Made by a program: the position numbers and the translations under genes. The notes below the pieces were generated by a model. It did no database searches and had not been told where the DNA came from. It was given only the letters and a program-made list of their open reading frames with translations. Shown here in pieces: positions 1 through 35,522 of a stretch of 35,522 nucleotides of DNA. This DNA comes from an uncultured Caulobacterales bacterium (GTDB lineage: Bacteria; Pseudomonadota; Alphaproteobacteria; Caulobacterales; Caulobacteraceae), in contig CAIUZX010000408.1 of assembly GCA_903903715.1 (NCBI GenBank), positions 1-35,522 on the forward strand. The letters run 5' to 3'. How positions within the stretch are numbered: the stretch's first letter is position 1; each line of letters begins with the position of its first letter.

Positions 1-26
1 ATCTGTCAACTACGCGCGCGCCCGAA

Positions 27-602
27 ATGGAAATGCTCAGGAAACGGGGTATGGCGGGACGACGACCGAAGACGTCAGCAGAACGAAAGGCCACCGGAGG
101 GGGCGGCCACCGTCCCCTCCCGAACGATCCCCAGCCAGAGGCAGGCTGGCCAGACATGCCCGCCGATCTGGGCGCGATCGCGAGGCGCCAGTTCCGCCGG
201 CTCGGCGAGCTGATGGACGCCGAGGGCCGGCTCACAAAGTCGGATGGGCCCGGCCTCGAGGGCGGGGCCCGCTTCTACGAGATGTGGATTCTCGCGGGCC
301 GGCGCGCGCGGAGTGCCTCATCCCCGAGGAACCTGAAGAAGCGCGCCTCGGTCCCGGGCGAGGACGGGACGACCAGGGTTGACATGGAGCTGCTCGTCAA
401 CCTACTCGACGACGCGCGGGCGGCGCGCACCGAGGAGCGCATGGTGGGCGACGCGTACCGGAAGTGGCTGAACGATAACTGCATCCCCGCGGGCACACGG
501 GCCCGGGCCAAGGTTCCCAAGGATGACGCCGACAAGTCGACCACGCTCTCGGATCTCCAAAAGAAAGCCGCGGCGCTTCGCCGGCCGATCGCCGTCTCGT
601 AG
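27..602 (+). CDS. terS: Phage terminase small subunit (P27-like); true start may be ATG at 51 (MAGRRPK)
   Basis: MAGRRPKTSAERKATGGGGHRPLPNDPQP N-terminus typical of P27-family TerS; directly upstream of TerL. Confidence 0.8.
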   Translation: MEMLRKRGMAGRRPKTSAERKATGGGGHRPLPNDPQPEAGWPDMPADLGAIARRQFRRLGELMDAEGRLTKSDGPGLEGGARFYEMWILAGRRARSASSPRNLKKRASVPGEDGTTRVDMELLVNLLDDARAARTEERMVGDAYRKWLNDNCIPAGTRARAKVPKDDADKSTTLSDLQKKAAALRRPIAVS

Positions 603-2400
603 GTTCACCCACCGGACGGACACCTACGCGTATGACGTGCGGGACGGCCTCATTGTGGCGGGCCCGCTCGTGCGCCTGGCGTGCGCACGGCACCTCACGA
701 TGCGCACACTCGCGGGGCGGAAGGCGGGACACCCGGAGGGCTACTGGTTCGACGAGGCCGCGGCCGATACCGTCTTTTCGTTCTTTGAACAGATTCTGGT
801 GCTTTCGGACACCGCCGACGACGAGGGGCGTAAGCAGCCGTTTCTGCTGCGGCCCTACCAGGCGTTCATCGTGGGGAATCTGTTCGGCTGGAAGAAGCGC
901 GACGGCTGCCGGCTGTACCGAGACGCCTACCTCGAGATCGGGAAGGGGTCCGGCAAGACCCCACTGGCCGCGGGCATCGGCCTCTACGGCCTGGTGATGG
1001 ATGGGGAGCTGGCGCCGTATATCGTGAGCGCCGCCAACACCCAGAAGCAGGCCCGGTTCCTGTGGCTGGATGCCCAAGGCATGGTGGAGGCCTCCCCCAA
1101 CCTGAAGCCGCCGATCGTGGACATCAACGCGAATAGCCTGGTCTACGCGCCCGCGCGCGGGCTCTTCGAACCGATCTCGGCCGAGAAGCGCGGCCTGGAC
1201 GGTCCGCGGCCGCACATGGGGCTGATGGACGAGGTCCACGAGCACATCACCTCCGAGGTGGTCGGGAAGATCCGCCAGGGGGCCAAGCGCCGCCGGCAGC
1301 CGCTGTTCATCGAGATCACGAACAGCGGGTTCGACCGGACGTCGATCTGCTGGGCTCACCACGAGCACTCGCGTCAGGTCTTGCAGGGGATTGATCGGGA
1401 CGATGCCTGGTTCGCGTACGTCTGCGCGCTCGACAAAGACGACGACCCGTTGACGGATGCCGCGTGCTGGCCGAAAGCCAACCCCGGCCTGCCGGTACTC
1501 CCGACACTGGAGTACATCGAGCGGGCGGTGGCGCAGGCGAAGAGCATCCCCGCTGACGCCAACCTGATTCTCCGGCTCAACTTCTGCGTGTGGACGCAGT
1601 CGATCTCGCGGTACTTCGACCCGATCGCGTGGGCCGCGTGCGCCGTGGCGGTGCCGGACCACGAGCTCGTCGGCGCCCCCTGTTACGCGGGGTTCGACAG
1701 CGGGCAGACGGATGACTTCTCGGCTTTCGCGCGGATCTGGGCGCTGCCTGACGGCCGGGTGGTCGCTCGGATGCGCTACTGGCTCCCCGAGGCGGCGCTC
1801 GAGACGTTCCGCGATCGCCCCTATGACGTCTGGCGGCGGGCGGGGCGCCTCGAGGTGACGGACGGCAACGTCATCTATTACGACCGCATCGAGGACGCCC
1901 TGGTGGCCGACTGCCGCGCGTCGGGTGTGCGGGCCTTCCACTATGACAAGGCGTTCGTCGGCCAGCTCGGGCAGCACCTCAAGGACAACTACGGCCTGCC
2001 GACGGTCGATCAGCCGCAAGGATACGCCCTCAATGAGGCGATCCATCGGCTGTCGGCCGATGTGGCGTCCGGGCGGCTCTGCGTGGGGAACGACCCTATA
2101 TTGGCCTGGATGGCGGACAACGCGGTCGTGCGCCAGGGCCGTCGCAAGGAGCTGCGGCTCGACAAGGACGCGTCCAAGGACAAGATCGATGGGGTGGTGG
2201 CGCTCGCGATGGCCTACATGGCGATGCTCCTGCAGACCGCCGAGTCATCCCCCCAGGTGTTCCTGCCACCCCGCCCGGGCCCCGCGGTCGAGCGCCCGCG
2301 ACAGGCTGAGCCGGCCCGCTCGAGGCAGAAGTGCAGCGTCTGCGGCTTGACCGATTGTTACCACCAGCCCGTGCCGCAGGGCGACCCGGAGGACCAATGA
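523..2400 (+). CDS. terL: Phage terminase large subunit (HK97-type); exact start uncertain
   Basis: Walker A-like EIGKGSGKTPLAAG, Walker B-like MGLMDEVHEH, nuclease-region YAGFDSGQTDD; 625 aa. Confidence 0.93.
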   Translation: MTPTSRPRSRISKRKPRRFAGRSPSRRFTHRTDTYAYDVRDGLIVAGPLVRLACARHLTMRTLAGRKAGHPEGYWFDEAAADTVFSFFEQILVLSDTADDEGRKQPFLLRPYQAFIVGNLFGWKKRDGCRLYRDAYLEIGKGSGKTPLAAGIGLYGLVMDGELAPYIVSAANTQKQARFLWLDAQGMVEASPNLKPPIVDINANSLVYAPARGLFEPISAEKRGLDGPRPHMGLMDEVHEHITSEVVGKIRQGAKRRRQPLFIEITNSGFDRTSICWAHHEHSRQVLQGIDRDDAWFAYVCALDKDDDPLTDAACWPKANPGLPVLPTLEYIERAVAQAKSIPADANLILRLNFCVWTQSISRYFDPIAWAACAVAVPDHELVGAPCYAGFDSGQTDDFSAFARIWALPDGRVVARMRYWLPEAALETFRDRPYDVWRRAGRLEVTDGNVIYYDRIEDALVADCRASGVRAFHYDKAFVGQLGQHLKDNYGLPTVDQPQGYALNEAIHRLSADVASGRLCVGNDPILAWMADNAVVRQGRRKELRLDKDASKDKIDGVVALAMAYMAMLLQTAESSPQVFLPPRPGPAVERPRQAEPARSRQKCSVCGLTDCYHQPVPQGDPEDQ

Positions 2401-2639
2401 TGCGAATCGCGAATCTGGCCACCCACCCGTGCGTCGTGGTGTCCGTCGACGAGCTCGTCGAGTACTTCGGCGGCCACTACTCACCGACGCAGATTCGGAA
2501 ATACGTCCGCGAGGGACTGCTCGAGCGGCACGAGCCGCCGCGCTGTACGCGGAAGCTGTTGATCCTGACGCGCAGCGCACAGCGGGCGTTCGACGGTCGC
2601 GCACCTCGCGCACCTCGCGCACCTCGCGCACCTCGGTAA
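2397..2639 (+). CDS. Small hypothetical protein, possible winged-helix/MerR-like DNA-binding fold, with (PRA)n tail
   Basis: MMRIANLATHPCVVVSVDELVEYFGGHYSPTQIRKYVREGLLE; start overlaps TerL stop. Confidence 0.55.
   Translation: MMRIANLATHPCVVVSVDELVEYFGGHYSPTQIRKYVREGLLERHEPPRCTRKLLILTRSAQRAFDGRAPRAPRAPRAPR
2601..2636 (+). repeat. Four tandem copies of a 9-bp unit GCACCTCGC (last copy 8/9), encoding (APR)n
   Basis: Read directly: gcacctcgc gcacctcgc gcacctcgc gcacctcgg. Confidence 0.9.
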
Positions 2640-2684
2640 CTACTGTTTGCCTCCCGCCGGCTCGTCTGCCACCGTGCCTCTGAC

Positions 2685-2822
2685 GTGGCCGACGCCTTCC
2701 TTTTCTCCGGCTTCGCCCTGATCGTGATCGGCGTGGCGCAGTGGTCCCTTCCGTCGGCCTGCGTCGTCGCCGGCCTGTGTCTCCTGGGCGCCAGTGCCCG
2801 GCTCACGCGGGGCGCCCGATGA
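2685..2822 (+). CDS. Small hydrophobic (TM) protein between TerL and portal, GTG start
   Basis: VADAFLFSGFALIVIGVAQWSLPSACVVAGLCLLGASARLTRGAR; ATGA overlap with portal start at 2819. Confidence 0.5.
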   Translation: MADAFLFSGFALIVIGVAQWSLPSACVVAGLCLLGASARLTRGAR

Positions 2823-4108
2823 CGAGCCTGGCCGGTCGCCTCTTCGGCGAGCGGAAAGGCGGCGTCTGGAGTGGCCCCCTCGGCACGCTGATCGGCGACT
2901 GGATCCGGGAAAGCGACACCGACGTGATGGCCGGGGCCTCCGACGAACAGGCGATGCGCGTCGCGGCGGTCTCCACCTGCGTCCGGTTGATCTCTCAGAC
3001 GGTGGCGTCGTTCCCGTTGCACATGTATGAGCGACTCGACGATGGCGGCCGGCGCCGCGTCCCACCCACCAACACGCTCGAGCAGCGATTGCAGCAGCCG
3101 AACCCGTGGCAAGGGCCGATGTCCTTCCGCGAGCAGCTGCAGGCGGGGGTGTTGCTTCGCGGCGCCGGCTTCGCCTGGATCAACTGGACGAAGGAGCTCG
3201 TGCCGGACGACACAGGACGCCGGGTGCTGGTCGATCGCGTCGTCGAGCTGATCCCGATTCACCCCGACCGGATGGAGGTCGAGCGGAAGCAGTGGAAGGA
3301 CCCGCCCCGCTACTTCGTCCGCACGGACGTGGGCGTGCGTCAGGAACTGCCAGCGGACGAGGTGTTCCACCTCCCCGGCCTGTCGTTTGATGGGGCACAT
3401 GGCCGTGGGGTTATCCAGGACGCGCGGGAGTCGATCGGCGTCGCGCTCGGCACCCAGCGGTACGCGCGGAAGTTCTGGCAGAACGACGCGACGCCGGGCG
3501 TCGTGCTGACGACCGACCAGGCCCTGACGCCCGAGCAGGCCGAGGAGATTCGGGAGCGGTTCGACGAGCAGCACACGCAGAACGCGCGGCGCACGGCGGT
3601 GCTCGGTAAGGGCGCCAAGATCGACCGCCTCACGCTGAGCGCCGAGGATAGCCAGTTTCTCGAGACGCGGAAGTTCCAGCGGGCGGAGATCGCGGGCTTG
3701 TTCCTGGTGCCTCCGCACATGATCGGCGACGTCGATCGGTCCACCTCGTGGGGCACGGGCATCGAGCAGCAGCAGATCGGTTTCCTCGTGTACACGATCC
3801 GCCCCTGGCTCATTCGCTGGGAACAGGCGATTCAGCGGTGCCTCATCAACCGGGCGGACCGCTACTACGCGGAGCACAACGTCGCGGCGCTCCTGCGCGG
3901 CGATATCCGGTCCCAGTCGGCCGCCTTCGCGACTGGCATCAACTGGGGCTGGTGGTCGCCGAATGACGTGCGTCGGATGCTGAACGAAAACCCCCGAGAA
4001 GGCGGGGACGCGTACCTGCAGCCGAGCAACATGACCGCCTCCGGCAGCAACCCTGCCGAGGAGGCACTCCGCGCCGAGGCGGCGCAAGCGGGAGGCGCCA
4101 GTGCGTGA
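2819..4108 (+). CDS. Phage portal protein (HK97 family)
   Basis: MTSLAGRLFGERKGG... VSTCVRLISQTVASFPLHMYERLDDGGRR...; position between TerL and protease. Confidence 0.92.
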   Translation: MTSLAGRLFGERKGGVWSGPLGTLIGDWIRESDTDVMAGASDEQAMRVAAVSTCVRLISQTVASFPLHMYERLDDGGRRRVPPTNTLEQRLQQPNPWQGPMSFREQLQAGVLLRGAGFAWINWTKELVPDDTGRRVLVDRVVELIPIHPDRMEVERKQWKDPPRYFVRTDVGVRQELPADEVFHLPGLSFDGAHGRGVIQDARESIGVALGTQRYARKFWQNDATPGVVLTTDQALTPEQAEEIRERFDEQHTQNARRTAVLGKGAKIDRLTLSAEDSQFLETRKFQRAEIAGLFLVPPHMIGDVDRSTSWGTGIEQQQIGFLVYTIRPWLIRWEQAIQRCLINRADRYYAEHNVAALLRGDIRSQSAAFATGINWGWWSPNDVRRMLNENPREGGDAYLQPSNMTASGSNPAEEALRAEAAQAGGASA

Positions 4109-4805
4109 CCGACGGATCTGTCGATTCGAAGCGAAGTTCACCGACGGCGTCGATGCCGCGACCGAGGCCGGCCAGTTCGAAGGCTACGGCGCGATCTTCG
4201 GCAACGTGGACGCGTACGGCGACCTGATCCTCAAGGGCGCGTTCAAGCAGACGCTCCGCGCGTGGAAGTCGCTGAAGAAGCTCCCCCCGATGCTCCTGCA
4301 GCACGCCGGCGGCTGGTTCGGCGGGGCCGACGACTTCGTTCCGGTGGGCGTCTGGGACGAAATGATCGAGGACGAGAAGGGCCTGTTCGCCAAAGGGCAC
4401 CTCCTCGCGATGGCCACCGATCGCGGGCAGCAGGTCTACGAAGCCATGAAGGCCGGCTCGCTCGACGGGCTCTCGATCGGCTACCGCGCGAAGGAGTTCG
4501 TGCTCGGCACCAAGCCCACGGAGCCCCCGCGCACGCTGAAGCAGGTCGAGCTCGTCGAGGTGAGCATCGTGACCTTCCCGGCGAACGAAGCGGCCGTGGT
4601 AGACGCCGTGAAGGCGGGCGGGGGACTGACCGAACGAGAGTTCGAGCGATTCCTGCGGGACGCAGGGTTCTCTCGGGACGAGGCCAAAACCATTGTTGCC
4701 GAGGGCTATCGCGCGCTGAAGCGGGATGTGGACGAGCGCGGCGCCACGGCGGACATCGTCGCGAGCCTCAAGGCGCTCACCGAGCGCGTTGCGGCCGCGT
4801 GCTAA
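4101..4805 (+). CDS. HK97-family prohead protease, GTG start
   Basis: FEGYGAIFGNVDAYGDLILKGAFKQTL ... GHLLAMATDRGQQVYEAMKAGSLDGLSIGY. Confidence 0.92.
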   Translation: MRDRRICRFEAKFTDGVDAATEAGQFEGYGAIFGNVDAYGDLILKGAFKQTLRAWKSLKKLPPMLLQHAGGWFGGADDFVPVGVWDEMIEDEKGLFAKGHLLAMATDRGQQVYEAMKAGSLDGLSIGYRAKEFVLGTKPTEPPRTLKQVELVEVSIVTFPANEAAVVDAVKAGGGLTEREFERFLRDAGFSRDEAKTIVAEGYRALKRDVDERGATADIVASLKALTERVAAAC

Positions 4806-4817
4806 GGAGAATGACCG

Positions 4818-6053
4818 ATGGAACCGCAGGACGTGAAGACCGCGATCGACGCGCTCAACCGCGCGTTCGAAGAGTTCAAGCAGACCAACGATCAGCGGAT
4901 CAAACAGCTCGAGACGCGCGGGGTCGCGGACCCGCTCCTCGACGCCAAGATCGAGAAGCTGAACAAGGCCCTCGACTCCGGTCAGGAGGCGCTCTCGACG
5001 CACTTCCAGGAACTCGAGGCCAAGGTGAACCGTCTCGGCGCACCCGGCCAGAAGACTGACGGGTTGACGGCCGAGCAGCGGGAGTACAAGACCGCGTTCC
5101 AGACCTACCTCCGCAAGGGCCAGGACGCCGGCCTGGCGGCGCTGCAGGCCAAGGCCATGAGCGTCGGGTCCGACGCGGCGGGTGGCTACGTCGTGACGCC
5201 GGACACCACCGGGCGGATCATCACGCGCATCTTCGAGACCTCGCCCATCCGGCAGATCGCCTCGGCGCAGACCGTGGGCACGGACGCGCTCGAGGGGCTG
5301 CTCGACCTGGACGAGCTCGACTTCGCGCTGGTCGCCGAGAAGGGCACGCGCTCGGAGACGACCGCCACGCCCGGCTTCAAGAAATGGCGGATCCCGGTCC
5401 ACGAGATCACCGTGCAGCCGGGCACGACCCAGCAGCTCCTCGACGACGCGAACATCGACGTCGAGGTGTGGCTGCAGAAGAAGATCGCCGACAAGTGCGG
5501 CCGCAAGGAGGCGTACTACTTCGTCAATGGCACCGGTGCCGGCCAGCCGAAGGGCTTCGCCACTTACGCGACGGCCGCCACAGCCGATGCGACCCGCGCC
5601 TGGGGCACCCTCGAACACGTCGCATCGGGCACGTCCGGCACGTTCGGCACCGACCCGAACGGCATGGACAAGCTGATCGACCTGGTTGCCGCGCTCAATC
5701 CGGTGTACCTGCCGCGCGCCCGCTTCGCCTTCCGCCGCTCCATCCAGGCGGAGATCCGGAAGATGAAGGCGAACAGCATGTACATCTGGCTGCCGACGAC
5801 CAGCGAGAAGCCGCAGCCCACGTTGCTCGGCTACCCGGTGACCCTGGCGGAGGATATGCCGGCGAAGGCGGCGAACGCCCTCGCGGTCGCCTTCGGCGAC
5901 TTCGAGGCGGGCTACCAGATCGTCGACCGCCAGGGGATCCGCACGCTCCGGGACCCCTTCACGGCGAAGCCGTTCGTGTTGTTCTACACCACGTACCGCG
6001 TGGGCGGCGACGTGGTCGACTTCAACGCGATCAAGTTCCTGAAGCTCGCGTAG
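4818..6053 (+). CDS. Major capsid protein (HK97 gp5-like) with N-terminal coiled-coil (delta/scaffold) domain
   Basis: Coiled-coil N-terminus, SVGSDAAGGYVVTPDTTGRIITRIFETSPIRQIAS, KEAYYFVNGTGAGQPKGF; RBS aaggag upstream. Confidence 0.95.
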   Translation: MEPQDVKTAIDALNRAFEEFKQTNDQRIKQLETRGVADPLLDAKIEKLNKALDSGQEALSTHFQELEAKVNRLGAPGQKTDGLTAEQREYKTAFQTYLRKGQDAGLAALQAKAMSVGSDAAGGYVVTPDTTGRIITRIFETSPIRQIASAQTVGTDALEGLLDLDELDFALVAEKGTRSETTATPGFKKWRIPVHEITVQPGTTQQLLDDANIDVEVWLQKKIADKCGRKEAYYFVNGTGAGQPKGFATYATAATADATRAWGTLEHVASGTSGTFGTDPNGMDKLIDLVAALNPVYLPRARFAFRRSIQAEIRKMKANSMYIWLPTTSEKPQPTLLGYPVTLAEDMPAKAANALAVAFGDFEAGYQIVDRQGIRTLRDPFTAKPFVLFYTTYRVGGDVVDFNAIKFLKLA

Positions 6054-6139
6054 CGACCTGACGGGCCCGCCGGTGGGCGCGGGTCAATTCCGATCCGCGC
6101 TCATCCGCCGGGCGAGCCAGGCCCCAAGGGAGAGAGACC

Positions 6140-6577
6140 ATGAAGCGTTCTGCCCCGTACCTCGTGCCGGTGACGGTGATCACGCCACTCGTGATCGCCG
6201 CTGACACCACGCCGGCCGCGATCGATCTCGTCACCTTCGACGCCGCGCAGCTCATGCTCTACGTGGGGATCGGCGGCATCACCTTCGACGGGTCGAACAA
6301 GATCGAGTTCAAGCTGACCCACTCGGACGACGACTCGTCCTATAGCGACATCGCGGCCAAGGACGTCGTCCTCGGCAGCAACTGCGACGCCGCGGTCGGG
6401 ACCGGCGGCATCGTCTACTCGCTCGTGGCGGCGCACGCGGCCGCGACGATCACGACGCTCAGCTACGTCGGCGGCAAGCGGTACCTGAAGTTGCTGGCCG
6501 ACTTCACCGGCACGCACGGCACCGGCACGATGATCGCCGCGTTCATCAACAAGGCCTACGCCCACGTGCAGGCCTAG
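6140..6577 (+). CDS. Putative capsid-associated/structural protein
   Basis: Position directly after capsid; beta-rich 145-aa sequence. Confidence 0.55.
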   Translation: MKRSAPYLVPVTVITPLVIAADTTPAAIDLVTFDAAQLMLYVGIGGITFDGSNKIEFKLTHSDDDSSYSDIAAKDVVLGSNCDAAVGTGGIVYSLVAAHAAATITTLSYVGGKRYLKLLADFTGTHGTGTMIAAFINKAYAHVQA

Positions 6578-6586
6578 AGCCAGGAG

Positions 6587-6622
6587 GGCGGGGCGCACCG
6601 GTGCGCGGACCGGCGCCCCGCC
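6587..6622 (+). terminator. Strong hairpin after the capsid cistrons (10-bp perfect stem); possible terminator or mRNA-stability element, no U-tract
   Basis: GGCGGGGCGC (6587-6596) pairs with GCGCCCCGCC (6613-6622). Confidence 0.45.
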
Positions 6623-6631
6623 TCCAGCCCG

Positions 6632-7204
6632 ATGCTACGGCCAAAGCTCGTCGCTCCACCGCTCGAGTCGCCCGTCTCCCTTGATGACGTGGCGCTCTAC
6701 GCCCATTTGACAACTACGGCGGAGCGCCAACGGCTGCAGATGGTGCTGGCGCCCGCGTGGGCGGCGGTGGAGGTGTGGAGCGGGCGGCGGCTGATTACGC
6801 AGACCTGGGACCTGCCGCTCGTCCGGTTCCCGTCGTCGGAGTGCATCCGCTTGTGGTGGGGACCGGTGCAGTCGGTGACGACCGTGACGTACCTCGACGC
6901 TGCGGGGACCAGCCAGGTGCTCGATCCGGCGACGTACCTCCTGGACACCTACTCGGTGCCGGGGCGGATTCTCCTGGCGCCCGGATGGATCTGGCCTGTG
7001 ACGCAGGCCCAACATCCGATGGCCGTGACGATCCGGTACGTCCTCGGCTATGGACTCGCGGCGGCTGAGGTCCCCGATCCGCTGCGGCTGTTAATCGGCG
7101 CGGTGGCGGACCACTTCTACAACAACGGCTTGCAGACGCCGGTGCCGTGGGACAGTCTCGGCGCTCTCGCGCCGGGCTACGGCCCGGCCCTGGGGATCGC
7201 ATGA
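6632..7204 (+). CDS. Head-tail connector (gp6-like)
   Basis: PVSLDDVALYAHLTTTAERQRLQMVLAPAWAAVEVWSGRRLITQTWDL; TIRYVLGYG. Confidence 0.8.
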   Translation: MLRPKLVAPPLESPVSLDDVALYAHLTTTAERQRLQMVLAPAWAAVEVWSGRRLITQTWDLPLVRFPSSECIRLWWGPVQSVTTVTYLDAAGTSQVLDPATYLLDTYSVPGRILLAPGWIWPVTQAQHPMAVTIRYVLGYGLAAAEVPDPLRLLIGAVADHFYNNGLQTPVPWDSLGALAPGYGPALGIA

Positions 7205-7536
7205 GTCCCCGTATCTATAGCAGCGCCGACCTGGACACCGAGGTCGTGCTCGAGTGCGACATCGAGACGGCCGACGGCGCCGGCGGCACGGTGAAGACGG
7301 CCATCGACGTGGACACCGTGTGGATCAAGCTCGAGGCCGTCAGCGGGCGCGAGCAACTCCGGGGCGGGATGGTCGAAACGGCGGACCTCTACCGGGCCCG
7401 CATGCGGTACCGCACGGACGTGCTGCCGACCTGGCGGCTGCGGCGCCTGAGCGACGGCAAGGTCTTCGACGTGACGTGTCGGCCGCGCGAGATCGAGCGC
7501 GGACGGTGGCAGGAAGTCGATCTGGCAGGACACTGA
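7201..7536 (+). CDS. Head closure / head-tail adaptor protein
   Basis: WIKLEAVSGREQLRGGMVETADLYRARMRYR...; synteny. Confidence 0.75.
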   Translation: MSPRIYSSADLDTEVVLECDIETADGAGGTVKTAIDVDTVWIKLEAVSGREQLRGGMVETADLYRARMRYRTDVLPTWRLRRLSDGKVFDVTCRPREIERGRWQEVDLAGH

Positions 7537-8192
7537 TGGCCCCGCTCACCCCGCAGCAGTTCGTGAAGCTCTACGGCCTGACCGAGGCGGCCCGGCAGAT
7601 GAAGGCGCTCCCGCGCCTGGCGCTCGACGCCTTCGGGGACGCCGCGTATCTAACCGCGCAGCTGGTCGCGTCGCGCGCGGCAGGGAAGGCCCCGAAGCGG
7701 AAGACGCCGCTCGGCGGTTACACGGGCGGCGCGCTGCGCCAGCACATCGCGGCCTCGCAGAACAAAACGACGGGCGAGGCCCAGGTCGGGATCCACACAG
7801 GGCTGCTGGTCGTGCGGTCGTCCGGGCGGACCACCGCCGTCACGCAGACGCGCACCCGGCAACGATCGAGACTGGTCCTCAAGGGCAAGCGCGCGGGCAC
7901 GTACGTGAAGACCAGCTACAAGATGCTCCTGCGGCGCGATGAGCGCGCGCGGGTCCGCCGCGCCGGGAGCCTCATCATCCAGCCGACGAAGTACGGCCAC
8001 TTCTCTGAGTTCGGCAAGGGCGGGCGATCCGGCGCCGGCGTCGCGACGCCCTGGCTCCAGCCGACGGTCGAGCAGTCGCAGGACTTCTTCCTTGTGAAGA
8101 TGCGGGCCGCGGCCGCGGCGTCCGAACTGGCGCTCGCGCGGATGGGCGTGGGCGCGGCCGTCAGTGGCGTGCTCAGCGGGGGGCCCCGATGA
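7536..8192 (+). CDS. HK97 gp10-like neck/minor tail protein
   Basis: Synteny; basic N-terminal helical sequence followed by FGKGGRSGAG. Confidence 0.65.
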   Translation: MAPLTPQQFVKLYGLTEAARQMKALPRLALDAFGDAAYLTAQLVASRAAGKAPKRKTPLGGYTGGALRQHIAASQNKTTGEAQVGIHTGLLVVRSSGRTTAVTQTRTRQRSRLVLKGKRAGTYVKTSYKMLLRRDERARVRRAGSLIIQPTKYGHFSEFGKGGRSGAGVATPWLQPTVEQSQDFFLVKMRAAAAASELALARMGVGAAVSGVLSGGPR

Positions 8193-8614
8193 GCGTCGGC
8201 ACGACTGCCCTCACCGCCGTGGCCACGGGCCTGTATGCGACGCTGGCCAACGACCACGCGCACCGGGCGCTGGTCCCGGGCGGGATCTGGGACCACGCGC
8301 CCCAGGACCCGACGTTCCCGCTCGAGTACCTCCGCGACTTCGAGGAGGAGCCCGAGGACACGGCGGGCCTGCAGTGCCGAGTCGTCAAGGGGTCGCTGCA
8401 CATCTACTCGACCTACGCCGGGATGACGGAGGCGTACGCCATCCTCGACAGCGCGGTCGCGCTGCTGCGACAGACGGCGATCGCCCTGGTGGGCTGGGCG
8501 CACGACGCGACGCTCTACGACGGGGCGGTGCAGGCGGACCCGGAACTCGACGACGCGAACGTCCAATACCAGCACCTGGTCGCGCGGTTCCGCGTGTTCG
8601 TCATGGAGGCGTGA
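8189..8614 (+). CDS. Tail terminator / tail completion protein (DUF3168-like)
   Basis: TTALTAVATGLYATLANDHAHRALV... VVKGSLHIYSTYAGMTEAYAILDSAVALL; synteny. Confidence 0.7.
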   Translation: MSVGTTALTAVATGLYATLANDHAHRALVPGGIWDHAPQDPTFPLEYLRDFEEEPEDTAGLQCRVVKGSLHIYSTYAGMTEAYAILDSAVALLRQTAIALVGWAHDATLYDGAVQADPELDDANVQYQHLVARFRVFVMEA

Positions 8615-8615
8615 T

Positions 8616-9341
8616 ATGTCGGTTCTGATCAACGGCCGGCTCTACCTCGGGGCGTACGACTTGAGCGGGTACGCCAACCAGCTCGAGCCGAAGCCCTCCG
8701 TCGCGATGAAGAAGACGACGACGCTCCTCACGCAAGGCGTCGACCAGGACGAGTGCGGCTACGAGACGTTCTCGCTGGGCGGCAAGCTGTTCATGCTCGC
8801 GGACGGCACGTCGATCGCGACCTACAAGAGCCACGACATCATCCGGGCCTATTGGAAGCTGACGGACATCCCGCTGACCTGGTGCCCCAACGGGGGCGCC
8901 GTCGGGGACCTGGCGGGGAGCTTCCAGGCGACGGTCGCCGAGTGCCAGCCCAACGGCACCGTCGGCGAGTTCTACGCCGCCACGCTCAAGGCCGACGCCT
9001 CGCGCGGCATCTGGGTCTACGGCGCGATCCTGGCGACCGGGGCGATCGTGGCGGGCGGCAACGGGGCGGCCCAGCTGCTGGGCGCGGTGGCGGCCACCCA
9101 AGCCGTCTATGGAGCCCTGCACGTCCTGGCGGCCGCGGGGGGCACCCTGACCGTGAAGATCCAGAGCGACGACAACGCCGGGTTCACCTCCCCGACCGAC
9201 CGCCTGTCGTTCACTGCCGCGACGGGCAAGACCTACCAGTGGCTCGCGCTCGCCGGGCCGATCACGGACACCTACTGGCGGGCGGTGTGGACGCTCCCGG
9301 CCGGGAGCGCGACCTTCGTCACGATGGCCGGTATTCGATAG
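8616..9341 (+). CDS. Major tail (tube) protein-like
   Basis: YDLSGYANQLEPKPSVAMKKTTTLLTQGVDQDECGYETFSLGGKLF; position before tail chaperones. Confidence 0.65.
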   Translation: MSVLINGRLYLGAYDLSGYANQLEPKPSVAMKKTTTLLTQGVDQDECGYETFSLGGKLFMLADGTSIATYKSHDIIRAYWKLTDIPLTWCPNGGAVGDLAGSFQATVAECQPNGTVGEFYAATLKADASRGIWVYGAILATGAIVAGGNGAAQLLGAVAATQAVYGALHVLAAAGGTLTVKIQSDDNAGFTSPTDRLSFTAATGKTYQWLALAGPITDTYWRAVWTLPAGSATFVTMAGIR

Positions 9342-9353
9342 GAGATCACGCAC

Positions 9354-9764
9354 ATGGTTCTGACTGCGCCGTTCATCAGCATCGCCGGCACCGACCTGAG
9401 CGCCTTCGCGATGGAGGTCACGCCGACCCCGAACGTCAATATGGTCGAATGCACCGTCGGCAACACCGGCGGCGTGTCCACCAGCGAGCCCGGCATGGAG
9501 GCCTTCCAGATCAAGGCCAAGTTCAAGCACACGTCGATGGCCGCGGGCCAGCCGCACACGGTGCTCTACGCCCAGCATCGCCAGACGAACGTCGCGGTGG
9601 TCTTCCGCGCATCGCAGGCGGTGGTCGGCCCGACGAACCCGCAGCTCACCTTCACCGGGACGCTGTCCTACGACCAGCACCCGGGCGGGGCGGTCGGGTC
9701 CGGGCTGACCGTCGGCTGCACCATCTACTGCAACCAGAGCGGGTACACCTGGGCGACCGCCTAA
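9354..9764 (+). CDS. Second tail tube-like protein (paralog-like of upstream gene)
   Basis: ISIAGTDLSAFAMEVTPTPNVNMVECTVGNTGGVSTSEPGMEAFQIKAKFKH; synteny. Confidence 0.6.
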   Translation: MVLTAPFISIAGTDLSAFAMEVTPTPNVNMVECTVGNTGGVSTSEPGMEAFQIKAKFKHTSMAAGQPHTVLYAQHRQTNVAVVFRASQAVVGPTNPQLTFTGTLSYDQHPGGAVGSGLTVGCTIYCNQSGYTWATA

Positions 9765-9773
9765 GGGGGAGTC

Positions 9774-10133
9774 GTGAACGCATTGAGCCGGGAGGGCCTG
9801 TTGGCGGCCCTCCCCACCGTGTTGCCGGAGCCCGTCGCGGTGCCGGCGCTGGATCTCGTCGTCTTCGTGCGGCCGCTGTCCGGGATTCAGCGGGACGCGC
9901 TCGAGCTGAATCAGCACGAACGCCGGCGCAAGGGTCTCCCGCCGAACTTCCGCGGGATGATCGTGGCGCTCGGCGCGTGCACCGAATCCGGCGTCCGCGT
10001 CTTCACGGATGAGGACGCGGAGGCGTTGGGCGCGGTGCGGGCCGACGTGCTCGAACCGATCGCGGAGAAGATCCAGCAGGCGTCGGGCTACAGCGTGGCG
10101 GACGTCAAAGCCCTGGGAAAAGACTTGGCCTGA
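9774..10133 (+). CDS. Tail assembly chaperone (G-like), GTG start
   Basis: Between tail-tube and tape measure genes; ends after slippery heptamer GGGAAAA. Confidence 0.8.
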   Translation: MNALSREGLLAALPTVLPEPVAVPALDLVVFVRPLSGIQRDALELNQHERRRKGLPPNFRGMIVALGACTESGVRVFTDEDAEALGAVRADVLEPIAEKIQQASGYSVADVKALGKDLA

Positions 10134-10345
10134 CCCCGTGGCGTCGGTTCGCGTTCTTCCTCGCGGCGCGGCTCGGGAAGACCGTGGCCGAGCTCCTCGC
10201 GGCGATGCCGGATGGATCCGAGCTCGCCGAGTGGCGCGCCTACCTCGAGGGGGACGCACAGGTGCAGGCCTTGGTGGCGAGCGGGACCGACGCGCAACTG
10301 GCGGAGCGGCTCATCTGGGACCCGCGTGACGAATCGGAGGCATGA
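9774..10345 (+). CDS. Tail assembly chaperone G-T frameshift product (-1 at 10115-10121)
   Basis: G GGA AAA in the zero frame; the -1 frame continues ...RLGLTPWRRFAFFLAARLGKTVAELLAAMPDGSELAEWRAYLEGDAQVQALVASGTDAQLAERLIWDPRDESEA* and stops 3 nt before the tape measure start. Confidence 0.85.
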
Positions 10346-10348
10346 CCG

Positions 10349-12316
10349 GTGGTCATTGGCGCGCTCATCTACAAGATCGGGGCGGACATCGCCGACCTGG
10401 TGAAGAACAGCGACCAGGTCAATGCCCAGCTCTCGAAATTGAACGAGACCGCCAAGAGTCACACCACGTCGTTCACCACGATGACCGAAAGCTGGGTCGC
10501 GGGTCAGCTCACCCTGGATGCCCTGCGTGGCGCGGTGAGCGGCGTCACGACCTTCCTGAAGGACTCGGTCGCCGAATACGCGGCCTCGGAACAGGCCTCC
10601 GCGCGCCTGACGGCCGCGATGCGCGCGCAAGGGAGTGCGACCGGCGGAACGATCGCGTCGTTCGATGCCCTGGCGGAGAAGTACCGGCAGATCACGGTCT
10701 ACGACGACGACGTCATCAAAGGGGCAATGGCGATCGGGGTCCAGGTGGGCAACGTCCTCCCGAGCCAGATGGAGGGGCTGCTCACCGCGTCGACCAACCT
10801 CGCGGCGGGGCTGGGGATGGACCTGGCCGAGGCGACGACGGTCGTCGCGAAGGCGATGGCCGGCAACACGACGGCGCTCGCGAAGCTCTCCCCCGCGATC
10901 CGCGACCTCGGCGTCGAGGGCAAGAACGCGACGGCCATCCTGGAGGCGCTCAACTCCGCGTTCGGCGGCCAGGCGGCGGCCCAGGTCGACACCTATGCGG
11001 GCCGCGTCGCCCAGCTCGGGAACTCGTGGGGCGAGGTGAAGAAGGCCATTGGCGAGGCGCTCGCCACGGACGCCGACGTCCAGGCCTTCATGGAGCACAT
11101 GAAGACCGGCGCGGACTCGGCCGCCGAGTCGATCAAGACGATGGGCGTGCGGTGGAACCTCGGGGAGATCCTGAAGGGGGGCCTGGGGGCCGCGCTTCCC
11201 GGCGGCCTACTCGGCGGCGTCGGCGACTACATGATGGCGACGGGCGCGGCGGCGCAGGAGAAGGCGCACCCCGACAAGTTCGGGGAGGCCGACATCTGGA
11301 AGTCCGTCATGACCCAGTCGGCCGCGTGGACGGCCGACCTCGCGATGGAGGCGCGCTTGGCGGCGAAGGCCTACGACGAGTTCTGCGAGAAGGTCGTCAC
11401 GCTCGACGGCCTCCACAAGGGCCTGACATCGGCCGCGACCGCCGGGCTCGCGGGCTGGGCGGCCAAAGGCAAAGAGGTCGAGGAGAGCTACACCCGGATG
11501 CTCGCGGCGATCGACAAGTTCCACGGGATTGCGCCGCCGGGCGAGATCAGCCTCCCGGACCTCTACAAAACGCAGGGGCTGAACGAAACCGGCCGGGCCT
11601 GGTTGCCCACGGACCCCTACGACATCAAGACGGCCGCGATCGAGAAGGAACGCACGGAGCGGATCCGCGCCCTCGACGAGCAGCGCCGACAAGCGGGCGG
11701 CCTGATGTCGCCCCAGGAGTACCAGACCGCGCGCGAGCTGATCGACCAGGACGCCCAGCAGAAGCTGAACCAGGCGTTCGACGACTTCCAGGCGGGGTTG
11801 ATGAAGGGCAGCGCCAGCGCGGCGGGGCTGTCGTCCGGGCTCGACCAGGCGACCGCGTCGATCGCGAAGTACGCGGGCGCCAGCCAGGCGGGCGGCGGGT
11901 GGGCGGGGTCCGGGTTCCTCGGCGCCTACGCGAACGGCGGGGCGCCGCCGGCGAGCGGGATGAGCGCGATGGACCTGATGCGCTACAACACCAGCCTCGA
12001 CATGGCGCTCTACGGGAAGGGCCTCCCCCCCGAGCTGGCCGCGCTCATTTTCGGGCCGACCGTCTTCCCGGACGGGACGGTGCGGAAGTTCGCGACGGGC
12101 GGCTATGCCGCGCGCCCGACCCTGGCGATCGTCGGCGACAGCCCCGGTGGCGAGTACATGGTCCCGGCCGGGAAGATGGGCGGCCACACGGTCATCCAAG
12201 TGACGATCAACGCCCAGGGCGCGTCGTTCGACACCCCGCAGTCGCGGACGGCGCTCGCGAATGAGGTGGCCGCCGCCCTCGAGGCCCGCCTGCGGGCCCA
12301 AGGGAAACGGCTGTGA
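10349..12316 (+). CDS. Tail tape measure protein, GTG start
   Basis: 655 aa, Ala/Gly-rich helical; directly after G-T; C-terminal PTLAIVGDSPGGEYMVPAGKMGG. Confidence 0.88.
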   Translation: MVIGALIYKIGADIADLVKNSDQVNAQLSKLNETAKSHTTSFTTMTESWVAGQLTLDALRGAVSGVTTFLKDSVAEYAASEQASARLTAAMRAQGSATGGTIASFDALAEKYRQITVYDDDVIKGAMAIGVQVGNVLPSQMEGLLTASTNLAAGLGMDLAEATTVVAKAMAGNTTALAKLSPAIRDLGVEGKNATAILEALNSAFGGQAAAQVDTYAGRVAQLGNSWGEVKKAIGEALATDADVQAFMEHMKTGADSAAESIKTMGVRWNLGEILKGGLGAALPGGLLGGVGDYMMATGAAAQEKAHPDKFGEADIWKSVMTQSAAWTADLAMEARLAAKAYDEFCEKVVTLDGLHKGLTSAATAGLAGWAAKGKEVEESYTRMLAAIDKFHGIAPPGEISLPDLYKTQGLNETGRAWLPTDPYDIKTAAIEKERTERIRALDEQRRQAGGLMSPQEYQTARELIDQDAQQKLNQAFDDFQAGLMKGSASAAGLSSGLDQATASIAKYAGASQAGGGWAGSGFLGAYANGGAPPASGMSAMDLMRYNTSLDMALYGKGLPPELAALIFGPTVFPDGTVRKFATGGYAARPTLAIVGDSPGGEYMVPAGKMGGHTVIQVTINAQGASFDTPQSRTALANEVAAALEARLRAQGKRL

Positions 12317-14904
12317 GCCTCCCCGTCATCGTCGTCGCGGGCGTCGACCGCTCAGGTCTCGTCGAGCTCGTGAACGACATCCGCCTCGAGGATGTGCGCG
12401 GGTCCGGCAGCTCCGGCGGCGCGGCCTCCGTCCTGGTGTCCTTCCGCCCGACCCCCGGCTGGCGCCCCGCCGGCGGGATGGCCGTCGCCATCAGTTACGG
12501 CGGCCGCGGGCTGTTTGCGGGCGAGATCACGCACGTCGAACGGGCGAAGCACGGGCTGACCTGGTGCGACGACTGTACGGTGACGGCCAAGCTCTTCCTT
12601 CTCGACCGCACTGCGCCGGTCTATGCGTCGTATGTCGGCCAGTCCGCGAGTGCCATCTTCGCGGACCTGATGACGCGGGCGCCGGCGGAGTTCACAGCGA
12701 CCGCGATTGAAGCCGGCCTGGCCACGATCGCCGACATCCAATTCCCAGGCGTCTCACTCTGGGAGGCGATCCAGCGAACCGCCGCGGCCATCGGCGCGGT
12801 CGTCTATCTGGACGAGGACAACGACCTGCATGCCTACGTCACCACGGACGCCGGCGTGGAGCAGCCGGACACAGTGACGCTCGCGAATACCCGCGAGGGC
12901 ACCATCAGGCCGGTGGAGGACTGGTCCCAGGTCGAGACGCGCGTCTACGTCGAGGGGCCCGCGAGCTCGCTCGCCTCCGCCGCGCCGGTGTTTGCGGGGG
13001 ACACGACGATCCCGGTCGCCGACGCCTCGGGCTTCTCCTCGCCGGCCGGGATCGTCCAGGCCGGCGCCGCCCAGTTGGCGTACTCGGGCGTGATGCAGAA
13101 CTACGACAACCACTACACCGAGTACGCCGGGGCCACCTACAACCCGATTGGCGGCGTGCGGCTCGGCGTGAACAATACCGTCGGTCTGCCGGCGTCGGGC
13201 TGGCTCTTCACGCAGGACGGCCGGGCGTTTCGCTATACGGGGATCTCGCCGTGGGACGTCGCTGTCCTCATGCCGGGGCATTTCCTGATCCAGTCGATCA
13301 CGCAGGGCGCCTATGTCCCCGGCAGCGGGTACCCGACGACCCTCACGTTGACGACGAACGACGCGGTCTTCTGCGCCGGCTACTCGAGCGCGGTGCTGGG
13401 GATCTACGGGACGACCTCCAACAACTACAACTATCACAGCTTCACCGCCACATACGTCGCGCCGAACCAGGTCGCCTTCTACTGCGCCGTCTCGGTGGCG
13501 AACCTCGGGCAGCAGGGCTACTGCGGACTCTTCAGGAATCCGACGATCACCGACATTCAGGTGACCGCGGGCGTCGCGACGGTCACGCTGGGGTGGAGCG
13601 CCCGGAAATTCGTCGTGGGCGACTGGATCACGATCAGCGGAAACAGCTACGCGCCCTACAACGGCACGTGGCCGGTCCTCGGGGTCCCCGACTCCGCCCA
13701 CCTCACCTTCAAGTGCCCGAACAGCCGGTGGACGGGCAGCGGCGGCGTCTGCGATCTGGCCGGCGTCCCCCGGGTCTCCCTCTCCGAAGGGACGCCGCTC
13801 GTGGTTGGGGAGTGCCTGACGGGGGTCACGGGCGCGCCCGCGCTGGCCGAGGGGTCGTCCCTGACGGCGCTCGTGCAGGTGGACGACGTGCCCGCGCAGG
13901 AGGCTCTGGCGGCCGCCACGGGCGGGGATGGGATCCGCGTCGGGCCGGTCATCCAGGAAGGCAGCCTGACGCTCGCCGCGGCCGCCGTGCGCGGCCAGGC
14001 CGAGCTCGCCGTGCGGAAGGACCCGGAGATCCGGCTCTCCTATTCGTCGCTCGACCCGAAGACGCGCGCCGGCGCGAGCGTGACGGTCGACGTGCACACG
14101 CCCGCCTATCCCGACCTGGTCCTCGCCGACAGCCCGACCGGCTACTGGCGCCTCGGCGAGCTCGTCGGGACCACGGCGGCTGACGCGTCCGGGCACGCGC
14201 ACCCGCTGACGCTCGTCGGCTCCCCGACGCTCGGCGCGGACGGGGCGCTCCTGGACGGCGCGCGGGCCCTGGAATCGGTCGGCAGCGGCCATTACGGCTA
14301 CGCCGCGCACCACGCGGACTGGAACCCGGGCAGTAACCCCTTCTCGGTCGAGGCCCGGGTGCGCGGGAGCAGCTGGGCGGCGGGGAAGTGGGCCCTCTGG
14401 CACGGGTCGGACCTCGGCAACGCGGCCGGGTGGGGCCTCGCCATCGAGACCGGTGGGATCACGTTCGTCGTCGGCGACGGGGCGGCCCACGCGACGATCG
14501 TCGGGGCCTTCACCACGCCCGACCGCTGGTACCACGTGGTGGCTGTGGTGGATCGGGCCGCCGGGTTCCTGCGGCTCTACGTCGACGGCGCCGCGGTGAC
14601 GCCGGTGTCCCTGGGCGCGGTCGGCAGCCTCAACGTGACGGCGCAGCTGCAGGCGGGCGTCGGGAACGCGACGGCGCGGCTCCAGGACCTGGCCATCTAC
14701 CCGTCGGCGCTCTCGTCGACCCGCGTGACGGTGCACTACGCGGCGCGGCTGCAGCCGGCGCCGATCACGGGCACCTTTAAGGTGACGAAGGTCCAGTACT
14801 CCGGATTCAACAACGGCCCCGCGGCGACGATTCGTCGTGACGTCGAGGCGTCGAACAAGCGGTTCTCGCCCGCGGATCTGTTCCGGCAGTGGTCCGCGGC
14901 CTAA
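12313..14904 (+). CDS. Large tail protein (baseplate hub-like N-terminus) with C-terminal LamG/concanavalin-like domain
   Basis: GTGA overlap with tape measure stop; SPTGYWRLGELVGTTAADASGHAHPLTLVGSPTLG... LamG-like. Confidence 0.75.
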   Translation: MSLPVIVVAGVDRSGLVELVNDIRLEDVRGSGSSGGAASVLVSFRPTPGWRPAGGMAVAISYGGRGLFAGEITHVERAKHGLTWCDDCTVTAKLFLLDRTAPVYASYVGQSASAIFADLMTRAPAEFTATAIEAGLATIADIQFPGVSLWEAIQRTAAAIGAVVYLDEDNDLHAYVTTDAGVEQPDTVTLANTREGTIRPVEDWSQVETRVYVEGPASSLASAAPVFAGDTTIPVADASGFSSPAGIVQAGAAQLAYSGVMQNYDNHYTEYAGATYNPIGGVRLGVNNTVGLPASGWLFTQDGRAFRYTGISPWDVAVLMPGHFLIQSITQGAYVPGSGYPTTLTLTTNDAVFCAGYSSAVLGIYGTTSNNYNYHSFTATYVAPNQVAFYCAVSVANLGQQGYCGLFRNPTITDIQVTAGVATVTLGWSARKFVVGDWITISGNSYAPYNGTWPVLGVPDSAHLTFKCPNSRWTGSGGVCDLAGVPRVSLSEGTPLVVGECLTGVTGAPALAEGSSLTALVQVDDVPAQEALAAATGGDGIRVGPVIQEGSLTLAAAAVRGQAELAVRKDPEIRLSYSSLDPKTRAGASVTVDVHTPAYPDLVLADSPTGYWRLGELVGTTAADASGHAHPLTLVGSPTLGADGALLDGARALESVGSGHYGYAAHHADWNPGSNPFSVEARVRGSSWAAGKWALWHGSDLGNAAGWGLAIETGGITFVVGDGAAHATIVGAFTTPDRWYHVVAVVDRAAGFLRLYVDGAAVTPVSLGAVGSLNVTAQLQAGVGNATARLQDLAIYPSALSSTRVTVHYAARLQPAPITGTFKVTKVQYSGFNNGPAATIRRDVEASNKRFSPADLFRQWSAA

Positions 14905-14939
14905 CCCCTGGCCTGGCGGCAGCTGCAGAGAGCGGCGAA

Positions 14940-16427
14940 ATGAACATCTGTATGCAAGAGCCGTTCGTCGGTGTGACGGTGGCCCGCGTCGGCCCACTGA
15001 CGATGGTCACGTACCCCGACGGGCGATCCGTCGATGTGACCTGTTCCCCGTGGGGCGAGGACGACGCGGGGATGCAGCTCGTGGTGGACGGCGGCGTGCT
15101 CTGGCTCTGGTGCGCGGCGCTGATCACGCCGACGCAGTGGGGCATCATCGGCCGCCCCGTGGGCGAGCATGACGCGATTCAGTCCTGCACGACGCCGCAA
15201 CCGGGCTGGCGCGCGTGGTGTACGAGTCCAGGCTACTGGAGTCTCGAGGTGGGCGGGGTCGTGGAGGTCTACTCGCCTGCCGATCCGCGCGTCCACTTTT
15301 CCGGCGTGCCTCAGGCGAGCTTCCGCCTCGACACAGTGGAGGGGCGGGCCCCGTTGACCGTCACGGCGACGTTGACGCGCGCGAACATCACGGAGTGGCG
15401 CTGGCTGGTGGACGGGGTGGTTGACCATCCCGACCTTGAGACGCACACGTTCAGCCTGACGACACCGGGCATGCATATACTCGGCGTACGGACCAATCCG
15501 CCGGTGGTCGTACCGACGCAGCCGGTGATGGTCCTCCCGGCCGTCGTGGTGCCTGTTCCTCCCCCGCCGGTGGTGCCGCCCTCACCGTCGCGCATGGCGT
15601 ACGGCGTCGAGACGTTCGGGCTGCTGGACGACAAGACCGAGCCGGACCTCGCGGTGCTGGCGCGGAACGGGTACACGGTCTGCCGGGTGGAAGCCCCGCA
15701 GGCCCTGTCCGCGCCGGTCACCATGCAGCCGTCTGCGGCCTCCGAGGCGCTCGAGCACTACTACGCCCAGACGACGGCCCAGTACGCCCGCCACGGTCTC
15801 CGGTGCCATTGGGTGATCGAGCCGCAGGAATCGCCCTACGTGCCGCTCGGGTGTTCCTGCGACTTCATGAACGAGATGAACATCGGCTGGCGCGGCAAAC
15901 CCCGGATGACGCCCGCGCAGTACCGGGGGGCGTTGATCGCGGCGCTCCCCGCGCTGCTCGCGCGCGGGGTGACCGTCTATGGCGGCGTCGTCAGCGACAC
16001 CGACACGAACGGTGTGGCCTGGATGCGCGAGGTCTTCAACGGAATGCCGCCCGAGGTGGGCGCGTGCTGGCATCGGTACGCCGCCGAGAACGACCCGAAC
16101 AAACCCAAGAGCGGCTGGCCCTCGCGCAGCGCCGAGACCGCGGCGATGCGAGCCGTCAACGGGACGCGGCCGTTCATCATCAGCGAATGGTCCTACCCGA
16201 CGAGGTACGTCGTGAAGTTCCTCTGGGGCTTGATCAAGACGACGCGCACGATGTTCGACGGGGACCAGTTCAACGCGGAACGGCAGGAGTGCGGGTACTG
16301 GAAGGCCCAGGGCGCCACCGGGATCATGCGGTACCGGCGGGAAGATGCCCCCGGTGAACCGCCGTTCGGATTGAAGACGATGGATGGACAGTGGCGGCGC
16401 GCACTGACTGTGCCGCTGCACGCGTAG
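14940..16427 (+). CDS. Tail-associated protein with PKD/Ig-like domain, Pro-rich linker and glycoside hydrolase (TIM barrel)-like domain
   Basis: MNICMQEPFVGV start; linker VVVPVPPPPVVPPSPS; CDFMNEMNIG and FIISEWSYP resemble clan GH-A acid/base and nucleophile motifs. Confidence 0.6.
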   Translation: MNICMQEPFVGVTVARVGPLTMVTYPDGRSVDVTCSPWGEDDAGMQLVVDGGVLWLWCAALITPTQWGIIGRPVGEHDAIQSCTTPQPGWRAWCTSPGYWSLEVGGVVEVYSPADPRVHFSGVPQASFRLDTVEGRAPLTVTATLTRANITEWRWLVDGVVDHPDLETHTFSLTTPGMHILGVRTNPPVVVPTQPVMVLPAVVVPVPPPPVVPPSPSRMAYGVETFGLLDDKTEPDLAVLARNGYTVCRVEAPQALSAPVTMQPSAASEALEHYYAQTTAQYARHGLRCHWVIEPQESPYVPLGCSCDFMNEMNIGWRGKPRMTPAQYRGALIAALPALLARGVTVYGGVVSDTDTNGVAWMREVFNGMPPEVGACWHRYAAENDPNKPKSGWPSRSAETAAMRAVNGTRPFIISEWSYPTRYVVKFLWGLIKTTRTMFDGDQFNAERQECGYWKAQGATGIMRYRREDAPGEPPFGLKTMDGQWRRALTVPLHA

Positions 16428-16480
16428 TTTTCGAGTCCCCAGGTCGGCGGCTGGCCTGGCCCCCGACCGAGGAGACGACC

Positions 16481-16831
16481 GTGGATGCACCGCAAGAGTG
16501 GCCGACTCGTGAATATGAACGGAGGCTTGACCATCTGCGAGAGGTGTTCGAGCTGAAACTCGCCGCGGAGGACCGGGCGCTGGTCCTCCAAGCGGGGGAA
16601 TATCAACGACGGCTCGATGAACTGAACCATGCAGCGCAGCGCCTCACCGTGATGCAGGAAAAGTTCGTGTCGTCCGATGTCTACCGGGTCGAGCATCGCG
16701 CCCTGATGGACCACATGGACCGAGCCTATGCGGTGCTGACGAAAGAATTGAAGGCGCTGGAGAAACTCGTCTGGGGCATCGCGGGCACGATGGGGATGCT
16801 GCAATTGTTGGCTCATTTTTTCTTCAAATGA
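16481..16831 (+). CDS. Coiled-coil protein with C-terminal TM helix (possible holin-like/lysis-associated)
   Basis: Long Glu/Arg/Leu coiled coil then LVWGIAGTMGMLQLLAHFFFK; overlaps SleB-like gene start. Confidence 0.6.
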   Translation: MDAPQEWPTREYERRLDHLREVFELKLAAEDRALVLQAGEYQRRLDELNHAAQRLTVMQEKFVSSDVYRVEHRALMDHMDRAYAVLTKELKALEKLVWGIAGTMGMLQLLAHFFFK

Positions 16832-17271
16832 CCCTGATGCCGCTGATGGCCACGTCTCAGCTCGTACTCCTGGCGCTGTGCGTCTGGCGTGAAGCCGGCG
16901 GCGAGCCTCACGAGGCACAGGTGGCCGTGGGCTGTTCGGTCATCAACCGCGTGCGGCGGCCGGCGTGGTGGGGGCGGACAATCCTCGAAGTGCTGTTTCG
17001 GAAGTGGCAATACAGCAGCCTGACCGCGCCGGGCGATCCGAATCTCGTGCGCTGGCCATTCGAGTCCGATCCGAGCTGGATGGCGTGTCTGGAGGTCGCA
17101 GATGGGGTCATCGCCGGGCGGCTCCAGAGCGTGACGCCGCACGCGGACAGCTACCACGACACCTCGATCGCGCCGCCCGCGTGGGCGACACCTGAGACGT
17201 TTGTTGGCCAAGTCGGCCATCTTCGGTTCTATAACCTCGATCACGACGTGGAGACGGAGGGGCCGCTATGA
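16828..17271 (+). CDS. Cell wall hydrolase, SleB-like (Hydrolase_2) endolysin
   Basis: LVLLALCVWREAGGEPHEAQVAVGCSVINRVRRPAWWG. Confidence 0.85.
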   Translation: MTLMPLMATSQLVLLALCVWREAGGEPHEAQVAVGCSVINRVRRPAWWGRTILEVLFRKWQYSSLTAPGDPNLVRWPFESDPSWMACLEVADGVIAGRLQSVTPHADSYHDTSIAPPAWATPETFVGQVGHLRFYNLDHDVETEGPL

Positions 17272-17302
17272 AGCGACCCGACTTCAATAAGGAAGGTGTG
17301 AG

Positions 17303-17524
17303 ATGCCCGTGAGCAAACAGAACGTGGACACGATCTTCAGCTATCACGCCCCTTCGCCCACGCACCTGATCTCGCTTCAGCGCGTTCGGGAAGCGGCCAA
17401 AACCTTGGCCCACGTCATCCTCGAAGAGACGCCGCAGTGCGCGGACCAGCAAGCAGCGCTCCGCAAGCTGCGGGAAAGCGTGATGACCGCGAACGCGGCG
17501 ATCGTCCTCGACGGGGACGTCTGA
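17303..17524 (+). CDS. Small Acb2/Tad1 hairpin-domain-like protein (candidate anti-CBASS/anti-Thoeris cyclic nucleotide sponge)
   Basis: DTIFSYHAPSPTHLISLQRVREAAKTLAHVILEETPQCADQQAALRKLRESVMTANAAIV fits the phage F-x-Y-H-x-P...LR-x-x-A-x-x-L-A...P-x-S...AL-x-x-L-x-x-A-V-M-x-A-N-A-x-I-A pattern; RBS aaggaaggtg. Confidence 0.65.
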   Translation: MPVSKQNVDTIFSYHAPSPTHLISLQRVREAAKTLAHVILEETPQCADQQAALRKLRESVMTANAAIVLDGDV

Positions 17525-17601
17525 TGTGGGTATGGAGGGGGCAAGTCGGACGCATCAAATTCTACAACCTCGATCACGACGTTCTGGACAGTGGGAGGTA
17601 A
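17524..17601 (+). pseudogene. Duplicated C-terminal fragment of the SleB-like gene (25-aa mini-ORF)
   Basis: MWVWRGQVGRIKFYNLDHDVLDSGR* vs SleB C-terminus VGQVGHLRFYNLDHDVETEGPL*. Confidence 0.6.
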
Positions 17602-17605
17602 ACAC

Positions 17606-18274
17606 ATGGTTTCAAGAGATTCGTGGGTACTCTGGCTCGGTATCGCCGGGTCCATCGTCGCGTACCTGGTCGCGTCGGAGAATCCGATGCTCTGGCACTA
17701 TGACGACTGGATGAAGTTCGCGGCGCTCCTCATCGGCGTCATCTCGGGCAAGCTCGCCACGTCGCCGCTGCCCGGCGCGAACGATGGGACGAAGGACAGT
17801 GCCGCGTCCGTGACGAAACTCGTCCCGGTCGTGCTGCTCTGTCTGATGCTGCCGCTGGCGGGCTGTGCGCCGTCGTTCCAGGCCAAACTCCAGCAGGCCG
17901 ACGCGGGGATTGCCGGGGCGCTGAAGCTGCTCGACGGCGCGGAGCAGTCCGCCTATACATCCGGGGCGCTCACCGCCGACCAGCACAAGCAGTTCTCGCG
18001 GAACATGGTCCCGGCGCTCGCGGCGGGCCTGACGTTCCACGCCTCGGTGCTCAGCTACAAACCGGGTGCGGTGCTGCCACTCGACGTGCTCCAGATTGCG
18101 ACGGCGATGCACGGCTGCGCCGAAGTGCTCCGCACGGTTGCGCCGAGTCCGCAGCGGGACAAGATCGCGGCCATCATCGACAGCGTGGCGATCTTCGTGA
18201 ACTCCGCGCTGGCGCTGCTCCTGCCGCAGTCGCAGGCTGAGACCCTGATGCTGTCACCCGTCTTCGCCCACTAG
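17606..18274 (+). CDS. Membrane protein with N-terminal TM segments and internal lipobox (holin/spanin-like?)
   Basis: WVLWLGIAGSIVAYLVASE, FAALLIGVISGKLA, then TKLVPVVLLCLMLPLAGC lipobox; in-frame internal GTG at 17810. Confidence 0.55.
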   Translation: MVSRDSWVLWLGIAGSIVAYLVASENPMLWHYDDWMKFAALLIGVISGKLATSPLPGANDGTKDSAASVTKLVPVVLLCLMLPLAGCAPSFQAKLQQADAGIAGALKLLDGAEQSAYTSGALTADQHKQFSRNMVPALAAGLTFHASVLSYKPGAVLPLDVLQIATAMHGCAEVLRTVAPSPQRDKIAAIIDSVAIFVNSALALLLPQSQAETLMLSPVFAH

Positions 18275-18283
18275 GAGGAACCG

Positions 18284-18469
18284 ATGCCTGTGTGGTTGAT
18301 GCCGCTCATTGTGGAACTGATGAAGGACGTGCCCTACACGATCGCGCAGATCATCGCCATTGGCCAGGCCAACGGCATGACGGTCGAGGAAGCGGCTGCG
18401 ATCACCGACTTTTACGCCGAGGCGCTGGACCGGCGCAAGAAGGACGCCGGCCTGGACCCTACGCCGTAG
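18284..18469 (+). CDS. Small hypothetical protein
   Basis: RBS aggagg upstream; MPVWLMPLIVELMKDVPYTIAQIIAIGQANGM... Confidence 0.5.
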   Translation: MPVWLMPLIVELMKDVPYTIAQIIAIGQANGMTVEEAAAITDFYAEALDRRKKDAGLDPTP

Positions 18470-18549
18470 GCACCTACGACATCGGTGGGTTCTGCGGCGG
18501 TGGGGAGTTCTGAGCGAATGAATAACCGGGAGGTGGCGGTGGACCCGCG

Positions 18550-18762
18550 ATGACCGACCTCGTCGCAGCCTGGGGCGTACTGAGCCACCTCACGGACTGG
18601 CTCGAATCGGTGACGGGCAGCGTGGAGCGGGGGCACGCCGCGCGGACCCGCCTGACGCGGTTACAACGACGGATTGAAGGGCTGGCGGACGCGCTCCAGC
18701 CCACGGAGAAGAAACGATGCGAACGACTCGACTCACGATCCTGCTTGCGGCGAGTGTCGTAG
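18550..18762 (+). CDS. Small hypothetical protein
   Basis: MTDLVAAWGVLSHLTDWLESVTGSVERG...; 3' overlap with next ORF. Confidence 0.4.
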   Translation: MTDLVAAWGVLSHLTDWLESVTGSVERGHAARTRLTRLQRRIEGLADALQPTEKKRCERLDSRSCLRRVS

Positions 18763-19115
18763 CCCTGTTCTGGGCCGTCCCGGCGTCCGCGCAGACGACG
18801 GTGGTGTTCGACCACACCGACTATCTGACTGCCTCGCGGTACGACGGCGGGTACTTCCTGATGCCGATCAAGGCGGACAACACCTGCGACCTCACGGCGA
18901 CACCGCCCGTGTCGCCCGTCACGATTGACAACCTGGGGAAGCCGTCCACCACGACCGGCGTGGCGATGACGGCGGCCCTCGTGGCGCGACCCATCGGGTG
19001 CTACGTCTACAAGGTGCGGGCGCTGGACGCGAGCGGACTGTACTCCGACTGGAGCGCACCCTCGGACCCTTTTCTGAAACGGCCCGCGACACCCGCAAAG
19101 CCTGCGATCAAGTGA
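18717..19115 (+). CDS. Secreted protein with signal peptide and FnIII-like C-terminal region
   Basis: MRTTRLTILLAASVVALFWAVPASAQ signal peptide; YVYKVRALDASGLYSDWSAPSDPF FnIII-like. Confidence 0.6.
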   Translation: MRTTRLTILLAASVVALFWAVPASAQTTVVFDHTDYLTASRYDGGYFLMPIKADNTCDLTATPPVSPVTIDNLGKPSTTTGVAMTAALVARPIGCYVYKVRALDASGLYSDWSAPSDPFLKRPATPAKPAIK

Positions 19116-19162
19116 TCTGGATCTGGCGCTGGCTCTATCGACTATTCGGCTGGTGCGCCTGA
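19112..19162 (+). CDS. Trp-rich micro-ORF (16 aa), GTG start; speculative
   Basis: GTGA overlap with upstream stop; (M)IWIWRWLYRLFGWCA*. Confidence 0.25.
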   Translation: MIWIWRWLYRLFGWCA

Positions 19163-19176
19163 CGGCGCGAAGGGAG

Positions 19177-19440
19177 ATGAGGACGATGGCACCCACAAGA
19201 TCCGATCGGCTGACCGCGGTGCTGCTGAAGAGCGGCGCCGCGACGCAGGCAGAGATCGACAGCGGGCAGTGGGCCGAGGGGCAGTGCCCGTACGTGATCC
19301 GGACCGGCCCGGACGGCAGCAAGCAGGTCGACATCGACAAGGGCGAGGCGCTGCTCCGCGGCAAGGGCGCCACGCTCGAGGCCGCGATCGCCGCGCTCGA
19401 GGCCAAGGTCGGCATCACGCCGGCGACACCGGCGGTCTAG
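19177..19440 (+). CDS. Small hypothetical phage protein (start 19177 or 19186)
   Basis: MAPTRSDRLTAVLLKSGAATQAEIDSGQWAEGQCPYVIRTG...; RBS-like gggagatgagg. Confidence 0.5.
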   Translation: MRTMAPTRSDRLTAVLLKSGAATQAEIDSGQWAEGQCPYVIRTGPDGSKQVDIDKGEALLRGKGATLEAAIAALEAKVGITPATPAV

Positions 19441-19480
19441 GCCGCCATCAACCTCCAGAAACGAGACGAAGGGAGCGATC

Positions 19481-20233
19481 ATGCACCAGCATCAGACGGG
19501 TGGCGGCGTCACGCCGGACGGCGGCCTGGCCACCCAGCGTATTCGCGACATGGGCGAACTGCGGTCGCCGGCGAAGCCCGACTTCTTCTGGCGGCTGCGC
19601 CAAGCGTGGCTGCGGAAGCGCGATCTCCCGATGATGGCCGCCCAGAAGATCCTGGGCCGCATCGAGGGCGTCATCCAGCTCGAATCGCACATGGCGGGGC
19701 AGAAGTTCGAGATCGACTGGACCAAGCTCGCACCGTGGCAGGCGTTCAAGCTGAACGAGCTGCTGCGGGCCAACATGGACGTGAACACGCTCGCCGCCGC
19801 ATTCGGCGGCCTGGTCACGGACTTCGGCGTGCTCTCGCGCCGGACGATCACCGACACGGGCGTGGCCTTCATCGTCGACGCCTGGCAGAACACCGTGGAA
19901 CTGGAGATCATGAAGTACCACGGTCTCGGCACGAGTTCCACCGCCGAGAACCAGACGCACACGGCGCTGCAGGCGGAGATCACGGCGAGCCACTACACCT
20001 CCAGCAACCGGCCGGCTGGCACGCTGGAGGAGGGCGGGACGGCCAACATCTTCAAGACGGTCGGGACCCATACGCAGGCGACGGCGGGCGACACGGTGAC
20101 CGAGCATGCGCTCCTGTCGCTCGTCAGCGGCGCCGCGGTCATGTTCGACCGGCACATTTTCACGGGCGTCCCGCTGGCAGTGTCGGACAGTTTCGTAACC
20201 ACGTACTCCTTGACTCTCACCGCCGGCGGTTAG
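19481..20233 (+). CDS. Putative tail/structural protein
   Basis: 250 aa; C-terminal ...SFVTTYSLTLTAGG; location in tail fibre region. Confidence 0.55.
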   Translation: MHQHQTGGGVTPDGGLATQRIRDMGELRSPAKPDFFWRLRQAWLRKRDLPMMAAQKILGRIEGVIQLESHMAGQKFEIDWTKLAPWQAFKLNELLRANMDVNTLAAAFGGLVTDFGVLSRRTITDTGVAFIVDAWQNTVELEIMKYHGLGTSSTAENQTHTALQAEITASHYTSSNRPAGTLEEGGTANIFKTVGTHTQATAGDTVTEHALLSLVSGAAVMFDRHIFTGVPLAVSDSFVTTYSLTLTAGG

Positions 20234-20245
20234 TCAACATACCAT

Positions 20246-20260
20246 GCTACAATCATAGGT
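20246..20260 (+). promoter_or_regulatory. Possible extended -10 promoter (TGCTACAAT at about 20248-20256) in an AT-rich leader of the endonuclease gene
   Basis: tagtcaacataccaTGCTACAATcataggtggagg; no good -35. Confidence 0.3.
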
Positions 20261-20274
20261 GGAGGCAACGACCT

Positions 20275-21093
20275 ATGATGGTGCGGTGTGAACAGTGCGG
20301 CAAGGAATTCGTCAAGCGCGGTGGGATGCAGCGGTTCTGTGGTACCGCCTGCCGCGACGCGAACATGACACGGGTGCTCGTGGTCACGTGCGGTTTCTGT
20401 GGCCACGAGTTCCCTCGTGTTCCCTGGGAGGCGCGTCGCCACCGGGCGCAATACTGCAGCCCGGCCTGCTACCGCAGGGCCGCCGTCGGTCAGCCGCATG
20501 CGTCGAAGCCGCCCGAGGAGCGGCATTGCTTGGCCTGCGGCGCGTCGTTCCTCGTTGGGGGGCGCGGCCGGCCCGGGAAGAAGGTGAAGTACTGTTCTCG
20601 CGACTGTGGAGAAGCAGCCCGACGGAGGCGTGGAGCCATTCCAAAGACAATGACGCAACCGCACGCCGCCTATCTCGCGGGGATCATCGACGGGGAGGGC
20701 AGTATCATCCTGCACATGCGTCGCGACGACGTGGTTGCGATGTTCGTGGCGATCGTAAACACCTCGCGGGGGCTTCTGGAGTGGGTTGAGCACACCACCG
20801 GCGTCGGCAGTATCGTGGACCACGATGGCGGGAGCCTGCAACGGAGACCGACTTGGTTATGGCGAGCGAACTCGGAGGCCGCGGAGGCGATTCTGCGCCA
20901 AGTCCATCCCTTTTTGATCGTCAAAAAAGCTCAAGCCTCGCTTGGGATCGAGACGCAGGAACGGCTGCGCGTGCCAGCCCTGAAGGCCGATCGCAGCTGG
21001 CAGCCCAAGTGGCGCCAGCGGATGAAAGCGTTGAACCGCCGCGGGCCCCAGGAAGCCGGCGAGGCGCCAGGCCCCGCCGTGACCGACGGATAA
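20275..21093 (+). CDS. Free-standing LAGLIDADG homing endonuclease with three N-terminal zinc-knuckle-like motifs
   Basis: AAYLAGIIDGEGSI LAGLIDADG motif; CEQCGKEF...FCGTAC, CGFCGHEF...YCSPAC, CLACGASF...YCSRDC. Confidence 0.85.
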   Translation: MMVRCEQCGKEFVKRGGMQRFCGTACRDANMTRVLVVTCGFCGHEFPRVPWEARRHRAQYCSPACYRRAAVGQPHASKPPEERHCLACGASFLVGGRGRPGKKVKYCSRDCGEAARRRRGAIPKTMTQPHAAYLAGIIDGEGSIILHMRRDDVVAMFVAIVNTSRGLLEWVEHTTGVGSIVDHDGGSLQRRPTWLWRANSEAAEAILRQVHPFLIVKKAQASLGIETQERLRVPALKADRSWQPKWRQRMKALNRRGPQEAGEAPGPAVTDG

Positions 21094-21105
21094 CCCGAGA
21101 CCACG

Positions 21106-22833
21106 ATGCCGCAATACGCCGCTACCTCCGTCGCGTCTGGCACGAGCTCCGCCTCGGTCGCGGAGCCGTCCGGCTGTGTCACCGGCAGTTTCCTGCTCTG
21201 CTTCAAGGTCGATCGCGCGACCAGCGGCACGACGACCGCCCCGACCGGGTGGACGCGCGTCGCCTCGGCGGCCGGGGCGTCGGGGCGCATCGAGGCGTTC
21301 GTCGGGCTCTACGGCAGAAACTCGATGTCGGCCGGGCCGTGGTCCTTCGCCGGAACGACGCGCACCCTGGCGCGGATCGAACGCTGGACCGGCGTGGAGC
21401 CGGCCGATATCGGCGGCAACGGCTACGGGATGGACGTGGTGCCGGTCGTGCGCTACAACGCGTCGGGCACGACAGGCACCGGCGGGATCACCCCCACCAC
21501 GAACGGCTGCGCGCTGGTGGCCGGATTCGGGGCGCTCACCGCGAACTACACGTGGTCGGCCGAGGCGCTCGCAAATGGCCCGACGCTCGGCAACGAACAG
21601 GAGTCGGCGTACTCGACGTATCTCGATCTCGCGATCTGTAACGGCGTCCAGGCCACGGCCGGCGCGACGGGTAATCAGACCGGCACGATGTCCACGGGCG
21701 CCGCGAACGCCTGCGGCATCGTGGCCATTCGCCCCGCGTCGCTCTCGGCCGTGGCTGGGATCACGCCGACGGCCACCCTCGTGGCGCAGCGCCCAGGCAC
21801 CTATCGGGCCGTGGCGGGTGGGATGACGCCGGCCGGGGCGCTCAGCAAACGGGCCGCGAAGCTGCTCGCGGGCGGGTTCTCGGCGGCGGGCACGCCCGAG
21901 GGGATTATCCTCGATGCGACGACCGAGTGGCTCTACCGGACGACGAACCTGCTATCGCCCTCGTCGGCCAGCTACACGGTGATGGCATGGATCAAGATCG
22001 GGGCGCTGGACTCCGACACGACGTGGCACCCGATTTTCGGCCTGGTCAACGCCTCGGACGGGGACGAGTTCGCCGCCCGGTATGGTTCGTCGTCCACCAC
22101 GATGCAGTGGGAAGTCTGGATCGCGGGCAGCGCCGGGTATGAGGGCTATCACGTCGAGACGGAATCGCGGCCGATGGCCTGGCACCATGTCGCGTTCGTG
22201 GTGACGAAGAGCGGCACGACCTACTCGGTGCAGCTCTACGTGGATGGGACGCTCGCGGCGCTGTCCGGTTCCAGTTCCGGCACCGAGTCATCGCGGTTCA
22301 CGCCGACCAAGATGATGATCGGGGCGTCGCTCGACGTGGCCTCCCCAGCGGACACCTGGACGCCCACCGACACCTGCGAAATTGCGTGCGTGAAGGCGTG
22401 GCAGGCCGCGCTGACCAGTGGCGAAGTCTCTGCCGAGATCAACTACCTCCTCCCGCAGAAGAGCGGCTGCGTGCTCTGCGTCACGGGCATCGACGGCCAC
22501 GACTATTCCGGTACGGGAGACTTCACGAAGGCCGGCAACCCCACCCAGGGCAGCGGGCCGACCGGGGTGACGTGGGCCGGCGGCGGATCGGGTCTCGTCG
22601 GCACGCTGGTCGCGCTGGCGAAGAAGGCGCTCGCGGCGGCCATGACGCCCGGCGCCACCCTCAGTGGGCAGAAGACCGGCGGCGGGCAGACGTGGTCCGG
22701 CGCGGGCGGGCTGACGCCGGCCGGCAGCGTGGCCACGGCGAAAGCCGCCGCCGTCAACCTGGCCGGGTCGATCACGTCGATGGCGGGCGCGCTGGTAAAG
22801 CGGGTCGGGCGCCTCTTTCGGGGTGACCTCTGA
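21106..22833 (+). CDS. Tail fibre/appendage protein with LamG-like domain and TPAGAL-type repeats
   Basis: SASYTVMAWIKIGALDSDTTWHPIFGLV...WHHVAFVVTKSGTTYSVQLYVDGTLAA (LamG); AGGMTPAGALSKRAAKLLAGG. Confidence 0.7.
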   Translation: MPQYAATSVASGTSSASVAEPSGCVTGSFLLCFKVDRATSGTTTAPTGWTRVASAAGASGRIEAFVGLYGRNSMSAGPWSFAGTTRTLARIERWTGVEPADIGGNGYGMDVVPVVRYNASGTTGTGGITPTTNGCALVAGFGALTANYTWSAEALANGPTLGNEQESAYSTYLDLAICNGVQATAGATGNQTGTMSTGAANACGIVAIRPASLSAVAGITPTATLVAQRPGTYRAVAGGMTPAGALSKRAAKLLAGGFSAAGTPEGIILDATTEWLYRTTNLLSPSSASYTVMAWIKIGALDSDTTWHPIFGLVNASDGDEFAARYGSSSTTMQWEVWIAGSAGYEGYHVETESRPMAWHHVAFVVTKSGTTYSVQLYVDGTLAALSGSSSGTESSRFTPTKMMIGASLDVASPADTWTPTDTCEIACVKAWQAALTSGEVSAEINYLLPQKSGCVLCVTGIDGHDYSGTGDFTKAGNPTQGSGPTGVTWAGGGSGLVGTLVALAKKALAAAMTPGATLSGQKTGGGQTWSGAGGLTPAGSVATAKAAAVNLAGSITSMAGALVKRVGRLFRGDL

Positions 22834-24905
22834 TGTCGGTCCAGGTCGGCGAGTGCTTCCTCGACGGGTCGATGCGACAGGTGGTCCGCACCTCGGCGGG
22901 CTACGTGTACGTCGTCGCGCCGTGGATGGCGAGCTACGAAACCGACCCGACGCTCACCAACCCGGTGCGCGTCTACAAAGCGAACAGTACCGCCGTTCCC
23001 CCGGCCAGCTTCGCCCGCAAGGATAGCGGGAACGAACCCCAGGGCGCGTCCACGTGCGCGTGCGGGGTGGACGCCAGCGATACGATCCACGTCGCGTGGT
23101 TGGCGCACGACATCACGACACGCACACGCTACCTGCGCTACGCGCCGTTCAACACGAGCACCGACACGTGGGGCTCGGTGACCACGATTCTCTCGAATCT
23201 CGACTACGACGACATCGGCCAGGGCGATGAAGGTGTGGCCCTGGCGATCGACGCCAGCGGCTACGTCCACATCACGTTCCTGACGACGGTCGGCAATGGG
23301 AACATCGCCGCCCGACGTCTCTACTACACGACCAACGCGAGCGGCTCCTGGTCCGCTGCCGTGCAGGTGGACGCGGATGTGTCCTACTCGGGCGACTACA
23401 AAGCGTGGCATCCGGGCCTCGCCTTCGACGACCACGGCCGATTGATCGCCTCCTGGCTCAAGGGCCAGTTCGCCGAGTCGGGAACCGGGACGGTCTACGT
23501 CCGCACGAAGGAGAGCGGCGGGAGCTGGAACAGCAGCGTCTCGGTCGTCGCCAGCATCGAGGACGGCATCGACCAGTGCGTCTCGCTGATGGTGACCGCC
23601 GACGGGCGCTACCACCTGGGGTGCAGCACGTCGAAGTCCGGCGGCTGGCAGACGCAACGGTACTTCTACTCGGACGACCACGGGGGCTCCTGGACCGCGA
23701 ACCACCCGGCTGGCATTCAAACGTGCCACAACGTCACGCTCGGCCCGGGGCGGCTGGGCCAGGTGCGCCTCTACTATCACGGGAACGGCTCGCCCGTGAA
23801 CATCTACTACGTCGAAGGGACCGGCGGGTCGGTCGCGTGGGGCGCCGAGACCCTGGCCGATTCTGGGGCCTACGACTGTTCGATCAACGCCCGCTGGTCG
23901 CAGTACCATCACGCCTTCCCGTCGGTGCTGGACGCGGGATGGTGGCTGAGTACGCCGGAACCGAGCAGCGCCCACGTCGCGAGTGAATCCTACTTCCGCA
24001 CCAGCGCGAGCCTCGGCACGCTGAAGATGGGCGGGAAAGCGCACACCGCCGGCCTCACGCCGTCCGCGACGCTCACGCGCTACGTGAACCGTCCTGTCGC
24101 GGCTGGCCTCACGCCAGCAGGCGCGGTCGCGAAGCGCTCGTGGAAGGCCATTATTGCCGGGATGACACCCGCCGCGGCGCTCGGGCAGGTCAAGACGAAG
24201 CTGCAGGCGCTGGCTGGCGGCGCGACACCGGCGGGTGCGCTGGCTCGTCGAATCGGGAAGCCGCTCTCCGCGGGCGCGACGCCGGCCGGCGCGCTCAGCA
24301 AGCGGAGCGCCAAAGGCCTCGCCGGCGGCAGCACGCCCACGGGGACGCTCGCGCAGATCAAGACGAAACTCCAGAGCCTCGCGGGTGGGGTCAGCAGCGC
24401 CGGCACGCTGACTCGGCGCATCGGCACGGCCGTCAGCGGCGCCCTTGCGCCGGCCGGAGTCCTGGCGAAGCGCACCGCTCGCGGTCTGGTGGGTGGGGCG
24501 ACGCCCGCAGGCGCTCTCAGCACTTCCCGCGCGATCCTGCGCACCCTAGCGGGGTCCCTGCCCTCCGCCGGGGTCCTGACCCGTCGGGTCACGAAGGCGC
24601 TGACGGGCGTGCTCGCGGCCGCCGGGGCCCTCACGCACGGGATCGCGCGGATGTTCGCCGGGACGGTCGCGAGCGCCGGCGACTTGGTCACCGCCTGGCT
24701 GCCGAAGGACTGGGTCCGGTGGGTTCAGGCGCGGTTCAGCCGGTTCCGCGTCACCGTTGAAAACAAGAGTCAACTCACGTCGGTGTGGCCAGGCGCGAAC
24801 ACGCTCCGGACGTCCGGCCAGGCGCATGCGACGCTCGAGGTGCGGGCGCTTCGTCCGACCCTCACCGGCCCGGGTCACGGGTCGACTTTGGAGAGGAACC
24901 CATGA
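22833..24905 (+). CDS. Tail protein with BNR/sialidase-like beta-propeller and long TPAGAL repeat region
   Basis: Asp-box-like YSDDHGGSWT; 12 approximately 18-aa repeats in the C-terminal part. Confidence 0.65.
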   Translation: MSVQVGECFLDGSMRQVVRTSAGYVYVVAPWMASYETDPTLTNPVRVYKANSTAVPPASFARKDSGNEPQGASTCACGVDASDTIHVAWLAHDITTRTRYLRYAPFNTSTDTWGSVTTILSNLDYDDIGQGDEGVALAIDASGYVHITFLTTVGNGNIAARRLYYTTNASGSWSAAVQVDADVSYSGDYKAWHPGLAFDDHGRLIASWLKGQFAESGTGTVYVRTKESGGSWNSSVSVVASIEDGIDQCVSLMVTADGRYHLGCSTSKSGGWQTQRYFYSDDHGGSWTANHPAGIQTCHNVTLGPGRLGQVRLYYHGNGSPVNIYYVEGTGGSVAWGAETLADSGAYDCSINARWSQYHHAFPSVLDAGWWLSTPEPSSAHVASESYFRTSASLGTLKMGGKAHTAGLTPSATLTRYVNRPVAAGLTPAGAVAKRSWKAIIAGMTPAAALGQVKTKLQALAGGATPAGALARRIGKPLSAGATPAGALSKRSAKGLAGGSTPTGTLAQIKTKLQSLAGGVSSAGTLTRRIGTAVSGALAPAGVLAKRTARGLVGGATPAGALSTSRAILRTLAGSLPSAGVLTRRVTKALTGVLAAAGALTHGIARMFAGTVASAGDLVTAWLPKDWVRWVQARFSRFRVTVENKSQLTSVWPGANTLRTSGQAHATLEVRALRPTLTGPGHGSTLERNP
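24045..24690 (+). repeat. About 12 tandem degenerate 18-aa (about 54-bp) repeats, consensus xLAGGxTPAGALxKRxxKx
   Basis: TPSATL, TPAGAV, TPAAAL, TPAGAL, TPAGAL, TPTGTL, SSAGTL, APAGVL, TPAGAL, PSAGVL, AAAGAL, ASAGDL. Confidence 0.85.
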
Positions 24906-25294
24906 GCCAGACGCTATCCGCGCTCCCCATCGATCTAGCCATCCAGGTGACCCGCCGGCGCGGCGCCCGCTTCGAACTCGCCGTGAAGGACGCGGCCAAC
25001 GCCGCGGTCGACCTGACCGGCGACACACTGACGTGTCGCGTCTACGACCGCTACGGCGGCACGCAGCGGCTCGCCGGCACGGTCACGATCACCAACGCCG
25101 CGGCCGGCCTGGCCACGCTCGTCTTCGCGGCCGGCGACCTCGACGACGGGCACACGGGCGCCGAGGTGACGACCTGGGTCTACGCGATCGAGCGGACCCA
25201 CGGGGGCGAGACCGCGGCCCTCTTCCAGGGGACGTTCGCGCTCTGGCCGGCCACCGGGCTCGCCGGCGGCGGCGGGATCGTGCCGCCGCCGTGA
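24902..25294 (+). CDS. BppU N-terminal-like baseplate/upper fibre protein
   Basis: IDLAIQVTRRRGARFELAVKDAANAAVDLTGDTLTCRVYDRYGG... typical Ig-like baseplate domain. Confidence 0.6.
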   Translation: MSQTLSALPIDLAIQVTRRRGARFELAVKDAANAAVDLTGDTLTCRVYDRYGGTQRLAGTVTITNAAAGLATLVFAAGDLDDGHTGAEVTTWVYAIERTHGGETAALFQGTFALWPATGLAGGGGIVPPP

Positions 25295-27162
25295 CGCCGG
25301 CGACCGGGTCGATGCCCACCTACGATCCGGCGGGGGCGGATCACCTGACCTGGCTGAGCCCGGCGGCGAAGACGCACGAGCTGGTCTCGAACGGGGCGGG
25401 CGTGGCTCCGTCGTGGCGGCACAAGGGCTGGGTCGACGTGCGCGACTACGGTGCGACAGGAGACGGCGTGACGGACGACACGGCCGCGATCCAGGCGGCG
25501 ATTGATGCCTCGTTGGGGACGGTCTACTTTCCGCCCGGCGTGTACCTGATCACCAGCACGGTCACGCTCAAGTCGGCGCTCGCCATCAAGGGGCAAGAAG
25601 GTGGAGGGTATGCCGCACTGACCACCCATCCGTCGGCCACGCAGGGCGCCTCGCTCGTCTGGGGCGGGGCGGCGGGCGGCACGATGGTGTCGGCCTGCGG
25701 GTGCTGGTACGTCTCGTGGGACGGGGTGGATCTGGACGGTGTGGACTACGCCCACCACGTCACGGGGTTCTACCTCTACTCGACCAACACGCCCGCCTCG
25801 ACCCATCTGTCGTGGACCCGGTTCCGGGTGTTCAACTGCGGCGTCGGGATGAAGGTCGGCGCCGTCAGCGGCGCGACGGACTACCAGACCGATCATCTCA
25901 CCGTCAGAGATTTCCGGTTCTACCAGTGCCGCGTCGGCATCCAGTCGTTGTCGGAAAATGCGTTCGACTTCTCCGCGATCGCACAGGGCGTGGCCTTTGT
26001 ATACGACGTGGGCATTGACCTGCAGCGGGCGGGTTATCTGACCATCGACGGGTTCTGCTGCGGATCGCTGATGGACAACCCGACGACGGGGGCGTTCATT
26101 GCGGTCGGTCTGACCCAGCCGTTGCATATTCGGTCGTGCCAGGGTGAAGGGCCGTACACGGGGTGGACGCATCTCCGGGCCTTAGCGGTGGGTGCGAATT
26201 TCGAATCCCCGATCACGATGGAGGGGTGCAAGGTTGACGAGGACGTGTGGATCGCGAACAATCGCCAGTTCATCTCCATCGGCAACAGTTATGGCGCGTC
26301 CGATCTGATCGTGGATGGTCCCCAGGCGTCCGTCATCTCGATCGGTGACTACTTCGATACGGGGGACATCATCGGGTCCGGCGCGGACAAGCGCGTGATG
26401 CGGGTGGGCGGCTACAACACGGCAACGGGCTTAGGCGCAGGTCTGTTCTCCACCACCGAGCGGGTGGGGGTGGGGGTGGCGGTGCCGACCGTTCCGCTCC
26501 ACGTGGTCGAAACGGCGGCGGGTGCCGATCACGGCGCGGTCCTGATTCATAACCCCGATGCGACGGCGGGCACCACCGCGTCGGTCACGTTACGAGCCGA
26601 CGACCAGAACGTGCTGTTGCGGGCCATCCGCCGCGCGGCGAACGACGGGATCGACTTTGCCGTCGTGCAGGACGACGCCGCCGGGAATCCCATTGAGCGA
26701 TTCCGGATCACGGAGGCGGGCGATGTGGGTATCGGCACCAGCGATCCGACGATCAAGCTGCAGGTGCTGGGCGGTTTGTTGGCCGGATTGAACGACGCGC
26801 TGGCGCTGGCGGGGGGGGCCGCCGCCTACGACAGCGGCGTGCGGCTCGTGTTCATCAATGCGTTTGGTGATGCTGCGACACAGACGTGGCGCATGGGCGA
26901 AGTGGGGGCGAAGTATTACAGCGGCGATGGCGCGTATGCCTGCGCGCTCGTCTTCAACACGAACACCGGTTCAACCCAAACCTCCGTCACGGAAAAGATG
27001 CGCCTGACGGGCCTCGGACGGCTCGGGATTGGGACGATCGCGCCAGGCACCAAGCTCGCCGTAGTGGGACTGCCGACGTATGCCGACGAGGCTGCGGCCT
27101 CATCGTTGCAGGCTGGCGACTTCTACAAAACGGCAACGGGAGCACTGCGGATCAAGTTGTAG
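25291..27162 (+). CDS. Tailspike with pectate lyase superfamily beta-helix, GTG start
   Basis: WVDVRDYGATGDGVTDDTAAIQAAIDASLGTVYFPPGVYLITSTV; GTGA overlap; C-terminal GIGTSDPTIKLQVLGG fibre motifs. Confidence 0.85.
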   Translation: MTPATGSMPTYDPAGADHLTWLSPAAKTHELVSNGAGVAPSWRHKGWVDVRDYGATGDGVTDDTAAIQAAIDASLGTVYFPPGVYLITSTVTLKSALAIKGQEGGGYAALTTHPSATQGASLVWGGAAGGTMVSACGCWYVSWDGVDLDGVDYAHHVTGFYLYSTNTPASTHLSWTRFRVFNCGVGMKVGAVSGATDYQTDHLTVRDFRFYQCRVGIQSLSENAFDFSAIAQGVAFVYDVGIDLQRAGYLTIDGFCCGSLMDNPTTGAFIAVGLTQPLHIRSCQGEGPYTGWTHLRALAVGANFESPITMEGCKVDEDVWIANNRQFISIGNSYGASDLIVDGPQASVISIGDYFDTGDIIGSGADKRVMRVGGYNTATGLGAGLFSTTERVGVGVAVPTVPLHVVETAAGADHGAVLIHNPDATAGTTASVTLRADDQNVLLRAIRRAANDGIDFAVVQDDAAGNPIERFRITEAGDVGIGTSDPTIKLQVLGGLLAGLNDALALAGGAAAYDSGVRLVFINAFGDAATQTWRMGEVGAKYYSGDGAYACALVFNTNTGSTQTSVTEKMRLTGLGRLGIGTIAPGTKLAVVGLPTYADEAAASSLQAGDFYKTATGALRIKL

Positions 27163-27227
27163 GACGAGAGTACAGACGAACCGCTCGTCGGCGGATCGGC
27201 GACGCGGCGTAGGCGGGCGGTCACGCC

Positions 27228-27250
27228 GGGACCCCGGTCCCCCAGGTTTT
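27228..27250 (+). terminator. Weak candidate terminator after the tail operon
   Basis: GGGACC CC GGTCCC followed by cccaggTTTT. Confidence 0.3.
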
Positions 27251-27303
27251 CCCCAAACGGGCCGCTCCGCCATCGCTGCGCATCTTAGAACGGCCACGTT
27301 GCC

Positions 27304-27340
27304 CATTGCAAACAACAGGGAAAAATAGTTGTTGACAATG
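27304..27340. promoter_or_regulatory. Operator-like inverted repeat overlapping the -35 of the HTH gene promoter
   Basis: CATTGCAAACAAC-N11-GTTGTTGACAATG, 11/13 arm matches. Confidence 0.6.
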
Positions 27341-27361
27341 CGACTCATGCGGGGGTATCTT
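27332..27361 (+). promoter_or_regulatory. Sigma70-type promoter
   Basis: TTGACA (27332-27337) - 18 bp - TATCTT (27356-27361), upstream of ATG 27372; local AT-rich zone. Confidence 0.55.
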
Positions 27362-27371
27362 CCTCTTCACA

Positions 27372-27599
27372 ATGCGAACAGGCGTCCGATACAACCTCCT
27401 GGCCTTCCGAGAAGACATGGCGGTCAGAGGCTGGTTGAGCACCGACCTCGCTCGAGAGGCCGGCGTTGCCGACATGACCGTCACCCGATTCTTCCGCGGC
27501 GATCACCAGACGGCGCGGACGGCGAAGAAGCTCGCGAACGCTCTCGGTTACTCCCCGCGCCGCTACATGCTGCGGGGCGATCAGGGAGCGGCGGCCTGA
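27372..27599 (+). CDS. Small XRE-like helix-turn-helix regulator
   Basis: LSTDLAREAGVADMTVTRFFRGDHQTARTAKKLANALGYSPRRYM. Confidence 0.75.
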   Translation: MRTGVRYNLLAFREDMAVRGWLSTDLAREAGVADMTVTRFFRGDHQTARTAKKLANALGYSPRRYMLRGDQGAAA

Positions 27600-27670
27600 A
27601 CCGAGTGTAGGCGCGCGATCGGGTGGGGGCAACGGTAGTGGGTTGGCGAAGGGAAGCGGGAAGGACCCCG

Positions 27671-28069
27671 ATGAGTTTCCACGTTCCGGAGCGCCACCGC
27701 GTCATGACAGGCCGCCTTGCCACCGACTTCACCTACGGGCACAACGGCTACTTCCTCCTTGCGTCCGACCTGCCGGGTCGGCTGCTTTCCATCATCGCGA
27801 GCGACGGCGCGGGCTGGGAACACGTGAGCGTCCGCGCGCTCCGGGGCCGGCGTTCGGCGACCCCGACGTGGGCCGAGATGTGCCAGGCGAAGGCGCTCTT
27901 CTGGGACGACGAAGACGCCGTCGTCCAGTTCCACCCGAAACGCTCCGAGTACGTCAATCAGCATCCGAATGTCTTGCACCTCTGGCGACCGACCGAGGGG
28001 GCGATCCCCACGCCGCCCCCGCTGTTGGTCGGCCTGCGCGCGAACGACCCGGTCGAGGTGACGCGATGA
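27671..28069 (+). CDS. Conserved phage protein (DUF7694-like)
   Basis: WEHVSVRALRGRRSATPTWAEMCQAKALFWDDEDAVVQFHPKRSEYVNQHPNVLHLWRP..IPTPPPLLVG. Confidence 0.7.
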   Translation: MSFHVPERHRVMTGRLATDFTYGHNGYFLLASDLPGRLLSIIASDGAGWEHVSVRALRGRRSATPTWAEMCQAKALFWDDEDAVVQFHPKRSEYVNQHPNVLHLWRPTEGAIPTPPPLLVGLRANDPVEVTR

Positions 28070-28131
28070 CGACCTTCAGCCGCCAGACTGGCGGCCCGGA
28101 CGGCGGAGAGGGCGTCCTCTCCCGGAGATAG

Positions 28132-28527
28132 GTGATGCCATGCAGGACTTCCTCCTCGGCGCAGACCCCAATTCGGCGTTTGGCCTCGGCCTCCTCCTCG
28201 GCTTCATCGTCGGCACGTGTGCCTTCTACCTCGCCGAGCACGCCGTCACTGCCTCGCTGGCTCGTGTGCGTCGGCCGCGCCCTGGTCCGTGGACGCTCGA
28301 CGATCGCCCACTGGCGGTGCGGGGCGATCTCCGGACACGAGTATCTGAGGACCTTCGCGCCCGGTCACATGGGTCTGGCGTGTCTCCGTTGCGGCCACGA
28401 GACGGCGGGGTGGGAGATCGGGCAGCGGCCAACCGCCCATCGGTCCTCGATGGTGACGCCGGCGCCCACGACCGAGACACCTTCATTCGTCGCCTGCAGG
28501 CCCAGCACCTTCACATCGACGAGCTGA
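28132..28527 (+). CDS. Overlapping ORF with zinc-ribbon-like phage motif (probable GTG start near 28264)
   Basis: CGAISGHEYLRTFAPGHMGLACLRCGHETAGWEIG. Confidence 0.4.
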   Translation: MMPCRTSSSAQTPIRRLASASSSASSSARVPSTSPSTPSLPRWLVCVGRALVRGRSTIAHWRCGAISGHEYLRTFAPGHMGLACLRCGHETAGWEIGQRPTAHRSSMVTPAPTTETPSFVACRPSTFTSTS

Positions 28528-28544
28528 GGATCGAGAAGGATTAA
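28140..28544 (+). CDS. Small TM protein; overlaps a zinc-ribbon-like coding segment in another frame
   Basis: LGLLLGFIVGTCAFYLAEHAV TM helix; frame assignment after about 28260 uncertain. Confidence 0.4.
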   Translation: MQDFLLGADPNSAFGLGLLLGFIVGTCAFYLAEHAVTASLARVRRPRPGPWTLDDRPLAVRGDLRTRVSEDLRARSHGSGVSPLRPRDGGVGDRAAANRPSVLDGDAGAHDRDTFIRRLQAQHLHIDELRIEKD

Positions 28545-28894
28545 TGCCACCCCGGACGATGACGGCCGTGTCGCGCGAGGACTGCGAGCTCCTGCACCGC
28601 GAGCTGCTGCGGCTCGGCGCTCTCGGCGCGCGCCGGGCCGTGCCGCGCCGCCTGGTCGCCGCGGGCGCCTTCGACGGCAACGACCGCCGGATGCGGCACA
28701 TCATGGCGGCGGCGCCGGCGTTTGGGTTCGCCGTCGGGTCGTCAGAAGACGGGTACTTCGTGGCGGAGGGCCCGGCCGACCTCGACTGCGCGATTGCCGA
28801 CCTGCAGTCCCGCGTCGGCGAGTTGGCGCGCCGGGCCGCGGCGCTCGAGACGATCCGGCGCGCGATGACGACTGTCGGCGGGAGACTCTTCTGA
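28544..28894 (+). CDS. Hypothetical phage protein
   Basis: 116 aa, overlapping start/stop with neighbours. Confidence 0.5.
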   Translation: MPPRTMTAVSREDCELLHRELLRLGALGARRAVPRRLVAAGAFDGNDRRMRHIMAAAPAFGFAVGSSEDGYFVAEGPADLDCAIADLQSRVGELARRAAALETIRRAMTTVGGRLF

Positions 28895-29142
28895 TGACCG
28901 CCCTCGAGCTCCGCCGGCTGATCGGGCAGTGCGAAGCCGCCGGCCACACCCACGGCGTCGTGAAGATGCGCCGCCCGGCCCAGGGCTACGTCCGGCCGCG
29001 CGTCGAGATCGCCCCGCTGGTCTACGGCCTCGAGATCGGGCGCCACGGCGACGATCTCTTCGTCAGCGTCGATGTGCCCAGCCTGCGGCAGGTCCTGCGC
29101 CTAGTCGAGCTCGGCGAGCACCCGCCACAAGGGAGCGTGTGA
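28894..29142 (+). CDS. Hypothetical phage protein
   Basis: 82 aa, translationally coupled to both neighbours. Confidence 0.5.
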   Translation: MTALELRRLIGQCEAAGHTHGVVKMRRPAQGYVRPRVEIAPLVYGLEIGRHGDDLFVSVDVPSLRQVLRLVELGEHPPQGSV

Positions 29143-29531
29143 TGGCGTGGCCAGGCTGGGAGCACTTCCGGGGGCGGGGCGGGGTGCCGGCGCTGCCGAA
29201 TCCGCCCGACTCACCGAAGCGGCACAAGTACCACGCGACGCCCACCGCGGTGGACGGGCATCTCTTCCCGTCGAAGCGGGAGGCGGACCGATACGCACAG
29301 CTCCGCCTGCTCGAGCGAGCGGGCGCTCTCACCGATCTGCGGCTGCAGTTCCGGTTTCCGCTCGCGGTCAAGGACCAGGTGATCGGGCACTACGTCGCCG
29401 ACTTCACCTACACCGACGCGGAGACCGGCGGCTGCATCGTGGAGGACGCGAAGGGCGCGCGCACGCCGCTGTACGCGTGGAAGAAGAATCATTTCCGGGC
29501 CCAGTACGGCATCGAAGTCCAGGAGGTGTGA
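29142..29531 (+). CDS. DUF1064 family (putative nuclease/recombination) protein
   Basis: KRHKYHATPTAVDGHLFPSKREADRYAQLRLLERAGALTDLRLQFRFPL...YVADFTY...IVEDAKG. Confidence 0.85.
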   Translation: MAWPGWEHFRGRGGVPALPNPPDSPKRHKYHATPTAVDGHLFPSKREADRYAQLRLLERAGALTDLRLQFRFPLAVKDQVIGHYVADFTYTDAETGGCIVEDAKGARTPLYAWKKNHFRAQYGIEVQEV

Positions 29532-30997
29532 TGCTGAGCAGCGTCGGACAGGCGCGGGTCGATCAGCTCCAGGAGTCGCCCGACAATCCGCGGACGTCCT
29601 TCGATCCGCGCGCCCTCGAGGAGCTCGCCGACTCGATCCGCGAGCAAGGGATCCTGGTGCCCCTTCTCGTCCGTCCGGCCGAGGACAACGGGCACTTCGT
29701 CATCATCGACGGCGCCAGGCGCTACCGCGCCGCCGCGCAGGCCGGCCTCGCCGAGGTGCCGATCGCCATCCACGAACAGGCGCCGGCCGACAGCCTCGAG
29801 ACGGCGCTGGTGGCCAATCTCCAGCGGGCCGATGTGCACCCAATGGACGAAGCGCGGGCCTTCGGCGCCTGCGTGGGCCCCCGTCGCGACCTCGACCAGG
29901 TGGTTAGCCTGGCCAGTCGCTTGGCCAAGCCGAAGGGCTATGTCTGGGACCGGCTGAAGCTGCTCGACCTGATCCCCGACGCCCAGCAGCTGCTCCACGC
30001 GAACCGCCTCACGCTGCCGCACGCGACCCTCCTCGCACGCCTGACCGGCGATCAGCAGGCGCGCGCGATCGACCCTAACGACGGCGGCCTCTTCACGCAT
30101 GAGGCGTCCCTGGGCTTCGAGGGCGACGACGGCGAGGACGTGGATGCCTTCGGCGCAGCGATCGATCGCTGGGCGGGCCTGAAGGCCGTCTCGGTGCGCG
30201 AGCTCGAGGCGTGGATCGCCACGCACGTCCGCTTTAACCCGCACGTCGCGGCGGCCGCGGCGCCGCTCGACTTCGGCCCCGTCTCCGAGCGCGTCACCGA
30301 GGCCGCCCTGGCGCCAGGCCGTGGGAAGAAGGTCGTGTCGATCACCTACGACCACTTCGTGAAGCCCGAGGCCAAGTCCGACGAAGGGGAGCGCACCTAT
30401 TGCGCCGCCTCGTGGAAGCGCGCCGACGGCCGCGACGCGCGCAGCCCCCGATGCGACCGCAGCGTGCTGGGCGTCGTGGTGGTGGGCCCGTGCTACGGCG
30501 AAGCCTTCCCGGTCTGCCTCCACAAGGACTGCGACGTCCACTGGGCCGAGGAGCGGAAGGCCAAGGACCACGCCGCCCAGGCGACGACGGACGGCCAAGC
30601 GGGCAGGACCGCGCGCGACGATCGTGAGAACCAGAAGTGGAAGGCGGTGCAAGCGCGCGAGGAGCGCGCCCGAGAGGCGTGGGTCGCCGCCATTCCCGCG
30701 TTGGAGGCGGCGACCGTCGCGGCGGTGAAGAAGGCCAAGCCGATGGCCCTCGCCCCGCTGCTCACCGGCGTGGCGCCGGCGGTCGTGAAGCTCCTGGGCC
30801 CGGCGAAGACGGCCGACGACGTCGTGCGCCACCAGGCGCTCGCCCGCCTCCTCGGCATCATCCGCAGCGAGTACTGGGGCCCGCGCGAGTTCCCGAAGAC
30901 CGCGAAGCCCTACGGGATCGACGTGCCCGCGATTCTCAAGGCGGCGGCGAAGCCGGCCGCGGCGGCGCCGGCGAAGAAGGTCGGCAAGAAACGGTAA
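29531..30997 (+). CDS. ParB/RepB/Spo0J-family protein with Cys-rich C-terminal cluster
   Basis: ESPDNPRTSFDPRALEELADSIREQGILVPLLVRP...IIDGARRYRAAAQAGLAEVPI; CDRSVLGVVVVGPCYGEAFPVCLHKDCDVHW. Confidence 0.85.
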   Translation: MLSSVGQARVDQLQESPDNPRTSFDPRALEELADSIREQGILVPLLVRPAEDNGHFVIIDGARRYRAAAQAGLAEVPIAIHEQAPADSLETALVANLQRADVHPMDEARAFGACVGPRRDLDQVVSLASRLAKPKGYVWDRLKLLDLIPDAQQLLHANRLTLPHATLLARLTGDQQARAIDPNDGGLFTHEASLGFEGDDGEDVDAFGAAIDRWAGLKAVSVRELEAWIATHVRFNPHVAAAAAPLDFGPVSERVTEAALAPGRGKKVVSITYDHFVKPEAKSDEGERTYCAASWKRADGRDARSPRCDRSVLGVVVVGPCYGEAFPVCLHKDCDVHWAEERKAKDHAAQATTDGQAGRTARDDRENQKWKAVQAREERAREAWVAAIPALEAATVAAVKKAKPMALAPLLTGVAPAVVKLLGPAKTADDVVRHQALARLLGIIRSEYWGPREFPKTAKPYGIDVPAILKAAAKPAAAAPAKKVGKKR

Positions 30998-31013
30998 ACC
31001 AGAAAGGAGACAC

Positions 31014-31358
31014 ATGGCAGGCACTTTTCTCGACACGCTCCGGGAGATCCGGCGAGGCGTCAGTCTCGAGGAACTGAGTGACCAGCTGGCGGCGTTGGTC
31101 GCCTCGGTCCGGGAGACCGGCCGACCCGGCAAGTTGACGTACACGCTCGTCGTCAAGCCCGCGAGCAAGGGCGACACGAACACCCTCATGGTGCAGGACG
31201 CGATCAAAGTCGCGGCGCCTGTCCTGGAGCGCGCCACCACCGTGTTCTACGCCACCACCAACAACGAACTGCAGCGGAACGACCCGCGCCAGCCAGAACT
31301 CATCGGCCTGCGCGTACTCGACCACCCGGGCGGAAAGGACCAGGCCGCAAATGGATAA
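31014..31358 (+). CDS. Conserved phage protein adjacent to DUF2303 gene
   Basis: RBS aaaggag; 114 aa; synteny. Confidence 0.55.
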   Translation: MAGTFLDTLREIRRGVSLEELSDQLAALVASVRETGRPGKLTYTLVVKPASKGDTNTLMVQDAIKVAAPVLERATTVFYATTNNELQRNDPRQPELIGLRVLDHPGGKDQAANG

Positions 31359-32169
31359 CGAGACTCTCAGCCCTGACACACCGGCGACCACCTTCGCCGC
31401 GGGCCTACACGCGGCCACGCCGCGACAGGTCACCCAGCCCGGACAGTACGCCGTCGTGCCGGAGGGCGCGGCCCTGCACAGCCTCGAGGGCTACCTGCCC
31501 GCGCCGTCCCGCATCCGCACGACGATCGGGTTCTACGAGGCGGCGAGCTTCTGCCGCTACGTGCTCGACTTTAAGGATGCCTGGTCCCGCATCTTCGCCG
31601 ACCAGGCGGGGCTCTCCCTGTGTGCCTATCTCGATTACCACGCCGCCTCGACGGGCCCGCGGTGGGGCAGTCACATCGCCACGCTCGGTCTGCGGCTGAC
31701 CGAGGCGTGGAAGAAGTGGATCAGCGCCAACGGCAAGCGGATGGACCAGGTCACGTTCGCCTCGTTCCTCGAGGACAACCTGGTCGACATCGCCGCGCCG
31801 GACGGGGCCACGCTCCTTGAGATGGCGAAGAACCTCGAGGTGAAGAAGGCCGCAGCATTCACGTCGGCGATTCGCCTCGACAACGGCGAGCACCAATTCG
31901 GCTACGTCGAGGACATCCAGGGCACGGGGCAGAAGGGCACGATCACCATCCCCGGCTCGTTCGTGCTCGGCATCGCCCCCGTCGAGGGCGTGGAGCCCTA
32001 CCGCGTCGACGCGCGGCTGCGCTACCGAATGCAGGACGGCAAGCTGGCGATCTGGTTCGACCTCCTGCGCCCGGACGATTACCTCCGCGACGCGTTCAAG
32101 TCGGTCGTCGAGTTCGTGAAGACGCAGACCCAGCTCGACGTGCTGCTGGGCGGCGTAGCCAAGAGTTGA
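31351..32169 (+). CDS. DUF2303 (YfdQ-like) protein
   Basis: LHSLEGYLPAPSRIRTTIGFYEAASFCRYVLDFKD...LCAYLDYHAASTGPRWGSHIATLGL. Confidence 0.8.
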   Translation: MDNETLSPDTPATTFAAGLHAATPRQVTQPGQYAVVPEGAALHSLEGYLPAPSRIRTTIGFYEAASFCRYVLDFKDAWSRIFADQAGLSLCAYLDYHAASTGPRWGSHIATLGLRLTEAWKKWISANGKRMDQVTFASFLEDNLVDIAAPDGATLLEMAKNLEVKKAAAFTSAIRLDNGEHQFGYVEDIQGTGQKGTITIPGSFVLGIAPVEGVEPYRVDARLRYRMQDGKLAIWFDLLRPDDYLRDAFKSVVEFVKTQTQLDVLLGGVAKS

Positions 32170-32175
32170 GATCGG

Positions 32176-32263
32176 GCGCCAGGCCGCGGCCTGAGAACAG
32201 GCCGGCACCGAGCATTGACCTCCTTCAAGGCGAGCGGCAGGGTGAACCTGCCCGGCCTGGCGC
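32176..32263 (+). ncRNA. Unassigned structured element: multi-branch junction closed by an 11-bp perfect stem
   Basis: P1 32176-32186/32253-32263 (11 bp), P2 32187-32193/32198-32204 (7 bp, AGAA loop), P4 32236-32241/32247-32252 (6 bp, GUGAA loop). Confidence 0.5.
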
Positions 32264-32288
32264 AGGGAGCAGACGAAGGGAGTTTCGA

Positions 32289-32519
32289 ATGGCAGTCAGA
32301 GGCAAGTTCACAGTGATCGAGCGGGCGAGGTTCCACTGGAGCCCAAAGACCGAACGGGTCGTGCTGCAACCGGAGTATGACTCGAGCGTGCCAGAGGACC
32401 AGCGGTATTTCGACGCCACGCCACACGGGCGGATCGAGATGCAGATCAACAACCCGGCGGCGCTCGAGCAGTTCACGCTCGGGCGGAAGTTCTACGTCGA
32501 CTTCAACCCGGTCGAGTAG
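32289..32519 (+). CDS. Small conserved phage protein
   Basis: MAVRGKFTVIERARFHWSPKTERVVLQPEYD...; RBS gaaggga. Confidence 0.6.
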   Translation: MAVRGKFTVIERARFHWSPKTERVVLQPEYDSSVPEDQRYFDATPHGRIEMQINNPAALEQFTLGRKFYVDFNPVE

Positions 32520-32582
32520 GGGGCAACGGACAACCCCGAGGGGCGAACGCCGACCTCCTGATGCCGTCACCAGGCGGCGACC

Positions 32583-32816
32583 GTGACCAGGCGTGACAGC
32601 CGGCAGAGACCGGCACTGAGGACGCGATTCGAACGCGCCGGGACGATCCGGCGCGGCGCCGAGAAGAAGTACGCGCTCACCGCCGCAGGGCTGCGAGCGG
32701 TGCGGCAGAACAGCGGCGATCCCGAGCTGGACTTCGCCCGCGCCTGGCGACCCGGGCGCGATGGGCTGCCGAGCTCGGGCGAGGTCCGCCGGAGTCCGCT
32801 CGCGGAAAACGCATAA
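32583..32816 (+). CDS. Small hypothetical protein
   Basis: KKYALTAAGLRAVRQNSGDPELD suggests winged-helix-like segment. Confidence 0.3.
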   Translation: MTRRDSRQRPALRTRFERAGTIRRGAEKKYALTAAGLRAVRQNSGDPELDFARAWRPGRDGLPSSGEVRRSPLAENA

Positions 32817-32858
32817 GCACGGATCAGCAACAGCACACCAAGGCGAAGGGGGCGAGCG

Positions 32859-33758
32859 GTGGCCTGGACGAGGGTTGATGACGGGTTCCTTGGGCATCCG
32901 AAGGTGACGCGGGCGGCCGAACGGCTTGGCCGCTGGGGGCTGGGTCGCGTGTTGGTGATCTGGCACCAAGGCCAGGCCCATGCCAGCCGCTATCTCACCG
33001 ACGGCATCCTCTCCCGCGAGAGCGTGGCGCGCTTCCATGACGACCCGAAGCCCCTGGTGGTCGCGGAGGCGCTGGCCGAGGCGGGGCTCTGGGAGACCGT
33101 CGACGGCGGGTATCGCATCCACGACTACCTGGACTACAACTTATCCGCGGCGGAAGTCGAGCGGAAGAAGGAGGCCGACCGCACACGGAAAGCCGGGGGA
33201 GGCCGCCCGGATTCCGGCGCGACTCCACCAGGAACGCCGCCGGATTCCGCTCCGACTCCTGACGGAATCCAGCCGGAGGAAACACGGAGCCCTCGCGCGC
33301 GCTCCCGCGATCCCATCCCACGTACGTCCCACGTACGTCCCCACGGGTGTGTGACACCCCTGGGGCTGCGGCCGCGCGTCGACGTGGCCTGGCCGGGACG
33401 GCCGTCCGTGCCGGGTACGCTGCACGTTGAATTCCGCCAGAAGCTGGGCGGGGACGAGGACGCAGCCGATCGGGCGCTACACACGTGGTATCCGACTGTG
33501 GCGGCAGCCTGGGAGGACCGCGCCATCGGGGACGACGACTTCCGGTTCTGGCGGGCGCGCTTCCGCGAGTGGGTCGGCACGACCGTTGTCAGCGACCAGG
33601 ACGCCTCGGCGCTCGCGCGCAAGATCGGCCCGACCTCCACCGCTGACGACGACTGGTTCAACGAGTGCCAGCGGCTGCACGGCGGCCGGTGTAACGGCTC
33701 TGGCGGGCACCGGGTGCAGATGGCGATCGCCGGCGAGAAGGCGGCGGTGGCTGTATGA
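32859..33758 (+). CDS. Phage replisome organizer / replication initiator-like protein
   Basis: MAWTRVDDGFLGHPKVTRAAERLG...GILSRESVARFHDDP...DYLDYNLSAAEVERKKEADRTRKAGGGRP. Confidence 0.65.
   Translation: MAWTRVDDGFLGHPKVTRAAERLGRWGLGRVLVIWHQGQAHASRYLTDGILSRESVARFHDDPKPLVVAEALAEAGLWETVDGGYRIHDYLDYNLSAAEVERKKEADRTRKAGGGRPDSGATPPGTPPDSAPTPDGIQPEETRSPRARSRDPIPRTSHVRPHGCVTPLGLRPRVDVAWPGRPSVPGTLHVEFRQKLGGDEDAADRALHTWYPTVAAAWEDRAIGDDDFRFWRARFREWVGTTVVSDQDASALARKIGPTSTADDDWFNECQRLHGGRCNGSGGHRVQMAIAGEKAAVAV
33207..33270. repeat. Iteron-like direct repeats plus inverted core within the initiator gene
   Basis: CCGGATTCCGGCGCGACTCC (33207-33226) and CCGGATTCCGCTCCGACTCC (33240-33259), 17/20 identical, 33 bp apart; inverted CGGAATCC (33263-33270). 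Confidence 0.6.
33317..33338. repeat. Two tandem copies of CCCACGTACGT
   Basis: Read directly: cccacgtacgtcccacgtacgt. Confidence 0.9.
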
Positions 33759-34651
33759 GCCCCACATCGATCGAGTGGACGGACGAAACCTGGAACCCCG
33801 TGACGGGTTGCACCAAGGTCAGCGCCGGCTGCCAGCACTGCTACGCCGAGACGTTCGCCCACCGGCAAATGGGACCGTGGAAGGGCCGCGCGTTCGAGGA
33901 CGTGCGCTGTCACGAGGAACGGCTCGACGCGCCGCTCCACTGGCGCAATCCGCGTCGGGTGTTTGTCAATTCGATGAGCGACCTGTTCCACCCGGACGTG
34001 CCGGACGCGTTCATCGACCGCGTGTTCGCGGTGATGGCGCAATGCCCAGAGCACACGTTCCAGGTGTTGACGAAGCGGCCCGAGCGGATGCGGGTGTTCG
34101 TCTCCCGGTGGGACCCACAGGACCTCGCGCCGCTCCCCCTGCCGAACGTCTGGCTCGGCGTCTCAGCGGAGGGCCAGGCCACGCTCGACACACGGTGGCA
34201 CCATTTGCGGGTGACGCCAGCGGCCATCCGATTCCTCAGCCTGGAGCCGTTGCTTGAGCCGGTGGACTTCCAGACGATGTACGAGTACCTCGACACTGAG
34301 ACGCTCGTCCTGCCCGATTGGGTCGTCGTCGGCGGCGAGAGCGGCCCGACGGCGCGGCCGTGCGACGTCGCGTGGATCCGGTCGATCATTCGGCAATGCC
34401 GAGCGGCCGGCGTGCCCTGTTTCACGAAGCAGCTCGGGGCACGACCGACAGGCTGGTGGTCGAACGCGCTGGGGCCTCGGATCGGACGCGTCAAGCACCC
34501 GAAAGGCGGCGACCCCGCCGAGTGGCCCGAAGACCTGCGCGTGCGGGAGATGCCAGAGCGGCACGCTATCGGTCGTGACCGAAGCGCATCGGTGGGAGGG
34601 AGTGAATCAGCCCAGTGGCTGAGGTCGACGTATTCACGAAGATCGCCGTGA
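33755..34651 (+). CDS. Phage Gp37/Gp68 family (DUF5131) protein with radical-SAM-like Cys motif
   Basis: SIEWTDETWNPVTGCTKVSAGCQHCYAETFAHR; VFVNSMSDLFHPDVP; LSLEPLLEPV; VVVGGESGPTARP. Confidence 0.9.
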   Translation: MSPTSIEWTDETWNPVTGCTKVSAGCQHCYAETFAHRQMGPWKGRAFEDVRCHEERLDAPLHWRNPRRVFVNSMSDLFHPDVPDAFIDRVFAVMAQCPEHTFQVLTKRPERMRVFVSRWDPQDLAPLPLPNVWLGVSAEGQATLDTRWHHLRVTPAAIRFLSLEPLLEPVDFQTMYEYLDTETLVLPDWVVVGGESGPTARPCDVAWIRSIIRQCRAAGVPCFTKQLGARPTGWWSNALGPRIGRVKHPKGGDPAEWPEDLRVREMPERHAIGRDRSASVGGSESAQWLRSTYSRRSP

Positions 34652-34787
34652 CGCGCTGCGGCACCGGGGCCCGGTCAGGCACATGATCGTGAACCTCGTT
34701 GGCATCCTGCTGGCGGTACCCAGGGAGCAACGGGGCGACCGTGATCGCGGCGCCTGCAATGCAGGTAATGAATCGTCGTTTGCGCAT
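34566..34787 (-). CDS. Possible minus-strand ORF or remnant with export-signal-like N-terminus
   Basis: MRKRRFITCIAGAAITVAPLLPGYRQQ resembles signal peptides of host periplasmic binding proteins. Confidence 0.25.
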   Translation of the reverse strand: MRKRRFITCIAGAAITVAPLLPGYRQQDANEVHDHVPDRAPVPQRVTAIFVNTSTSATGLIHSLPPMRFGHDR

Positions 34788-34822
34788 GCTCAATGATACC
34801 GCGCCGCTGATGGAGATGGCGA

Positions 34823-35080
34823 ATGCCAGGTGACGGCTGGACCGGCCCACGCGATGGCCCCTTTCGTGGCGAGCATCTCGTGGCCTGTCGAGAACATGGC
34901 GGGTGGTGGACGCCGTCGAGACCCTGCCCCGCGTGCAGAGAACGCACGAAGCGGCTCACTGAGGTCGCCGCGGCGCAGGCTGAAGGGGACGCTCGCGTCG
35001 CCGCGCTGATCGCCAGACTCGCCGCCGAGCACGACCAGCGCTGCACGGCGTGTGCACACCGGAAGGGCAGCGTCTCATGA
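34823..35080 (+). CDS. Small Cys-rich (zinc-binding-like) protein
   Basis: CREHGGWWTPSRPCPACRERTKRL...CTACAHRKG; ATGA overlap with HNH gene. Confidence 0.5.
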   Translation: MPGDGWTGPRDGPFRGEHLVACREHGGWWTPSRPCPACRERTKRLTEVAAAQAEGDARVAALIARLAAEHDQRCTACAHRKGSVS

Positions 35081-35430
35081 GCCCCTGGGCGCCGGCGCGC
35101 GCGTGCCCCAGGTGCAGGGGCACCCATCGTCGAGGGGAGGCCTGCCCGCAGGCGGTGGCGCACGAGCGGGCGCGACACGCCGAGAAGAACCCGTTCTTCA
35201 ACAGCGACGCGTGGAAGGCGCTGCGCGCACGTAAGCTGGCGAGGTGTCCCTGGTGCGAGTGCGAGGACTGCCGAGCGCAGGGACTACGGGTCCAGGCGAC
35301 CGACGTCGACCACATCGTGTCGCGAGAACGCGCGCCGCACCTGGCGCTGACCTGGTCGAACCTGCGATCGATGGCACACGGGCACCACTCAAGGAAGACA
35401 GCGATCGAGGATGGAGGGTTTGGACGATGA
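35077..35430 (+). CDS. HNH endonuclease
   Basis: FFNSDAWKALRARKLARCPWCECEDCRAQGLRVQATDVDHIVSRERAPHLALTWSNLRSMAHGHHSRKT. Confidence 0.9.
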   Translation: MSPWAPARACPRCRGTHRRGEACPQAVAHERARHAEKNPFFNSDAWKALRARKLARCPWCECEDCRAQGLRVQATDVDHIVSRERAPHLALTWSNLRSMAHGHHSRKTAIEDGGFGR

Positions 35431-35510
35431 GAACGCTCGGCGAGATCATCCCGACGCGCCAAGCGCCGCGCCAGGGTAGGGAGGGGGGCCTCAATTCTCT
35501 GCGGAGTTGA
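35427..35510 (+). CDS. Short ORF (27 aa) after HNH, ATGA overlap
   Basis: MRTLGEIIPTRQAPRQGREGGLNSLRS*. Confidence 0.3.
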   Translation: MRTLGEIIPTRQAPRQGREGGLNSLRS

Positions 35511-35511
35511 G
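35490..35511 (+). other. Hairpin near the contig end (8 paired bases, 2-nt bulge, TGCG loop)
   Basis: CTCAA-tt-CTC-TGCG-GAG-TTGAG. Confidence 0.4.
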
Positions 35512-35522
35512 TGCGAGAAAAC

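Follow-up and report, generated by a model that had tools for sequence, protein, structure and literature searches.

Structured elements between the genes of an operon belong to several described classes, and the 88-nt element analysed here shares some properties with each. Like intrinsic (Rho-independent) terminators and attenuators, it has a stable, G+C-rich stem directly after the stop codon that ends a gene pair, but it is multi-branched rather than a simple hairpin and has no T-run. REP elements are dispersed repeats; with REP-like and other 3'-end-stabilizing intercistronic hairpins the element shares G+C-rich inverted repeats between genes of one operon, whereas it is single-copy, with no repeat copies in its own genome bin. 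Its best fold, four helices around a junction, recalls a tRNA-like cloverleaf but lacks a T-loop and an anticodon arm. The put RNA of phage HK022, two stem-loops of about 70 nt near an early promoter (PMC9378689), is likewise a compact phage RNA with stable hairpins; its stem-loops are separate, however, whereas the hairpins of the present element are intergenic and lie inside an 11-bp outer stem.

The gene directly 5' of the element encodes a DUF2303 (YfdQ) protein. Such proteins occur widely among phages and prophages; the portion of the literature consulted describes no established role for them. The DUF2303 protein of phage JC1, gp10, was detected in virions, and an association with DNA has been suggested for it (PMC9144972). 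In E. coli, initiation of replication is inhibited by extra copies of yfdQRST (PMC4776307). An element that recurs after DUF2303 genes would provide a handle on these proteins, whether it is ordinary operon architecture or a binding site that reveals the protein's role.

Genomic context of the element

The window, i.e., the whole stretch of 35,522 nt that was analysed, is contig C408 of a genome bin with 607 contigs. It contains a tailed-phage gene set (terminase, portal, head maturation protease, major head protein, connector, and tail genes), all on the + strand, where the tail genes are followed by ParB-like, phrog_204, DUF2303, 77-aa, replication-initiation-like, DUF5131, and HNH genes (Table 1). 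The gap from the DUF2303 stop (32169) to the ATG at 32289 spans 32170-32288 and has the 119 nt reported in a preliminary description of the locus. Outer stem P1 starts after 6 nt from the DUF2303 stop and only 11 nt are left before the next Shine-Dalgarno (SD) sequence; with such short spacing at both ends, it occupies the room between a ribosome that finishes one gene and a ribosome that starts the next.

Table 1. Genes and structural parts at the 3' end of the phrog_204-DUF2303 gene pair (window coordinates)
Feature	Position	Strand	Evidence
phrog_204 family gene, function not assigned to family	31014..31358	+	E 1.6e-18
DUF2303 gene (PF10065, phrog_210, YfdQ family), directly 5' of element	31351..32169	+	E 1.6e-58
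P1 5' arm GCGCCAGGCCG, 11 bp with 32253-32263	32176..32186	+	pair probabilities 0.87-1.0
P2 hairpin CGGCCTG-AGAA-CAGGCCG, 7 bp, flush with P1	32187..32204	+	pair probabilities 0.95-1.0
Junction linker GCACCGA, unpaired	32205..32211	+	computed fold
P3, weak third hairpin with competing pairings	32212..32235	+	computed fold
P4 hairpin GGCAGG-GTGAA-CCTGCC, 6 bp, flush with P1 3' arm	32236..32252	+	pair probabilities 0.99-1.0
P1 3' arm CGGCCTGGCGC	32253..32263	+	sequence, computed fold
Shine-Dalgarno-like GAAGGGAG of downstream gene	32275..32282	+	sequence; 11 nt from element
Small 77-aa gene 3' of element, resembles C-terminal part of phrog_6978	32289..32519	+	E 5.3e-10
Replication-initiation-like gene (phrog_2447)	32859..33758	+	E 7.5e-24

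Compared with a deposited YfdQ structure of 36 chains (9o7m), the DUF2303 protein of the window gave a weak match (E 0.002). The 77-aa protein is similar only to the C-terminal ~75 residues of phrog_6978, and its relatives in other phages are found in unrelated places, among tail genes or lysis genes. Directly 3' of one such relative, in locus L002, lies a tRNA-Ile with anticodon TAT (4111-4201).

Structure and stability of the fold

The helix arms lie exactly where the preliminary description had placed them: the outer arms pair at 11/11 positions, and the P2 and P4 sequences were confirmed. The three main helices thus named comprise 11, 7, and 6 perfect Watson-Crick pairs, with pair probabilities of 0.87-1.0, and the folding energy of the element calculated with RNAfold is -55.3 kcal/mol. 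Shuffles of the same composition do not fold equally well, 0/5000 dinucleotide shuffles being as stable (mean -37.3, sd 3.5; z -5.2); in a 131-nt context, z is -3.2. When 90-nt folds were adjusted for G+C content, the element ranked first of 4726 windows on both strands, although its residual of -4.15 sd is nearly equalled in three shuffled versions of the whole window (-2.8 to -4.1), so that folding energy alone is extreme but not beyond chance window-wide. Unlike folding energy, the architecture is beyond chance for a window-wide search. Flush three-helix layouts in which the outer stem had 8 bp or more and each of the two hairpins 5 bp or more occurred 0 times in 40 simulated windows, under a random model that misses repetition of the kind seen here, where CAGGCCG/CGGCCTG occurs four times in 80 bp and P2 and the inner part of P1 are consequently non-independent. 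The fold, the shuffles, and the simulated layouts support the flush helices and multi-branched, cloverleaf-like junction that had been predicted.

Other predictions fared differently. Pairing in the middle of the element was recovered, its best helix being the weak P3, while the CCTT/AAGG and TTGA/TCAA pairings originally suggested there are minor alternatives only. A two-state switch had been envisaged from pairing of 32198-32205 with 32252-32259; this pairing exists on paper, but the best energy of the alternative state is -42.3 vs. -55.3 kcal/mol, i.e., 13 kcal/mol less stable, with pair probabilities of zero at equilibrium, and the switch was rejected. Judged by these computed folds, the element is a genuine, very stable structured spacer with a fixed structure.

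We also compared the element with known classes of sequence. ARAGORN calls no tRNA, in keeping with the preliminary description, and neither a T-arm, an anticodon arm, nor an acceptor end was found. The Rfam search proposed in that description was run and gave no Rfam 15 family above its gathering score. Translation through the gap was considered and discarded: a frame is open from TTG 32166, but its third-position GC of 0.63, vs. 0.82-0.92 in the four neighbour genes measured, is not coding-like. A G+C-rich stem-loop, as in an intrinsic terminator, is present, whereas AGGGAGCAGA rather than a T-run directly follows the stem, and a terminator scan found nothing at the element. The region from 28.0 to 35.5 kb showed no promoter-like site on its + strand.

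Search for relatives of the element

Searches of phages, plasmids, and 61 related genomes found no sequence relatives of the element; a 33-bp match to a Streptomyces plasmid (E 2e-3) covered 24% of the query only and was taken as chance. A pattern scan of viral and genome contigs found none, and a single-sequence covariance model yielded no convincing match in 289 genomes of the class or in 100 fetched loci. The match of this model to viral contig L158 (9144-9221; 18.8 bits, E 0.0099) was the best of several weak ones and fell within a ParB-like gene, and it was set aside. In phages sharing TerL with the window, the genes around the replication genes are arranged differently, and no matching element was found.

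The neighbourhood has its closest relative in L158, in which phrog_204, DUF2303, and DUF5131 are 84%, 67%, and 61% identical, respectively, and DUF5131 follows DUF2303 without the 77-aa and replication genes in between. Its gap 3' of DUF2303 is 76 nt and contains a different long hairpin (z -2.7 to -3.7), again with no T-run. Given the missing T-runs of the two loci and the negative terminator scan at the window element, classical or strong intrinsic termination is unlikely for such copies. Since L158 keeps DUF2303 and a gap hairpin without a homologue of the 32289 gene, and since homologues of the latter sit in unrelated neighbourhoods, the element probably belongs with the DUF2303 gene upstream and not with the gene that follows it. 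A link to the 77-aa gene had been considered and was rejected; the gap at its relative in L002 is not unusually folded. The different hairpin of L158 at the same spot led to a general survey of DNA 3' of DUF2303 genes.

Structured DNA downstream of DUF2303 genes

For 21 records of diverse phages, we read the annotation around DUF2303 genes. In 16/21 of these annotated DUF2303 phages, 56 nt or more separate the DUF2303 gene from the next gene on its strand, and most of the 16 gaps contain a strong hairpin, e.g., 14 bp (perfect) in Jollymon, 11 bp in a Labrenzia phage, 10 bp in JC1 and in Caulobacter W2, and 9 bp in Vibrio 36E38.1 and in SfV. Relative to similar-size gaps in the same loci, the post-DUF2303 gaps were more strongly folded (median z -2.9 vs. 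-1.3, one-sided p = 0.005). DUF2303 ends were also more structured than 81 other gene ends in the 21 annotated loci (p = 7e-6), in part because other gene ends often run straight into coding DNA, a bias that the gap-matched test (p = 0.005) addresses. In the same comparison, phrog_204 ends showed no such effect.

A wider test took in 39 loci (the window, L158, L160, L161, L015-L017, L027, L163-L183, and L185-L194), including genome loci from a profile search. The 80 nt after the DUF2303 stop had a median percentile of 0.10 among windows of their own locus (KS p = 1.4e-7), in a set whose loci are not fully independent and which retains the first few loci, those that prompted the hairpin test; an extreme fold is absent in about half of the 39. 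In unrelated phages and genomes, the DNA 3' of the DUF2303 stop is unusually strongly structured, with no shared sequence. At the equivalent spot Pasteurella phage Pmp13 has a plain intrinsic terminator (GCCCGC-TATTT-GCGGGC-TTTTT), and Arthrobacter phages retain the stem despite two changes, both one-sided only. Sense and antisense folds of 18 gaps were equally good (p = 0.21), so that this comparison gave no signal by which to tell action as RNA from action as DNA. The post-DUF2303 gap of Arthrobacter phage Karkharias (L163, ~2370-2470) contains a T-arm-like GGTTCGAATCC near a CCA-like end, where ARAGORN calls no tRNA.

The most plausible reading of the window element is that of an elaborated example of a hairpin slot, conserved in position but variable in sequence, at the 3' end of the phrog_204-DUF2303 unit. 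As the window copy demonstrates, a multi-branched fold can occupy the slot in place of a plain hairpin. A term search of part of the DUF2303 literature met no description of the slot, which is likely to be novel with respect to the sources covered.

Possible functions of the element

We favour, with a probability of roughly 0.45, the view that the element is a non-coding RNA structure that ends the phrog_204-DUF2303 transcription unit and acts as an mRNA boundary. It would fold in the nascent RNA after the last ribosome leaves the DUF2303 stop, and would set the translation of DUF2303 apart from translation of the following gene. By slowing or partly terminating RNA polymerase and/or blocking 3'-5' exonucleases, it may protect the upstream mRNA and favour output of DUF2303 over that of the small gene and the replication initiator further downstream. 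Partial attenuation, protection of the upstream 3' end, and insulation of translation would be the most economical functions. A slot that is conserved while its sequence varies is as expected if the stability of the structure is what matters. Against such a boundary, a single hairpin would suffice and a cloverleaf is not needed.

Unlikely, though the best placed of the alternatives, is an element that acts as DNA, i.e., a protein-binding inverted repeat or an extrudable cruciform by the replication genes, such as a replication or single-strand initiation site, or a target of the ParB-like or DUF2303 protein. The three strong helices are all perfect Watson-Crick, and the complement of the element folds as well as the element itself (-55.5 vs. 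-55.3 kcal/mol). Genes for the replication initiator and the ParB-like protein are close by; in other loci, SSB, polymerase, DnaN, or ParB genes often adjoin DUF2303 genes, and the virion-associated gp10 of JC1 has been proposed to associate with DNA (PMC9144972). The fourfold CAGGCCG/CGGCCTG at the element could likewise suit a binding site, but this 7-mer is common across the window (35 copies, two orientations counted). Moreover, neither an AT-rich stretch nor a skew turn occurs at the element, and the hairpin sequence varies between phage groups, unlike the site of a conserved protein.

The same repetition could have arisen without any function, and a neutral leftover of an inverted duplication ranks next, also as an improbable explanation. 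P2 and the inner half of P1 copy one CAGGCCG/CGGCCTG unit, as template switching would give, and the element had no relatives in any collection searched. P4 and outer P1, however, are independent perfect helices, and hairpins recur at the equivalent position in unrelated phages, which a neutral origin does not readily accommodate.

Alongside the favoured mRNA boundary stands a more speculative proposal, which we regard as a long shot: that the position-conserved hairpin behind the stop of tailed-phage DUF2303/YfdQ genes works together with the DUF2303 protein. As RNA, it would be the target through which the protein regulates its own gene; as DNA, it would be a site used in replication or packaging. 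The window cloverleaf would then be its most elaborate form.

P3 contains, at 32218-32225, ACCTCCTT, identical to the anti-Shine-Dalgarno core (RNA form ACCUCCUU). Neither strand of the window has another copy, and this one is placed in the least paired part of the element, where CCTTC (32222-32226) is predicted to be mostly unpaired (probabilities 0.97, 0.97, 0.98, 0.76, and 0.72). The apparently exposed ACCUCCUU stretch is a notable lead, as the downstream SD GAAGGGAG can pair with UCCUUC. Still more doubtful than a DUF2303 partner is that the element is a trans- or cis-acting RNA that displays this stretch and keeps ribosomes from binding to phage or host messages, or to the SD ~50 nt downstream. 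The motif was noticed after the fact, and any given 8-mer is expected ~0.5 times per strand; the hairpins of L158 and other loci do not have it in their loops, and the missing promoter-like site and Rfam match further argue against a regulatory RNA. Finally, a factor-independent antiterminator like HK022 put is very improbable, the likeness ending at similar size (about 70-90 nt), stable hairpins, and a phage operon, since put RNAs are two stem-loops downstream of early promoters (PMC9378689), whereas the hairpins of this element lie within an outer stem and the sequence upstream showed no promoter-like site on the element's strand.

Elsewhere in the window, the second strongest G+C-adjusted fold (-57.5 kcal/mol) is at 9961-10050 (+), among small overlapping ORFs 3' of the major tail genes.
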